A stretch of DNA of 64,000 nt, taken from positions 633,040 through 697,039 of the forward strand of contig NZ_DS989905.1 of the NCBI RefSeq assembly GCF_000155595.1. The letters run 5' to 3'. The notes below the pieces were generated by a model. The model was given only the letters and a program-made list of their open reading frames with translations, did not search any database and was not told the origin of the DNA. This document shows positions 1-64,000 of this stretch, one piece after another. A program made the position numbers and the translations under genes. The DNA comes from Synechococcus sp. PCC 7335. GTDB taxonomy: Bacteria; Cyanobacteriota; Cyanobacteriia; Phormidesmidales; Phormidesmidaceae. Position 1 is the stretch's first letter. The number at the start of each line of letters is the position of its first letter.

Positions 1-526
1 CCCCGTCCGCAACCCCTATTCGTGCAACAACGCCACTCATTACAGCAAATATCTCGAAGATAGGATAGGGTGATCGCGCTAATTGAACAACAGCGGGCAT
101 CTCCCTCGACTTCATGCTCCGTCCCACTCTTACCGCTTCCACACTCCCAGCAGTAATCGCGCTCTGTTACACAGACCAATAATACGAGCGATCGCTCTGC
201 TAGAGATAGAGAAAGAGGGGCAATCAGGGGATGAAGTTGTAGTAATGTCAGCTCAACTGTGATTCTGTCAGCCAAAGCACGTAGTTTTATTAATAACCTA
301 TGTAACTGAAAAACAAAGAAAATCCGTAATAATTTCCTATGACTGAAAACTCGGAAGATAGTGTTCAACATTCAGGACGTGCAAATTAGCTAAAAAAGGA
401 CGAGTCAGGATTGGGGCTGCTAACGGCTACCAAATCAGTCTCTATGAGCTTGGTAGATAGGTAAAGCGTTCGACGGCTCCCTTTGGCAATTAAATTTAAG
501 CTCCCCTTTAGTCCAGTAAGCATGTC
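1..526. other. Non-coding left edge; no gene recognised
   Basis: No convincing reading frame is seen on either strand. The stretch holds a HIP1-like GCGATCGC-type octamer near position 190, typical of cyanobacterial genomes. It leads into the NB-ARC gene at 527. No clear Shine-Dalgarno sequence or sigma-70-like promoter could be singled out. Confidence 0.5.
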
Positions 527-1867
527 ATGAATCGTCAGGTAACAGTTGATGAAGCCTTGGAGCGTCTAGAAGACCTCTTAGAGTCAGATTACTGCAATCA
601 AATTCAAGCTTCTATCTTCCGTAGTATTTGGGACGGTCAGTCCTACATAGAGATTGCCAATAGCACAGAATATGACTATGGCCATTCGAAAGATATTAAC
701 GCACAGCTTTGGCGATGTCTCTTGGAGACTTTAGGGAAAAAGGTTACTAAAAGCTACGTTCGTAACACGTTGTGCAAAATAAGTAGGAATAACCTTCAGG
801 TAGGTGAGCCACCTGTTGCGAACTTAAACACACTCAAGGTAAAGCAAAGCTGGGAAGGAAGGATTGATGTTGAAAGGCTCTACGGTCGCTGCGAAGAACG
901 CCGTATCCTAATAGATTGGATCATTCAAGACTGCTGTCGTTTAGTGTCTATCTTGGGTATAGGAGGTATAGGTAAAACAGCTCTTATCTTCAAACTAGCC
1001 GCAAATATTCAAGCGCATTTCGACTACGTCATTTGGCGGTCTCTTCAACGTGATTTCCCAATAGAAGAGCTACTATCTGACATCATCCGGTTTCTATCAG
1101 ACCAACAAGATACGTCAGTACCTAACCTAGATGATCGAACAATCAGCTACCTGCTGATACACCTACGACAGAATCGTTGCCTCCTAGTACTCGACAACGC
1201 AGAGTCTGTTCTGCGAAAGGATACAGGTGCTGACTGTTATCAAGAAGCCTATCAAGCATACGGTTCTCTGTTTAGAAGAATCGCGGATGCATCTTATCAA
1301 AGTTGCTTGCTGATAACGAACCGGGAAAACCCACTGGGCATATCGCGTAGGGATAGGACACATTCGCTCGTTAATAGCCTACGCATTAATGGGCTTGACC
1401 CTACTACTAACAATAAGATTTTTCAGACAAGATTATCTATTGTGGAGAACGAATACGAACAACTATATAACCACTATCGCGGTAATCTACTAACTCTCAA
1501 GATAGTGGCTGCAACGGTTAAGTCAGTGTTTGATGGAAGGGTTGCTGAGTTCTCTAATTGTGACACCTTACTTTTTAGGAAACTGTGGGATGTACTAGAA
1601 CGGCAGTTTGCTCGGTTGACTGAGTTAAAGAAGCGAGTGATGTACTGGCTAGCTGTCAATCGAGACTGGGTGAAACTGCCTGATCTCAGAGAAGAGCTAC
1701 TGTCAACGGTATCTTATCGAGCGCTACTAGAAGCGACAAAATTACTAAAAGTTCGTTTTCTAATTGAAACAGGTATAGAAGGCATCACGCAGCAGCCTAT
1801 TGTCATGAAATATACATATGCCAGAGCGATTGATTATTCAGTTCTATGGAGGAGTAAATCAATGTAA
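527..1867 (+). CDS. NB-ARC (STAND) NTPase with vMAP-like N-terminal domain, no C-terminal repeats
   Basis: The 446-residue protein has a small alpha-helical N-terminal domain (about residues 1-85). It resembles the putative DNA-binding or adaptor domain found at the start of many cyanobacterial STAND proteins. An NB-ARC core follows, with Walker A GIGGIGKT at about 144-151, Walker B CLLVLDN at about 218-224 and a sensor-like CLLITNRE further on. STAND proteins are ATP-driven switches that oligomerise when a sensor domain binds a ligand. Here the chain stops after the winged-helix-like region, so the usual WD40 or TPR sensor is absent. It may be a minimal form, or it may act with the downstream protein. 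The ATG at 527 has no strong ribosome-binding site. The stop lies 65 bases before the ATG of the giant RTX gene on the same strand, so co-transcription is plausible. Confidence 0.75.
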   Translation: MNRQVTVDEALERLEDLLESDYCNQIQASIFRSIWDGQSYIEIANSTEYDYGHSKDINAQLWRCLLETLGKKVTKSYVRNTLCKISRNNLQVGEPPVANLNTLKVKQSWEGRIDVERLYGRCEERRILIDWIIQDCCRLVSILGIGGIGKTALIFKLAANIQAHFDYVIWRSLQRDFPIEELLSDIIRFLSDQQDTSVPNLDDRTISYLLIHLRQNRCLLVLDNAESVLRKDTGADCYQEAYQAYGSLFRRIADASYQSCLLITNRENPLGISRRDRTHSLVNSLRINGLDPTTNNKIFQTRLSIVENEYEQLYNHYRGNLLTLKIVAATVKSVFDGRVAEFSNCDTLLFRKLWDVLERQFARLTELKKRVMYWLAVNRDWVKLPDLREELLSTVSYRALLEATKLLKVRFLIETGIEGITQQPIVMKYTYARAIDYSVLWRSKSM

Positions 1868-1932
1868 CGATGGACTCTTCTGTTCACACTTAAACAATAA
1901 TTAGATTGTCTAATCCGAAATGGGGAAGTTCT

Positions 1933-4900
1933 ATGAAAGCTGTTATTTCTTCTGATAAGCACTCTTTAGATTTGGTCCTAAGCGAGGCCCAGAGATTATC
2001 TGAGCAATGGCTTATCTCATCTGCACTAGACGTTGACTTTATAGATAATATACAGACGGCTTTTGGAGATAGCTTCAATCTTGAAGAGCTGGAAGTGTTG
2101 AAACAAGACTGGGCAACAGGAACCTTTACGAATTTACCTGAAGTGCAGATTCGTTCAGCAGAGGAACTGAACGGTGCAAACGGTGCATTCTCAGCAACTT
2201 TAGGACAGATATATCTTTCGCGAGATTATATAGCACGTAACTTGTCAAATGTAACAGCTGTATCCGACGTTTTGACAGAAGAACTAGGTCATTTTATTGA
2301 TGCTCAAATCAATGAGATAGATTCACCTGGTGATGAGGGGGCCATATTTTCAGCTCTGGTGAGAGATGTAGAATTAAGCGAATCAGCCCTGGAAGATCTG
2401 CAAAAGGAAAACGATAAAACCTTTTTGCAAATTGATGGAGAAAGCACTTCAGTAGAGCTGAACATTCAAGATCAGGTGCTATGGTCAAATCGTATAGGAG
2501 AATCTTCTGCTCGTAAAATTGATTTTGGAGATATTCTTGGCATATCTGAACCAGACGGATTTCACAAGTTTTTCGGACCACCTGTAGTACCATTACGGGC
2601 TTTTTTGCCGATAAGCACAGGGAAGCAAGGCATACCGGGTGTGTTCTCGGGAGACGCTAGCGCTCAATTGGGTATAGCTAGCAGTCAAAATAAGACAAAC
2701 GCAGCCACAGTTAAAGCCGGTCTTCAGATTGATGCTGAATATGATGCTGGCGGCGTCGACTGGAATATTCCTCTATATGCTGATGCGGTACTTAAGATTG
2801 AAAATGGTGAGCTAGGATTTGACATTAATTTTGATAAAAATGGTGCTTTTTTTGATCTAATTGCGCCTCATTTATCCTTAAATGTTGATGCAGTGTTTAA
2901 TTCAGATGCAGCACTTTATCTAGATGGCAAAGCAAACTTTGAATATATTGATGTTTTTCGCTCAATATTTAGTGGATTCAAGAAGAAAGTTAATAGAAAA
3001 TCCGCAGGATTCAGTGAGAAAGTAGATCTTGCGTTTAATGGAACGCATCGCTTTGTAGATCTTGATACTAAAAATGACAAACAAGTCATTGACTATATTT
3101 TTGGTCGCAAAGAGTATGGGTTTGACAGTGGCGATTTAAATATTGATCTTCCCGTTGCCGATTTCTTGGATATCGAATTTGGATTGCCAAACTTAAACAA
3201 CGTTGAGTGGACTGAGCAGCCTTCGTCGCCAAATGAATACAGCTTCAAAATAGAAGATAGTTTTAAACTTTTCGATGTCAAATTTGATATTGATGAATTG
3301 ATTAGAAGTACCCTACCGTATCCTATTGGGTTTAAGAATAGCAGTGGATTCGACCTCTTTGGCAGAAGGTTCGGTTACGAAGTTGACGCAACGCTTCTAG
3401 ACGTCAACTTAAATGCCTCTTTGTTTGCAGATTACGACATAGACTTTTCAATCAAAGAATTAAAGCCATCGCTCACCATAGAAGGTAAAAAAAAGGACAA
3501 ATTTTCTTTCCTAGATTTGGAAGATGGCTCTAATGTTGAAATATACCGCGAAATTAGCAGCCTTGCTAAAGAGACTGGTGATTCTGAGGCACTTGATTTT
3601 TGGTTTGAGTTTGATCCTATATTATCCATAACTGCTAATGCCTATATCGAACCAGTTCTTACATTAACAGGCGGTATTGGCAAACTGGAAGGCAGCTTAG
3701 AAGTAGCGGGAGAAAAAAGTGAATTACCTAAAAAAACGCTCATTGAACTTGGAGCGTTGGGCCTTAATGACCTGGAGATAAAAACTGGAAAACACTCTTT
3801 ATTCGGTAGCTCTGAGCTCTTTAGTAAGCGTTTTTCGGAAATCGGCGGTTTTGGCTCCTCACTGCTACCCAACAAGAGGCGATGGGATTTCTCGGTACCG
3901 GTTAAAGATATCGGTGAGGCCCTAGGAATAGAAACTTATGATGGTACTGAGAAGCCAGACTACTTTGCAGGTACTGATAAAGATGACGGTGCTAGTTTAC
4001 GCGAAGGGGCAGATGTCGCTCAGCTCAGCTTCGGCAGAGACACTATCGATGGCGGTGCGCCAGACTTTCCTGGCAACGGAATCACAACAAACTACTATGG
4101 GCCATTCAATAACGGTGGGGCTTTTACACCTTCGGCAAGCGATCTATTTATTCTAGATTCCGATATTATTCTGGCTGATCCCAACGATTCAGATGCGGCG
4201 CTCGAGGTCAGAACTGATAGGTTCGGAAAGAATCACTTCAATCTTTCCATTGGCGACGTTATCATTGACAAGAACGGCAGCAATGTAGCCGAACTGCCTA
4301 ACAACACTCAGTTACGAGAGATTGAGAGAATTTTATTTGCTGATGATCTGCAATCTAGCGAAAGGAGTGTAGATTTCTTCTTTGGTGTTGCTGACAACCT
4401 CGAAGAGGATGACCGCCGCTTATACTTTGGAGGACAGCTGCCTAAGGAGCTATATGCTGCAAACTCTCCTCTCCCCACGGGAAACTTAACGGGTACTCAA
4501 GGAGACAACAGTTTTTCACTCCCTATCGGCTTTAATCGGGGTGCGCCGATAGTTCTTGGTCGGGGAGATGACATAGTTTCCCTGTTGACACTAAACGGAT
4601 CAACAAAGCCAAATTTCGAGAGTCCCTTTTATTGGCGAAATCCTTATGATAAGACAAATGACCTCCTTTTGTTTGATACCCCTGATGGCATCTACGTTGA
4701 TATCTTTGATTTGGGTGCAGGCCTTAATAGAGTCAATTTTCAAGATGCACTCTCGTCGATTCCGAAGCAACCAGGCTCTTCTCTCGCACCCACTCCTTTT
4801 CCCTATTCTCCGCTAATTACATCAGCAGCTCCTGGCAATATTATGTCTATCAGAGCCGATAAAGGTGTGACACCAAGGAAGCTTGTCGATAATGTTTCGC

Positions 4901-7900
4901 TAAGAGTGATTAATTTAGGTGGCGCAACAGTACTTTTCGCTAGAGATGCCTTGAATGGTCCCAACAACAATATATATGCCATTTTAAGTGCTGGTAATAA
5001 CAGCATTGCTCTAGATAATACTGTCAATGATCTTCAGCTTACGCTTTTACTGGAGAGCGAAGGACTTAAGCATAAGTTTTCTACGTATGGTTCCCTTTCT
5101 ACGTATGGTTCCGTTCAGGAAGCTAAGATTACTCTGAATAATAATGTAGCTTCCACAACAATTAACGAGTCAATAGGCGGAACTGACGTACTAACGGATT
5201 ATTTAGCACCGATTAATAACCTAATTCTGTCATCCGCTGATATTGTAGGCCCCTCAACGTTTCGAGAAATGGGCAGTCAAGATAGGTACTCACTCAATTC
5301 ACCTGCTAGTCAAACCTACGATATTGGCAGTGTTCAAGCCGAAAATATCCTAGTCCGAGGCCGGTTGCCTAGACAAGAAGGTGCTTTTCGGAAAGTGTAT
5401 CTGAGAGATAATGTTAATAGCAGTGTCAGTCTTGGTCTATCAGGAGATATCTTTGATGAGGTTGTTTTCGATTCACAGCGTGCAAATGAAAGCGATGTAT
5501 TTGAATTAACTAGGAACCGCTTCAATCAGGTAGATCTAACTCCTATGAGTGATGGCTACAACGGCAGATTCCGCGGGTTTCGTTTTGCCGCTATCCACGA
5601 ACTTGTTTTGCCCCAGACGGTTGACAATCGAATCATACTTTCTGGCAGCGACGATTTTGGCTTTAGCAAAGCAGAGCTAAATGCATTAGATGTAAAAACA
5701 TTTAAACCTCTTTCTGTAAGCCGTGAGCTGTCTGCAACACCTTACAGTATAAGTGCACCAGCCCAAACCTTATTGCTCGGCTCCGGAGATGATCTGGTTT
5801 TGAATAACGACTTTGCCTATGAGTTTATTTATCCTGGTGGTGGCAATAACGTTATTGCTCAAGCTGACTTTCCAAGTGTACCCATTAATATAGGCTATTT
5901 AGTTCCTGTGTCTGGTGAACGCTCATCTTATTTGAGTAGTCCGATCGGAGATGTTGTCGTCTACACAGAAGGCCATCGTTCAGACTACGTTATCCAAAAG
6001 TCGTCCGAGTTTGATAATGCTGTTGAAGTATTAAAAGCGGATGGTACTAAGGACTTGCTGTTTGGTATCAAGTTCATCAAGTTTGAGACGGAAGATGTTT
6101 CGACAATTCCTGTCGGCATTTCTACAGTGGTGGATCAAACCTACGCTAACAGTAAAGATGTCTTTGACAACGATATTAGTAACAGATTATTTGTCTCTCA
6201 AGCTGTTAGGCCCGATGGTGAGATTATTAAAGGTCAGCTTGAGAATGCATTTGCAATTGACAGAGTTGATTTGGCGTTAGACGTGATTCGTCAGCCAGGA
6301 ACAGTTACCAATGTTTGGAGCTACGATATTCCGCTTAATCTAAGAGACTTTACACTACCAAAGTCCTTCTTTCTCAATGATTTTGCAGATGCTGATATCG
6401 CTATAAAAGATCTCTATTCACGCGAAGACCTTGAAATTGAACTATCTAATATTGTTCAAAATGGCGAGACAATTAATACAGAGCAGAATGTTAATCCAGA
6501 CGGCAGTTGGACAATCCAACTACCGGATGATATTGATGTTGCCGATTCTAATTTTGATCCTACCAGTGCCTTTACCATCAATTACCTTATTAAGGAACCG
6601 GAGGGTTATTCTCACGCCGTTCAACTCACCCTTCAGCCTTCGTCCGACCTAGACCTTAAAGATTTAACCCTTCAAGGATTTAATAATTTATCTACAATAT
6701 CTAGTCTAGAAAACTACTTTTCTAGCTTCTCAGCAGATATTTCTGAGCTTTTGGATTCTCTAAAGATACCGCTTTCGGCAGGCAGCGAATTAGCCTTTTA
6801 TAGCGTGGATGATGTACTTAGTCGGCAAGCTGTCTCTGAGGATGAAATAGAGGACGGTGAGGTAGTCTTAGGGACCGATGGAGATGAAATTATTGAAGGA
6901 AGTCGCGGCTCAGACCAAGTTTATGGCGGCGCTGGCAACGATGTCTTGATTGGTCTGCAAGGTTCGGACTACATCGTAGGTCAGCAGGGTCGCGATATTA
7001 TTTTGGGTAAGGGTGGCGATGATATTTTAGTGGGCGAGGACCTTTTTAATCCGATTGAAGCGCCTGATGGTTCGCCCTCTTCAGACTTGCCTTTTGTCGG
7101 AGGTGATGTGATTGATGGCGGCAAAGGCGATGATCTTCTTTTGGGCAGTAGTGGTGATGATGTTTTGCTGCCTGGATTTGGTGACAATGCGGTGGATGGT
7201 GGCGAAGGCACTGATGTTGGGGTCTCAAACGGGGTGAGCAATGATTTTAGTATTAGGCGGCGTCTAGATGGATCTGTTGTTGTTGTGGATGTGCGCTCTC
7301 AAAAGTCATTGACGCTGTATCAAAACGTAGAACGCTTTAAGTTTGATGATCAGATGCTAACGCTTGATGATATTGCAGAACCACCGGGAGAGGTTTCTGT
7401 TACAGACGATGGGACGGCTGCGACTGTTACAACAAAAGAAGGCAACAAGGTACAGCTTGAAAGTGAAAACGGTTCTCAGTTCTTATCGATCGATATTCCA
7501 ACGATAGAAGACTTGCTGATTGAACAAGTGTTCATAGAGGATGCGCTAGCGTTTCTAGAGGAGTACCAAACCTCAGAAGGAGAGGCATTTGATGCCGATG
7601 CTGCTGTGTTTGAGTTTGTTACTGAAGTTTCAGAAGACGCTACTGAAGAGCTTATTTCACTCACCTTGGAAGAAGAATTGGATGTTAACACGTTTATCAA
7701 GTTCAATCCGAATACGGGCGAGACATTCGAATTTAATTATGATCCCCTTACCGGGTTAGGCGCAGAACTTAAGGATACTAATAACAATGGATTAGTAGAC
7801 ACTGTTCTAATTCACCTGAAAGATGGTGGTAAAGGAGATGCCGATGGAGAGCTTAACGGGATTGTCTACGATCCAGGCATACTAGCAAAATCTCTATCCG

Positions 7901-8886
7901 TATCCGGTACCAGAGGTCCTGATGTTATCAGTGGTACCAACAAAGATGACAAGATCGATGGACTCGGTGGTAACGATCAGTTGAGCGGCAACGACGGCAA
8001 CGATTCTCTAGACGGAGGAGCAAACAGCGACACGCTCTATGGCGGTAAGGGCAATGACATGCTCGATGGGGATCGAGGTGTGGATACGCTCTTTGGCGGT
8101 GATGGCAACGATATCCTAAACGGGGGAGCGGACAACGACACGCTTGATGGCGGCAAAGGGAACGACACGCTCGATGGGGGTCGCGGGAACGACACGCTCA
8201 CAGGCGGTAGCGGTAGAGACTCGCTGCTCGGCAACGATGGCAACGATATCCTAGACGGAGAAGCCAACAACGACGCGCTCTTCGGCGGTAAGGGCAACGA
8301 CACGCTCAGTGGGGGTCGAGGCGTGGATACGCTCAATGGCGGTGATGGCAACGATATCCTGAACGGGGGAGCGGACAACGACACGCTCGATGGGGGTCGA
8401 GGCGTGGATACGCTCTTCGGCGGCAAAGGCAACGATACGTTATACGGCGGTCGCGGGAACGACGCGCTTTTCGGCGACGATGGTAACGACACACTCTTTG
8501 GGAGAGCGGACAACGATACGCTCAACGGCGGTGATGGCAACGACACGCTCGATGGGGGTCGGGGGAACGACCTGCTTACGGGCGGTAGCGGTAGAGACAT
8601 CCTGCTTGGCAACGATGGCAACGATATTCTAGACGGAGGAGCAGACAACGATATGCTCTCGGGTGGTCAGGGTAGAGATACGTTTGTCTTATCGCTAGGT
8701 GACGGTGTTGATACCATCATTGACTTTGACACTAAGGACCTGATTGGTCTAGCAGGCGGGCTAACCATTGGTGACCTTTCCTTTGTTGGCAATAACATCA
8801 TTGCTACGGATACCAGCGAAGTGCTAGCCACTCTCACTAGCGTAGACACCACCAGCCTAAACAGCACTCAGTTCGTGCTGTTTTAA
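1933..8886 (+). CDS. Giant RTX (hemolysin-type calcium-binding) exoprotein
   Basis: The gene encodes about 2317 residues. I chose ATG 1933 because GGGGAAG lies just upstream; an in-frame TTG at 1906 would add nine residues. The N-terminal 190 residues carry an EELGHFIDA...DEGAIFSALV segment. I recognise this as a recurrent N-terminal module of cyanobacterial RTX proteins, resembling a degenerate HExxH site. A long beta-rich middle follows. There are two blocks of glycine/aspartate nonapeptides (about residues 1647-1762 and 1992-2252), and then a C-terminal segment (FVLSLGDGVDTIIDFD...) typical of RTX proteins exported by type I secretion without a cleaved signal. Calcium should fold the repeats outside the cell. 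No ABC exporter, membrane fusion protein or TolC gene lies in the window, so the exporter must be encoded elsewhere. An adhesin, S-layer-like or motility-related role is possible; the activity is unknown. Confidence 0.85.
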   Translation: MKAVISSDKHSLDLVLSEAQRLSEQWLISSALDVDFIDNIQTAFGDSFNLEELEVLKQDWATGTFTNLPEVQIRSAEELNGANGAFSATLGQIYLSRDYIARNLSNVTAVSDVLTEELGHFIDAQINEIDSPGDEGAIFSALVRDVELSESALEDLQKENDKTFLQIDGESTSVELNIQDQVLWSNRIGESSARKIDFGDILGISEPDGFHKFFGPPVVPLRAFLPISTGKQGIPGVFSGDASAQLGIASSQNKTNAATVKAGLQIDAEYDAGGVDWNIPLYADAVLKIENGELGFDINFDKNGAFFDLIAPHLSLNVDAVFNSDAALYLDGKANFEYIDVFRSIFSGFKKKVNRKSAGFSEKVDLAFNGTHRFVDLDTKNDKQVIDYIFGRKEYGFDSGDLNIDLPVADFLDIEFGLPNLNNVEWTEQPSSPNEYSFKIEDSFKLFDVKFDIDELIRSTLPYPIGFKNSSGFDLFGRRFGYEVDATLLDVNLNASLFADYDIDFSIKELKPSLTIEGKKKDKFSFLDLEDGSNVEIYREISSLAKETGDSEALDFWFEFDPILSITANAYIEPVLTLTGGIGKLEGSLEVAGEKSELPKKTLIELGALGLNDLEIKTGKHSLFGSSELFSKRFSEIGGFGSSLLPNKRRWDFSVPVKDIGEALGIETYDGTEKPDYFAGTDKDDGASLREGADVAQLSFGRDTIDGGAPDFPGNGITTNYYGPFNNGGAFTPSASDLFILDSDIILADPNDSDAALEVRTDRFGKNHFNLSIGDVIIDKNGSNVAELPNNTQLREIERILFADDLQSSERSVDFFFGVADNLEEDDRRLYFGGQLPKELYAANSPLPTGNLTGTQGDNSFSLPIGFNRGAPIVLGRGDDIVSLLTLNGSTKPNFESPFYWRNPYDKTNDLLLFDTPDGIYVDIFDLGAGLNRVNFQDALSSIPKQPGSSLAPTPFPYSPLITSAAPGNIMSIRADKGVTPRKLVDNVSLRVINLGGATVLFARDALNGPNNNIYAILSAGNNSIALDNTVNDLQLTLLLESEGLKHKFSTYGSLSTYGSVQEAKITLNNNVASTTINESIGGTDVLTDYLAPINNLILSSADIVGPSTFREMGSQDRYSLNSPASQTYDIGSVQAENILVRGRLPRQEGAFRKVYLRDNVNSSVSLGLSGDIFDEVVFDSQRANESDVFELTRNRFNQVDLTPMSDGYNGRFRGFRFAAIHELVLPQTVDNRIILSGSDDFGFSKAELNALDVKTFKPLSVSRELSATPYSISAPAQTLLLGSGDDLVLNNDFAYEFIYPGGGNNVIAQADFPSVPINIGYLVPVSGERSSYLSSPIGDVVVYTEGHRSDYVIQKSSEFDNAVEVLKADGTKDLLFGIKFIKFETEDVSTIPVGISTVVDQTYANSKDVFDNDISNRLFVSQAVRPDGEIIKGQLENAFAIDRVDLALDVIRQPGTVTNVWSYDIPLNLRDFTLPKSFFLNDFADADIAIKDLYSREDLEIELSNIVQNGETINTEQNVNPDGSWTIQLPDDIDVADSNFDPTSAFTINYLIKEPEGYSHAVQLTLQPSSDLDLKDLTLQGFNNLSTISSLENYFSSFSADISELLDSLKIPLSAGSELAFYSVDDVLSRQAVSEDEIEDGEVVLGTDGDEIIEGSRGSDQVYGGAGNDVLIGLQGSDYIVGQQGRDIILGKGGDDILVGEDLFNPIEAPDGSPSSDLPFVGGDVIDGGKGDDLLLGSSGDDVLLPGFGDNAVDGGEGTDVGVSNGVSNDFSIRRRLDGSVVVVDVRSQKSLTLYQNVERFKFDDQMLTLDDIAEPPGEVSVTDDGTAATVTTKEGNKVQLESENGSQFLSIDIPTIEDLLIEQVFIEDALAFLEEYQTSEGEAFDADAAVFEFVTEVSEDATEELISLTLEEELDVNTFIKFNPNTGETFEFNYDPLTGLGAELKDTNNNGLVDTVLIHLKDGGKGDADGELNGIVYDPGILAKSLSVSGTRGPDVISGTNKDDKIDGLGGNDQLSGNDGNDSLDGGANSDTLYGGKGNDMLDGDRGVDTLFGGDGNDILNGGADNDTLDGGKGNDTLDGGRGNDTLTGGSGRDSLLGNDGNDILDGEANNDALFGGKGNDTLSGGRGVDTLNGGDGNDILNGGADNDTLDGGRGVDTLFGGKGNDTLYGGRGNDALFGDDGNDTLFGRADNDTLNGGDGNDTLDGGRGNDLLTGGSGRDILLGNDGNDILDGGADNDMLSGGQGRDTFVLSLGDGVDTIIDFDTKDLIGLAGGLTIGDLSFVGNNIIATDTSEVLATLTSVDTTSLNSTQFVLF
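6871..7218 (+). repeat. First RTX nonapeptide block
   Basis: This stretch encodes degenerate GGxGxDxLx units (for example YGGAGNDVL and LGKGGDDIL). They are interrupted by a short proline/serine-rich insertion near 7050-7085, then resume. About 690 bases of non-repeat coding sequence separate it from the C-terminal array. Its units are more diverged than the C-terminal ones, suggesting an older block. Confidence 0.8.
7906..8688 (+). repeat. C-terminal RTX array, 29 uninterrupted nonapeptides
   Basis: Read in frame, this segment is 29 back-to-back nine-residue units of the form GGxGxDxLx, from GTRGPDVIS to GGQGRDTFV, with no insertion. Blocks of several units recur almost unchanged. The stretch around 8180-8260 is close to that around 8555-8640, and 8085-8160 is close to 8330-8410. 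This points to expansion by duplication of multi-unit blocks. The array binds calcium in known RTX proteins and immediately precedes the secretion-signal region. Confidence 0.9.
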
Positions 8887-9472
8887 GAGCCTTTGAAGTC
8901 AGCTCAGGATAACCTTCACCCTTACAACACTAATCCTGTGCACAGAAGCTAGCGGTGCATCCAGCACTGCTAGGATCTGACGCTTGGCTTTGGGCGGTAT
9001 GACAAGGTATGAGAGTCTATCGAACAGTCAAGATTTATCTTCCTTAATACTCGCCCAGAACCGCAAAGTAAATGAGCAGTTAGAAGAAAAGGCGATCGCA
9101 CTGAGAGAAAAGTGATTGCTCTAGACAAGGCGATCACACTGACACAGGAAGGGAGCCTCGACTATTGGCATATAAATAAAGTACACAAAACGTCCAAAAA
9201 TACGTGGTTTGTCAACGGCATAGTACGTCAACAACCTGTCTTTTTTTCCGTGGTTTGTCAACGGCCTTGCAAACAGGCTGTCTTATCCTCGAACGGCCTG
9301 CTGTGTACGCAATTCACACCCATGCTTGCTAGTCGCCTAAGACACCTGAGAGGGACTGACGCTGAAGTCATGCAGACAGCAACAACAGTAGAGGCGATCG
9401 CATTCTGTAGAAAATGGAAGCGATCATTCCTTCGCTCGATATTGGCACAGTCAGACGGGTCAGCAGCAAGTA
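8887..9472. other. Intergenic region; no supported gene
   Basis: An open frame at 9112-9480 has no recognisable family, atypical composition and runs into the terminal repeat of the Tn3 element, so I do not call it. The stretch has HIP1-type octamers near 9094 and 9395. A direct repeat CGTGGTTTGTCAACGG occurs twice, near 9203 and 9249. Confidence 0.5.
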
Positions 9473-9487
9473 GGCCCTAAAGTAGCG
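9473..9487 (+). repeat. Left Tn3 terminal inverted repeat, outer half
   Basis: GGCCCTAAAGTAGCG is the exact reverse complement of 16593-16607. The remaining 25 bases of the left repeat resume at 11896 after the intron. The last eight bases, AAGTAGCG (9480-9487), also serve as the intron-binding site IBS1 of the inserted intron. Confidence 0.85.
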
Positions 9488-10090
9488 ATGCGATGTAGAT
9501 AAGCCGAGTGTGCAAGGAGGCAACAGCCGAATTAAGAGTGGAGATAATCTCTCAGCAGCACCTGTCCTGCTGTCCCCACGTAACAGAGTTATCGACTCCG
9601 GTTACGCTGACGTTAGTAATGATGTCAGTGGAATGCAGACCACGCAAGTATCCTGACCTGGCAGCCTAAAGCTGGGAAAGGGCAAGGGGAAGTCCGAAAG
9701 GGTTAACACCCGTGAACCGTCGAAGAAGCTTCGTCATTGGCGGAATCAGTGAAATCAGGCTGACACACTGCGACCAAAAGGTGAGTGGGTGGCTTAGCGG
9801 CTCGCTACTTCGTTAAGCGATAGGTCACAATCCCACCGGAGCATAGACGGAACCCGACCCGGACGTATCTCACACACTCGGAACTGCATAAGCCCGATGG
9901 ATTCTCTGAACTATCAGAGTAGGCAAACCGTAAGGGATGCACAACCATCCAGCGGGTAAAGGATGCCAGAGAAAGCGAAGGCTCTTGTGTAATGCGAGAG
10001 ATAGGGGTTCGAGCTTTGCCCCACATCGAAAGATGGCAAACTTCTGGCGGGTCTTTAACGGTAAACCAAAGTAAAGGAACCGTATCCATT

Positions 10091-11857
10091 GTGAAAGATA
10101 GAGCCATCCCGGCATCGGAGCAAAGGAAGCTGCTAAAACACTGGACCAGTATCCACTGGGACCAAGTGAAGAAGCGTGTTAGGAACCTAAGACGACGGAT
10201 TTATCGTGCCACCCAAAACGGTCAGTGGAATCAGGTGCGCAGCCTGATGAAACTGATGCTAAGAAGCTACTCCAACCTGCTGCTATCAGTACGGCATGTG
10301 ACTCAAGAGAATCAGGGGCGACAGACAGCGGGCCTCGATGGCCAGACTGCCTTAACCGCTGAGAAACGAGTCCAACTAGTGAATCGATTGCAAGACCATT
10401 CCCTCTGGCAAGTGCTCCCGACTAAACGGGTCTACATTCCGAAAGCGAATGGAAAATTGAGGCCGTTAGGAATTCCTGCTCTCGAAAATCGAGTCGCCCA
10501 GACGATAATGAAGAATGCGCTCGAACCTCATTGGGAAGCCCGATTTGAGGGACATAGCTATGGTTTTCGCCCTGGTCGCAGTTGTCATGATGCTATTGAG
10601 CAGTGCTTCCTACGACTCAGACATGGCTGTGATACCTGGGTACTCGATGCAGATCTAAAGGGTGCATTCGACAATTTGAGTCACTCCTTTATCCTCGACA
10701 CCATCGGCCTCGTGCCGGGTCGAGAACTCATCAAGCAGTGGCTCAAGGCAGGCTACGTAGAAGCTGAGATGTTCCATGCCACCCCCAAGGGAGCCCCCCA
10801 AGGCGGGTCCATTTCACCGTTACTCTTGAACATTGCCTTGAATGGAATGGAGAAGTTGTTGTTGTCATTTACGACAACGAGAACTTACCAGCCTTCCTCA
10901 AAGGCAAAGTCTCAATCATCGTATAAACGCACGTCGCCAACTTATGGCTACTGTCGTTACGCTGATGATTTCGTGGTAACGGCGAAGACAAAAGCAGACA
11001 TCGAAGCGGTTGTCCCTATCTTGCAGGCGTGGCTTAAACCACGCGGGCTAACGCTGAATATGGAGAAGACTCAGATAGTGAATGTCCAACAGGGTTTTCC
11101 CTTTCTGGGGTTCTCAATTCGGCACCACAAAGGTAAGTGTCTCTGTAAACCGCAAAAGGAAAAGATTCTGGCCTTTCTGAAGCGGATTCGGAGCTGGTTG
11201 AAGCACAATGTTTCTATCAGTCCGGCGGCAGTAATACACCACCTAAACCCGATACTGCGAGGATGGGGTAACTACTACAAACATGGCGTCAGTAAAGACG
11301 TGTTTAGCTACGTGGATTCCCAACTCTGGCAGGCGATCTGGAGATGGTGCTGTCGGCGTCATCCGAACAAACGGAGTTCATGGGTTGCCAGGAAATACTA
11401 CCGAACCTTCCAAGGACGGCTGTGGACATTCACCACGTCTGTCACTGACCGGACAGGGAAGCGGAAGCCACTAACGTTAGTGCGTCTAGCGGATATTCCG
11501 ATTCAACGCCATGTCAAGGTCAAAGGAACGGCTTCTCCTGATAATCCAACTCTCGAAGACTACTGGCAATACCGCCAAACCCGATACGGTAAAGCCTATT
11601 GGGAGAAAGGCTCGAAATACTACAGAGTTGCTCAGAGCCAGAATTGGCGGTGCCCAGTCTGTCATGACGCCTTGTTCAATGGAGAAGCTCTACACACGCA
11701 TCATCGGCAGCAAGTTAAGAATGACGGCACTGAGATAGAAGAGAATCTAATTCATCTTCACCAAGCCTGTCATCAGTACCTGCATAAGAATGATGTGGTT
11801 TTGAATGGCCAAAGGCTTGAGCGGCTTGATGGGATAACTGTCACGAGCCGTTCTTAG
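10091..11857 (+). CDS. ltrA: Group II intron reverse transcriptase/maturase with HNH endonuclease
   Basis: This is the intron-encoded protein that helps splicing and reverse-transcribes the intron into target DNA. An RT core begins near TQENQGRQTAGLDG. It contains PQGGSISPLLLN, a CRYADDFVV active site and FLGFSI, followed by a maturase X domain. A C-terminal HNH zinc motif (CPVCHDAL...HTHHRQ...HLHQACHQYLH) cuts the second DNA strand in related proteins. The frame is open from 9992, but GTG 10091, preceded by AAAGGAA, gives the usual N-terminus. All RT motifs are intact, so the protein may be active. The last residues overlap domain V, which is unusual. Confidence 0.85.
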   Translation: MKDRAIPASEQRKLLKHWTSIHWDQVKKRVRNLRRRIYRATQNGQWNQVRSLMKLMLRSYSNLLLSVRHVTQENQGRQTAGLDGQTALTAEKRVQLVNRLQDHSLWQVLPTKRVYIPKANGKLRPLGIPALENRVAQTIMKNALEPHWEARFEGHSYGFRPGRSCHDAIEQCFLRLRHGCDTWVLDADLKGAFDNLSHSFILDTIGLVPGRELIKQWLKAGYVEAEMFHATPKGAPQGGSISPLLLNIALNGMEKLLLSFTTTRTYQPSSKAKSQSSYKRTSPTYGYCRYADDFVVTAKTKADIEAVVPILQAWLKPRGLTLNMEKTQIVNVQQGFPFLGFSIRHHKGKCLCKPQKEKILAFLKRIRSWLKHNVSISPAAVIHHLNPILRGWGNYYKHGVSKDVFSYVDSQLWQAIWRWCCRRHPNKRSSWVARKYYRTFQGRLWTFTTSVTDRTGKRKPLTLVRLADIPIQRHVKVKGTASPDNPTLEDYWQYRQTRYGKAYWEKGSKYYRVAQSQNWRCPVCHDALFNGEALHTHHRQQVKNDGTEIEENLIHLHQACHQYLHKNDVVLNGQRLERLDGITVTSRS

Positions 11858-11895
11858 GGGAGAGGGACGCGGCGACGTGTTCCCTCTTACCCGAC
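11819..11895 (+). ncRNA. Group II intron domains V and VI
   Basis: Domain V runs from GAGCGGC to GAGCCGTTC (11819-11853) and folds as a long stem with the catalytic AGC at 11820-11822. Domain VI is the AGAGGGA/TCCCTCT hairpin that follows, with a candidate bulged A at 11889. The coding frame of the maturase continues through domain V and stops at 11857. Confidence 0.75.
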
Positions 11896-11920
11896 AAGCT
11901 GCGAAATGGGGCCATTTAGT
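11896..11920 (+). repeat. Left Tn3 terminal inverted repeat, inner half
   Basis: It starts AAGCTGCGAAATGGGGC and ends ATTTAGT. It matches the reverse complement of 16568-16592 with a single C/A mismatch. It continues the outer half at 9473-9487 once the intron is removed. Confidence 0.85.
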
Positions 11921-14379
11921 TCATTTGTACTCTTTTAGAACTATTCTTTAGCCCTGATATGTTTAGCGACAGTTAAACATAGAGGAAGCTGAAATGAAGC
12001 GACAGTGGGAACCAGAGGAGCTAATCGAGCAGTTTACGCTGATGCCATCAGAGCTAGCGCTGCTACCTGATGAGATCACTAACGCCGCCGCGCAAAATAG
12101 ACTGGGCTTTGCCATCCTGCTCAAGTTCTTCCAAGTAGAAGGGCGATTCCCTCAGCACGCTGGCGAGGTCCCAAAAGCGATCACCGATTTCATTGCTCAG
12201 CAGCTAGCCCTGTCTGAAGCGGACTACCGTCAGTACAAATGGTCAGGTCGAACGGTTAAGACGCATCGCAGCCAGATCAGAACCTTCCTCGGCATCAGGC
12301 CGATGAGGCAGAGCGATCAGCAAGAGCTGAAGCGCTGGCTGATAGAAGAGATTCTACCATTGGGCCTGTCTTTTGAAGCGCTCAAAGCACAAGCCTACGG
12401 GCAGTTGCGACAACTCAAGATTGAACCGCCCACTGCGAAGGGGTTAGAACGCCTGATCCGCTCTGCGGCCCGTCTGCACGAGCGTAGCTTTTGTAAACAG
12501 ATCGCGGCTCAGCTATCAGCCAAGACTCGCGCCAGCATCAATGCCCTGCTGAATACTGAAAGCCCACTAGAGGATGAAAACAGCCAGTTTAGGCAATCGC
12601 AGTTGAGCTATCTCAAAACAGATCCAGGACGGCTGGGTCTCAACAGTCTGTTGAAAGAGATAGAGAAACTACAGCGCATCCGTGAGCTAGAGCTGCCTTC
12701 GGCGTTTTTTAATCATGTTGTTCCCAAGCTAGTGCAACAGTATCGCCGCAGAGCGTCCACTGAGCCGCCGCGAGAGCTAAGACGCCATCCGCCAGCGATT
12801 CGCTACACCCTAGTCGCTGCATTCTGCTGGCAGCGAGAACGAGAGATCATCGATGACCTAGTCACTTTGCTAATTCAAATCATCCACCGCTTGAGCATCA
12901 GCGCCGAGCGCCGAGTCGAGCGCGAATTGATTGCTAGCTTCAAACGAGTCAATCGCAAAGAGGCGCTTTTGTTGAAGATTGCAACGGCTTCCCTTAAGCA
13001 ACCGGAAGGTACAGTGAGAGATGTCGTCTATCCTGTGGCCAACCCTGAGACATTGCAGTCACTGATTGATGAGCAGAGCGCAGGCGAGACCTATCACGAG
13101 AAGGTGCATACTCGCATTCGAGCGTCATACCTGCATCACTATCGGCGGATGGTGCCTGCCATTCTGGATGCTTTGAGCTTTTACTCTAATAATGAACAAC
13201 ATCAGCCGGTTGTCTACGCCTTAGCGATTCTCAAACGCTATCAGGATAGCAATCGCCGTTTCTACGACGAAGACGAAACTTTGGTTATTGAAGGCGTATT
13301 GCCCACCCACTGGCCAGAGCTGATCGGCGAAACTGATAGCAACGGAGAAGTCCGTATCAACCGGGTCAACTACGAGATCTGTGTGCTGCAAGCGCTATGA
13401 GAAAAGCTACGTGCTCGGGTGGTTTGGGTCGTAGGAGCCGGACGATACGGCAATCCAGAACAGGATCTACCCCAAGACTTTGAAGCTCATCGAGAAGTCT
13501 ACTACCAGGAACTTAGCCAGCCGCTAGAAGCAGAGGCGTTTATTCAGCAGCTCAAGCAGACGATGCAAGCAGAGTTGAGCAGCTGAACCAGGGAATGCCA
13601 AAGAACAAAGGGGTTCGCATTCAGACGCGCAAGCACGGTTGGATCTCAGTCTCTCCGGTAGAAGCGCAGCCAGAGCCACCCAACTTGCTAAAGCTCAAGG
13701 CAGAGATTACTCGCCGCTGGCCGCTGACTGGATTGTTGGAGATGCTCAAAGAAACAGATTTGCGGGTCAACTTTACTGAACAGTTTGAGAGCGCTGCTAC
13801 CCGTGAGAACCTGGACCGCAACACTTTACAGCGGCGGCTGTTGCTCTGCCTCTATGGTCTAGGCACCAATACTGGCCTCAAGCGGGTCTGTGCGGGCATC
13901 GATAACGAAAACTACAACAATCTGCTCTACGTCAAGCGTCACTACATCCACAAAGAACATCTGCGTAATGCGATTGCTAAGGTCGTCAATGCGGTGCTGC
14001 GCTCACGCCTAGAGACCGTTTGGGGTGAGGGTACGTCAGCTTGCGCATCGGACTCGAAGAAGTTCGGCGCATGGGACCAGAATCTAATGACTGAATGGCA
14101 CCAGCGCTACGGTGGCCGGGGGGTGATGATCTACTGGCATGTGGAGAAGAAGTCAGTGTGTATCTACTCTCAGCTCAAGACCTGTTCTTCTTCTGAAGTC
14201 GCTTCTATGCTCGAAGGGTTGTTGCGCCACAACACTGAGATGAAGGTAGAGCGCAACTATGTCGATACTCACGGTCAAAGCGAGATTGCCTTTGCCTTCT
14301 GTCATCTACTGGGCTTTAACTTGATGCCCCGGCTGAAGCGGATCGGGGCGCAGCGACTCTACTTCCCAGAGGTAGGCAC

Positions 14380-15705
14380 CTGATTGGCTGACAAAAGATG
14401 CAATAGCCAGGTTGAATCGCTGTCATACAGGGACTTGAGAGCCGCAAAGGTTGCGAGGGGGAGCCAGCGTTCTAAGATTTAGATGCAACTCAAAACCAAA
14501 GGAACGCTGTGAAAAAAACTCCCGCCTCTACGATGCCTTGAAAGCCTGGCTGGGTCAAGATTGCCCCTGGGCACATCTATCGCATCTAACGACCTGCTGT
14601 TGGATGGTGTTTGCGCTGATTCAAACCGGCAGCGTCAGCCTGACAAAGTGGACAACCTACTTGCCCTGTCGCGGTCTCTACGCCCAGAGTAAACAAAGAC
14701 GGGTGCGTCGCTGGTTAGGCAATAGCCGCATCAACATCCACCGATTGTACAAACCGCTGATTCAAGCGGCCTTGGCGACCTGGGAAGCCGAGTGCCTTTA
14801 TCTTTGTTTAGACACCTCGCTGTTTTGGGAGCAGTACTGCTTAATTCGGCTAGCCGTGGTGTATCGAGGCCGCTCCATTCCTCTGGCTTGGCGAGTTCTA
14901 GAACACAACAGTGCCTCTGTTGCGTTTGAAGCCTATGAAGAACTGCTCAGGCAGTCTACGCAATACTTGCCTTCAAACGCAAACATGATTCTGTTGGCCG
15001 ACCGAGGCTTTGTGCATACCCGTGCGATGACGCTGATAAAACAACTCGGCTGGCACTACCGCATCCGTATCAAAAGTGACACCTGGATTTGGCGACCCGG
15101 TTCCGGCTGGTGTCAACCTAAATCGTTTCACCTAGAACGAGGTCGGGCACTATGTTTCCACCACATCAGACTCCATCGTCACGAACAGTACGGCCCAGTG
15201 CATGTCATCATCGGGCGCAACAACATCAATGGTGAACTTTGGGCCGTCGTCAGCGACCAGCCCACTAGCCCGCAAACCTTTATGGAATATGCCTTGCGCT
15301 TCGATATCGAGGAAGGATTTTTAGACGACCAGTCCGCCGGTTGGAATCTACAACGCTCTGAGATTCGAGGCCTCACTGACCTCTCTCGCTTATGGTTTAT
15401 TCTGGCAGTAGCCACGCTTTACGTCACGGCTCAAGGCGTAGCGGTTGTGCAATCAGGCCGTAGGCGATGGATTGACACACACTGGGATAGAGGCAACAGC
15501 TACTTTCGCATCGGATTGGAGTGGACTAAGGCGGCTCTGCTCAACGGTTGGCAGGTGATTAAACAGGCTTGTTTTACCTCTCACATTGATCCGCAACCGG
15601 CGATGGCTTCTAGGCCACAACACAACAAGAAGTCCGGGCGCTTGCTCGATTTCAGCGTGATTACCGTTAAGTTTGTTCCTGATTAAACTTTTGTCAGCCA
15701 ATCAG
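14380..15705 (+). mobile_element. 1326-bp IS4-family-like (IS10/IS50-type ends) element, copy 1
   Basis: It has perfect 18-bp inverted ends CTGATTGGCTGACAAAAG and a 9-bp target duplication GGTAGGCAC at 14371-14379 and 15706-15714. Ends starting CTGA plus a 9-bp duplication are known for the IS10/IS50 group of IS4, and the transposase fits that fold. The sequence appears identical to copy 2 at 47927-49252. It inserts into the Tn3 transposase reading frame. Confidence 0.92.
14451..15686 (+). CDS. IS4-family-like transposase, copy 1 (start uncertain, possible -1 frameshift)
   Basis: This is a DDE transposase of about 390-410 residues. It shows LCLDTSLFWEQY (first Asp), LLADRGF (second Asp) and FDIEEGFLDDQSAGW...R (Glu). 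The open frame begins with a TTG at 14451 that has no good ribosome-binding site. A better start is GTG 14509, preceded by AAAGGA. That frame is -1 relative to the transposase and meets a run of seven A (14512-14518) before closing after ten codons. Ribosomal or transcriptional slippage there would give the full enzyme. The protein is the same in both copies, so the arrangement is not a random lesion of one copy. Confidence 0.85.
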   Translation: MRGGASVLRFRCNSKPKERCEKNSRLYDALKAWLGQDCPWAHLSHLTTCCWMVFALIQTGSVSLTKWTTYLPCRGLYAQSKQRRVRRWLGNSRINIHRLYKPLIQAALATWEAECLYLCLDTSLFWEQYCLIRLAVVYRGRSIPLAWRVLEHNSASVAFEAYEELLRQSTQYLPSNANMILLADRGFVHTRAMTLIKQLGWHYRIRIKSDTWIWRPGSGWCQPKSFHLERGRALCFHHIRLHRHEQYGPVHVIIGRNNINGELWAVVSDQPTSPQTFMEYALRFDIEEGFLDDQSAGWNLQRSEIRGLTDLSRLWFILAVATLYVTAQGVAVVQSGRRRWIDTHWDRGNSYFRIGLEWTKAALLNGWQVIKQACFTSHIDPQPAMASRPQHNKKSGRLLDFSVITVKFVPD

Positions 15706-16306
15706 GGTAGGCACTAAAGCCACCTACCAGAACTTACAGCCAGTGTTGAGTCGGGCGATTGACTGGGATTTGATTCGCAGGCAGTACGACCAGCTGATCA
15801 AGTATGCGACGGCGCTGCGGTTGGGCACGGCTGAAACCGAAGTCATTCTCAGGCATTTCAATCGTAGTGAAACCAAGCACCCGACCTATCAAGGTTTGGC
15901 AGAGCTAGGCAGAGCGGTCAAGACGATCTTCCTCTGTCGTTACCTACATTCTGTTGAACTGCGACAGGAGATCCAGGATGGTTTGAATGTAGTAGAGCGC
16001 TGGAATGGCGCTAATGACTTTATCTTCTATGGGCGCAGCGGCGAGTTTGCCAGCAATCGGCGTGCTCATCAGGAGCTAGCGGCGCTAGCATTACATCTGT
16101 TGCAGATCAGCCTGGTCTATATCAACACGCTGATGATTCAGAGAGTGCTGAGTGAACCCAGGTGGTGGGCGCAGATGCAGCCGGAGGACTTGCGGGCACT
16201 GACGCCGCTGTTGTGGAACCATGTCACACCCTATGGTGTGTTTAGGTTGGATTTTAGCGATCGCATTGACTTAGAGCCTGTCGGCAGCGCCTTATCATCG
16301 GCCTGA

Positions 16307-16567
16307 AACAGCGTCGAGTAGCTGCTCGGCACCGCAACTAGCCAACTCTCTTCTAGCAGGGAAAAGCTGCTGCTATACAGGCGTTTCAGCCGTTTCATCT
16401 GCCCATAGCGCCAAGGGATGAGTCTCACGAGAATTCAGTCGTTTCAGCCGACTTAGTAAGCGCCGATTAGGCCAGATCTAGTCTGGCGCTCTGAAGCACT
16501 GTGAGACTCACTGTAAGATTGAGTCGTTCGCTGGGGAGCAGATGAACCATGTTAATAGTTTATGCGT
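16307..16567 (+). other. Tn3 non-coding right arm with several dyads
   Basis: No gene is seen. The stretch contains an inverted pair TGAGTCTCAC (16419-16428) and GTGAGACTCA (16501-16510), a short palindrome GCCAGA-TCTAG-TCTGGC near 16470, and two copies of CGTTTCAGCCG. Such dyads could be remains of a resolution site, but no resolvase gene accompanies them. Confidence 0.4.
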
Positions 16568-16607
16568 ACTAAATTGCCCCATTTCGCAGCTTCGCTACTT
16601 TAGGGCC
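16568..16607 (-). repeat. Right Tn3 terminal inverted repeat (intact)
   Basis: Read on the minus strand it begins GGCCCTAAAGTAGCG and continues AAGCTGCGAAATGGGGC. It is the uninterrupted reference that defines where the group II intron entered the left copy. Confidence 0.85.
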
Positions 16608-16794
16608 AATAAGACTGCAATTTAGCGCATAAAGTATTAAGCTCAAACATGGGAATTTCATAGGTTAACCACAACTCACGAAACTCCCTTCTTAGTTATC
16701 TTAAAAGGTTTTGTTCTATATAAAGGAATAGGAAATAAAAAACTTGACTTATTTCTACTATGCAAATTTATTGTCTGTCACAAGGTAAATAAGT

Positions 16795-19700
16795 ATGGCT
16801 AACAAAAAAACTGGGGATGACTACCGTGCAAAAGCCATTAATGATTATATTCTAAAAAACCTCATCGGTAGAGCTGACCTGGGAGCGCGGTCTAGAGGAG
16901 AAATCCTTTTGAGAAACAAATATGCAGAATTTAAGAGAGAGGCCGAAGAGGATCCCGACATTGACCCTAGTAATAAAATAAGAAAAGAATGGAAAAATAA
17001 ATACGAGGGTAAAATTAAAACATTAGGAACTCTAATCGAAGTCCTTGCATCTCTAAAAGAAACCGTTTCAGGTCAAAGAAGAACCAATCTAGAATGTTCA
17101 GATAAGCTGATTGGATATACAACGAGTAGTAATAAGGTTGAATTAGATATTGCGGAATTAACAGAAGAGGAAATCTTGCATGTATTACAGATACTAAGTC
17201 AGCCAACTGGAGAAGAACTTCAGAGTTTAGGTTTGATTGAAACTGATCTCAATATTTTAATAAAACAAGCATCTCTAAATTTTGCTAGATACTCAAGCCA
17301 ACACAGCCACGAGCAGATAGTAAATCTTTATAAAACATCATTAAATATTATTAAATCACAGTCTAACGAACGCTCTTTTAATAGTTTGACAGAAGTCGAA
17401 AATCACCTCAGCAATGTGTTATTTAGGAATGGTGGAGTTAAATATAAAGCTCATCTAAAAAAATCACAGCAAAAGGTATTTGACGGTAAGAACTTTAAAG
17501 AGAAAGTCATAGATGTATTACGTCTAATGCTTTTGCAAGCAGGCACTAGCCAATTTAGGTTTATTAACATTTCTGATGACGATAAATATGTAAAAACCTA
17601 TTTCACACCTGGCTTTGTTGAAAATATTACTCAAATACTGATTGATAACTATTTATTAAATCATGATTTCTCAATTTATCTAAAGACTATAGATATAACT
17701 GGCTCAAGTTTGAACTCAATACTAAGAAAACCACAAGACTTTTTTCATGATAAGCTACTTACCTTAAAGATTTCAACTACGGACTGCAGATATAGCCCGC
17801 AAGCACCTATCGATGCAGTCTTCGACATATTGAATAATCAGTCAACTATTGAAACAACTGGTGAGTTTTATATAAGGGTTTGGGAAGAAGGGAAATACAA
17901 ACCTTTTTCAAAACGCGTCTATGAGAAACTAAAGATTCAAGTAGATGATCATCTAAGATTCTACTTTAAGTGCAAAACTACTGGAATTGGAGGCACTCAA
18001 TCTCAGTTCATCAGAGTGATCAATTCAGCACTATTTTGGGGAATTCATTGCTTGAAACATGAGTTTTTCCCTATTGCCCATGATGTTGTCATCTTGAAAA
18101 ATATGGTTCAAGACAACATTCCATCTCCTGTCTTATCACACAGTTTGGTGAAACTTTGTCGCCATAGAACAATGCAAGAAACACTTGAAACGAGTTGTAA
18201 GAAATATCCAGGAGATAGGAAACTAGTTAACAAAGAAAGTTCGCTTCGCTCCTATGCAGAATTTTCCACGATTGATCCAGTGGGTTATGGAGACTACTGT
18301 AGTTTTGACTCACTGCTAAGTACAGCTAGAGCTGCTCTACAGGCACGTTTGCGCGCAATTAAGGATGCCGGCATTTCTGCTCATACCTATAACTGTGATC
18401 TTCTTTATCGAGTGGAGCAGCAAACAATCTTAGATGAAGCGGAGGCGCTTTATCATAGCTATCCATTTTCTACTTTGGCTATGGAAAGTTGGCTTCAACG
18501 AGAACTTTTCGATACGCTTGATCAAAAGAAGCTTGATAAAAAAGACTCATATATTACTATTAATGCCTATCTTTCAATCACTGAATTGTTCCTTAGTGAA
18601 GGTCTATATCGTAAAGCTTATACTAGGTTACATGAGTTGAAGTCTTGGTTACATAACGCATCAAAAATTTGGTTTGACTGGTGCAGATCTTATCGCGAGG
18701 GCACAGACCCGAGCTTAGAGTTTATTTGTGATGATCAAAAGATATCAACCTCAATACTCGCACGTTATGAAATATGTTTGGCTGAATACTTTTATATACT
18801 TGATTGGGAGGTAGAAACTGATGACATATATGGCTTAGATTTGCTACCGAAGAGTCTGAAGAATATTCATTATAGAGATTTAAACGAAGCGTCTTGGAAG
18901 GCTTTAGATAGAGCTCAGCAGTTATTGACTTCCAGGCTTGCGAACTATCATTTGATCAATGAGGTTTCACAGGCTACCTCTCACCCACATTATCATCTGC
19001 TCGCTAGGATCTATCTTCTACGTTCTAAGATGCTTTTATTATCACCAAAGTATGCGGGTATTTACAATAATGTACTGTACCAGCTACCCACGGAGTCTCC
19101 TTCAAGAGAAAGTCGTACCAGTGCTTCAGATATATATAGTGCCCGCTTATTCCTATCAGAGCGATCACGTTCTTTTTCTACTGCAGATGGTGATTCTGAA
19201 CTATATATGATTTGTACTGTCTACCAATGCTGGAATTGGTTGATGGCAGCTTTTACAGTCAAAAGCTTTAGTCTGCGAGACAACAAATCAATTTCTGTAG
19301 ACAAAGCTACATGCTTAAGCTGGGCAAAAAAACTGCGCAGTCATGCTTTAGCTTCCTACGCAGAACCCGGTCAACGTTATTATCATGCGGTTAAGGAAAA
19401 GTCAGGACTATCTCAAGAGTTCTTCAATAAATACAGTGAGTATGGAGCGTACAAAATTGACCCAATTCCTATTATTCAAGAGATTGATTCATCCGTTGAT
19501 AGTCAGCAGCCAGGATATGACTGTGAAGAATATCCTGTCATTTTGAAGCTTGATATGAAGTACTTATGTTTGAAGAATCTGTCTGGATTAGATACTGAGC
19601 CTAATAATCCGAAGATAGTTTATTTGTTTGGCCCAAAGTCGTGCTACCTATTTTTTGTGCGCGGCTTGTTTTTTCTTTGCAGCAGTGAAAATGAGGAATT

Positions 19701-20241
19701 CACAGATGGATCTGAAAACTTAGCTATCGACTGGAATAGTAAATTGGTTCACTGTTATCGTTTGTTTAGCTACTCATGGGCTATTGCTGAAGACCATTGC
19801 AGAATTACAGAAGATAATGGTACTAAGTCTAGTTGGAATATTATTCGATTCAGTGACTCTACGGAAGAACCTCATATTCAAAGTGTTAATGATTTGTACC
19901 CTCATCGTATCTCTGAGATTGTTGATCTAGGTAAAGTCTTTTCTGCAGTGTGTCTAACTCTTCAGTTATATACTCAACGTCAGAGTTCGCAAGCGAAACT
20001 AAAAAAAGATATAAATTTGCTGCTTGATAGCTTTCATGAAGTGAATGATGGCCAATCAAAAGTATCCTTTTATAATGGACAAAAACGTTTCAATGCTCAT
20101 CTTAGCTCATTTTTGAAAAAGTGTAAGTCTATGATTATCTCTGAAGTAAAAGAAGCGAAGTACACGGTCGATCCGCAATTAATTTCTCAATATCGTGACA
20201 ATCTTATTACAAAAATATTCTCTCTTACTATGGAGATTTGA
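16795..20241 (+). CDS. Large orphan protein (1148 aa), function unknown
   Basis: I do not recognise this protein. It starts at ATG 16795 after AAGGTAAATAAGT. It is visibly richer in A and T than its neighbours, suggesting separate acquisition. The N-terminal 120 residues are highly charged, with a lysine-rich helix. The middle (about 480-800) is helical, with tyrosine- and leucine-rich pairs (for example ITELFLSEGLYRKAYTRLHELKSWL) that resemble TPR or SEL1-like hairpins. A later part (about 900-1010) is mixed alpha/beta. No Walker, protease, nuclease or transmembrane signature stands out. It stands alone between a Tn3 remnant and an IS1 remnant, a position common for defence or other cargo genes. 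An ATTATTT-rich leader with TTGACT at 16744 may hold its promoter. Confidence 0.8.
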   Translation: MANKKTGDDYRAKAINDYILKNLIGRADLGARSRGEILLRNKYAEFKREAEEDPDIDPSNKIRKEWKNKYEGKIKTLGTLIEVLASLKETVSGQRRTNLECSDKLIGYTTSSNKVELDIAELTEEEILHVLQILSQPTGEELQSLGLIETDLNILIKQASLNFARYSSQHSHEQIVNLYKTSLNIIKSQSNERSFNSLTEVENHLSNVLFRNGGVKYKAHLKKSQQKVFDGKNFKEKVIDVLRLMLLQAGTSQFRFINISDDDKYVKTYFTPGFVENITQILIDNYLLNHDFSIYLKTIDITGSSLNSILRKPQDFFHDKLLTLKISTTDCRYSPQAPIDAVFDILNNQSTIETTGEFYIRVWEEGKYKPFSKRVYEKLKIQVDDHLRFYFKCKTTGIGGTQSQFIRVINSALFWGIHCLKHEFFPIAHDVVILKNMVQDNIPSPVLSHSLVKLCRHRTMQETLETSCKKYPGDRKLVNKESSLRSYAEFSTIDPVGYGDYCSFDSLLSTARAALQARLRAIKDAGISAHTYNCDLLYRVEQQTILDEAEALYHSYPFSTLAMESWLQRELFDTLDQKKLDKKDSYITINAYLSITELFLSEGLYRKAYTRLHELKSWLHNASKIWFDWCRSYREGTDPSLEFICDDQKISTSILARYEICLAEYFYILDWEVETDDIYGLDLLPKSLKNIHYRDLNEASWKALDRAQQLLTSRLANYHLINEVSQATSHPHYHLLARIYLLRSKMLLLSPKYAGIYNNVLYQLPTESPSRESRTSASDIYSARLFLSERSRSFSTADGDSELYMICTVYQCWNWLMAAFTVKSFSLRDNKSISVDKATCLSWAKKLRSHALASYAEPGQRYYHAVKEKSGLSQEFFNKYSEYGAYKIDPIPIIQEIDSSVDSQQPGYDCEEYPVILKLDMKYLCLKNLSGLDTEPNNPKIVYLFGPKSCYLFFVRGLFFLCSSENEEFTDGSENLAIDWNSKLVHCYRLFSYSWAIAEDHCRITEDNGTKSSWNIIRFSDSTEEPHIQSVNDLYPHRISEIVDLGKVFSAVCLTLQLYTQRQSSQAKLKKDINLLLDSFHEVNDGQSKVSFYNGQKRFNAHLSSFLKKCKSMIISEVKEAKYTVDPQLISQYRDNLITKIFSLTMEI

Positions 20242-20440
20242 ACCTTTTAGGATTAGACATAGAAAATTTTGATAGTTGTTCTGGTGAAACTGTTATATGT
20301 GAGTAGCCTAATTAGAACCCATCTACATTAATGCGGTCATCCTTTCTCTGATTTGACTTAAGCAACCTGGAATAACGCTTCCAGATCCTCAACACCTTTT
20401 ATGAATCGCTCTCTGCGCGACCGCAGGGCGCTGCATAAAT

Positions 20441-20462
20441 AGAGGATGATTTTTATCATCCT
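20441..20462 (+). other. Stem-loop upstream of the IS1 remnant
   Basis: AGGATGAT and ATCATCCT form a perfect 8-bp stem around a short T-rich loop. It lies about 200 bases after the orphan gene and just before the IS1-type frame. It lacks a clear T tract after the stem, so a terminator is possible but unproven. Confidence 0.35.
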
Positions 20463-20648
20463 GGTATAGCTGTTAGAGAAGTGACTGATGGCATGTCCTG
20501 AATGCCAGTCTGAACATATTCGCAAAAATGGTCACAAGCGAGGCAAGCAAAACTATATCTGCGCGGACTGTCGTCGTCAGTTTGTAGAAAACCCCAAAGA
20601 ACATAGCGGATACAGCGACGAGGAAAGAAAGCAATGCCTGAGCATGTA

Positions 20649-20747
20649 TAGCCTTCCGCACTTTGCTGACTACACTACGAGAGGCTACAGCCCTTTATCA
20701 GCAACCCAAAGTGCATAGCAATGCTCGAATGCATCCGCGGATTGCTA
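20649..20747. mobile_element. 99-bp MITE-like element with TA target duplication
   Basis: Removing 20649-20747 plus one TA restores the IS1 reading frame exactly (ATG TAT GTC AAC, giving Met-Tyr-Val-Asn). The element ends TAGCCTTCCGC and GCGGATTGCTA, which are inverted repeats with two mismatches, and it is flanked by TA on both sides. A TA duplication points to the IS630/Tc1-mariner group as the source of the transposase. It has no coding capacity. Confidence 0.8.
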
Positions 20748-21081
20748 TATGTCAACGGCATGGGGTTTCGTGGCATCGAACGGGTGACCAAAATTCACCA
20801 CACGACGGTCATCAACTGGGTAAAGCAGGTGGGTGAGTTATTGCCTGATGCTGATGACCCAGAAGAGACACTGCAAGTGGGTGAACTCGAGGAACTACAG
20901 ACGTTTGTGGGGAGTAAAAAACCAAAATCTGGATATGGACCGTCGTAGACCACTTCAAGCCAGGAATCTTAGGTTTGGCTCATCGGTGACCACAGTGCTG
21001 AGACGTTTGAACCGTTGTGGGCAATTGTGAGTTTGTGGCAATGCTTTTTCTACGTGACGGATGGCTTCAAGGTATATCCAA

Positions 21082-22163
21082 TAGGACTTACGCAGGAGAG
21101 AACTGAATACTCGGACTTCTGAGTTGTTGAACTAAGTAGTCGTTCAGCAACTCTCGCTTGAGCTGATAGACCGTCTTGCTGGTTTGAGTGGCTAACGCCT
21201 TAAGCCTTACCCACACTAACAATGCACAGCCAATATGGTTGCGCTGTATCCTCGCTCGCCGACACTGACAAGACTCCAATCCTGTCAGTTGCTTTCCCTC
21301 TCGGTGCAACTGCTCAATACGCCAACGGTGGCTACATGCTTCTTGAGTAGCCTCAGTTGACTCCTGAGTCATATCGTTAGTCACGATATAGTCCGTGCGG
21401 CGGGTAGACGCCACAACCCGGAACAGTTTCACTTTGTGGCTTTTTGGAAAACCTCTGAGCTTGATAACTTTGCCTACTGTCTCTTCCCTTCTGCGCCACT
21501 CCAAACTATCGACGCGCTGATACGACTGCTCTCCACTTGAATCATCTACCTTGCGGTTGCTCTTTAGCGGACAGTAGTAGACTTTGTTCAACGACTCGAC
21601 GAGTAACAACAGTTGCTTGGCTGCATACCAGCTATCCATTAGCACCGCATGAAAGGGCAACTGCCTATGGTGCACGATGCCCAGCAACATCTCCTGAACG
21701 TGGTCGAGCTTGCTTTTACCATCGCCGTCTGGGTCATATATCCGATAGTCGATAATCCAGAACTGGTCTGTGTTGGGATTGACATAGACACAGGTGACGA
21801 CTCCAATACCTTTGATGACTTGCTTAGCGTTGCCACTGTATTGACGACGAACCAAATCAATGGCAAACGAATGGCGCTTGTCGAGAACGGTGTCATCGAA
21901 CAGAATATAGCCATAGGCATCGGCATCGACCGCTGAGGCTACATTCTCCCAAACTAGACGAGGTGTGATGCGCTCTCGCTTCAGGTAGCGATTGATCTGG
22001 TCATGACTCCAGTTGTCGCTATGCTCAGCAAAGTGAGTCAACGTATAGTTGACCTGAGAAACCAGCAGATATTGGCAGTAGTCGAGGCGGCTAAAACAGT
22101 TATCCATACGCTGATCTTATCGAATACAAGTTCAGCTAGTCGCAGACCACTGCGTAAGTCCTA
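21082..22163 (-). mobile_element. 1082-bp insertion sequence inside the IS1 remnant
   Basis: It has inverted ends TAGGACTTACGCAG / CTGCGTAAGTCCTA and a 5-bp target duplication TCCAA (21077-21081 and 22164-22168). Joining the flanks after removing one duplication restores the IS1 transposase sequence VYPNYIPDGDQ. The single transposase gene is on the minus strand. Confidence 0.9.
21088..22107 (-). CDS. DDE transposase (IS4/IS701-like superfamily)
   Basis: This 339-residue transposase fills the IS almost end to end, and the frame is intact. FDDTVLDKR supplies a likely first Asp, FHAVLMDSWYA the second, and HRWRIEQLHREGKQLTGLESCQ the YREK-like segment with the catalytic Glu. These are the features of the IS4-like DDE superfamily. 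The exact family is not settled: the 5-bp duplication and the ends differ from IS10/IS50. It is likely still functional, or was recently. Confidence 0.85.
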   Translation of the reverse strand: MDNCFSRLDYCQYLLVSQVNYTLTHFAEHSDNWSHDQINRYLKRERITPRLVWENVASAVDADAYGYILFDDTVLDKRHSFAIDLVRRQYSGNAKQVIKGIGVVTCVYVNPNTDQFWIIDYRIYDPDGDGKSKLDHVQEMLLGIVHHRQLPFHAVLMDSWYAAKQLLLLVESLNKVYYCPLKSNRKVDDSSGEQSYQRVDSLEWRRREETVGKVIKLRGFPKSHKVKLFRVVASTRRTDYIVTNDMTQESTEATQEACSHRWRIEQLHREGKQLTGLESCQCRRARIQRNHIGCALLVWVRLKALATQTSKTVYQLKRELLNDYLVQQLRSPSIQFSPA

Positions 22164-22436
22164 TCCAAACTACATTCCAGACGGAGACCAGATAGTGAGT
22201 AAGACTTACATGACTCGGGTTGAGGGAGAGAATACCCGATTGCGTCACTATCTGGCCAGGTTGCATCGCAAGACGTTGTGCTACTCAAAATCAACAGAGA
22301 TGTTGAAACACTCTATGCGACTATTGATTCACTACCTAAAGTTCTGGGATGTGCCTGCTCCCTCTAGATTCATCCCTTAATTCAGCAACGCCCTATTTTG
22401 AATACTCAGCTCTGCCAGTTTCGATAGACATGCGGT

Positions 22437-22679
22437 CTATTCAACATTGTTCTGTTCATCATATTTTTTATTATCTATTAGCCAGTCCTGAATTTTCCCA
22501 ACAGTACCTTTTTCTTCCTCATTCACCTCCACACCTAGTATAAAGGACACAACAGGTCGTAAGAGGTCGTTATCTCGAGCTCGCCACCCAAGCTTCATAC
22601 AGCTGATGCCAAACCAAACAATTACCATTAGACCAAGAATCGTAGCGGCTGTATCCCCAATGCGTTTGAAAACGTTCAT
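22437..22679 (-). CDS. Small single-pass membrane protein, last gene of the DUF4407-ATPase cassette
   Basis: This 80-residue protein has one strong hydrophobic segment (TAATILGLMVIVWFGISCM, about residues 10-28) followed by a charged soluble tail. I do not recognise a family. The gene follows the acidic 211-residue protein by 16 bases, with GAGGGGAGAAAC upstream of the ATG, a good ribosome-binding site. It is therefore probably translated as part of the same transcript. The short size and single membrane segment suggest an accessory or anchoring subunit. A weak 6-bp hairpin lies right at its 3' end. Confidence 0.65.
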   Translation of the reverse strand: MNVFKRIGDTAATILGLMVIVWFGISCMKLGWRARDNDLLRPVVSFILGVEVNEEEKGTVGKIQDWLIDNKKYDEQNNVE

Positions 22680-22695
22680 CTATAGTTTCTCCCCT

Positions 22696-23331
22696 CTATA
22701 GTCCTGAACCGGTTTGCGATTCGGATTCAAAAGAGCTGGTCTCGCCAGATGTCTCTATCGACATCTGAGTCTCTGTATTTGCAAATGATTCTAGAGATCT
22801 CTGGCTTTCTAAGCCTGTTTCAAGATCGTTAGGAATACTTCTCTCTGACGAAAGTTCTGATAGCGCGTCACATCCCTCACCTTGATTTGGTTGCCATGTT
22901 TCATTGTATTCTTCTGAGCCAAGTGCTTCCCAGGGGTCGACATCCCTTTCTGTGTGTTCGAACAAACTGTATTCAGGTGAAACCGAATCTGGCGTTCCAG
23001 CCCCAGGCCCTTCTATTATTAAATTGCCTTGCTGATCAAATGTGCATTGCTGACCGATATACATCGTTTCGCCATTACTTGCCTCATACTCAATGTAGTC
23101 TGCAGATCGAAAGGCAGTTTCAGCCCCAGGATGATAATCTTCTAAGAATTGTCTATCGAACCAATTTGCCTCATCAAAGTGACTATTTTCTCTAGCATCC
23201 TCAACAGTACAGGGACAATCTGGCAGCGCATCCAGCCAGCCCGACTCTTGCTTTAACTCATTGGCAATTACTCTTGCTTCTACCTTCTCAGGAGTAGATT
23301 CTTGTTTATCACTACCAGTAAAATCAGACAT
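22696..23331 (-). CDS. Acidic soluble protein with Cys-containing PGAGTPD motif, unknown function
   Basis: This 211-residue, strongly acidic protein has no signal peptide or membrane segment. Residues about 30-75 contain WLDALPDCPCTVEDARENSHFDE, then WFDRQFLEDYHPGAETAFRS. QQCTFDQQGNLIIEGPGAGTPD follows at about 93-114. I have an impression of this Cys/Gly/Pro pattern (a QQCxxDxxGxLIxxGPGAGTPD core) from other bacterial secreted or envelope proteins but cannot name the family. The C-terminal 80 residues are Ser/Glu-rich and likely disordered. It lies 64 bases after the ATPase gene and has GGAGAAAAA before its ATG. It could be the substrate or effector handled by the ATPase and membrane proteins. 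Confidence 0.65.
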   Translation of the reverse strand: MSDFTGSDKQESTPEKVEARVIANELKQESGWLDALPDCPCTVEDARENSHFDEANWFDRQFLEDYHPGAETAFRSADYIEYEASNGETMYIGQQCTFDQQGNLIIEGPGAGTPDSVSPEYSLFEHTERDVDPWEALGSEEYNETWQPNQGEGCDALSELSSERSIPNDLETGLESQRSLESFANTETQMSIETSGETSSFESESQTGSGL

Positions 23332-23395
23332 TTTTTCTCCTTAGAGTAAAGATTCAGAATGATAAAACAGGGAAAAAGTTAAATTAAACACTTTA

Positions 23396-25033
23396 TTAAG
23401 TAAACTCTGCTAAACCCAATGCATAATCTACTGCTGCTGTGATATCGGCAGAACAATTTGGATCTAATGCTTGCTCTAACAATTTGGGCAATTTGGCTAA
23501 TAGGTTATCTTCAAAGTCAATCCAGAACGCTCTACAGAAATCATCAAGCAAAGTAGACTGCAGAAGTCCTGTAAAGCGACCTGTACGTTGTAGAGACCTT
23601 AACGAAACACCAGGGTTATCTACACTGACTTGATGCTTAAAGTCTGATCGGATATTGAGTACTGCTTGCATCTGTCCATTCTCATTAGGGTGCATTGAGG
23701 TGTAGGTTGGCTTTAGAAAATAGTTAGGTAATCGCTCGTGTATCAGTTCAGTGATAGCTGGAACTCCAGGACTTAGAGAGATAATAGTCTGGTATACGTG
23801 CTGATTGCGTTGCCATCGTTCTAAATCCACTACTGCGGGTGTAACCTCAACTAAGCCAAGATCGAACTCTCGCAAAAAATCGCCACTCTCCCCTAGTCTG
23901 CCTACCGGTAACCGATGTGTCTCATCTAAGACCGCTAGGACTCGCTCTCGCTGTTGTCCTTTGAAGGGCTGAGGATCTGGCCCAAGCTCAAGCACCCTTG
24001 CTAGTAAACTATCCCAAAAGAGTGGTCCTAGAACTCGAGATGCGGGATCATGCAATGGCAAACTCACTACAACCAAACTTCGCCTGTAAAGTACTTGGTC
24101 TATTGCTAATTCCTTTAATCCTGCATGGGGTTCGCTGTACCACAACAAATCCTCGTGGTCGAGGGAACGAGCAAACAGGTTTACCCCATGACGTGTCATT
24201 GCGAATTCTGGCTTGTTTAGGTAGAAAAAGTTGAGCATCCCTAACTGAGATTTGATCTCAAGTAGAAACTGATGTTCTTCTTCTTCTGACCTTTGAAGCA
24301 TATTCTCCAATTGGCGGGCGAACTGGAGGGGGTGCTTCATAAAGTTCACCCATTGCCTCAGCGTCAGACGATCTTTAGGTATAAATCGCTGTAAGAAGAG
24401 CAGCACCTGCTCAGAAATATTTGCTGCATTGTAGAGAAATGCCACCATATCGCCGCTCACTGCGTGCTGATCTTGGATCTGTTGAGTTACTGTATCTAGA
24501 AATGCTCGACGATCCTGAGGAGCTAAAATATAGAGCAATGGGTTAAACCAACAGTTGCCTCGCGGCCAGCGATATACTTCTAGCTCGGGTTGTCTAAGTT
24601 TCAAATATGCTGTCAAATTAGTGAACGCAGCCCCCTCAGCGCCTCCTTGTTGTCCGGCCTTAGCTTCACAAATGACTACTGAACCATAAGTCCGTATAGC
24701 TCCTGCCACCACCCGAGACAACATAGTTGTTTTCCCGGATCCTATTGCCCCACCTATACAGACATGACTAGATAGTACTGGAGCTGGAAGCCATATCGGG
24801 AAACGCTCTTTCCCTTTAGGATCTGAAGCACCTAACCCCAAAAAGATACTGCCGGGATGAGGGTGGACTGCGGTACACGTCTGCGGATGTGCGAGGACAT
24901 TGACTAAGTCCTTTGGCCGAATTTTAGGCTCTTCAGCAGTGGACGGTTGAGTCAGAGGATAAACGAAGAATTCGGTTCCATTTGAAAGTCGATGTGATGG
25001 TAACATAAGCTCACGAAAATGGATCCATACCAT
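23396..25033 (-). CDS. VirD4/HerA-like P-loop ATPase
   Basis: The 545-residue protein has Walker A GGAIGSGKTT at about 94-103, followed by VVICEAKAG, the equivalent of the DPKG step in VirD4/TraG and HerA/FtsK proteins. Walker B is RVLAVLDETHRL at about 364-375. No N-terminal membrane segments are seen, unlike classical VirD4. Family members are hexameric motors that move DNA or protein through membranes; which one applies here cannot be told. The proposed start overlaps the preceding membrane-protein gene by 23 bases. An alternative ATG at 25006 would remove the overlap. The tight coupling suggests a complex with that membrane protein. No relaxase or other conjugation gene is present, so a private translocation or defence role is as likely as conjugation. 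Confidence 0.75.
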   Translation of the reverse strand: MVWIHFRELMLPSHRLSNGTEFFVYPLTQPSTAEEPKIRPKDLVNVLAHPQTCTAVHPHPGSIFLGLGASDPKGKERFPIWLPAPVLSSHVCIGGAIGSGKTTMLSRVVAGAIRTYGSVVICEAKAGQQGGAEGAAFTNLTAYLKLRQPELEVYRWPRGNCWFNPLLYILAPQDRRAFLDTVTQQIQDQHAVSGDMVAFLYNAANISEQVLLFLQRFIPKDRLTLRQWVNFMKHPLQFARQLENMLQRSEEEEHQFLLEIKSQLGMLNFFYLNKPEFAMTRHGVNLFARSLDHEDLLWYSEPHAGLKELAIDQVLYRRSLVVVSLPLHDPASRVLGPLFWDSLLARVLELGPDPQPFKGQQRERVLAVLDETHRLPVGRLGESGDFLREFDLGLVEVTPAVVDLERWQRNQHVYQTIISLSPGVPAITELIHERLPNYFLKPTYTSMHPNENGQMQAVLNIRSDFKHQVSVDNPGVSLRSLQRTGRFTGLLQSTLLDDFCRAFWIDFEDNLLAKLPKLLEQALDPNCSADITAAVDYALGLAEFT

Positions 25034-25787
25034 AATTATGTACTTTATCTTGCATTGAAGGAGAGATAGTCTGCATAGGAGTTTGGAGAAGCTTAGAGCT
25101 TTGTAGAATTTGAGGTAGTAGTGCGACTAGCTTTTGTTGCTCTATGTCAGTTAGCTCTGCATTAGCAAGAATCAAAGTTGTTGCTTGACTGATGAAATTT
25201 TGCATTAACTCCGGTTGTTGCGCGACCAGCTCTTGCTCTACGGCAACCTGAACAGCGGTGTCTTTCCATTTTTGAGTACAAGATTCCTTGAGCGAATCGC
25301 GCTGAGCCTGAAAAGTCTCAGTCAAAACACAGCTAGATAAAGCCCACTTTGCAACTACGATATTGAGTGTAATCAGACAGACGGTACGAAAAGTATGCTT
25401 GTGCCACAAAGACATTAATACATTCCCAATCGTGCTTGGCTCGGTGAATACCTGCCACATTCCTGTATAGGCAGGTAGTAAATGCCACATCATCACTAAA
25501 TAGAGAAGAGTCGCAATGATGATCAATGGGTAGACGAGGACTACTCCAGGACGAATGGTTTTCAGACTTGGTTGAGATAGAAGTTGATTACTTCGGACTG
25601 CGATCCAGGCAGGACCAGGGAGTAGGAATGTCCAGGTAAGTACCCAAACAACGTTACACTTGTGGGCTTGTTCATAAATTGACTGGATGCGATCTAAAGC
25701 TTGTAGGGGATTTGCTGTTCTGAATTCATCTAACTGAACTTGAATTCGTTGACTGAATTCGACAGGGAAAGTTTTGCTATAAAGCAT
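25011..25787 (-). CDS. Multi-pass membrane protein of the DUF4407-ATPase cassette
   Basis: This 258-residue protein has hydrophobic segments at about residues 46-64 (VVWVLTWTFLLPGPAWIAV), 82-104 (VVLVYPLIIIATLLYLVMMW) and 130-152. A soluble, Gln/Leu-rich C-terminal half looks helical. I recognise no family. The stop region overlaps the start of the ATPase gene, a sign of translational coupling. It could form the membrane platform for the cytoplasmic ATPase, which itself lacks membrane segments. Confidence 0.65.
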   Translation of the reverse strand: MLYSKTFPVEFSQRIQVQLDEFRTANPLQALDRIQSIYEQAHKCNVVWVLTWTFLLPGPAWIAVRSNQLLSQPSLKTIRPGVVLVYPLIIIATLLYLVMMWHLLPAYTGMWQVFTEPSTIGNVLMSLWHKHTFRTVCLITLNIVVAKWALSSCVLTETFQAQRDSLKESCTQKWKDTAVQVAVEQELVAQQPELMQNFISQATTLILANAELTDIEQQKLVALLPQILQSSKLLQTPMQTISPSMQDKVHNYGMDPFS

Positions 25788-25930
25788 GGCCTATTGTCTG
25801 TCTTAAGAATTGACTGCGCTGAAAAGGGATACACTAATAGAGGCTTCGGAAGTTACGATTAATACGATGAGAAGCCAAGTCACGAATTACCGCCAAGCTC
25901 TGAAGTTAATCTCTAGAGCCTGGTGGTCCG

Positions 25931-26470
25931 TTAAATGCCTTCTGATACGATGCTTTGGTATTTAGCCATCAACTGATTCTGCAACTCACAAAAGTCATCT
26001 ATCTCTTGATCGAGCTGGTCCGCTAACCGCTGCTGTAACCGATCATCCTTGATGGCCTTCAACCGTTCCTGTTTGCGCTCAATTCTTTCAATGAAGCTCT
26101 CTTCTATCCGATCTGCCTCCTCGCGCAACTGTTGAGCCTGTTCAATAAGTAAACGGTGGGTTTCTGATCTAACTTTCGCTTTTCCCTGCGCTAGATACTG
26201 ATTGCAGGATTCCTTTAACGCTTGTGCCTGTGTGTCCTTAACCATTTCTAGCCGCTCGAGGCGAGCCTCTTGTGTGATCCGAATGAGATCCACTTCTCCC
26301 CGCTGCAGCTCTCTTTGTCTGGCATCTAATCGACTAGTAATCCAGTTGTGCCGCACTTTCCGAGTCTGCTCAATGAGAGCCTCTTCTTGTGCAGAAATAA
26401 GATCAATATTACTTGACTGGGACTGAGCCAAAGAATTGTTTAATCTCATCGATTTGTACTTCTCTGCCAT
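25931..26470 (-). CDS. Charged coiled-coil protein of the DUF4407-ATPase cassette
   Basis: This 179-residue protein is almost wholly helical, with heptad-like patterns of Leu/Ile and Glu/Arg/Lys from about residue 20 to 165 and no membrane segment. No family could be assigned. It lies 58 bases downstream of the DUF4407 gene, with GAGAAACAG upstream of ATG 26470. A gap of 143 bases separates it from the next gene. It may be a scaffold or stalk linking the membrane proteins, similar in general design to the coiled-coil tail of the DUF4407 protein itself. Confidence 0.65.
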   Translation of the reverse strand: MAEKYKSMRLNNSLAQSQSSNIDLISAQEEALIEQTRKVRHNWITSRLDARQRELQRGEVDLIRITQEARLERLEMVKDTQAQALKESCNQYLAQGKAKVRSETHRLLIEQAQQLREEADRIEESFIERIERKQERLKAIKDDRLQQRLADQLDQEIDDFCELQNQLMAKYQSIVSEGI

Positions 26471-26528
26471 GGTCTGTTTCTCAAATTTATGGTTTGCAAA
26501 TAGCTATTGAGCAGCTGTCTAGAGCGAA

Positions 26529-27884
26529 CTAGGCTGCTTTTGGCGTTGTCTCATCATCGTTAGTCGGAAGATTATCCTGAAATACTTTTACTTCCATCTC
26601 GTTCATTTTTCGAGTCATCTGTCTAAGCTCGTCGAGCTTGGCCTCTTGCCATTGCTGTTGTACTTGCTGTTTAGCTTTCTGCTGCGCAAAGTCCAAATGA
26701 GTCTTCTGCAAGGTTTTCTTCACATCTGTGGCATTGTAGACATTAACTCGATTGGCTTCTGCCGCTAGTGTTGTCACCACATTTTGCTGAAGAACATCCA
26801 TTACCTGATTGAATGCTCGTGCATATTCGGGTCTTAACAACATTTTTTGCATTGCCTCCGAAAACTCTGTATCGATTACCTCACGGATTAACGTTAGTGT
26901 TTTGTTCGATTGGCCTTCTCGTAGCTGACGGCGGAGTAAAAACGCCTCTTCACGTTCTTCCTGAGCCTCAAGCACCTCAAGCTCGCTTGACTTTTCTACC
27001 TGTCCCTGTTCTGCCAAGAGCAATATGTCGTAGGGGCCAGGCCGACTCATTAGTTTCACCAGTACGGGCGTAATCTCTAGAGTGATGAATAACAGCGTGA
27101 TCGTGTGGATTGCCAGTGCTAGGGTTGCGTTATTTGCTGCTAAGTTGGAAAGAGCACCCAACTGCTCTAGTAAAGATGCTTGACCACTGAGAATGTCTTG
27201 AGTCAAAGCTTGAAGCTTAGCCTCCTGAACAGCAATTTTCTGATCAATTTGCTCTAGCTCAGCCTCACGCTCCCTAAGAGCGGCTAAACTCTGGTCTGCG
27301 GTATCACGCTTCAACATGTAGATGTCGCCTGTGCCCCTCAGTCCAGTGCCCACTTCTCCAGTAGCTTCGTCAATTGCAGCTTTATTGTCGCTTTGCCACT
27401 GCTGCCGTGCAGTATTAACTTCTTCCGCCTTCTTGGATCTATTATCTTGCAGTCGTGTGATCGCCTGCCCTTCAAGGCTCTGGGTTTGTCTATCTTGGGC
27501 TAGTTGTTGGCTAATTTCAGCTTGGAACATTCGCAGCTCCAGGGGTTTACTGATGATCAACCCAAGCATGCTTGCTAACATCAGTCTAGGGACTGCCATT
27601 TTGGCTTTTGCCCAAAACCCGGTAGAGCTTTTAGATGTGATCAAGAACGAACGGTCAATATTGATTGTGATGCATCCCCAGAATGTGCCGAGGGTGACAG
27701 CGACGATTGGAGAACCAAAGATGGTCAGTAATGCATATCCACCAGATATACCACCCATGACTGAGGTGGCGAGGACAATCATGCCCATGTTTGTATGCTT
27801 CATGCGTTCGGTTCGACATTCAGGGCGTAGCAAGATATTGGCATCAGCGCCGGCTAGCCACCAGAATAGATGTTTTATATTCAT
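26529..27884 (-). CDS. DUF4407 membrane protein
   Basis: The start MNIKHLFWWLAGADANIL and the following SVMGGISGGYALLTIFG...FWGCITINIDRSFL segment match DUF4407 proteins, a family of bacterial membrane proteins of unknown role. Four hydrophobic stretches are seen: about residues 33-57, 61-83, 95-115 and 255-280. A long coiled coil lies between the third and fourth, and a second charged helical region forms the C-terminus. An in-frame GTG at 27932 could add 16 residues, but ATG 27884 gives the typical family start and follows AAGGCTGAAG. It appears to be the first gene of the six-gene minus-strand cassette. Confidence 0.8.
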   Translation of the reverse strand: MNIKHLFWWLAGADANILLRPECRTERMKHTNMGMIVLATSVMGGISGGYALLTIFGSPIVAVTLGTFWGCITINIDRSFLITSKSSTGFWAKAKMAVPRLMLASMLGLIISKPLELRMFQAEISQQLAQDRQTQSLEGQAITRLQDNRSKKAEEVNTARQQWQSDNKAAIDEATGEVGTGLRGTGDIYMLKRDTADQSLAALREREAELEQIDQKIAVQEAKLQALTQDILSGQASLLEQLGALSNLAANNATLALAIHTITLLFITLEITPVLVKLMSRPGPYDILLLAEQGQVEKSSELEVLEAQEEREEAFLLRRQLREGQSNKTLTLIREVIDTEFSEAMQKMLLRPEYARAFNQVMDVLQQNVVTTLAAEANRVNVYNATDVKKTLQKTHLDFAQQKAKQQVQQQWQEAKLDELRQMTRKMNEMEVKVFQDNLPTNDDETTPKAA

Positions 27885-27918
27885 ATCTTCAGCCTTATTA
27901 GGAATAGATGGGCTTGAG

Positions 27919-27942
27919 AAGCTCGGAATCACTGCCGAGCTT
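27919..27942 (-). promoter_or_regulatory. 8-bp hairpin in the leader of the DUF4407 gene
   Basis: AAGCTCGG and CCGAGCTT form a perfect stem around an eight-base loop, 35 bases upstream of the chosen ATG. It has no following T tract, so it is more likely an operator or leader structure than a terminator. Function is inferred from position only. Confidence 0.35.
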
Positions 27943-28396
27943 TAACGATGACCTTCGATAGAAGTTACAGTACCGGTTATTAGATTAATGAGATAGAGAC
28001 AAAGAATACGCACAAACCACGCATAGGTTGTCAAATTAATAGTCAATCAACCAAAAAGTCTACAACCAATACATAACAAGGCATTAAAGATTTTAAAAGC
28101 ATATCTAATAACGAAAATAAGTTCAACGAAGACGAAAATATCAGCATATTTAATTCAAGTCTGACCTATTACTAGCTAACCTTTCTTACTAAGGATGTCT
28201 ATTAGGCGACAGTGACATAGGCGGGTTCTAAACCAAGGTTGTCGTGTTCGGATAGAACGGAGTGAGACTGACTAGCACCAGCAACCTAGCAGAGCGACTT
28301 ACCGAAAAGCAAAGAAAAAGGCACAGGTAGATCTCATGCGAAAGAGAGCTATGTCCTGTGCCCAAAGCCATTCACTTATACCAGAAGAGAGCTTAT
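27943..28396. other. AT-rich intergenic region
   Basis: No gene is seen. The left half (to about 28170) is AT-rich and probably contains the promoter of the minus-strand cassette. The right half contains what seems to be the non-coding end of a decayed IS21 element. Confidence 0.4.
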
Positions 28397-28850
28397 ATGA
28401 ACGCGAGAAAGCTGGGTCAGCCCCAGTCGGCATCGTCGACGATAGCCGAGATATCAGAGCGAACGGGGCAACGGATTGATGCGGATCGTCATGGCAGCGC
28501 CCCAACGTCGAGACCCCTTAGCAGAAGTGTGGGCTAGCGAGCTAGAGCCAATGCTGCGCCGGGAGCCGAGACTAAAACCAACCACGTTGTTCGAGTATCT
28601 AGAAGAACAATATCCAGGGAAGTATCCACGGGTGCTGCGGACGTTGCAGCGCCGAGTGCGCGAGTGGAAAGCGCTGCACGGGCCAGAGCCAGAAGTGATG
28701 TTCATGTTGCGTCATGAACCAGGTGTGATGGGGCTGTCGGACTTCACCAAACTGAAGGGGATGGAGATCACGATTAACGGCGAGCCGTTTGAGCATCTGA
28801 TCTATCACTATCGCTTGGCCTACAGCGACTGTCTTGGTAGGCATTCCCTA
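28397..28850 (+). pseudogene. istA: IS21-family IstA transposase, 5' fragment
   Basis: ATG 28397 follows AGAAGAGAG and opens MNARKLGQPQSASSTIAEI, followed by SERTGQRIDADR, the helix-turn-helix of IS21 IstA. A frameshift near 28490-28505 moves the similarity into another frame: QRRDPLAEVWASELEPML...KPTTLFEYLEEQYPGKYPRVLRTLQRRVREWKALHGPEPEVMF. The usual HEPGVMGLSDFT...GEPFEHLIYHYRLAYS segment follows. Similarity stops near 28840. The catalytic domain and the istB partner are missing. Confidence 0.8.
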
Positions 28851-28869
28851 GCGCCGCAAAGCGACGCGG

Positions 28870-28893
28870 GGACCTACCGCTAGCAGTAGGTCC
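28870..28893. other. Hairpin GGACCTAC-8-GTAGGTCC
   Basis: A perfect 8-bp stem with an eight-base loop lies at the junction between the IS21 fragment and the IS6-type element. It could be a terminator-like structure or the scar of a lost element. Confidence 0.35.
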
Positions 28894-28934
28894 AAGTCAT
28901 TCAAGGCAGCGAGTAGTTACTCAGGACGGAAAAG

Positions 28935-29766
28935 GGTTCTGTTGCAAAAAGACACTTAGAAGAGAAAATCTCTACCACTCTCCTACCGATTATGCAACGA
29001 GCCCAAAAATTTGGTTGATGAATGAGATCTGGCCTATGACATCTCCTTGGTCGGCACCTTTGATCTGCCCCTTGCGAATCATGTTCATGGCTTCATATCC
29101 TTTAAGCGTGCGTCTGGCGGTGTTGAATGAGCCGAATCCTAGGCCTGGTCTAGTGCGGCGTTTTAGAAATCGGTGGTCTTGCTCGACTATGTTGTTCAAG
29201 TATTTTCTCTACCGAATGTTTGTTGCTTTCGGTAGGGACTGGTCTGTCTTCAATGCCTCAATCGCAGGCGGATAGGCCGCATTCTTATCGACGGTTATGA
29301 CTCTCGGTGCAATCGTATGCGAGGCATGAAGCACCTTTTTGAAAAAGCGTTTAGCTGCTTTGGCATCCCGTTTGGCACTGAGCATGAAGTCCAACGTATT
29401 GCCCTCAGAATCGACCGCTCGATAGAGATACTTCCACTTTCCTCGGACTTTTACGTATGTCTCGTCAGTCCTCCACGAGTCATTGGTAGGCTTGAGATAG
29501 CGGCGACAGCGCTTGTCTAGTTCTGGGCTATAGGCCTGCACCCAGCGGTAGATTGTCGTATGGTCAACGTTGACGCCCCGTTCGAGCATCATTTCTTCTA
29601 TGTCCCGGTAGCTGAGGCTATAGCGCAGATACCAACGCACCGTCAGCAAGATAATGCCTGATTGGAAGTGACGCCATTTGAACGGTTTTGAGGAAGGCAT
29701 AGCAAGGGTGCGAACTGGGCATCTCAGAATACCAATAAAGGGCTACGCAATTTTTGCAACACAGCC
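28935..29766 (-). mobile_element. IS6-type element, copy A (832 bp)
   Basis: The ends are GGTTCTGTTGCAAAAA (28935-28950) and, on the minus strand, GGCTGTGTTGCAAAAA (29751-29766). These resemble the GGnnCTGTTGCAAA ends of the IS6/IS26 family. The single transposase gene is on the minus strand and carries a premature stop. It has landed in or next to a second related element (copy B), leaving copy B truncated. Confidence 0.8.
28990..29700 (-). pseudogene. IS6-family transposase with an in-frame stop (copy A)
   Basis: Residues 1-163 run MPSSKPFKWRHFQSGIIL to LPKATNIR. They include TDETYVKVRGKWKYLYRAVD (first Asp) and VITVDKNAAYP (second Asp). The codon after NIR is TAG (29209-29211), where a Gln or Arg codon is expected. 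The same frame continues RKYLNNIVEQDHRFLKRRTRPGLGF (catalytic Glu) to the normal end at 28990. It is therefore a point nonsense mutation rather than a frameshift, and the element cannot move by itself without stop readthrough. Confidence 0.85.
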
Positions 29767-29811
29767 AACGCAGACGACTTTGGGGCAGATGGGGGTATTG
29801 AGAATGGTTCA

Positions 29812-30331
29812 TCTCGACTATATTATTCATGTACTTTATTTGCCTAGTTTTCGTCGCTTTAGGCAAAGATTTCTCTTTCTTTAAGGCTTTGATGGCAGGC
29901 GGATAGGCCGCATTCTTATCGACGGTGATCACTCTCGGTGCAATTGTGTGCGAGGCATGGAGCACCTTTTTGAAAAAGCGTTTGGCCGCTTTGGCATCCC
30001 GTTTGGCACTGAGCATGAAGTCCAGCGTATTACCCTCGGAATCGACGGCTCGATAGAGATACTTCCACTTTCCTCGGACTTTTACGTATGTCTCATCAGT
30101 CCGCCATGAGTCATTGGTAGGCTTGAGATAGCGGCGACAGCGCTTGTCTAACTCTGGACTATAAGCCTGCACCCAGCGGTAGATCGTCGTATGGTCAACG
30201 TTGACGCCCCGTTCGAGCATCATTTCTTCTATGTCCCGGTAGCTGAGGCCGTAGCGTAGATACCAGCGTACATTCAGCAAGATGATGCCTGATTGGAAGT
30301 GACGCCACTTAAATGGGTTAGAGGGGAGCAT
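29812..30331 (-). pseudogene. IS6-family transposase, C-terminally truncated (copy B)
   Basis: It carries the TDETYVKVRGKWKYLYR and VDKNAAYPPAIKALKKEKSLPKATKTRQIKYMNNIVE segments but lacks the DHR(F)xKRR segment with the catalytic Glu. The frame remains open into copy A and beyond, giving a meaningless tail. Residue differences from copy A (for example TVRWYLRYS versus NVRWYLRYG) show that these are two diverged relatives, not a fresh duplication. Confidence 0.8.
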
Positions 30332-30398
30332 TGCGCGGTTGTGATCAGGACATCTCAGCATACCAAGGCAGGACTACCCAGGTTTTTGCAACACAACC
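29812..30398 (-). mobile_element. IS6-type element, copy B, truncated
   Basis: The outer end GGTTGTGTTGCAAAAA (30383-30398, minus strand) is intact. The transposase starts near 30331 (MLPSNPFKWRHFQSG) and closely matches copy A through IVE. The reading frame then runs on into unrelated sequence from the end of copy A. About 45 bases of unassigned sequence lie between the two copies. On the other side copy B abuts, and truncates, the group II intron remnant. Confidence 0.8.
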
Positions 30399-31293
30399 CA
30401 AGAGACATCTCTTGTAACCAGGCTTCCACTGCTGCTTTACACCGCAAGACAACATCTAGTGACTTGTGGAGAATGACGAAATCATCAGCATAGACACAGA
30501 CACACAGCTCTCGCTGTAGGTACTGACGCTGACGAATACATCCTCTAGCTGCTGCCTCCAAACCGTGAAGGGCAACCAGCGCCAGTAATGGCGACAAGGT
30601 TCCGCCTTGCGGCACTCCCTCAGTGGTTGGAAATAGCTGCCCGTCTAGAACCACTCCCGACTTCAGCCAAGCCTTGATTTGCCTGCGTAAGCTCGGGAAC
30701 GTCTTCAGTTTGTTCAATAGGGCGGCCTGGTTGATTTTGTCGAAGCATTTCGAGATGTCAGCATCTAAGACATACTTTGGCTGGAAGTTGATCCCATTAA
30801 AGATGGCTTGGATAGCATCGTGAGCGCTTCTTCCCGTTCGGAATCCGTAGGTGTTGGTTTCTAAAACCGCTTCCCATTCGGCTTCCAACGCTAGTTTCAC
30901 TAGCAGTTGTCTTGCTCTTTCAATCATGCACGGGATGCCTAACGGTCGTTCTTCCGTCGTGCCGGGCTTTGGTATCATCACCCGCCGCGTCGGCTTAGAT
31001 TTATCCGTTAGATACAGGTCATTCACCAGGTCAAGCCGTTGTTGTGGTTGCAGGGATTTCACCCCGTCCACACCTGCTGTTTTCTTGCCGGTGTTGTCCT
31101 GTGTTACCCGCCTGACTGCTAAGAGCTTGGCAGAACGGGACTTCATCAATAGCTTCTGAAGTCTGTGAACCTGCTTGGTATCACCACGACGTTTGGCTTT
31201 GAAGATTCTGGTTTGGAGTCGGTAGACCATTTTCTCGACTGCTTTCCAGTCGATGGCTGCCCATTCATCACTACCCATTGCTGAGTGTGTCAT
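30397..31293 (-). pseudogene. Group II intron reverse transcriptase, truncated
   Basis: The fragment begins MTHSAMGSDEWAAIDWKAVEK and holds VTQDNTGKKTAGVDG, KPTRRVMIPKPG, EGVPQGGTLSPLLALVALHGLE and the active site CVYADDFVILHK. It then stops within the next helix (AAVEAWLQEMSLG), where IS6 sequence takes over. The palm is present but the thumb and maturase domains are missing. This RT belongs to a different lineage from the one at 10091-11857. Confidence 0.85.
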
Positions 31294-31973
31294 TGTCTTT
31301 ACTCCGACTGAAGGCTCTTCATTCCGTACTATCGGGTCTACGTCTGCATATCCTGGGCATTACCCCAGGCGTTGGCTTCTTAGACCATCCTGCCTGCCAA
31401 TCCTTTCGGCTTAGTACCTGCTCCAGATATTCGACCCTCTGGAGTGAAAATTGGTCAGGTTACTTCGTTCCTGATGTCCTTTGGTTGTGGGTTTAGAGTT
31501 GTACTATCCACCGGGTTCGATTTGGGTATAAAACCTACTCTTGTGGGATGAGAAGGCTCTCGAAATCAGTAACTTTTGTTTCCAGTGTTTGTGAATTTCA
31601 GGCACTGCCTTCCGTTCACGTCAGCCTTTTTCACTGGTTAAAAATAACGATGGTTCTGACATACATTCAGGCTCATTGAGCTTTACTCATGCACACTTGC
31701 TAGCCGGGTTTCCAGAGTAGGCTTCCAGATACCGACATTTAGCCCCGCTTCATCCCATTGGCGCTAAACCGCTTGGCATGGGGGCTATGCTGTCACGCCT
31801 TATACCGGGCGGGTAGGACTAGCTCTCTGGGCTTGGTCAGAGGCGTCACCTACAAAGACATCAAGTTATCATCTGAGAGAGATTAAAAGTGCGAACTCTA
31901 CCTAGAATAGGTTATCTCTCAGAAGCCCTGTCTTATTAGCTTTTCAGCCTTTCGTACAGGAACGAATCGCACC
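30399..31973 (-). mobile_element. Group II intron, 5' part only
   Basis: On the minus strand the intron starts GTGCGATTCGTTCCTG at 31973, the canonical GTGCG end. It is followed by about 680 bases of RNA domains and the first part of an RT gene. It is cut off by IS6 copy B at 30398, so domains V-VI and the rest of the maturase are gone. It lies 25 bases after the stop of the WD40 STAND gene. A candidate CCCACA near 31540 could pair with the last exon bases TGTGGG, which supports the 5' boundary. Confidence 0.75.
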
Positions 31974-31997
31974 CCACACCTTTTTCGGTCTCCATAC

Positions 31998-34900
31998 TTA
32001 TTTTGATGAGTTGCCTCCTATTGCTCCCAACGATATCATTGAGAATCTCTGCTCCTCTGTTAGCCCTTGAATCCCCGTTATGTTTGTCCCTTCGTAGGGG
32101 CGAGGTGACTGAAACAAGTTTAACTGTGTGCCTGTTTGGGTATTCCAGATGCGAATAGTTCCATCATGGCTCCCACTGACAAGATATAAGCTATCCGAGC
32201 TAAAGTGAATAGACCGAACACCACTAGTATGGCCTCGGAGTATACGTGTGTATTTGCCTTTTTGAAAGTTCCACAGTCGGACTGTCGCATCTGCACTGCC
32301 GCTAGCAAGCAACTGGCCATCAGGACTAAAAGCTACTGGCCATACCCAGTTAGTATGTCCTTCAAAAACTTGTACGCATTGATTCGTGCGCAAATTCCAT
32401 AGGCGAACAGTATTGTCTGCACTGCCACTAGCAAGGAATTGACCGTCTGGGCTGAAAGCTACTGACCAAACTCCGTTGGTATGGCCTTCAAAGGTATGAA
32501 TACATTGGAGCTTACTGACATCCCACAGTCGAATTGTTCCATCATTACTAGCACTGGCTAAGCAATTTCCGTCAGGACTAAAAACTGCTGAGCGCACCCA
32601 ACTAGTATGGCCTTCGAAGACATGAATACATTCTCGATTGTGAAGATGCCACAAACGAACTGTTGCATCTTCACTACTACTAGCTAAATAATGGCTACTA
32701 GGGTCAAAAGCCACTGAGCGCACCCAGTTAGTATGGCCCTCAAAAGTAAAAACACATTCTTTATTAGAAATATTCCAAAGCCTGATAGTAGTATCTGCAC
32801 TGCCTGTAGCAAGGAACTTTCCATCTGAGCTAAACGCCACTGACCAAACCCATTTAGTATGCCCCTCAAAGAGATGAACACACTGGCATCGCTGAATATC
32901 CCACAATCGAACTAAGTTAGTTTCTTCACTACCACTAGCAACCAACATAGAGTCAGGACTGAAAGTCACGGATAAAACTCCGTTGGTATATCCCTCAAAC
33001 ACATGAACACACTTACCACTATGGGTTTCCCATAAACGAATAGTGCCATCATTGCTAGCACTGACAAGGTTTCTTCCCTCAGGACTAAAGTGAACAGACT
33101 GAATCCAGCTATTATGGCCCTCAAGAACCTGCTCACACTGTTGTCTCTGCACATCCCATAATCGAACTGTTGTATCTGCACTACCAGTAGCCATAAATCT
33201 CCCATCAGGACTAAATGCCACCGCCCAGATCCAATTTCTATGTCCTTCAAAAGTATGAGCACATTCTTGTCTCTCAATATCCCACAAACGAATTAGATAG
33301 TTTTCACTGCCAGCTATGAACTTTCCATCAGGACTAAATGCCACCGCCCAGAAACAATTTTTCTCACCTGTAAATTTATAGAGACATAAGCGCTCCTCAA
33401 CGTTCCACACTCGAACGGAGCAGTCTTCGCTCCCACTAGCAAGTAACTTAGAATCATGACTAAATGCTACCGTTCGCACTCCATCCATATGCCCTTCAAA
33501 AACATGAATACATGTTTTATTTTTGACATCCCATAGCCGAACAGTAGAGTCCCCACTACCACTAGCAAGTAATTGCCCATTTGGGCTGAATGCAACTGTT
33601 CGCACTCCATCCATATGCCCTTCAAAAACATGAATACATGTTTTATTTTTGACATCCCATAGCCGAACAGTAGAGTCCCCACTACTACTAGCAAGTAATT
33701 GCCCATTTGGACTAAATGCGACAGAGCGAATCCAATTAGCATGCCCTTTGAATGTTGCTAACTGTTGGCGATTTTCGACACTCCACAGTTGTACGTTTCC
33801 AATAGCATCACCTGTTGCCAGAAAATTCCTATTCGGGCTCCACGCTACTGTATATAAGCTATGAAAAGTATGTGTCAGAGAAGATTGAATAAGAGAAGTA
33901 TATGCTAGATTTTGATTGCGAAGTGATACACCTGTCAAATGTATTTGTCTCAGGGTAAGCTCTGAGAAATCAAAAGACTTCTCCTGTAATTTTGAATGAG
34001 TCACTAGATTAAGCAAGTTGCCTGAAATATAGCCTGCTTTCCATTCGATATGTTGACGAACATTTTGCAAAGCATTAATAATCACTCTATGCGAATTTTC
34101 AATGCTATTAGCCACAGGTCGCAAGATCAAGCGTATCTGTGTTTCTCTAACGTAATCCTTAGCCGAGGCTTTAATCAATGAATGATTATGAAGTCGATTA
34201 AATTCACACTCTCTCAGCTCATGTATACTTTGCTGCACTAATTTTTCTGTTATATACTCCATAACTACGTTTTGCAAAGTAAAACGTAACGAATTCACTT
34301 CAATTAGTGAACGCTTTGACAAAGTAGAAAGTGCAACACGTAGCTTATGCTTGGAAATAGATGGCAGCAAATCTTTCATTAATTCATCAATAGAAACTGG
34401 TTCTCTATTAATTGCTAGCCAATACATAGTTAATTGTTCTAAGTGAGTTAAGCGGTTGACTTGTCCACTAAGGAGCGTTTGAACATTTTCTAGAACAGTA
34501 ACTTGCTCTTGCAGGAAATCAGAGATATCTCCAAAAAACAACTCTTTAATGTCTGTAGACACTAAGCTTAGTATCTGAGGGTTCCCTCCACTACGAGCAA
34601 TAAGTGTGTCTGCCTGTTGATTAGAATCTTCGAAGGTCAGCCCCTTAGCTTTCAAGATTTGCAAAGAAGCCTCATACTTTAGGCCTTTGACGGGCCAATG
34701 ACGCACTGGGAATTTTGGGCCTTCTAATTGAGATAATCCAAGAATATGTTCTCTACTAGTTAATATAAGACAGCTATTGTGTTCCGACTTTCCTATAAGT
34801 TTAAGGAATTTTCCATATTCATCATAACCTTGACGAAATTCCCCAACAATTTCTGCTTGTAGAATTGCCTCTAAGTTATCTAAGATTATTAAGCAACGGT

Positions 34901-35543
34901 GCTCTCGTAAGTATTTCAACATGCAGTTGATTCTCTCTCCCAAACGAGTTGGAAGGTTCGTCTCTATTTCATCCTGATTTGATAAGAATTGAATCAGATG
35001 AATCAGTATTTCGCTTAATGGTGGGGCTTCTCGTAAACTTCGCCAAATTATATATTCAAAATTATGTTGAAGATGATCAGAAAGCTTTGCGGCTAGCATC
35101 GTTTTCCCTATCCCTCCTATGCCTAGTAGGGTAATGATGCGAGTCTTCTCTCCTTTGACCCAATGCGTTAATAGGCTAATTTCTTGCTCACGACCTACGA
35201 AAAAGCTAGTATTTGGTTTCTCGCCCCAATCAGTCTTAGGAGCGTAGACCTGCACTCGTTCAGAAGCATTAGTTGGCTTAACGTAATCACTTTCTTCCAA
35301 AGTGATATCAAATGCTCCAAAGAATTTGTTTAAAGTACCCTTATCTACAGTTTTTTCTGCAGCTAAGACCTTAGCAACAGTGTCTTTGCTAAGGCCAGTC
35401 CGATCAGTTAGGTTTTCTAGAGTAAATCGTATTTTATACGGATGAGTCTTCTCTAGCTCGTCTTGCATAGCCCGTTCTAAGCGAGCTTTTCCAACCGGAG
35501 TTAACACTACACCTCGCCGGCGAGTCGATACTTCCTTAGTCAT
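31998..35543 (-). CDS. STAND NTPase: helix-turn-helix, NB-ARC, 14 WD40 repeats
   Basis: This is a 1181-residue switch protein. Residues about 15-95 form a helix-turn-helix-like domain (LENLTDRTGLSKDTVAKVLAAEKTV). The NB-ARC domain follows, with Walker A GIGGIGKT at about 141-148, Walker B CLIILDN at about 217-223 and sensor LILTSRE at about 259. A helical arm extends to about residue 575. Fourteen WD40 repeats fill the rest, enough for two seven-bladed propellers. Such proteins sense a ligand with the WD40 part and are activated by ATP exchange; several bacterial STAND proteins act in phage defence, but the role here is unknown. Repeats 2 and 3 are a near-perfect DNA duplication. ATG 35543 is preceded by a weak AGAGAATATG. 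A group II intron remnant sits just after the stop codon. Confidence 0.88.
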   Translation of the reverse strand: MTKEVSTRRRGVVLTPVGKARLERAMQDELEKTHPYKIRFTLENLTDRTGLSKDTVAKVLAAEKTVDKGTLNKFFGAFDITLEESDYVKPTNASERVQVYAPKTDWGEKPNTSFFVGREQEISLLTHWVKGEKTRIITLLGIGGIGKTMLAAKLSDHLQHNFEYIIWRSLREAPPLSEILIHLIQFLSNQDEIETNLPTRLGERINCMLKYLREHRCLIILDNLEAILQAEIVGEFRQGYDEYGKFLKLIGKSEHNSCLILTSREHILGLSQLEGPKFPVRHWPVKGLKYEASLQILKAKGLTFEDSNQQADTLIARSGGNPQILSLVSTDIKELFFGDISDFLQEQVTVLENVQTLLSGQVNRLTHLEQLTMYWLAINREPVSIDELMKDLLPSISKHKLRVALSTLSKRSLIEVNSLRFTLQNVVMEYITEKLVQQSIHELRECEFNRLHNHSLIKASAKDYVRETQIRLILRPVANSIENSHRVIINALQNVRQHIEWKAGYISGNLLNLVTHSKLQEKSFDFSELTLRQIHLTGVSLRNQNLAYTSLIQSSLTHTFHSLYTVAWSPNRNFLATGDAIGNVQLWSVENRQQLATFKGHANWIRSVAFSPNGQLLASSSGDSTVRLWDVKNKTCIHVFEGHMDGVRTVAFSPNGQLLASGSGDSTVRLWDVKNKTCIHVFEGHMDGVRTVAFSHDSKLLASGSEDCSVRVWNVEERLCLYKFTGEKNCFWAVAFSPDGKFIAGSENYLIRLWDIERQECAHTFEGHRNWIWAVAFSPDGRFMATGSADTTVRLWDVQRQQCEQVLEGHNSWIQSVHFSPEGRNLVSASNDGTIRLWETHSGKCVHVFEGYTNGVLSVTFSPDSMLVASGSEETNLVRLWDIQRCQCVHLFEGHTKWVWSVAFSSDGKFLATGSADTTIRLWNISNKECVFTFEGHTNWVRSVAFDPSSHYLASSSEDATVRLWHLHNRECIHVFEGHTSWVRSAVFSPDGNCLASASNDGTIRLWDVSKLQCIHTFEGHTNGVWSVAFSPDGQFLASGSADNTVRLWNLRTNQCVQVFEGHTNWVWPVAFSPDGQLLASGSADATVRLWNFQKGKYTRILRGHTSGVRSIHFSSDSLYLVSGSHDGTIRIWNTQTGTQLNLFQSPRPYEGTNITGIQGLTEEQRFSMISLGAIGGNSSK
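33472..33723 (-). repeat. Two near-identical 126-bp units inside the WD40 array
   Basis: Units 33472-33597 and 33598-33723 differ at only a handful of positions, while other WD40 repeats of this gene differ at most third positions. Each unit codes one blade (SGDSTVRLWDVKNKTCIHVFEGH). This is a recent in-frame duplication of a whole blade. Confidence 0.9.
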
Positions 35544-36076
35544 ATTCTCTATTCAAATCGCAGATTTAACTTAGACAACACCAAGGACAGAGGTTGGACG
35601 GCCTAAGTTAAGGGGGACACTTCCTATTTTAAGCAAACTTTCTTAAATATCAAGGCGCATCCTAATTGCTTCTATCCTTCTTGTAGAGAGGAGTTGAGCG
35701 ATATCACAGGTTTTTCCTTAACTTAGTATTGTAAACTCGTCATTTTTGGTTGAGGAATAAATTTCTTTACCTCACAATAGTCAGCAATACCCCTTTCACA
35801 AGAAATCACATAATGAACCAATGTAAGTATCCCTCAGAGCCTCCATTCTGTTCCCACGTTATCAGGGATAGAAATCACTCACAATAATGTACACAACCAA
35901 ATAGGAGTTCACTTGTCTTACTAAACACATCGAACAAGCCTTATATTCGTAAGCTTTGAACAGAGTGATATTTACTCATTCATGAGCATCCTAGATGTTT
36001 GTTCGTAAGGTCATGAAGCCTTAAGCCGTGAGCTCATAATAGCGAGATGTCTCTTTATACAGGAGAAGTTTAGTCA
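35544..36076. other. Divergent intergenic region
   Basis: 533 bases without a gene lie between the divergent STAND gene and a small membrane-protein gene. The stretch is moderately AT-rich and should hold both promoters. I could not single out a confident element. Confidence 0.4.
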
Positions 36077-36316
36077 ATGAAAGAACACATAGAAAAGGCG
36101 ATCATTCGGTACACTGTACAGAATTTCATGTCGCTACGAACTATCCTTATCGTCATACCATCGATTGCTCTTAGTCTTAGCATAATAGGCTTAGCAATCA
36201 TACATAACGGTGGAGTATTAGATATTCAACTCGGCCCAAACAAGCGACTTCGATTAGAAGGAGTCAACCAAACTCCAGATAACCCGAATCCATCTGAGGT
36301 TGACGGATTAGAGTAG
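36077..36316 (+). CDS. Small single-pass membrane protein, unknown
   Basis: This 79-residue protein follows a good ribosome-binding site (CAGGAGAAG) eight to ten bases before ATG 36077. An N-terminal amphipathic stretch of 20 residues precedes one hydrophobic segment, ILIVIPSIALSLSIIGLAII (about residues 23-42). A polar tail rich in Asn and Pro follows. No family is recognised. It stands alone, divergent from the STAND gene. The layout is that of a short membrane-anchored peptide; toxin-like or regulatory roles are possible but not indicated by any motif. Confidence 0.6.
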   Translation: MKEHIEKAIIRYTVQNFMSLRTILIVIPSIALSLSIIGLAIIHNGGVLDIQLGPNKRLRLEGVNQTPDNPNPSEVDGLE

Positions 36317-36822
36317 TCATTAATCGACGACATGATCACTACATCTACTGACCAGTGGGTTCTTATCGTATTCGAAGAAGCAACCTTCACAGAGAATTAT
36401 CCCCAGAAAGCTTCTATATACTGAGGTGTTGCTTTAAACAGGTCTAATATATGACTGCCTGAGTTGTTTTCTCAATAACGAAAGAATAGAGCCATACCAA
36501 TCATGGTTCTATTACACAGTCTCAGATTTACTTTCCAACTTTTTCAGAAAGAACCAATAACGTTATCAGTAGCTATGATGATCTAGAACAACTTATGTAA
36601 GCAAAGAGAAAAATAGGAGATCTTTATCCGCCTATAACACTGGTTTAAGCTGACACGAAGCTGATGATTTACAAATAGAGTACAATCAGAAGAAGTACAG
36701 ATTATCTAGTTTTCCACTACAGCTCATGATTAAACAGCTTCCTAAGGAAAGAGTCTTTTACTAGCAGATACCAAGTTTAGAATAAAACGTACTTCAGTTT
36801 TTAGCGTTGATGGGTTTTAGTT
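36317..36822. other. Intergenic region without recognised gene
   Basis: 506 AT-rich bases hold no convincing frame on either strand. An A-rich block near 36600 and the 60 bases before 36823 are the likely promoter area for the downstream kinase-like gene. Confidence 0.4.
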
Positions 36823-38286
36823 ATGATCGGAGAAACACATATTTTGCATAGAGAACTCTTTTCAAAGAAGGAAGTTTCAAGAATCCCAAAGAGCACTTTA
36901 AAGTGCGAATTAGTGAGCAAATACAACTTAGCAGTCAGTGAACTTAATGCTGAGTTATCCTGCCTGGAGAGAAAAATTTGCTGGCACCCAGGAACCTCTT
37001 TAGAATTCTGTGGAGTAGTAGGACGCTCTGCCTTACACAAAATTGAAAAGAGGACTAATCTCACTTTCAGTACAGGTATGAGAATAAAATCCTTAAAAAT
37101 AAAAGGTGCAGGTGCATTGACTCATACCGGGGAGACTATTCGTCCTAGTGATGTTCCTCTCTACAATCACAACCCTCACTTAGGATTCTCAGAAGATGGG
37201 AAATTCATCAGAAAGCACACACAGCCTGCACCTACAGGGGCAATAACGTTAGAAAGAGCTGTGTGTGAGTTTGAAACAGCCAAAGCGCTTCTTAAGCATG
37301 ATTGCCCCAGCATTATTCCTATCCAGGTATATCAGTATACTGATGCTTTTTTTCTAAAAGAGAACTGTAAAACAGCTATGCCTATAGGTGTCGTTGTCTC
37401 AGGAGTACCAAGTACCTCTCACTTAAGAGCAGATGCTGTTCTCAGGTATCACTCTCTTAACAAAGAGGAACAAGCAACTATCAATGAGTGGATTATCAGT
37501 CTCAAACAGCATATGAGTCCAGATGAATTTGAATTCGATGACAACTATCCTCGTCTATCTCTCTTATCAGCTCTAAGTAGGTTGTATGGAAAAACAATTC
37601 GTAAGTTCAGCAAAGCTGGATTTTATCGATATTCAGGCTCCTTAGATAATTACAGTTATTGTACAGATATAGGCGAGGTATATCTAATTGATTTAGATTC
37701 CGCTCAAAAACTAAGTCTTTTATCTCCAATCAGAAGAGGTTTGGAAGTCATGAGAGATGCGGCTAGTGGATTAGCCTACTTGGTAACGTTTTTAACAGAT
37801 CCTTCGATATCTACTCATTTCCCATATAAGAAAGTTTTAACTGCGAACCCATTTAAACATTTTCTAGTTGGATACTACAGTGATGTACACAAGAGAAATC
37901 CACTTATCATTGACACATTGGCAAGCATAATCATGAGATATTATAAGAGCCTATCTTTACGTATTGCATCCACATCTTATCGTCAAACATTTTCTCCAGT
38001 AGTACATCATTATGCTGACAATGAAGCAGGTGAAGTAGTTTCTAACTTCAGAGAATTTGTTTCTACTTCGTTTTTAAGGCCCTGGATTAGTAGAAGCGAG
38101 ACGTTCTCAATTATAATGCCAGTCTGTTGGCTACTATACCAAGAGAGCGAGGAGCTTATGGCATCATCTTCTAATATGATTTTGAGTGAAGATGAAATAT
38201 TTAGTCGTATAGCTGATTATCACTCTCAAGAGCTCTCCGAAAAGGTAAGAAGTGATATTTTGGATGCGTTTTCCAGAATGCAATAG
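36823..38286 (+). CDS. Kinase-fold/SelO-like protein, function unknown
   Basis: This 487-residue protein does not fit a family I can name with confidence. Residues about 86-190 contain KIKGAGAL...RPSDVPLYNHNP...TGAITLERAVCEFETAKALL. The spacing recalls SelO/YdiU pseudokinases, which have a Gly-rich patch, a late Lys/Arg and a helix Glu. GFYRYSGSLDNYSYCTDIGEVYLIDLDSAQKL at about 265-296 looks like a kinase catalytic loop plus metal site, with DLD in place of DFG. Such folds phosphorylate or AMPylate proteins, or act as pseudoenzymes. ATG 36823 is one option; no strong ribosome-binding site is seen. The 800 bases downstream hold no gene before the methyltransferase. Confidence 0.55.
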   Translation: MIGETHILHRELFSKKEVSRIPKSTLKCELVSKYNLAVSELNAELSCLERKICWHPGTSLEFCGVVGRSALHKIEKRTNLTFSTGMRIKSLKIKGAGALTHTGETIRPSDVPLYNHNPHLGFSEDGKFIRKHTQPAPTGAITLERAVCEFETAKALLKHDCPSIIPIQVYQYTDAFFLKENCKTAMPIGVVVSGVPSTSHLRADAVLRYHSLNKEEQATINEWIISLKQHMSPDEFEFDDNYPRLSLLSALSRLYGKTIRKFSKAGFYRYSGSLDNYSYCTDIGEVYLIDLDSAQKLSLLSPIRRGLEVMRDAASGLAYLVTFLTDPSISTHFPYKKVLTANPFKHFLVGYYSDVHKRNPLIIDTLASIIMRYYKSLSLRIASTSYRQTFSPVVHHYADNEAGEVVSNFREFVSTSFLRPWISRSETFSIIMPVCWLLYQESEELMASSSNMILSEDEIFSRIADYHSQELSEKVRSDILDAFSRMQ

Positions 38287-39086
38287 GTCTCTACATTATA
38301 AAGTGAGGATACTATTAACAACCGATGGAAAGTTATCACATGTTATGTCGTCATTAAGTATAGGGACAATGAAAAGATACTCAGGCTAATGTATACATAG
38401 GGCAGAAGTGTTTCGTATATCAAGTTAATGTCCCAGACTAGACTTTGGCAACGTCAATTAGATAATATTGCATTTACCTACCCTGGGATTTTCCATGAAA
38501 ACAGATAATTTTCTTCATATAAGTAGAGAGAAGAAATGTTTTTCATATGAAACACAAGATATAAATTCCTGATTTTGCTTATTTTAGCTATCCTTCAACA
38601 GGATGAAACTCCACTTCCTCTTTTAAGTAATAATTGTCAAATGAGTGACATAGGCTATCTTAGAATGATTCAAAATTAGGGCTTACGCTATGTGTTGAAC
38701 TTCAGCTATTAATGACATGAGATAGTGTGGCTAATCATTAATATACAAGTAAGTGATTAAGAGAGCTCTCGGACCAATGCTGTTATCCTTCACTTTCAAG
38801 GGTGTACTATTGACATATCTGTAATCAACACATACGCCTCCTACTAGTGTAGTGTTTGAGATAATGTTGGACTAGTCTTAAAAGACTGCCATTTTCAGTT
38901 TGTCTGTAAGCACAAGACCTCTTTACTTGGAGCCGTATTAGCTTTCTATATAGCCAGTATTCAAAGCAGAACCAAAAACTATGAGCTATGGATGACTGGT
39001 AACAGTCGTCGTGACTTATAAGACTGTTTGGTCATGTATGCCTATGGAACCGACTTTCAGAACTTTAGAAAATAATATCTGTCTAA
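38287..39086. other. 800-bp non-coding spacer
   Basis: No supported gene is seen on either strand. It is AT-rich, and one tiny frame at 38429 (27 codons) has no ribosome-binding site and no similarity that I recognise. The unusual length of this spacer, in a region otherwise dense with genes, suggests decayed sequence or an unseen RNA. Confidence 0.4.
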
Positions 39087-39908
39087 ATGTCACTAATCCA
39101 AAATACACTCAAAACATCTGATTTCAGCGCCACAGATTATCATAGGTTTATCGGTCGATGGAGTCAGATGATTGCTCATGAGTTTGTCACTTGGTTATCA
39201 GTTAGTCCTAATAGCCGATGGCTGGATGTAGGATGTGGAACTGGTGCATTGACCGCAGAAATTGTTGCTGAATCTAAACCTCAGATTGTTTATGGTATCG
39301 ATCCATCTGCTGAACGAATCAACTATGCAAATGAATCATTGCCCTTTGTTAAGTTTGTGGTGGGCTGTGCAGAAGATATTCCTCTTAATTGGATTAATTT
39401 CGATGCTACAGTATCCGGGTTAGCCCTTAATCTTGTATCAGACCCTACGCTAGCCTTGTCTAATATGATTAGGACGACTCGCCATATGGGTGTTGTTGCA
39501 GCATATTGCTGGGACTTTGGTCAAGGACTGCAAATGTTACGTTACCTATGGAATAGTGTTGAAAGTATGGATTCAGCTGCGATGGAGTTGGATCCTGTAA
39601 AGCGCTATCCATTGGCCTGTCCTAAGCAATTGAAAGCATTATTTGAATCAGTAGATCTTCGTCATATTGAAATATGTGCAATTGAAGTACCTACTCTATT
39701 CTATGATTTTGAGGACTATTGGTCTCCTTTTATTAGGGGACCTGGGACAACCCAACGATATGTACAAAGCTTGACGGAGAAAAATCGTCTAATACTACGC
39801 AATCGTCTTAAGGAAAGTCTTCCAATTCAATCAGATGGTAAAATCCATCTTGCTGCCAAAGCTTGGGCAATTAAAGGAATTTGCTGTAAAACCCGTGAAA
39901 TTTTCTAA
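39087..39908 (+). CDS. Class I SAM-dependent methyltransferase
   Basis: The 273-residue protein has motif I WLDVGCGTGALTAEI at about residues 45-59, followed by an acidic loop (VYGIDPSAERI) and FDATVSGLALNLV, as in Rossmann-fold methyltransferases of the UbiE/Methyltransf_11 type. It should transfer a methyl group from S-adenosylmethionine to a small molecule. The C-terminal half (DFEDYWSPFIRGPGTTQRYVQSL) is like that of many uncharacterised bacterial members. ATG 39087 is not preceded by a strong ribosome-binding site (AATAATATCTGTCTAA). It stands alone; an IS6-type element begins about 300 bases downstream. Confidence 0.8.
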   Translation: MSLIQNTLKTSDFSATDYHRFIGRWSQMIAHEFVTWLSVSPNSRWLDVGCGTGALTAEIVAESKPQIVYGIDPSAERINYANESLPFVKFVVGCAEDIPLNWINFDATVSGLALNLVSDPTLALSNMIRTTRHMGVVAAYCWDFGQGLQMLRYLWNSVESMDSAAMELDPVKRYPLACPKQLKALFESVDLRHIEICAIEVPTLFYDFEDYWSPFIRGPGTTQRYVQSLTEKNRLILRNRLKESLPIQSDGKIHLAAKAWAIKGICCKTREIF

Positions 39909-40211
39909 GTTTTACACAATGACTGAGGTGAATCTCTGTTCAATAACCGTGTAAGCAATCGTCTGGATAGAAGAGTAAATATCATTCGGGAAAGTACAGT
40001 CGCACCAGGCCGACTTATGTAACGTTTTTCTGCTCGTGGTGAGTTAAGAAAGACGATCACTGAGTTATTCACGGCCACAGTATGGAACTATTAACTGCTT
40101 AGCACAGTAGGCCAACCTGCTCTCCAAAAAATCGTTCCTCTAAAAGGAGATAGTAATTCCTGATCTCATGCGGTACACATAAACCTTTGTTTCAATCTGC
40201 TGCACTCGATC

Positions 40212-41190
40212 CGAAAGTGTCAGCTCTGAGTAGCCAAAATGTAGCATTAGCCATCGGCTGATAGGCTAGGTGCGATCATCTCGTTCCACCGCCTCCTGAT
40301 GGATTGCCCCCACTGCCACTCGCCCCATGTTTCATCTTTACAGCGTAAAACCAGCCTGGGTTACGAGATGTTTCGTTGTAAGCGGTGTGGCCGTACTTTC
40401 AACAAGCGCACGGCCACACCGTTCAATTTTATTGAAGTCCCCACCGACATTATCTTTCAGGTGTTGCTTTGCCGCGTGCGATACAAGCTCAGCTATCGCG
40501 ATGTGGCCGAGTTCTTTCTGCTGCGGGGCTTCCAGTTCACTCACGAAACCGTGAGGTTTTGGGACGAACGATTTCTACCCCATTTCACCGAACAAATTAG
40601 GAAGAAACGGAAAGGCAAAGTCGGCAAAGTATGGTTGATCGACGAAACGTTCATTCGAGTAAAGGGTGAGTGGTGCTATCTCTATCGCGGCATTGATGAA
40701 GATGGCAATTTGGTCGATGCCCGCCTCAGTAAGACCCGAGATATGGCTGGAACTAAAGCCTTCTTTGCTCAAGCCATTGGGCTTCATGATGATGCGCCAG
40801 AGAAGGTGGCCACCGATGGCTTGGCTTCCTACCCTCGGGCAATTAAAGAAGAACTTGGCGAGGCAGTTGAGCATGAGGTGCGGCCTTGCACTGCTAACCC
40901 AGTTGAACAAAGTCATCGGCGAATCAAGCACCGCTATTATCCTACCCTGGGATTCGGTGAGTTCGATGCGGCACAGAGATTCTGTCGAGCGGTCGATGAA
41001 GTAGGCAATTTTTTGAGGCCGCGATTACGTATGGGAGAATCCGTGTCTTTAGCTGAGCGCAGGGAGCGGTTCGTAAAAGGCGTTAAAGAATTGAAAGCAT
41101 TATTCCAGGCGGCTTAAGCCAGATGCAAGCGGGGGGTGATCGCATTAAGAAGCTTCGGCTCGATTTGGCGACTGAGATTTGACAGTTTCG
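40212..41190 (+). mobile_element. IS6-family element (about 979 bp), apparently intact
   Basis: Imperfect 26-28-base inverted ends run CGAAAGTGTCAGCTCTGAG... on the left and CGAAACTGTCAAATCTCAG... (minus strand) on the right, with about five mismatches. They enclose one full transposase gene. No clear target duplication flanks them. The ends and the protein differ strongly from the IS6-type copies at 29-30 kb. Confidence 0.65.
40299..41117 (+). CDS. IS6-family transposase with N-terminal zinc ribbon
   Basis: This 272-residue transposase begins with a zinc ribbon MDCPHCHS...FRCKRCGRTFNKRT (two CxxC pairs). The core follows: YRDVAEFFLLRGFQFTHETVRFWDERF, IDETFIRVKGEWCYLYRGIDEDG (first Asp), VATDGLASYPRAI (second Asp) and NPVEQSHRRIKHRYYPTLGF (Glu). 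All DDE residues are present and the frame is open, so the enzyme may be active. Length and layout match IS6/IS240-like proteins of cyanobacteria and archaea. Confidence 0.88.
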   Translation: MDCPHCHSPHVSSLQRKTSLGYEMFRCKRCGRTFNKRTATPFNFIEVPTDIIFQVLLCRVRYKLSYRDVAEFFLLRGFQFTHETVRFWDERFLPHFTEQIRKKRKGKVGKVWLIDETFIRVKGEWCYLYRGIDEDGNLVDARLSKTRDMAGTKAFFAQAIGLHDDAPEKVATDGLASYPRAIKEELGEAVEHEVRPCTANPVEQSHRRIKHRYYPTLGFGEFDAAQRFCRAVDEVGNFLRPRLRMGESVSLAERRERFVKGVKELKALFQAA

Positions 41191-41331
41191 CATAGAAAAC
41201 ATCGCAATGCTTAGGCTAACAGCACTGAGAATAAACGATTGCGTAGTAGCAGAAGATCTTACTATCATCAGAGCTATTCTTTCTTAGAACAAAGAGAAAC
41301 AGGTCAATATTGGAAGTCTGGTAAGACGGCA

Positions 41332-41718
41332 CTAGGGTCTACTGAGAAAGAGTGCTGACGGTAGAGCGATTAGACTCCAGCAGATGCCCGCTACGGCGAC
41401 AAATAGTAGAGACTCTTGGACGGTTGGTAAAGCTGATGAGGTGGCCCACATCTGTAGCAATATATGAGAAATGACTCCCATCCCAAAAGCGGTGAGTAGT
41501 CCGCGCACCCACTGCCTTCTCTTGAATACGATAAGTGGCCATACTGCCATCAGTGCGATGAATATAGCTACCATGACAGTAGAAGACAAGTAAGTGGTGA
41601 GAGCGCTTTGCAAGCTTCCAATCTCATAATCCATTGAGACGATGACGCCTGCTGTCAGCATCGAGAGTAGACAGAACCAACCAAACCCAAGGTTGCGCCA
41701 GATAGAAGTTGAGGACAT
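41332..41718 (-). CDS. Four-helix membrane protein, unknown
   Basis: With ATG 41718, which follows GGAGAAAG at good distance, the protein has 128 residues; an upstream ATG at 41739 lacks a site. Four hydrophobic segments are seen: FGWFCLLSMLTAGVIVSM, LSSTVMVAIFIALMAVWPLIVF, LLTAFGMGVISHILLQMWA and SLLFVAVAGICWSLIALPSALFL. This fits a small integral membrane protein. No family is recognised. It is followed on the same strand side by nothing close, and the gene upstream (glyoxalase-like) is on the same strand about 160 bases away. Confidence 0.65.
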   Translation of the reverse strand: MSSTSIWRNLGFGWFCLLSMLTAGVIVSMDYEIGSLQSALTTYLSSTVMVAIFIALMAVWPLIVFKRRQWVRGLLTAFGMGVISHILLQMWATSSALPTVQESLLFVAVAGICWSLIALPSALFLSRP

Positions 41719-41879
41719 CGGTCTTTCTCCAATCATCATGGCCGTATTGTATGTGAGCTATCTGCGTTGATGCTGGTCTAGCAGCCATTTTTAATCTAGG
41801 CAAAGCAACTGTCACACGCTAAAGCCATTATCCTGAACCATTGTTTTACGCCTTAGGAAAACGAGAGTAGAGGCGATCT

Positions 41880-42224
41880 CTACTGATGTGTATCGTCAAT
41901 CAACTGTCCAATGCGTAATCGATTGCCATCAGGATCGCTCAGATGCACTTCTCGTGCCCATGGTTGTTCCTTAACTTCAGTGCTAAACTCGGCAGCGATC
42001 TCATCAATATTGTTGACGTATAGATATACGAGCGTGTCGGGTTGAGCATCGCCTTCATGTTCAGATAGATGAAGCGCATTTAGGCCACGGCGAAGCAGCA
42101 AATATAACGGGAACTGCGGAGAAAATTGGTGTTCTCCTTCGATGATAAACCCAAGCCGAGCGTACCACTTTGCAGTTTCACGGGCATCCGCAACGCGAAA
42201 GATGGGGATAAGTTCTTCAGTCAT
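41880..42224 (-). CDS. Glyoxalase/bleomycin-resistance fold protein
   Basis: This 114-residue protein starts MTEELIPIFRVADARETAKWYARLGF and ends REVHLSDPDGNRLRIGQ, the two signature strands of the VOC superfamily. These proteins form paired beta-alpha-beta-beta-beta modules that bind a metal or sequester hydrophobic drugs. Length and sequence are those of the short bleomycin-resistance-like group. The substrate is unknown. It is probably a monocistronic gene. Confidence 0.85.
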   Translation of the reverse strand: MTEELIPIFRVADARETAKWYARLGFIIEGEHQFSPQFPLYLLLRRGLNALHLSEHEGDAQPDTLVYLYVNNIDEIAAEFSTEVKEQPWAREVHLSDPDGNRLRIGQLIDDTHQ

Positions 42225-42375
42225 AAAGATAGCGCTCTATCAGACAGTGGATGTTGAAGTCACTTGCTTAAGTATATGGTTAGCAGCAATTAAAGCGATG
42301 AGCTTGCCCTTGCCTATTTGCGGCCCCGGCCACCACTCAAAGTCGGCTACTGTATATAGCTAGAGAAACTTGACT

Positions 42376-43344
42376 ATGCTTGCTCTAATTATCGTTGCAA
42401 TCTCACTGCTTACAGGAATCCTCTATCAAGTCGTGAGTACAGCCATAGATCAACGCAGATATCCTCCACAAGGCGAGCTGATAGATATCGGAGGATTCCG
42501 TCTACACCTCAACTGTATGGGACAGGGAACACCAACGGTTGTTATGGATGCAGGAGGATGTGCGCCCTCAATTGCATGGGGCTTAGTTCCTTCTGAAATT
42601 GCTAAATTTGCCCGTGTTTGCATCTATGATCGCGCAGGGTTCGGTTGGAGTGAACCAAATTTCAGCGCAGCTCGAACCAGCCAGCAGAGCGCTGATGAAT
42701 TACATCTACTTCTGAGCAAAGCTGAGATTGAGCCTCCATACATTTTAGTAGGCCACTCACTGGGTGGAGTCAATATGCGGCTGTATGCGAGCCAGCATCT
42801 AGAAGATATAGCCGGATTAGTGTTAGTCGATTCTTCCCATGAAAATCAGATGACATCCGAAATGGAGCGGCGCATAAAAATGACGTCTTGGCTGTATCAG
42901 GGTTTTAGGATAGTCAGTCAATTTGGACTGCTGCGCCTAATTGGGGAAATGAATCTGCTACCCGTTCTCAAGGAGATTAAGCAAGAGACGCAAAATTACC
43001 CATTGGCAGTACAGAGCTTATTCGACACCTTTAAGTCTTTCTGCTACCGTCCTGACTATTGGGCAGCGGCATCGAGTGAACTTGCGAATATCAAAGAAAG
43101 CCTAGAGGGAATTCGATCTGTTTCGTCGCTGGGTAGCTTACCTTTGATTGTGTTGAGTCAAGGTTCCAAAGATTCAACGGTGAGTGCTGAAAGAGTAGAG
43201 AGATGGGCAGCACTTCAGTTAGATCTGACCAATTTATCATCGTGTAGCCAGCATGTTATTGCAGAAGATAGCGGGCATCTTATCCCGCTCGATCAGCCTG
43301 AGTTAATTGTCAGTGCAGTTCGACAGTTGACTGACAGGGCTTAG
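42376..43344 (+). CDS. Alpha/beta hydrolase with N-terminal membrane anchor
   Basis: ATG 42376 is preferred over an in-frame TTG six bases earlier. The first 20 residues (MLALIIVAISLLTGILYQVV) form a membrane anchor or uncleaved signal. The catalytic domain has an oxyanion region near VVMDAGGC, the nucleophile elbow VGHSLGG (Ser at about residue 128), an acid loop near VLSQGSKDSTV and the His in DSGHLIPLDQPEL. It belongs to the general esterase/haloalkane dehalogenase-like alpha/beta hydrolases. The substrate is unknown, and it has no obvious operon partner. Confidence 0.85.
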   Translation: MLALIIVAISLLTGILYQVVSTAIDQRRYPPQGELIDIGGFRLHLNCMGQGTPTVVMDAGGCAPSIAWGLVPSEIAKFARVCIYDRAGFGWSEPNFSAARTSQQSADELHLLLSKAEIEPPYILVGHSLGGVNMRLYASQHLEDIAGLVLVDSSHENQMTSEMERRIKMTSWLYQGFRIVSQFGLLRLIGEMNLLPVLKEIKQETQNYPLAVQSLFDTFKSFCYRPDYWAAASSELANIKESLEGIRSVSSLGSLPLIVLSQGSKDSTVSAERVERWAALQLDLTNLSSCSQHVIAEDSGHLIPLDQPELIVSAVRQLTDRA

Positions 43345-43393
43345 TTTAGTGCGAGGCATGGCACCACGAGCACGCCTTAAAATCTCTAAGACG

Positions 43394-43511
43394 ATACTGT
43401 TGGCGAACTCCGTTCAAGCGGCTAAAACCTAGTAAATTCGTGGTAGTCTCCTTTCCTAAGTCAACAAAAACTCATGGGTCCAGCCATCGATATTTAGTTC
43501 GCCAACAGTAT
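43394..43511. mobile_element. 118-bp MITE-like element with 16-bp perfect inverted ends
   Basis: The ends are ATACTGTTGGCGAACT (43394-43409) and its exact reverse complement (43496-43511). They are flanked by an 11-bp direct repeat, (T/C)CTCTAAGACG, at 43383-43393 and 43512-43522, with one mismatch. It has no coding capacity. Target duplications of 10-12 bp are known in the IS231-like part of the IS4 family, a possible source of the mobilising transposase. Confidence 0.8.
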
Positions 43512-43700
43512 CCTCTAAGACGTTTTGAGAAAGGAGTTTTGAGACGCGCAATGAGACATATTTCCCGAGAGTATAGAAAGGTCTAGATAATGAGGCTATG
43601 CGAGGATATTTGTGTTTAGGGCTAAAAAACTGTCGTTCTCTTCTTAAACCGGGATACCTAGATAACATGCTACTAAGCGAACGTGTTCTAGGAGCTGATC

Positions 43701-44237
43701 ATGACTCTGACGAGGGAGGCAACTTACGATGACATACCTGTCATTGCACAAGTTCACGTAGACACCTGGAGAGACACATATTCAGGCATCATTCCAGATG
43801 AGGTGCTGGCCGATTTATCCTACGAGAAACGAGAGAATTCATGGCAAAGAGTCTTTGCTCAGGCGGCTGACTCAAACGGATTTACCTACGTTTCAGAGGA
43901 TGAAAACGGCCAAGTCGTTGGATTTATAGATGGTGGTAGAGAGCGCACAGATGACCGACTTTACCGAGGTGAAATCAACGCTATCTACATTCTGAGCAGT
44001 CATCAACACCAAGGGATTGGCCGCGAACTGGTTCGACTGGCAGTAAAAAAACTGTGGCAGATGGATATTCAGTCCATGTTGGTCTGGGTGCTAGAAGATA
44101 ATCCTGCTTGCAAATTCTACGAAGCGTTAGGAGGGCAGATCGTACGGAGTAAAAGTATTGAGATGAGAGGTAGCACTCTCATTGAGTATGCCTACGGGTG
44201 GACTGATACATCACTCCTATTGAGACCTGTTGATTGA
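43701..44237 (+). CDS. GNAT-family N-acetyltransferase
   Basis: This 178-residue protein has the acetyl-CoA binding motif A as INAIYILSSHQHQGIGRELVRLAV (HQGIGRE at about residue 107). It also has a typical N-terminal TREATYDDIPVIAQVHVDTWRDTYSGIIPDEVLADLS stretch and a C-terminal NPACKFYEALGGQIV strand. It resembles the large set of uncharacterised bacterial GNATs that act on small amines or protein N-termini. ATG 43701 is preceded by AGGAGCTGATC, a good ribosome-binding site. It lies after a MITE-like element and stands alone. Confidence 0.88.
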   Translation: MTLTREATYDDIPVIAQVHVDTWRDTYSGIIPDEVLADLSYEKRENSWQRVFAQAADSNGFTYVSEDENGQVVGFIDGGRERTDDRLYRGEINAIYILSSHQHQGIGRELVRLAVKKLWQMDIQSMLVWVLEDNPACKFYEALGGQIVRSKSIEMRGSTLIEYAYGWTDTSLLLRPVD

Positions 44238-44405
44238 TTGACAAAGAGCTACTACACAAAGGTTATTTACACTGCACGCAGCCAGGCCAACTGTCTATAA
44301 CCTCTGCCATAGTGCTTGTTGGACAGTACTAAAAACCTTTCCTCAATTGTTACAGGAAAGTAGAACGGTATATCAAGGATCTCAGCCCTCTTCTACCAAA
44401 GGGGT

Positions 44406-45020
44406 TCAACTGGTACAGTCCCTACGGGTGCTTAGCGTGCGTTTCTGTTCCGATGCTACTGATAGCCCAATAGGAAGGCAACCACCGGACTTTTCAAGCT
44501 GCTGCCATGCCCACTTAATTTCTGAGCGGGTGACACACCGTGCTTCTGAAGCTCGTTGAGATAAGAATCTATCGACCAGAGAAAAGCGCTGCTGCCACTG
44601 GTCTAGTTCGCTGAGCTGCTCCGCCAGAAGCAGTACATCGTTACCCCACAGTTCTACGAGATCGATAACGCCTTCACCAGGCTCCATAAAAGCGCCATGG
44701 AAAAGTTCGCGTGCGGCCCAAGGCAGAAGTTCTATCTCTACACAGTGCTGGACACCATGATGTTTGACAAGGAGTGGAGAGCTTTGCAAGCTAACTGCGA
44801 AAGCCTGACAGCTCATGTTTGTCGTTCTATCTGTTGTTTCTGTAAGTTGTAGTTTGTCCCCAAAACCGATGATGATGACAACTCGACTTTTGACAACTTC
44901 GAGGCGGTGGACGACTTGTGCGGTCATTTCAGAGTAACCACTGTAGGAACAGACCCGGTCTTTCAGGCCATTGCCAGGACGTCCTTCAGCATATTCCCAA
45001 AGTTTTGGCTGAGCATTCAT
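44406..45020 (-). pseudogene. AraC-family regulator (DUF6597-type sensor domain), DNA-binding part lost
   Basis: Residues about 35-160 (HRLEVVKSRVVIIIGFGDKL...VEIELLPWAARELFHGAF...LVELWGNDVLLLAEQLSE) match the N-terminal sensor domain of DUF6597/AraC-like regulators. The expected continuation is a WAWQQL...CLPIG linker followed by two helix-turn-helix units. Here the frame changes after CLPIGL and stops within 20 codons, and no helix-turn-helix sequence was found in the other frames just downstream. It is likely a decayed gene. Confidence 0.65.
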
Positions 45021-45348
45021 ACCTTTCTGCATTCCCAGACATTTTGGCTCTTCCCGGTCTAGCTATTAGACACTATTTATCAGCTAAAACACAACACGCT
45101 AACAGTCCCAAAATCCCTAAGTAATGGGCCTAGGTCTTCTACGACTGCTATAGGCAGTACGGAAAAGCTCAGAGTATAGAAGCTATAGAAATTACGGTAC
45201 TTTCTGGAGATGCTGCCTACCGGAGCCGTTCGAGGATACAGCCTTCCTGTGATGAACACTGTATGTGGCATTTGCTTGATACCCGTAGGTTAGTAGTAGA
45301 TGCTGATTCGCTTCTTTTCGTCTTAAACGAGCTAAGTAATTGACTGAC

Positions 45349-45379
45349 TTGACTTAGAGCGCACTCTAAGAATTATGGT
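45349..45379 (+). promoter_or_regulatory. MerR-type promoter with 19-bp spacer and dyad operator
   Basis: TTGACT (45349-45354) and TATGGT (45374-45379) are separated by exactly 19 bases, the over-long spacer typical of promoters activated by MerR regulators. Inside is the perfect dyad CTTAGAG-CGCA-CTCTAAG (45353-45370). The -10 box lies only six bases before the ATG of the regulator gene, so the transcript would start at or next to that ATG. Confidence 0.8.
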
Positions 45380-45385
45380 GTTTGC

Positions 45386-45772
45386 ATGGTTACAGAATTA
45401 TCGATTCAAGAAGTTGCAACGATCACTCAACTAAGCGCTCATACTCTTCGCTACTACGAGCGAATTGGACTGCTCGATCCAGTGGGTCGAGCGTCGAGCG
45501 GACACCGCCGATATTCAAAACAGGATATTGGTTGGATTGAATTCGTCACTCGATTGCGAGCGACAGGCATGTCAATTCGAGATATGCAGCAGTTTGCCGA
45601 ACTACGACGGCAGGGAGATCGTACGTTTGCTCAGCGGCGTCATCTACTAGAGGCGCACCAACAGCAGATAGCTCAGCAGATAGCAGCGCTTGAGCAAAAC
45701 GCAGACGTTTTAGCTGAGAAGATTCAACACTACAAACAATTAGAGGAGGAACAGGATGTCAGTAGTCGATGA
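45386..45772 (+). CDS. MerR-family transcriptional regulator (AdhR/NmlR-like)
   Basis: This 128-residue protein has the MerR winged helix: [25 protein letters not shown]...[37 protein letters not shown] dimerising coiled coil follows. No metal-binding Cys cluster is present. It resembles the group that includes AdhR and NmlR, which respond to aldehydes or other electrophiles and bind CTTAGAG-type dyads; that link is inference. It autoregulates, most likely, through the dyad promoter directly upstream. The frame overlaps the next gene by 17 bases. No Shine-Dalgarno sequence precedes ATG 45386, consistent with a leaderless message. Confidence 0.9.
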
Positions 45773-46199
45773 GAAAGAAAACAGTGATGTTTCACAGAAG
45801 AAGAGTGAACGTTACCGCCGGGGCTGGCAAAAGCTGAAGGAGGTCGATGGCGAAGCTGGTGAGCAGGTGATTGAGAGCCTGAAGGGTGTCGCCCCTGACC
45901 TAGCTCGTTACACTGTTGAGTTTCCCTTCGGAGATATATATAACAGACCAGGACTAGATTTGAAGTCTAGAGAGATTGCTACAGTCGCTGCATTGACGGC
46001 ACTTGGAAATGCTCAACCACAGCTGAAAGTTCATCTTCACGGTGCTTTGAACGTAGGGTGTACTCGTGCAGAAGTGATTGAAGTGATTATTCAGATGGCC
46101 GTCTACGCTGGCTTCCCCGCTGCGCTGAACGGCATCGCTGTGGCGAAGTCGGTTTTTGCAGAAAGAGATGAGATTGCAGATAGAAACAAGAAAGAGTAA
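45756..46199 (+). CDS. Carboxymuconolactone decarboxylase-like protein
   Basis: This 147-residue protein contains [64 protein letters not shown], the core of the CMD family. It lacks the CxxC pair of AhpD-type peroxidase partners, so it is closer to 4-carboxymuconolactone decarboxylase-like proteins of unknown substrate. A strong ribosome-binding site, GAGGAGGAACAGG, precedes ATG 45756, inside the end of the merR gene. The overlap shows operon coupling with the regulator and with the aldo/keto reductase that follows nine bases later. Confidence 0.9.
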
Positions 46200-46207
46200 G
46201 GAGAAAA

Positions 46208-47191
<984 letters not shown>

Positions 47192-47241
47192 TATAGATTG
47201 CCTCCTGAAGTACATATCTACTAGTCAAAACTCTTCGTTTT

Positions 47242-47281
47242 TGGCACTATTGAGAGCAGTTTTCAAGTCCTCATAGTGCCA
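47242..47281 (+). terminator. Possible terminator hairpin after the AKR operon
   Basis: TGGCACTATTGAG and CTCATAGTGCCA form a stem of about 11 pairs with a one-base bulge and a 15-base loop, 50 bases after the AKR stop codon. The lack of a T tract after the stem makes a simple intrinsic terminator uncertain. Confidence 0.4.
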
Positions 47282-47341
47282 GTAGGCACTGTCAACTTAG
47301 CGAAGCTTGACCGTATACCGGTGATTTTGGGAAGCTACACT

Positions 47342-47848
47342 CATGACTAATCCTTACCGGGGCACCGCTTCCCATCTGAAACCATCAGCTACTGCGTGTG
47401 GCTGTACCATACGTTTCCGTTAAGCTTTCGTGACATCGAAAAAATGATGCTTTATCGCGATGTCACAGTCACCTATGAAGCGATCAGAGGGTGGTGTCTC
47501 AAATTCGCTCAGAGCTATGCCAATACAATCCGTAAGCAGCGGCCCAAAACCGGTGATAAGTGGCATCTTGATGAAGTGGTGATCACCATCAAGGGTGAGC
47601 AATTCTACTTGTGGCGCGCCGTTGACCAGCATGGCACAGTGCTCGATATCCTGATGCAGCGCCGTCGTAACACAGCCGCTGCGTACAGATTTTTCCGCAA
47701 ACTACTCAAATCAACCGGCTTTGCACCCAGAGTCATCATCACAGATAAACTCAAAAGCTACAGTGCGGGCTTCTCCATCTCGGTGTGTTCGAGACTTCGC
47801 GTTTTTGACTCAATAGAGCGATCACATGACTATAGGGATGGTATCTAG
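47342..47848 (+). pseudogene. IS6-family transposase fragment
   Basis: MTNPYRG at 47342 continues, after a one-base shift, as HRFPSETISYCVWLYHTFPLSFRDIEKMM. WHLDEVVITIKGEQFYLWRAVDQHGT (first Asp) and APRVIITDKLKSYSAG (second Asp) follow. Similarity ends there. The C-terminal half with the catalytic Glu is missing and replaced by unrelated residues up to 47848. This is a third IS6 lineage in the window. Confidence 0.8.
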
Positions 47849-47926
47849 TTCTTATTCGCTAATCATGTTGCTACTATAAGAGCGGAAAAGCAACACTTAT
47901 TTAGATGTCGGCCACAGTATTACCCC

Positions 47927-49252
47927 CTGATTGGCTGACAAAAGATGCAATAGCCAGGTTGAATCGCTGTCATACAGGGACTTGAGAGCCGCAAAGGTTG
48001 CGAGGGGGAGCCAGCGTTCTAAGATTTAGATGCAACTCAAAACCAAAGGAACGCTGTGAAAAAAACTCCCGCCTCTACGATGCCTTGAAAGCCTGGCTGG
48101 GTCAAGATTGCCCCTGGGCACATCTATCGCATCTAACGACCTGCTGTTGGATGGTGTTTGCGCTGATTCAAACCGGCAGCGTCAGCCTGACAAAGTGGAC
48201 AACCTACTTGCCCTGTCGCGGTCTCTACGCCCAGAGTAAACAAAGACGGGTGCGTCGCTGGTTAGGCAATAGCCGCATCAACATCCACCGATTGTACAAA
48301 CCGCTGATTCAAGCGGCCTTGGCGACCTGGGAAGCCGAGTGCCTTTATCTTTGTTTAGACACCTCGCTGTTTTGGGAGCAGTACTGCTTAATTCGGCTAG
48401 CCGTGGTGTATCGAGGCCGCTCCATTCCTCTGGCTTGGCGAGTTCTAGAACACAACAGTGCCTCTGTTGCGTTTGAAGCCTATGAAGAACTGCTCAGGCA
48501 GTCTACGCAATACTTGCCTTCAAACGCAAACATGATTCTGTTGGCCGACCGAGGCTTTGTGCATACCCGTGCGATGACGCTGATAAAACAACTCGGCTGG
48601 CACTACCGCATCCGTATCAAAAGTGACACCTGGATTTGGCGACCCGGTTCCGGCTGGTGTCAACCTAAATCGTTTCACCTAGAACGAGGTCGGGCACTAT
48701 GTTTCCACCACATCAGACTCCATCGTCACGAACAGTACGGCCCAGTGCATGTCATCATCGGGCGCAACAACATCAATGGTGAACTTTGGGCCGTCGTCAG
48801 CGACCAGCCCACTAGCCCGCAAACCTTTATGGAATATGCCTTGCGCTTCGATATCGAGGAAGGATTTTTAGACGACCAGTCCGCCGGTTGGAATCTACAA
48901 CGCTCTGAGATTCGAGGCCTCACTGACCTCTCTCGCTTATGGTTTATTCTGGCAGTAGCCACGCTTTACGTCACGGCTCAAGGCGTAGCGGTTGTGCAAT
49001 CAGGCCGTAGGCGATGGATTGACACACACTGGGATAGAGGCAACAGCTACTTTCGCATCGGATTGGAGTGGACTAAGGCGGCTCTGCTCAACGGTTGGCA
49101 GGTGATTAAACAGGCTTGTTTTACCTCTCACATTGATCCGCAACCGGCGATGGCTTCTAGGCCACAACACAACAAGAAGTCCGGGCGCTTGCTCGATTTC
49201 AGCGTGATTACCGTTAAGTTTGTTCCTGATTAAACTTTTGTCAGCCAATCAG
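47927..49252 (+). mobile_element. 1326-bp IS4-family-like element, copy 2
   Basis: Same length and apparently same sequence as copy 1 (14380-15705), with the 18-bp ends CTGATTGGCTGACAAAAG. The target duplication is GTATTACCCC at 47917-47926 and 49253-49262, ten bases here versus nine in copy 1. It interrupts a plasmid-type gene eight codons in. Confidence 0.92.
47998..49233 (+). CDS. IS4-family-like transposase, copy 2
   Basis: The 411-residue open frame is the same as that of copy 1, including the DDE motifs LCLDTSLFWEQY, LLADRGF and FDIEEGFLDDQSAGW. The better ribosome-binding site (AAAGGA) again precedes a GTG in the -1 frame followed by seven A. It is presumed to be the active or recently active member of the pair. 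Confidence 0.85.
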   Translation: MRGGASVLRFRCNSKPKERCEKNSRLYDALKAWLGQDCPWAHLSHLTTCCWMVFALIQTGSVSLTKWTTYLPCRGLYAQSKQRRVRRWLGNSRINIHRLYKPLIQAALATWEAECLYLCLDTSLFWEQYCLIRLAVVYRGRSIPLAWRVLEHNSASVAFEAYEELLRQSTQYLPSNANMILLADRGFVHTRAMTLIKQLGWHYRIRIKSDTWIWRPGSGWCQPKSFHLERGRALCFHHIRLHRHEQYGPVHVIIGRNNINGELWAVVSDQPTSPQTFMEYALRFDIEEGFLDDQSAGWNLQRSEIRGLTDLSRLWFILAVATLYVTAQGVAVVQSGRRRWIDTHWDRGNSYFRIGLEWTKAALLNGWQVIKQACFTSHIDPQPAMASRPQHNKKSGRLLDFSVITVKFVPD

Positions 49253-49803
49253 GTATTACCCCAGCTCAAAACTGTCAGTTCCAAGTTAGAAGCTGAAGCA
49301 GCGTCTATCGAACAGCAACTATCGATAGTACGAGAGAAGCGAAAGGCTATTCTCTCAGTCATCGATATGTTTGATGCTTCACCTGCTGCCACTGAAGCAA
49401 AAGATGACCTCACTGATGAAGAGACTGCTTCCCCTACTGTTCAACAACCAGAAGAGAAGACTGAGAAAGCGACTAGAACTAAAAAAGCTACCAAGGCCAA
49501 AAGCACGAAGCGGAAGAAAGACGGACGCGCAGGGAACTGGCAAAAGTATCTGCTTCCTGCCATGAAAGGTTATTCGCTACCTGATGCTGTACAGTTAGTC
49601 CTCGAACAGAAGCCGAAGCAGGACTTCAAGATTGCCGAGGTGATGTCTGCTTTGTTCAAAGAGAACATGCCCAAAAGTCAATATCTAAAGGCTCGAAACC
49701 GTGTCTCGAACATTCTCTCGGGGGGTGCTCGCAATGGCGACTGGCATAGAGGGGAACGCAGCTCTTATCGCTTTTCCAGTTGACATGCTCTCCTGCTCAG
49801 GCG

Positions 49804-50466
49804 TCAACTACCCCTACTAACCCAAACTTCCTGCGTTTGATAAAAACTACCGCGTTGTTCCATTGGAAACCCGCCGAGCAACGCGGCAATCCACACCTCT
49901 ATCAGCGGCATCTCTAGTTGCTTTTGCAGATCAACCAATCGCTGCGGTGTGTTTGTCTGTTCATTTGCCAACGCCTTCACCCAGTCAGACACATGCTCAG
50001 CATGCGAGACGGCCAGCGCCTGACTCTTGAGCCCAGCATCCTCCAACGCTTCGAGCATGTCCAAGACCGACAGTTTCTCTACATCACCTGCAACAGAATC
50101 CTCATCAGTTTTATCTTCATTGGCTAGCTCACTAGTCGTGCGATAGAAACGATTCACTAATTCTGAGAAGTCTAGCTCCTGGGTCTGTCTAGTCACTCCC
50201 TGAAGCCAGTCGCCATCCATAACTGGCCCTTCTGCGTTGTTCGCATCCTGCCAATCTTCCCAGAGTACTTCTGACTTGGTTTCACACAGTCCAGCTAGCT
50301 GCATCAGAACATCGCCAGCGACTCGAAGGCGATCGCGCTGCTTTAGCTCAGATAGTTCTTCTTCAAACTGCTTCCATAGACCGAGAACATCTGCTGTCTC
50401 TGGAGCCGTAGCCGCTTCCTCAATCGCAACCTCTAAGTTCAGTTCTAGCTGCCGCACACTAACCAT
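49804..50466 (-). CDS. Acidic plasmid-type protein, unknown
   Basis: This 220-residue, strongly acidic, mostly helical protein has no motif I recognise. Its layout (VSVRQLELNLEVAIEEAATAPETADVLGLWKQFEEELSELKQ at the start, and MLEALEDAGLKSQALAVSHAEHVSDWVKALANE in the middle) suggests a conserved cyanobacterial plasmid protein. Its start overlaps the end of the upstream Cys-rich gene by eight bases, so the two are translationally coupled and probably act together. The run of four minus-strand genes from the AbrB antitoxin to here may be one operon. Confidence 0.7.
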   Translation of the reverse strand: MVSVRQLELNLEVAIEEAATAPETADVLGLWKQFEEELSELKQRDRLRVAGDVLMQLAGLCETKSEVLWEDWQDANNAEGPVMDGDWLQGVTRQTQELDFSELVNRFYRTTSELANEDKTDEDSVAGDVEKLSVLDMLEALEDAGLKSQALAVSHAEHVSDWVKALANEQTNTPQRLVDLQKQLEMPLIEVWIAALLGGFPMEQRGSFYQTQEVWVSRGS

Positions 50467-51010
50467 GCGCTACCTCACCTGGCTCAAACCGATTGTGATA
50501 GGGACAGTTCTCAATGGGACACTCGATTGGCTCTAGCCGAATCTCCTCAGCAAAGTAGGCGATACCAAACCGCGCATTCAGATAGCCCATCACATCCTTC
50601 TGTACATACTTCTCTAGCTGACGTTTGCGATAGCCAGCACAGTGGATCGGGGCCACTTCCAACACTTTGGCACCATCTTGGAAGACAGAGGCAGCGATCG
50701 CATGGACGGGTGCATCCTTCCTTTTCTCTCGCCAGATGTACAGGTTGGCGTAAGGCATCGACCCCTCGGCCACCGACAGCGATACTTCTTCTACCTGTCC
50801 CTTTTTGGAAGCAGCATCGGAAACCTGTTGGTATTCCAACCGCCGCTTTTCATTCAGTTGCTGACGATTGCGATAGTGAGACCGCTTGCGTGGACAACGC
50901 TTCTCATTCCAACAGCCGTCGCCCTCCTTCCCCTTTCCGTGCAGCTGCCGCGCATCTGACGCAGAAAGCTGGGCACAAGCGACGCATTTCTTATCAACAC
51001 GACGAGGCAT
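50459..51010 (-). CDS. Cys-rich putative zinc-binding plasmid protein, unknown
   Basis: The 183-residue protein starts MPRRVDKKCVACAQLSAS and has C-x11-C (GDGCWNEKRCPRKRSHYRNR) plus a C-terminal CPIENCPYHNRFEPG. The Cys/His pairs could form two zinc knuckles. The centre (LYIWREKRKDAPVHAIAASVFQDGAKVLEVAPIHCAGYRKRQLEKYVQKDVMGYLNARFG) is a basic alpha/beta module. Binding of nucleic acid is a reasonable guess. It lies seven bases from the Doc-like toxin gene and overlaps the acidic protein gene downstream. Confidence 0.7.
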   Translation of the reverse strand: MPRRVDKKCVACAQLSASDARQLHGKGKEGDGCWNEKRCPRKRSHYRNRQQLNEKRRLEYQQVSDAASKKGQVEEVSLSVAEGSMPYANLYIWREKRKDAPVHAIAASVFQDGAKVLEVAPIHCAGYRKRQLEKYVQKDVMGYLNARFGIAYFAEEIRLEPIECPIENCPYHNRFEPGEVAHG

Positions 51011-51016
51011 GAGTGC

Positions 51017-51400
51017 TCACCCTCCTATCGCAACGGCATGATGCCGAAAGGCTTCTTCTATCGCATCTCTTAACAGGGCACCGTCCGCAATCTTCAAAAA
51101 CATATCCACTAGCGCTACATTTTCCATTCTTAGCTGCCAGCCGTTGATCAATAGGAACGTCTCTGATACCGCTGCGGCAACCCGTTTATTGCCATCAATG
51201 AAAGCATGGGCCATGCAGAGGTGATAAGCATAGGTCGCGGCGCAGGCAATCACATCAGCTTCCTCGTAGTAGTGCCGGTTCTCAGCTGCTTTCAAAGCAG
51301 ATTCCAGCAACCCCTGATCCCTCAGCCCGGACTGACCACCCGTTTCAGCCACAATCAGTCGATGAATCGATAAAACGTCAGATAGCGTTGGAAACTCCAT
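51017..51400 (-). CDS. doc: Doc-type toxin (Fic fold)
   Basis: This 127-residue protein carries HAFIDGNKRVAA at residues 65-76, the Doc version (HxFxDxNKR) of the Fic motif. The N-terminal LSIHRLIVAETGGQSGLRDQGLLESAL is typical of Doc family members. Phage P1 Doc phosphorylates EF-Tu to stop translation; the same activity is likely here because all motif residues are present. The gene lies 18 bases after an AbrB-like antitoxin gene in the same direction. Next to partition genes, it would stabilise a plasmid. Confidence 0.9.
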   Translation of the reverse strand: MEFPTLSDVLSIHRLIVAETGGQSGLRDQGLLESALKAAENRHYYEEADVIACAATYAYHLCMAHAFIDGNKRVAAAVSETFLLINGWQLRMENVALVDMFLKIADGALLRDAIEEAFRHHAVAIGG

Positions 51401-51418
51401 TACGCCTAGCCCGCTTCC

Positions 51419-51646
51419 CTAAGCCAACTCTCGGTAAGCATCGCGGCGCTTGTCCATCACGCCCTGAAAGGTCTGCACAAACTCAGATTCAGAAGGCTTT
51501 TCCTCTGGTGGTACAGATACCATCAGAGATTGCCCTACCACTGTGACCTCTACTTGGCCGCCTGGTTGCAGCCCGATCGCTGCCAGTGCGTCCGCAGGTA
51601 TCGGTAGCAGGGTTTCCCCATCGACCGTTCTGATTTGCTCAAGCAT
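51419..51646 (-). CDS. AbrB/MazE-like antitoxin partnered with Doc
   Basis: This 75-residue protein has the swapped-hairpin pattern TLLPIPADALAAIGLQPGGQVEVTVVGQSLMVSVPPE, followed by a flexible tail SESEFVQTFQGVMDKRRDAYREL that should neutralise the toxin. AbrB-type antitoxins usually pair with MazF or PemK toxins, but a Doc toxin follows here, a pairing also seen in other cyanobacteria as I recall. The antitoxin should repress its own operon. Confidence 0.88.
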   Translation of the reverse strand: MLEQIRTVDGETLLPIPADALAAIGLQPGGQVEVTVVGQSLMVSVPPEEKPSESEFVQTFQGVMDKRRDAYRELA

Positions 51647-51787
51647 TCTGCTGCTCCAGTCAGTATTTGAACCTCAGCCCTGTTCGCCAACTCAGCCTGC
51701 TACAGCCTAGAGGCTAAAAAGCTGATGGCGACTGGCTTTATTGTACCCTAGCCAATCCAGTTTTATTTGTAGTGTAATTTTTAGTGT

Positions 51788-51816
51788 AACCCAAATAAAT
51801 ATAATTATTTGGGGTT
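51788..51816. promoter_or_regulatory. AT-rich palindrome between the toxin-antitoxin and recombinase genes
   Basis: CCCAAATAA and TTATTTGGG flank a six-base centre (ATATAA). With one extra G the arms extend to AACCC/GGGGTT. Just before it, AGTGTAA occurs twice (51771 and 51783). It lies about 115 bases before the recombinase ATG and about 145 bases before the antitoxin ATG on the other strand. It is a candidate operator for AbrB/Doc, or a recombinase site. Confidence 0.5.
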
Positions 51817-51929
51817 AAATAGGGTACGTTAGAAACGACAACGCAGTAGTGCACCTTTCAGAAAGCATTACTGCTTAGAAATCGGGAGCATTTTCGCAGC
51901 GGTTTGGGCTGCATTTTGGGGTTGAAATT

Positions 51930-52949
51930 ATGGCAAAACCTGATCCTGTTCCGACGTTTATTGAAGTGGGGGTGAACGCGAAGCCTACCGTGCCTGCTGA
52001 GGGTGGCTCAGAGAAACCGCTGAATGGGGACTGGGTAGATGAGTTCCTGGGCGATCGCGAGATTAGGCCTAATACGAAGAAGGCTTATACGAGACAGCTA
52101 CGGGGCTTTCAAGTCTGGTGCGAGTTCAAGCACTGGGGCGACGTTAGCGAGGCTGATGTGAGTCGGTACAAGGTGCATCTGAAGAACAAACCCACTAAAG
52201 CGGGGAAAATAGGGCTATCTCCGGCTAGCGTTAACCAGGCAATCGCTACGCTTCAAAGCTTCTTTAAGTGGTTGGCGACGAAGCGTTACATCACCTACAA
52301 CCCGACGTTGAATGTGGAGAAGGTGCCCGCCGCGCCGACTGAGACGAAGGATATAGAAGTAGCGGCAGTGCGGCAGTTAGCAGAAGGGCTGGAGTATCGG
52401 GGACAGCGTGAGCAGCTGAGTACTAGAGACACGGCTATCTTTGAGCTGCTGAAGCATGGCCTTAGAGCGACAGAAGTTAGCAAGCTGAACATCGGGGATT
52501 ACAACGGTCAGGCCGTTCAGGTCAGTGAAGCGAAGTGGCGCAGCGATGGAACGGTACCGCTAGCGCCGAACGCTCGTCAGGCGCTAGACAGCTATCTGGG
52601 CTGGTGCGTACGCAAAGGGTTTGATACTAGTTCAGGTGAGCCACTGTTTAGAAGCCTATCGAGGAACGGCTATGGGAAGCGGCTGGGCTACTGGGGCATC
52701 TACGAGATGGTGAAGGATTTAGGAGCGATTGTTGAGACAACTGAGAACGTACATCCGCATCGATTGCGTCATACGTTTGGTACGCAGCTCGTTCTGAATG
52801 ATATGTCGCCGGATTATGTGCGGAAGTTGATGCGGATAAAGTCACCTGTGACTTCTGAACGGTACACCAAAAGAGCGCTGGAGAAGAAGGCTGAAGATGC
52901 GTTCAACGACTTGATTGAGCGCTCTGAATTGGGTAGTGGTTTGTTTTAG
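51930..52949 (+). CDS. Tyrosine recombinase (XerC/D-like), one catalytic residue altered
   Basis: The 339-residue protein has an N-terminal SAM-like core-binding domain (about 38-125) and a catalytic domain. R179 lies in LLKHGLRATEVS and K202 in the beta hairpin. The HxxR box is VHPHRLRHTFG (H277, R280), and the nucleophile is Y312 in TSERYTKRA. The second conserved His/Trp, normally in an LLGH(A/S) box, is replaced: the segment reads KLMRIKSP. The enzyme may resolve plasmid dimers or cut poorly. Its stop codon overlaps the stop of the convergent ParB-like gene by two to three bases. Confidence 0.85.
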   Translation: MAKPDPVPTFIEVGVNAKPTVPAEGGSEKPLNGDWVDEFLGDREIRPNTKKAYTRQLRGFQVWCEFKHWGDVSEADVSRYKVHLKNKPTKAGKIGLSPASVNQAIATLQSFFKWLATKRYITYNPTLNVEKVPAAPTETKDIEVAAVRQLAEGLEYRGQREQLSTRDTAIFELLKHGLRATEVSKLNIGDYNGQAVQVSEAKWRSDGTVPLAPNARQALDSYLGWCVRKGFDTSSGEPLFRSLSRNGYGKRLGYWGIYEMVKDLGAIVETTENVHPHRLRHTFGTQLVLNDMSPDYVRKLMRIKSPVTSERYTKRALEKKAEDAFNDLIERSELGSGLF

Positions 52950-53872
52950 CTAGGTTCTGTCCGTTCGGTGAGCTTGAGCATAACTGCTGAAAGCTGCTTG
53001 AGTCTCTTTTTTTGTTTGTTACCTAAAGTCTCGCCGCGAAGAGATTGAATAGCATCGCGTATGTGGTCTATCGTTCCATCAATATTGACAGTGCGTTTGG
53101 CTTTCGACTTAGATTTATTTTTCTTCTCATGCGAACTGATAGCTTTTCGCAGGGTAGAAAAGGGAACTTCGTGGACTTCCACGACTTCCTCTTCAAGGGC
53201 AAGCTTGCCAGCTAGTAAACTTGACATAGCTAATGGTTTAGGTAATCGGTATACCTGCTCAAGCTTGCTAACGCCTAGCTCAAGAACGCCAGCGATACTT
53301 TCGGCATAGGAATTAAGAAAAGCAACCACAATATCTTGGTTAACCTTCGATCCGAGTGAGGATAGCTGGGCCTCTAGATCAGGAGATAAGGGCTTTCCGT
53401 CTCGAATTTCTTCCGCCATGCTAAGGAACTCATTCAGTCCTCTGGTTACTCGCCGGTAAGCCCATACTTGACGAGTGGTAATGGATTGCCCATTGGGACG
53501 TTTAACCTCACCCCCTTTGATGAACGCCGTGAGATTGCCATACCCCTTTTCTTGAAAAAGAGATTTTTCTTCAATTGCATCGAGTCGGGTGCCAATGGCA
53601 TAGGCGTAGATTGTGCTTTGAGCCTGCGCAGTTTGCAGAGCTTGATCAATTTGCCCTTGGTAAGTCTTGATCTCATGGAGTAATGTGTCCAGGGGCTGCT
53701 CTGTTTTTGCCTTGCAGAAATCCAGTGCTCTGAGCCAATTCTCCCGGTCAGTTAGATCTATCCTTTCAAGATTGATAACAGCGTTCTGAGGTAGCTGGAC
53801 AACCTCAGCTACTGGCTGGGGGATAACAGCTTGCTTTGGAACAGCCGCTACTCTTGAGAACTTCTTAGCCAA
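52946..53872 (-). CDS. ParB-like partner of ParA (plasmid partition)
   Basis: The 308-residue protein follows parA with an eight-base overlap, the standard order of partition operons. There is no canonical ParB (GERRxxA) box. The N-terminus is flexible (MAKKFSRVAAVPKQAVIPQPVAEVVQLP). Residues about 85-165 look like a helix-turn-helix-type DNA-binding domain (GNLTAFIKGG..GQSITTRQVWAYRRVTRGLNEFL). A basic tail KKNKSKSKAKRTVNIDG precedes the last helices. It is probably the centromere-binding protein of a cyanobacterial plasmid. The assignment rests mainly on position. Confidence 0.65.
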   Translation of the reverse strand: MAKKFSRVAAVPKQAVIPQPVAEVVQLPQNAVINLERIDLTDRENWLRALDFCKAKTEQPLDTLLHEIKTYQGQIDQALQTAQAQSTIYAYAIGTRLDAIEEKSLFQEKGYGNLTAFIKGGEVKRPNGQSITTRQVWAYRRVTRGLNEFLSMAEEIRDGKPLSPDLEAQLSSLGSKVNQDIVVAFLNSYAESIAGVLELGVSKLEQVYRLPKPLAMSSLLAGKLALEEEVVEVHEVPFSTLRKAISSHEKKNKSKSKAKRTVNIDGTIDHIRDAIQSLRGETLGNKQKKRLKQLSAVMLKLTERTEPS

Positions 53873-54704
53873 CAGTTTCTACCTCGCGTTGAGTGCTCTT
53901 CGAACTAAGCGATTCTAAATGCTCTGCGATCGCAATGAAAGGCTCACGGTGCGCTTTCTTCACACCTGAGTATGTGTACAGCGATTCTCCTTGGGCTGAA
54001 AGCTCAGAATAGATGGTCAGATCCCGGATGGGTGGCGCTATCCAAGCCTGATGCTGCTGGTATGGTAGCTGTTCGCGAACGTCCCATTCTAATAGCTGCT
54101 TATGGATGCTTTTATGTAGACTTGTTTGCTTCATTCGACTAGGCACCATCGCTACCACCGATACATCAGGATTGGCACGGTCTGCTATCTGGCTAATTAG
54201 TCCCAGTAGCTCTGGGATGTTTTTGAGTGCAAAGTACTCGGTTTGCACTGGAACGATGACATTGTCGCAAGCGACCAGTGCGTTCTTAGTGAACAGCCCT
54301 TCGCCCTTTGGCGTATCGAGAAGAACGTAGTCGTAGTTCTCGTAGATGCTATTGAATCCATCCAGTGCGTCTGCTAGGCGGCTTTCGCTTGCCAGACCGT
54401 TTTCAATCTCTGTTTGGTAGGAGCCTAAGTTCGAGCCTGGAGTAATTAAGTGGCAGCAAGTTGGAATATCTATAATTCCTCTAGCAAGCATCTCTGCTTG
54501 TTCTCTTTTAGGCGCATATAGTATCTGACCTATACTTGGTTCTGAGTCGTCTTTGTTTGCACCCATCGCCGCAGAAAGATCGCCTTGATGGTCAAGGTCT
54601 AAGCACAATACCTTTTTGCCCATCTTGGTAAGCGTGGCTGCCAAGCAAAAAGTAAGCGTCGTTTTGCCAACGCCTCCTTTGATAGCTGCGATTGCAATAA
54701 TCAT
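53865..54704 (-). CDS. parA: ParA-family partition ATPase
   Basis: ATG 54704 is preferred: it gives the typical start MIIAIAAIKGGVGKTTLTFCLA, with the deviant Walker A box KGGVGKT at residues 9-15. An upstream frame to 54809 adds 35 non-typical residues. Walker A' is LCLDLDHQGDLSAAMG, and a Walker B-like YDYVLLDTPKGEG and VIVPVQTEYFAL follow. These are the marks of ParA/Soj ATPases without an N-terminal DNA-binding extension (type Ib-like). The protein drives segregation of plasmid copies. Upstream, 380 bases are non-coding and could hold the centromere or the promoter. Confidence 0.92.
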   Translation of the reverse strand: MIIAIAAIKGGVGKTTLTFCLAATLTKMGKKVLCLDLDHQGDLSAAMGANKDDSEPSIGQILYAPKREQAEMLARGIIDIPTCCHLITPGSNLGSYQTEIENGLASESRLADALDGFNSIYENYDYVLLDTPKGEGLFTKNALVACDNVIVPVQTEYFALKNIPELLGLISQIADRANPDVSVVAMVPSRMKQTSLHKSIHKQLLEWDVREQLPYQQHQAWIAPPIRDLTIYSELSAQGESLYTYSGVKKAHREPFIAIAEHLESLSSKSTQREVETVG

Positions 54705-55086
54705 AATCGTCACTTCACTGCGCGATTTCACAGCAGCATCATATCTGATGAGAGACGTATTGGAACAATAAATTGTGAAAATGTGCAACTCAAGTGCAGA
54801 CGTCTGCACTTGGATAGAAGTTTTGAAAAGACAAGTGCTGCCACAAACAAGTTTTGGCTGACATAGGCTCGTGAGATCTTTGAGCTTAGTAAGACTCTTT
54901 GGTCAGGGATAGAAATGCTGCCTTTGGGAACGCTGCGAGTGTCGGGAATGAAGCAGGTGTACTTAGCAAGTGGAATGGCAGCAGTGGAACTCGGTTTTAT
55001 TCGCAGATAGATACCTACTGCCGCCCGTCTCAAGTATCTATATCGTCGCCGATGCTAACCAGTTTATATGGTACGTAGGTCAACTC
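54705..55086. other. Non-coding region upstream of parA
   Basis: No convincing gene is seen; a 101-codon frame on the minus strand at 54728-55033 is probably spurious. The repeated TGCAGACGTCTGCA-like palindrome near 54800 (GTGCAGACGTCTGCAC, a perfect 16-base palindrome at about 54794-54809) is a candidate parS or operator site. Confidence 0.5.
54794..54809. promoter_or_regulatory. 16-base perfect palindrome upstream of parA
   Basis: GTGCAGACGTCTGCAC reads the same on both strands and lies 90 bases upstream of the parA ATG. Partition operons are usually autoregulated, and their centromere sites are often short palindromes. A role as parS or operator is inference. Confidence 0.5.
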
Positions 55087-56332
55087 AGATCTTGCACCAG
55101 TCTCATTAGGCAGAGCTAGGCAGAGACTTGAGAACAATCTCAAAGCCGTACTGGGCAGGCATACCAGCATCACGTCTGATGTGCTTAAGTAGTAGAACGG
55201 AAGGCAACAACTTCTCTATCGTTAGCCGCGAGGTTGCTTTCCAGTTCAACGCAGGTGGGCACGCCCATAGGTCAATCCAGTGAGCCAGTACATAGGCAAT
55301 GAATGAGAGAATCAGCCAACGGTAAACGCCTAGCTTTGTTCCCTGGCCAAAGCAATGTAGACCAAACTGATGCTTTACTGTTTTGAAGAAGCCTTCTATC
55401 GCCCATCGTTTGCGCCCTAGTCGAATCAGATAGATGCCCGTGTAAGGATAGGTAGAAGCGACAAACCGTAGCTCTCGTTTGTCGTCTGCACGTTTGAGCC
55501 AAAACCAGGAAATGGTAAGCGGGTAGTCGATGTCCTTTAGCCGGACTTGTAAGCCTCGTTTTGCACATCTCGGTAAGTCCTTGAGCCTACGCCCATCCTG
55601 CAATAGGCGATTGTTCCTGACACCCACAACGGCTCGCCATCGCCGTCGCCGTACGGCATTGAAGAAGGCAACGGTGCCGAACTCTGTGTCTCCTTGTACG
55701 ATGACAGTGCGACCTTGGATAAGTCGCCTTGGAACCGTTGCCAGGAGCTTACAAGCTAGTTGCGATGGACTCGCTTCTCCTTTGCCGTGCCAGATACGAA
55801 AGCTCCAAGGAATGCGCCGTTCACCGATGACCAGATACAGCACCACTAGGTGCAGCCCTCGTTTGCCGTTTAGCATTCTCACCCAAGGTTCTGGCGCATC
55901 GACATCCTCAGTCGGTGTACTCAGATGCCAGAACTTCCCAGTCTTTCTCAACGTTGTCAGGTCTATCAATAACCGAACGGGCACGTTTGGCCCCACCGGA
56001 TGAACGGCTAGCTGGTCTAAGACTGCTGCGCGAGTGGTACGAATGATTTGGCGGGTAGACCAGCTATAGCGATTGAGGAAGCGGCTGAGCGAGCTAGGCG
56101 ATTTGAGCGGTGTATGTTCAGGCAAAGCGTGGCCTTGTTCTGGGAGAAATCGAGCGAACAGAGCTTTGAGACTGGCTTCTTGATAGTGACTAGGCATGAG
56201 TGAAATTAGGCTATAAACTAGCCTTTGGGCGTGCTGAAGCATGGTTGTATTGACCGTCTTCTTTTTTACTTACGCCCTTTCTTTCAGACTTTGACCCGCT
56301 ACGCAACCCTTTCTGAGAGTGGTGCAAGATCT
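55087..56332 (-). mobile_element. 1246-bp IS4-like insertion sequence
   Basis: The inverted ends AGATCTTGCACCA (55087-55099) and TGGTGCAAGATCT (56320-56332) are perfect over 13 bases. No clear target duplication was seen. It carries one transposase gene on the minus strand. The right end lies five bases before the ATG of the membrane-protein gene at 56338. Confidence 0.8.
55106..56242 (-). CDS. IS4-superfamily DDE transposase
   Basis: This 378-residue transposase with an open frame has RLLIDLTTLRKTGKF (first Asp), TVIVQGDTEFGTVAFF (second Asp) and YLIRLGRKRWAIEGFFKTVKHQFGL (RW..E..F, the YREK-like box with the catalytic Glu). Together with the matching end repeats this marks an intact element. 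It is unrelated in detail to the transposases at 14451 and 21088. Confidence 0.88.
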   Translation of the reverse strand: MLQHAQRLVYSLISLMPSHYQEASLKALFARFLPEQGHALPEHTPLKSPSSLSRFLNRYSWSTRQIIRTTRAAVLDQLAVHPVGPNVPVRLLIDLTTLRKTGKFWHLSTPTEDVDAPEPWVRMLNGKRGLHLVVLYLVIGERRIPWSFRIWHGKGEASPSQLACKLLATVPRRLIQGRTVIVQGDTEFGTVAFFNAVRRRRWRAVVGVRNNRLLQDGRRLKDLPRCAKRGLQVRLKDIDYPLTISWFWLKRADDKRELRFVASTYPYTGIYLIRLGRKRWAIEGFFKTVKHQFGLHCFGQGTKLGVYRWLILSFIAYVLAHWIDLWACPPALNWKATSRLTIEKLLPSVLLLKHIRRDAGMPAQYGFEIVLKSLPSSA

Positions 56333-56337
56333 CAGTT

Positions 56338-56754
56338 ATGCTAAAAATTGTTGGATCTCTCTGGACAGTAGTTGCCTGTATTCATTTACTATTTGGCCTG
56401 GTTGTATATTGGCCGCAGTGGCAGATAATTGCGGAATCTGGCTGGTTCAACGTCATAGCACCCAACCCGTTCGCCCCCATCTTTGATCGTGAAGATGCCT
56501 TCTGGTTCATGATGGCGACTCCATTTTTGTTGGTGATAGGCCAGTTGTGCTTTTGGGCACATCAGCAGAAACTTTTGTTGCCAACTTCTATAAGTATCAT
56601 TCTACTTAGCACTACTGCTATCGGACTTTTCCTAATGCCAGTATCTGGTTTTTGGTTACTGATTTTACCAAGCATAATGATGCTCTATTCCTCGTGGCCA
56701 ATGGCGTCTAGCAACAATTCACTAATCCAAAGGGAGAGCGCTCCTGAGGATTAG
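56338..56754 (+). CDS. Four-helix membrane protein (DUF6463-like)
   Basis: The 138-residue protein has four hydrophobic segments: VGSLWTVVACIHLLFGLVVYW, FMMATPFLLVIGQLCFWA, LLPTSISIILLSTTAIGLFLM and SGFWLLILPSIMMLYSSW. WPQWQIIAESGWFNVIAP between the first two recalls DUF6463 proteins. Function is unknown. The ATG is only five bases after an IS end, so the original promoter and ribosome-binding site have been displaced. The IS end itself (GGTGCAAGATCTCAGTT) has no good ribosome-binding site, so expression is doubtful unless it is driven from the IS. Confidence 0.75.
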   Translation: MLKIVGSLWTVVACIHLLFGLVVYWPQWQIIAESGWFNVIAPNPFAPIFDREDAFWFMMATPFLLVIGQLCFWAHQQKLLLPTSISIILLSTTAIGLFLMPVSGFWLLILPSIMMLYSSWPMASSNNSLIQRESAPED

Positions 56755-57177
56755 TGAAGTTACTCACTGTCAAACGCTGGTTCTTGACGCACCCCCATAC
56801 GATCGCTCAATCAAAGTCCATAGTCGAAGAGCTTCGGTAGTTGCAGCAGTTTAGGGATTGGCAAACAGTAGAAGCTTACAGAATGCATGGCTGACTGCTC
56901 TTGGTGATAATTAGAAAACGTCTTATTACACTTAAGACCTTTTGAAAAGGCTATTCTGATACGTGATATGAGACACAATTTTCTCATGCCTCGAAAGGTC
57001 TTGATTACGAGAAGATTAAACGTACTACAGAGACTGAGTAGGGCTATAAGAGGACTGATTTCAGTTATTAGTCAATAAAATTCCGGGCTTTCCCGCACTT
57101 TTTCGGATCCTTACTAATAGTTCTTATCCCAAATAGTTAAGTAGAAGAAGACACCTTTGCTTTCCACAACATTTATT
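56755..57177. other. Intergenic region; no gene recognised
   Basis: 423 bases without a supported frame lie between convergent genes. AT-rich near 56930-57110. No terminator with a clear T tract was identified. Confidence 0.4.
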
Positions 57178-58050
57178 TCAACGGCTCTCTAAAGTGAGGA
57201 TGGAAATGTACCTTGTCTCAAGAAAAGCTTCAAAGTTTTTAGGCTTATCTCCAACAATATCAAAACAACTCAATCGGTTCATAACACCAATCAAGCTGTG
57301 CTCCTCAATCTGAAATCCTTGTTCAGAGACAAACTGTTTAATCTCCACCCGGTCATTGAAACTATTGTTCAATAGATGTCTGCCTGATGTTTGGATAATA
57401 GACTGATGCAACTGGTGAGAAGCTGGACTATGTTCCATAACTTGGGCCTGACTTTGCTTCGTCGAAAGATCAGAAGTAATCCAAACACCTCCATATCGTT
57501 GAAGCATCTCTCGAATATTCGCAAAAAGTTGAACTTTCTCTGTCAGGCTAAGATACTGCAATAGTCCTTCGCAAAGAATGGTCACTGGCTCATTGTCTTT
57601 CAGGTAGTCTGCACCTATCAGCAGTTGGTTGGGATAACTAGCTGCATCCGCTTCCTTAAATCGTAGGTTAGATGGCATTGAAACAACTTGTGCAACTAGC
57701 GCTTGTTTCAGTTGAATCACAGCAGGTAAATCGCTTTCGACGAAAACCACTTCCGAGTCTTGGGTCATCTTCATCCCGCGTGGTAGTAAGCCTGAGGCTA
57801 ATTCAAAAATTTGTTTGTTCTCAAATGAGGAAATTGCCTCGTCAACGGCCTTGTAACGAGCTTCTATCAAAGCTGATAAAAGCAGAATATCGTTCTGACT
57901 GTTAATCGGAAATAGCCTAAGCATTGCTGAAACATCTATTAGTCGAGCCAATTCAACCGCAAACGGAATATCGCTGAATTGTCTTGCATACGCAACGAGC
58001 ATCGCAGTTGGGCTGATAGCGTCAAAGCGGTCAGAAGGGTTAGTTGTCAC
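57178..58050 (-). CDS. SAM-dependent O-methyltransferase of the LCM/TcmP type
   Basis: This 290-residue protein has the layout of leucine carboxyl methyltransferase-like enzymes. The N-terminus is RFDAISPTAMLVAYARQFSDIPFAVELARLI. KQIFELASGLLPRGMKMTQDSEVVFVESDLPAVIQLKQAL supplies the SAM site (the degenerate G loop and an acidic ESDLP). VTILCEGLLQYLSLTEKVQLFANIREML is the equivalent of the LAEGLLMYL motif. It probably methylates a carboxylate or hydroxyl of a natural product or polyketide. It stands alone. Confidence 0.85.
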   Translation of the reverse strand: MTTNPSDRFDAISPTAMLVAYARQFSDIPFAVELARLIDVSAMLRLFPINSQNDILLLSALIEARYKAVDEAISSFENKQIFELASGLLPRGMKMTQDSEVVFVESDLPAVIQLKQALVAQVVSMPSNLRFKEADAASYPNQLLIGADYLKDNEPVTILCEGLLQYLSLTEKVQLFANIREMLQRYGGVWITSDLSTKQSQAQVMEHSPASHQLHQSIIQTSGRHLLNNSFNDRVEIKQFVSEQGFQIEEHSLIGVMNRLSCFDIVGDKPKNFEAFLETRYISILTLESR

Positions 58051-58290
58051 TGAACTATGGCTTCCTCCATAATCTTACGATTGTAGTTATGGTTGCTTTG
58101 CGGCACAAGGACTAGAGAAGGGCAAGCAGCGAAAGTCTTGGGGAATGAGACAGCAATGGCGATCGCCTCGGTATACGACACGGCTCAAGGAGATTCTGAG
58201 AGTTAGGTGCTGAAGGTACTGTTAGTTCGTTTGAGGTACGCGATCGCCTACTTTCGAACAGCAACACCTGCTGCCAAACAGTATTGGCGT
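58051..58290. other. Short intergenic region with HIP1 octamers
   Basis: Two GCGATCGC-type HIP1 sites (near 58156 and 58239) lie here. No gene is seen. Confidence 0.5.
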
Positions 58291-58554
58291 CTACTGTCTA
58301 GGAATTTCGGCATCTAGTTCTGCAAGTGCCGCTTCATATTCAGCCTGCTCTTGGAGTTTGATCGCATGCAAATCAGCGTAATACTTATGCAGCCACTCTT
58401 CAATCTCATGTAGCTCACAGTCGATACTTGGAGTTGGTTTGTAACTTAACTCATAATGAAGTTTCTTTGCTTGTAGTCGCCTGTGTTGATACACTTTCTC
58501 GCGGTATTCTCGTTCTTTTGTAGATAGTTTTCTAAAGGAGAAAGGGAATCGCAT
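58291..58554 (-). CDS. Small charged helical protein, unknown
   Basis: This 87-residue protein is almost entirely helical and highly charged: basic at the start (MRFPFSFRKLSTKEREYREKVYQHRRLQAKKL) and acidic at the end. No family is recognised. It is the third gene of a minus-strand set (58899-59585, 58579-58854, this one), with 24 bases to the gene before it. The coding potential looks real because of the tight spacing and length, but function is unknown. Confidence 0.55.
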   Translation of the reverse strand: MRFPFSFRKLSTKEREYREKVYQHRRLQAKKLHYELSYKPTPSIDCELHEIEEWLHKYYADLHAIKLQEQAEYEAALAELDAEIPRQ

Positions 58555-58578
58555 GACTTAATTCCGCGAGGGGCTAGG

Positions 58579-58854
58579 TCAACCACAAAGGATAACTTTG
58601 TTAATCATAGCGGCAAACTCGGATAGTTCAGGAGAGTCGCTCCATAGTTCTTTCAGGTCGAGCGGTACAATGCGGTCTTTTGTTTCAATTAATTCTAGAA
58701 CTGAGCGTTTCGCAACAACATACTCGCTTAAGCTGAGGTGATGCCCTACTGTCTCTTCAAGCGCGCGAAGGCACAAGTCTGGAGCCTCAGCTATGTTGTC
58801 GGTGATACTTATTCCTATCTCTGAAGGTTGGCTTGTAGCTATGGGATAGTGCAT
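58579..58854 (-). CDS. Small acidic protein, unknown
   Basis: This 91-residue soluble protein has no recognised motif (ITDNIAEAPDLCLRALEETVGHHLSLSEYVVAKRSVLELIETKD). Predicted all-helical from pattern. AAGAGAATC lies upstream of ATG 58854, a moderate ribosome-binding site. It lies between a two-TM protein gene and a charged helical protein gene, all on the minus strand, and is probably co-transcribed with both. Confidence 0.6.
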   Translation of the reverse strand: MHYPIATSQPSEIGISITDNIAEAPDLCLRALEETVGHHLSLSEYVVAKRSVLELIETKDRIVPLDLKELWSDSPELSEFAAMINKVILCG

Positions 58855-58898
58855 GATTCTCTTTACTTGTTTTCCTCAGACTGGTTGGCAAAGGCTTC

Positions 58899-59585
58899 TT
58901 AGTCATCGACAAGCGTTAACAAAACAGAAAGTCCAAGACCAACCAAAACAGGCATGGTGGTTACTGCCAAACCCACGTAAAGTATAACCACTGCTGTATT
59001 ACCTGCTTGGATTTCAGAGTATGCTTCACGCGCCAATAGCACTCCAGTAAAAATAATTAGAAAGCTTGTCAATGCAATAGCGGTAAAAGCAAAGGTAAAA
59101 CCTAGCAGATGCATAGCCGTCTTTTTCGCATGGAATGCGAGAGTCCTAGTCCAGTAGCGTCGAGGGGGTTCACGTTGCGGCAACAAAACGTACAGTACCC
59201 ATCTATCCGATTGTGCTGACTTCGAGATGCCGCAGTGTTGAAAGGCTACTAGCGACGAGGACAGTCCTGGACGATCAATGAAGCACCGAAAGCCTTCCTC
59301 CGCTAAGTCCCATGTAAAAATCTGAAAAGCTTCACTATCGACATCAGAATTACGCGGTCTTCGGAAAGGTTTCACCGATTGAAAATCAGAAGAATATAGT
59401 TTCAGAATCGCAATACTATCGTATTGACCGTCGGCAGCCGCTTGTCTAAGCTTTGGTTTTATCAGCTTAGACGCAACTTTGCAACGCCTGTACATAGACT
59501 CGTCAGTTTTTTCAGTGGGTAAAGTCTCTTCAGACGCTGTAGATAATTCAGCTAGTTCTACTAAGAAATCTATGTCTTTACTCAT
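58899..59585 (-). CDS. Two-TM membrane protein, unknown
   Basis: The 228-residue protein has a soluble N-terminal domain of about 145 residues (beta-rich, with a FRCFIDRPGLSSSLVAFQHCG stretch) and two C-terminal membrane segments: LLGFTFAFTAIALTSFLIIFTGVLL and AVVILYVGLAVTTMPVLVGLGLSVLLTL. This sensor-plus-anchor layout recalls small effector or sensor membrane proteins, but no family could be named. It is the first of three tightly packed minus-strand genes. Upstream, 59586-59807 is AT-rich and contains the likely promoter, shared divergently with the gene at 59808. Confidence 0.6.
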   Translation of the reverse strand: MSKDIDFLVELAELSTASEETLPTEKTDESMYRRCKVASKLIKPKLRQAAADGQYDSIAILKLYSSDFQSVKPFRRPRNSDVDSEAFQIFTWDLAEEGFRCFIDRPGLSSSLVAFQHCGISKSAQSDRWVLYVLLPQREPPRRYWTRTLAFHAKKTAMHLLGFTFAFTAIALTSFLIIFTGVLLAREAYSEIQAGNTAVVILYVGLAVTTMPVLVGLGLSVLLTLVDD

Positions 59586-59807
59586 CGAATACCGTGGGTG
59601 TGTGAGGATAGAGAACTAGAAACCTTTGTGCCTGTTGACTAAAAGACATTATAGAGACTCCTAAGAACGGTTGGAACAGCTTGATTGAATACTTAGTAGT
59701 CTTACAACAAAATCCATTATAGTGTGACCGTCTCACTAAATCAAGGCTGTTATACTACGTATGCTTAGCTCTAGCGGGAATCCCTCAAGAGGTGTTAGTG
59801 AGGAAAT

Positions 59808-60026
59808 ATGGCAAAAGGGAGACCAGGCGGCAATCCTGATATAGCTGACCATGGTTTTAAACAAAAGCACGATTGGTCAGAACCTTGTACTGAGAAAATG
59901 ACGATTCGGATGCCGCCAGCAATGAAAGCAGCGATAAAAGCCGGAGCTATACCAGACTGGCAAGAAGTTTGCCGCCGCGCGATCGCTCAAAAATTAGGCT
60001 GGTCTGATGAGGATACTTCAGACTAA
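59808..60026 (+). CDS. Small plasmid-type protein with a ribbon-helix-helix-like core
   Basis: The 72-residue protein begins MAKGRPGGNPDIADHGFKQKHDWSEPCTEKMTIRMPPAMKAAI and ends in a short acidic tail. The TEKMTIRMPPAMKAAIKAGAIPDWQEVCRRAIAQKL segment suggests a strand followed by two helices, as in small DNA-binding repressors. I recall similar proteins on cyanobacterial plasmids. GTGAGGAAAT precedes the ATG. It is convergent with the gene at 60057. Confidence 0.65.
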   Translation: MAKGRPGGNPDIADHGFKQKHDWSEPCTEKMTIRMPPAMKAAIKAGAIPDWQEVCRRAIAQKLGWSDEDTSD

Positions 60027-60056
60027 GTTGATGCTTAAGTTGATCGTAAGGTTTAT

Positions 60057-60575
60057 TCAGGTACTGGGAAAGATCTGTTTTTGCATCTGTGGCTTTTCTT
60101 CCTTCCCATTCAGAGTAATCGAAGCCACAGTCACAATTAGCTTTGAGTAGGATGGCACAGTCTTACCATCAACAGCCCAGAACTCGATGGCTGGAATATC
60201 CGGTAGCGAACTAACTGATATGGGAGAAAAAGCTACCTTGGTAAAGGTCTGATACGATTGGGCGGTCCAGCCGCTTCTTTCAACACCGTCGTAATATTCC
60301 TCTGCGTCGAGGTAGAAGCTAATTTCATCTATTGGTAAATCTCCCGTATTGCGGGTAAACATTCGAGATGCAGATTTAGAATATCTAGTCTGCATCTCCA
60401 TACGTATCTCGACGCCTGCATAGACCTCGAACCACTGACTGCTCTCTGCTAAAAGTGGTTCAAACTTGTAGGATGCCAGTAAGTTAGCATACTCAGAATC
60501 ACTCACCCTGAGAGGTATTTCTAGAAGTGAATTGGAAGCAGCAGACGACCTAAAAATTTGGAGGGTGTTCTTCAT
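60057..60575 (-). CDS. Hypothetical beta-rich soluble protein
   Basis: This 172-residue protein has no recognised family. Alternating hydrophobic patterns (for example WFEVYAGVEIRMEMQTRYSKSASRMF and AIEFWAVDGKTVPSYSKLIVTVASITL) suggest mostly beta strands. No signal peptide or membrane segment is obvious. It stands alone, convergent with the small plasmid gene at 59808. Confidence 0.55.
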   Translation of the reverse strand: MKNTLQIFRSSAASNSLLEIPLRVSDSEYANLLASYKFEPLLAESSQWFEVYAGVEIRMEMQTRYSKSASRMFTRNTGDLPIDEISFYLDAEEYYDGVERSGWTAQSYQTFTKVAFSPISVSSLPDIPAIEFWAVDGKTVPSYSKLIVTVASITLNGKEEKPQMQKQIFPST

Positions 60576-60757
60576 AGCAATGCGCGTGATAATAGCAGTA
60601 GTTCATTGTTCGCAATAGCAGGAATTACTCACACAGAACCGAAGCCACTAGCCCCCTGAAGCAGCTATCACGTCGAAAGCTTGCATACCAACAGCGTACT
60701 GCGGTGATTGCTGCATCAGGAGGTTGATCTAGGCCATTCGATAGTCTCCCCATCCGA

Positions 60758-61006
60758 CTAGGATAGCCCTACACCATTGTCGTAAGCACTAGGTTGTTGC
60801 GGATGAGTCATCTCGTAGACCTTCAGCGCTAATTCCTGGCTATTGCGATAGGGCTTCCAGTTCGGGTTATCCAGCCGAGAGTTACCAGGCTGCCCTGTGC
60901 GGCTAAGAGCTGGCTGAGAGTAAGGCGCTATCGTTTTACCTACGCGAGTTGCTGTCGGCGGTGGGGTGACTGATCTATAGGTCGGTCTGCGTATTGAGCT
61001 GGGCAT
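60758..61006 (-). CDS. Short Pro/Ser-rich basic protein, unknown
   Basis: The 82-residue frame starts MPSSIRRPTYRSVTPPPTATRVGKTIAPYSQ and ends TAELALKVYEMT-like (NSQELALKVYEMTHPQQPSAYDNGVGLS). The N-terminal two thirds look disordered, and the C-terminal part could form one helix. It is plausible as a small gene, but there is no family or neighbour support. Confidence 0.35.
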   Translation of the reverse strand: MPSSIRRPTYRSVTPPPTATRVGKTIAPYSQPALSRTGQPGNSRLDNPNWKPYRNSQELALKVYEMTHPQQPSAYDNGVGLS

Positions 61007-61519
61007 TGACTGAATGAGTAACCAACCACTCCCTTCTACAGCAGATATTGAATATTGACCAGGCCCGTTGCTCCAATCAAGCTATTACCAGCTCTTGAAT
61101 TCTTGTATAGTCTCCCTTCTATTCAGTTTGCCGAAGGCCGCATATCTAACCAGCTTTCAGCCGTTGTTCTAGTTGCAAGACCAAGCCTATATGTCATATC
61201 AGCGTCAATAGCACGATCGCCATTCAGCATCTCGAAGTCCTTACGGCATCTCTAAATATACGTATTGGGCGATGGATGTATACCAAAGCCAAATTCAAAG
61301 GTGTTACAAGTCTCGGGTCTTCCCACCTTTCGATCTGCCGTTCCAAGCTATCGATACATCCCTTTCTGACAGCATTCGCTCTCATCCCACCACAGTCGCT
61401 TCGCGTCAGAGGGATTTCCCATTCACACCGTTAATGATTTCAAATCTATCTGAATGATGAAAATGCAAAGCCAATGAAGCAAGTATCAAGCGTTGTCGCT
61501 TCTTGGCAGATTTCTCCGT
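61007..61519. other. Intergenic region; nothing supported
   Basis: 513 bases without a recognisable gene. Two plus-strand frames of 61-66 codons have no family match and no good ribosome-binding sites. Decayed sequence is likely. Confidence 0.4.
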
Positions 61520-62297
61520 TTACGCATTTAGATAAGTCATAAAATACTCGTATATCCATCTCAAGGCGACAGCGGCAGCAGTGACACCTGTTGCTGTCAC
61601 TGCCAGGAGTGCTAAGACCAGTAGTAGTAGAGGCGAGCGCTTCTCTATCTCCTTCTCTTCTGTTTCTATCTGTTCTGTCTTTGTCTTTTCTGTCTCTATC
61701 TCTTCTATTTCTATCCCTTCATCGAAGATTGCGCCACGTTCAATCAAGTTTTGCTTCTCCTCAAGTGATAGACCTTTGCCTGTACCAAATTGAGTCCCAG
61801 TGACATTGGCTATGCTCAAGTTGGCTCCAATCAGATTCGCTCCGATCAGCTTCGCTCCGGGTAGGTCCGCTCCACGTAGGTCCGCTGAACTCAGATCGGC
61901 TGACCTCAGGTTGGCTTCACTTAGGTCCGCTCTAAACAGGTCAGCTGAGCGCAGATCGGCTCCACTCAGGTCGGCGTTCTGAAGAGTCGCGTTATGAAGG
62001 GTAGCTCCGGGCAGGTCGGCTGAACTCAGGTCAGATTCACTTAGGTCGGCTTCACTTAGGTTCGCCCCCATCAGATTGGCTTTGTCCAGAGTGGCTCCAT
62101 CCAGGTTGGCTTCGCTCAGGTTGGCCCCGCGCAGATCGGCTCCACTCAGGTCGGCGTTGCTCAACATAGCATCGCCTAGATCAGCTTCGCGCAGATCTAG
62201 GCGATGCTATGTTGGCTTCGAATAGAATGGCTGCGCGCAGATTCTCTCCGCGCAGATCCTTTCCACGTAAATAGGGAGGTTTTCCATAGTGACCCAT
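61520..62297 (-). pseudogene. Pentapeptide-repeat membrane protein gene, broken by an inverted repeat
   Basis: The restored gene starts at ATG 62297 (MGHYGKPPYLRGKDLRGENLRAAILFEANI). Then it enters a perfect inverted repeat at 62163-62213, where the frame is lost. It resumes as [36 protein letters not shown] through about 25 pentapeptides of the A(D/N)LxG type. The C-terminus has a Glu/Thr-rich linker and one membrane segment (PLLLLVLALLAVTATGVTAAAVAL). Pentapeptide proteins form right-handed beta helices; the membrane tail suggests an envelope role. The frame from 62167 down could still make a shortened 215-residue protein. Confidence 0.75.
62163..62213. repeat. Perfect 20-bp inverted repeat with 11-base loop inside a pentapeptide gene
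   Basis: Arms at 62163-62182 and 62194-62213 are exact reverse complements (AACATAGCATCGCC... and ...GGCGATGCTATGTT). The inner arm (62194-62213) reads like normal pentapeptide coding sequence on neither side of the joint without a frame change. It may be the product of a template-switch event. Confidence 0.9.
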
Positions 62298-62561
62298 ATG
62301 ACAGCTTTCTCCCCCCAAAATTATGGTGAGGGGCAATCGTCTAGCACGGCAATAACTTAACTAGCAAGCGATCACACCTCTACCTATCATTGTTCCCGAT
62401 TCGCTTTTTGAATTCATCTGGCAAACAAAATATCCAGTGAGGGGTACGAGGCCTGTGTATAGAGTTCGAGAAATTTTGGCCTTTAAGCCTAAAACCCTCG
62501 CATAGCAACGCTTTCTAGGGTAAGTATTTATACTTATAATTAATTGTTACATACAGAATAG
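62298..62561. other. Intergenic region between divergent genes
   Basis: 264 AT-rich bases upstream of the divergent genes at 62297 and 62562. No distinct promoter could be picked. Confidence 0.4.
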
Positions 62562-62816
62562 ATGCCTGAAAGTATTGAAAGCTCGTTCAATATTGAGTAT
62601 TCAGCATACTTAAAGGCCAAAATTGTTCCGATTCTATACACAGGCGGAGTAGGGATCTTCCGAACTTTTGGTGATCCGAGGAATTTGGCCTCAAAAGCTA
62701 AGATTTTGACTGAAGTGATTCGTGCAAAAACAAGGGTTCCAGCGCTCAAAGTAGTTAACCAAGGAAAGGTCTTTATGCGAACACCATATGTTCACCAAAA
62801 GCTGGTAAGAGCCTAG
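62562..62816 (+). CDS. Small hypothetical protein
   Basis: The 84-residue frame starts at ATG 62562 (MPESIESSFNIEYSAYLKAKIVPILYTGGVGIFRTFGDPRNLASKAKILTEVIRAKTRVPALKVVNQGKVFMRTPY). It looks like a compact alpha/beta protein with a basic C-terminus. There is no recognised family and no strong ribosome-binding site. It may be a real small gene or part of a decayed one. Confidence 0.4.
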   Translation: MPESIESSFNIEYSAYLKAKIVPILYTGGVGIFRTFGDPRNLASKAKILTEVIRAKTRVPALKVVNQGKVFMRTPYVHQKLVRA

Positions 62817-63030
62817 CCCTCTTGACATTTAACATACGGCTTTGATCGCTTTCTCGCGTAGGTCTTGACCATAGGGGGCAGGCATAGGCGATCACACAAA
62901 CTGACGACCCTACTATTATGTCCCTACTCTACGGCGGATTGCTATAAAACAACAAATCGCACTCGGTCTGATGCCCCCCCAGCGGATGTTGCGCTTAAAA
63001 AGATTCTGCTATGCTCCGGTGACATAAAGC

Positions 63031-63528
63031 ATGAGCACTTGCATGACCGCAGAAGAACTTTTGCAACAATACCAATCTGGAGAGCGAGATTTCCGTGGAA
63101 TTAAGCTCAAGGGCGTTTTCTTACGCGATCAGTGTCTGCGCGGTATTGACCTTAGCTGCGCAGACCTCAGAGGCGCTTCGCTGATGGGCGCAGACCTCAG
63201 TGGAGCCAATTTGAAACGGGCTGACTTTAGCGGAGCCTTTTTAATTTTGGCGCAGTTGAACCAAGCGGATCTCACCCAGGCAAATCTGACGAATGCCTTT
63301 TTAATTTTGGCTAATTTGCAACAATGTTGCCTTACGCAGGCTAATTTGGCCCGAGCCAACTTCACTGGAGCCAATCTATCGAAGGTAACCGGACTAACCG
63401 AGGGACTGCTCAGCGGCGCTGTTTTGGCCAGTGCTAATCCTTCTCAGAAAATGAAAACGCCTAATCTTGATGCTATCTCGAAAAAGTTCAGTGAGCTAGT
63501 CGTTTCAAGTTTCACCTATCGCTCTTAA
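63031..63528 (+). CDS. Pentapeptide-repeat protein (soluble)
   Basis: The 165-residue protein begins MSTCMTAEELLQQYQSGERDFRGIKLKG, a common N-terminus of cyanobacterial pentapeptide proteins. About 18 repeats follow (for example LSCADLRGASLMGADLSGANLKRADFSG and LTQANLTNAFL). The C-terminal 35 residues are not repeats. There is no membrane segment. Start choice: ATG 63031 or ATG 63043 (MTAEELL), both in frame. The beta-helix fold is known for the family, but most members have no assigned function. It belongs to a different subtype from the membrane-anchored one at 61520-62297. Confidence 0.85.
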   Translation: MSTCMTAEELLQQYQSGERDFRGIKLKGVFLRDQCLRGIDLSCADLRGASLMGADLSGANLKRADFSGAFLILAQLNQADLTQANLTNAFLILANLQQCCLTQANLARANFTGANLSKVTGLTEGLLSGAVLASANPSQKMKTPNLDAISKKFSELVVSSFTYRS

Positions 63529-64000
63529 ATGACTTTGGAGATCAAACCGTTGTAAGCACTGAAATCTCGCATGAGTTGTTGTTCATCAAGTAACGATTTT
63601 ACCGTCGTTTCAGCCATCACTTTCCGAGAACCCTTGAAGAGCGCTATTGCATCCGAATAGCCATCTAGGACATATGTCTAAAAGCATCGTCAACCACATC
63701 TCATAGGCTCTCGAACTGTTGTATCGTCTTTCCTAGATAGTACTTCAGGTTCGCCTATGCATAGAAGCCGAGAAATTCTGACAGATAAGCTCATTGTTTC
63801 AGATTCTATTGCCGATTTCTCAAGGGTTACAGGCATTGCCAAAGCTAAGTACAATTTTTTAATGAGCATAGATGCTTAGTGGTGAAGCCATTGTCAGTAA
63901 AGCGTTTTAGCCTTATCTGTTAAAATTTCTCTGTGCCTATACGCGGGCCTTAATGGTTACTGGTGTTTCTTTTGCCAAGTGGCAGCGCAAATTTGATACA
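63529..64000. other. Right edge; no gene recognised
   Basis: No frame of convincing length or family is seen in the last 472 bases on either strand. Confidence 0.4.

Follow-up and report, generated by a model that had tools for sequence, protein, structure and literature searches.

PMC5894124 describes group II introns that home to mobile elements. RmInt2 of Sinorhizobium meliloti is reported to target both inverted repeats of ISRm17 (PMC5894124, citing Martinez-Rodriguez 2014); the use of both ends of one transposable element as targets therefore has a precedent. RmInt1 homes to ISRm2011-2, a multicopy mobile element, and blocks its spread (PMC5894124). A review on group II introns gives three target specificities, namely homing sites, terminators, and attC sites (PMC4424553). 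In the open-licence papers searched, we find no report of introns in Tn3 ends and none of intron guides that follow several variants of a terminal inverted repeat (TIR). Tn3 elements carry much bacterial gene traffic. Here, we analyse a group II intron of Synechococcus sp. PCC 7335 that lies in a 64,000-nt stretch of contig C2, hereafter the window.

Results

A group II intron splits the left end of a Tn3 element

The intron splits the left TIR after TIR base 15. The tip of the repeat reads GGCCCTAAAGTAGCG, and beyond the intron the repeat resumes as AAGCTGCGAAATGGGGCCATTTAGT. The right TIR is uninterrupted and reads GGCCCTAAAGTAGCGAAGCTGCGAAATGGGGCAATTTAGT over 40 bp. In accordance with the original prediction, the left TIR is split and the right one is whole (Table 1).

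Table 1 Features of the split Tn3 end and of the intron, in window coordinates
Feature	Position	Strand	Remarks
Outer 15 bp of left Tn3 TIR (5' exon)	9473-9487	+	Identical to right TIR tip
IBS2 CCCTA	9475-9479	+	Register from pairing comparison
IBS1 AAGTAGCG	9480-9487	+	Register from pairing comparison
Group II intron, 2408 nt	9488-11895	+	Bases 2-2408 identical to two genomic copies; RF00029 at 3' end
Intron base 1	9488	+	A in window; G in both C3 copies and all relatives inspected
EBS2 TGGCG	9738-9742	+	Pairs 4/5 with CCCTA at -13..-9
EBS1 CGCTACTT	9803-9810	+	Loop of covarying 8-bp stem
Intron-encoded protein, 621 aa: RVT_N, RVT_1 (YADD), GIIM maturase, HNH	9992-11857	+
Domains V and VI, branch-point A 11889	11817-11895	+	Rfam RF00029
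Inner 25 bp of left Tn3 TIR (3' exon)	11896-11920	+	25 nt, 96% complementary to 16568-16592
tnpA (Tn3 transposase), IS-interrupted and frameshifted	11994-16306	+	Pieces 11994-13400, 13595-14383, 15743-16306
IS4-type insertion sequence within tnpA	14379-15706	+	19-bp perfect ends; 7-bp GTAGGCA duplication
Intact right Tn3 TIR, empty target site	16568-16607	-

The encoded protein combines RVT_1, GIIM, and HNH domains, and thus has the reverse transcriptase and maturase parts of a group II intron protein; it scores 347 bits against TIGR04416 (cut-off 300). The 5' end has the GUGYG form, GTGCG, in both copies on contig C3 and in all inspected relatives, and reads ATGCG in the window. At the 3' end, RF00029 matches domains V and VI with 40.4 bits (E 7e-6) and ends exactly at the last intron base; the match was missed in a first whole-window scan with faster filters. 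Counted from the 3' end, the bulged branch-point A comes seventh, as originally noted. In addition, both EBS1/IBS1 and EBS2/IBS2 pairings are present.

The nearest solved relative of the protein is PDB 6me0 (phmmer E 1e-122 across residues 49-601), which we take to be the Thermosynechococcus elongatus group II intron maturase. Judged by this nearest structure, the window intron is probably of class IIB. We know of no transposon-end targeting by the 6me0 intron. The open reading frame of the window protein crosses the catalytic domain V (11817-11857), and relatives match it up to residue 617, so this overlap seems conserved.

The transposon belongs to the Tn3 family. The window transposase contains PF01526 (DDE_Tnp_Tn3), the intact C3 copy scores 934 bits against NF033527, and the ends, at 40 bp, agree with Tn3 TIRs of ~38-40 bp. 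The window copy of Tn3 is dead independently of the TIR split, its tnpA being cut by an insertion sequence. Elsewhere in the window, positions 1906-8886 encode a 2326-aa protein with a long C-terminal run of GGxGxDxL-type calcium-binding repeats.

Filled and empty ends in one genome

A genome search finds two further intron copies on contig C3, identical to the window intron across bases 2-2408 (2407/2407 sites). They occupy both TIRs of one Tn3, in opposite orientation, and this Tn3 has an intact tnpA of 992 aa. All three copies share their TIR base but differ in their outer flanks; the insertion site is fixed. Empty TIRs of the same family are present at the right end in the window and on C6, and C4 has an empty variant. 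The proposal that the intron homed into a transposon end, and that the whole Tn3 family could serve as target, is supported by these filled and empty ends. The intact Tn3 ends read AAGTAGCGAAGCTGCG, and the objection that they might lack the target sequence falls away, as does the one that folding might put EBS1 elsewhere.

The junction had been described as exact to the base. In the window alone it is ambiguous by one base, because A9488 fits either exon or intron. The two C3 copies settle the point: they begin GTGCGATG directly after AAGTAGCG, while the window copy begins ATGCGATG, indicating that A9488 is intron base 1 with a G-to-A change. Intron base 1 is the sole difference among the three genomic copies, and the chance of hitting that position is ~1 in 2408. 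In group II introns, G1 is more strongly conserved than any other 5' base; it matters most for splicing and, in the second step of that reaction, acts together with the penultimate A. Therefore, the window copy with A1 may splice poorly. Either a point mutation or a faulty 5' junction at integration is possible as the origin of A1.

The ends of contig C2 are inverted repeats: the first and last 3 kb are 100% identical in reverse, identity is 99.9% at ~40 kb, and the repeat is gone at 60 kb. The ends of C4 are likewise inverted repeats of at least 5.5 kb. These contigs are either linear replicons with long terminal repeats or products of assembly fold-back.

Guide sequences covary with their targets

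The minimum-energy fold of domain I alone does not place EBS1 and EBS2 convincingly; therefore, we use comparative pairing. In an unguided scan of eight introns with a readable guide and exon, each aligned 5-7-nt intron window is compared with each upstream exon offset (12,604 combinations). The best group pairs 9803-9810 with exon positions -1..-8, which is the EBS1 of the original prediction, found in the loop of a covarying hairpin; within this group, 9803-9809 pairs with -1..-7. In this hairpin, 99% of cells are paired and five pairs are changed on both sides (compensatory). The next independent group pairs 9736-9743 with -14..-7, giving the EBS2 for the CCCTA-type IBS2 that had been left unplaced. 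An early EBS2 candidate, AGGGC at 9679-9683, shows no covariation and was dropped.

Guides and targets covary. EBS2 is TAGGG against CCCTA in Leptolyngbyaceae SM2_5_2, TTACC against GGTAA in Heron Island J, and CTACG against CGTAG in Halomicronema. The G441 intron has EBS2 GTGTC against GACAC and EBS1 CGCCAAT against GTTGGCG. Pairing is imperfect in the window EBS2 (4/5) and in EBS1 of the Heron Island J and Halomicronema introns (5/7 each). Pairing of each intron with its own exon, 86/96, is the maximum across all 40,320 permutations (p 5e-5); the registers of this test were first picked by eye, a choice that the unguided scan addresses.

Relatives at Tn3 ends of other cyanobacteria

In Leptolyngbya Heron Island J, Leptolyngbyaceae SM2_5_2, Kovacikia, and Acaryochloris, introns 75-90% identical to that of the window follow base 15 of Tn3 TIRs, either verified ones or near-identical ones. 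In SM2_5_2, an 81%-identical intron occupies the exact same base of the same TIR type and precedes a tnpA with a 65%-identical protein. In Heron Island J, a 90%-identical 5' part follows GGGGTAATTGAAGCG on three contigs. In that genome, the empty form, GGGGTAATTGAAGCG followed by AAGCTGCAACGAAGTGC, bounds a 3.3-kb stretch of its contig C26 on either side (a verified TIR pair) and also precedes a tnpA on its contig C83, where the opposite end has the 3' part of an intron. On plasmid pA of Kovacikia minuta, the intron is preceded by GGGGCAAAAGTAGCG, one base off TIRs verified by inverted-repeat search in plasmids of Chroococcidiopsis, Nostoc, and Scytonema. The junction on pREC4 of Acaryochloris marina reads GGCCTAAAACGACCG, identical to the 42/42 TIR pair of a Tn3 in Acaryochloris 'Moss Beach'.

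A family-wide pattern search recovers further junctions of the same shape. Among 15 distinct junction 15-mers, 12 start with GG (binomial p ~1e-12, with sites not fully independent), and 8 have at most three mismatches from a verified TIR tip in the same register, a closeness reached by no more than 0.01% of random 15-mers. Exceptions are a resolvase gene of P. priestleyi ULC027 that holds a relative, one CGACCG site, and two sites of ATTGGCG/GTTGGCG type. Relatives away from Tn3 TIRs include those at GGACACTGTTGGCG-type sites.

Members of the lineage are also found right next to IS1182-type transposase genes, which may be a second target at transposon ends. At several junctions, the intron stops after its first 33-67 nt and unrelated sequence follows; this loss of the 3' part is the opposite of the usual 5' truncation of retroelements.

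An exact search for the TIR in 386 cyanobacterial genomes gives matches in Synechococcus sp. PCC 7335 only, and a degenerate TIR pattern with three mismatches returns mostly chance matches. At C1:807233, a TIR-like 15-mer at first suggested an intron of another kind; an IS5-like element starts ~12 bases on, and the candidate was set aside.

Spread of the intron among Tn3 ends

Outside the intron, the Tn3 copies of the window and C3 differ at 79 of 3371 nt (~2.6%), and by ~0.75% even in the conserved middle; inside the intron, bases 2-2408 show no difference. Intron copies that are identical within Tn3s that differ by ~2.6% indicate that the intron moved between Tn3 copies after their divergence, independently of them. 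The insertions are repeated and independent.

A 5-bp target duplication is a trace of Tn3 transposition that is lost on rearrangement, and it is not required for membership of the Tn3 family. None is seen at the two Tn3 copies, whose flanks are AAGTA/AATAA (window) and TGTAA/TAGTC (C3). The copies look rearranged and their history partly reshuffled.

Homologous recombination or gene conversion, using the TIR and Tn3 sequence that the copies share, could instead have spread the intron. The Tn3s of the window and of C3 are indeed mosaic, with differences clustered near the ends and no target duplications. However, the shared outer homology is just 15 bp, and recombination explains neither insertion at the same base of unrelated TIR variants nor the tracking of different TIRs by EBS1 and EBS2; we regard this route as unlikely. 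A single insertion that was then copied with Tn3 by transposition would account for the confinement of all three genomic copies to one Tn3 family. Empty and filled ends with unequal divergence refute it as the sole cause: the introns are identical in diverged carriers, the second Tn3 end is empty in the window and filled on C3, and diverged introns occupy other TIR variants. It is thus very improbable. That a generalist intron landed by chance on transposon ends that are merely abundant is hardly credible, despite the lineage members outside Tn3 TIRs, given the GG exactly 15 bp upstream in most distinct sites and the in-register resemblance of many to verified TIR tips.

Discussion

From these comparisons, the observations very probably reflect ordinary EBS/IBS-guided retrohoming, carried out by introns of a lineage that has specialised on Tn3 ends and co-evolves with them. 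The intron would retrohome through EBS1/IBS1 and EBS2/IBS2 to a fixed site between bases 15 and 16 of the TIR, presumably with its encoded protein carrying out reverse splicing and target-primed reverse transcription, as expected from known group II intron biology. Because the repeat is inverted, the site is available twice per Tn3, in opposite orientations, and on C3 both sites are filled. Through changes in EBS1 and EBS2, the lineage would have followed Tn3 ends across several TIR variants.

The intron parts the tip of the Tn3 end from its inner, transposase-binding portion, which should make transposition from there fail; splicing mends the RNA but leaves the DNA split. Judging from known group II intron biology, the split TIR likely blocks transposition. 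More tentatively, and with greater doubt than confidence, a cyanobacterium-wide lineage might track Tn3 ends by coupled EBS1/EBS2 changes and act as a heritable brake on Tn3, with both ends disabled and tnpA intact as on C3. If so, invaded Tn3s would become transposase donors unable to move. The picture resembles one parasite following another and probably crippling it.

EBS/IBS-guided retrohoming to Tn3 ends would make the lineage a natural record of a retroelement altering its guides to keep pace with a shifting target; filled, doubly filled, and empty sites occur together in one genome. How introns select safe sites of high copy number, and whether Tn3 elements are restrained by them, are questions for which it provides a tractable system.

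Besides the 6me0 maturase, three known systems come close. Like RmInt2, the window intron is a group II intron that targets the left and right inverted repeats of a transposable element; RmInt2 is of class D and targets an insertion sequence, whereas the window intron has a Tn3-family host and an HNH protein. Like RmInt1, it homes to a multicopy mobile element in a way that would block its spread; RmInt1 has no endonuclease domain (PMC8914252), and its target lies inside an IS630-type element. Group IIC introns share a specialised, class-wide choice of targets involving inverted repeats (terminators and attC sites; PMC4424553), but they recognise a stem-loop without an established IBS2-EBS2 pairing (PMC7923331), whereas the window lineage has EBS2 pairing. 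In a further difference from RmInt2, the guides of the window lineage track several TIR variants across genera.
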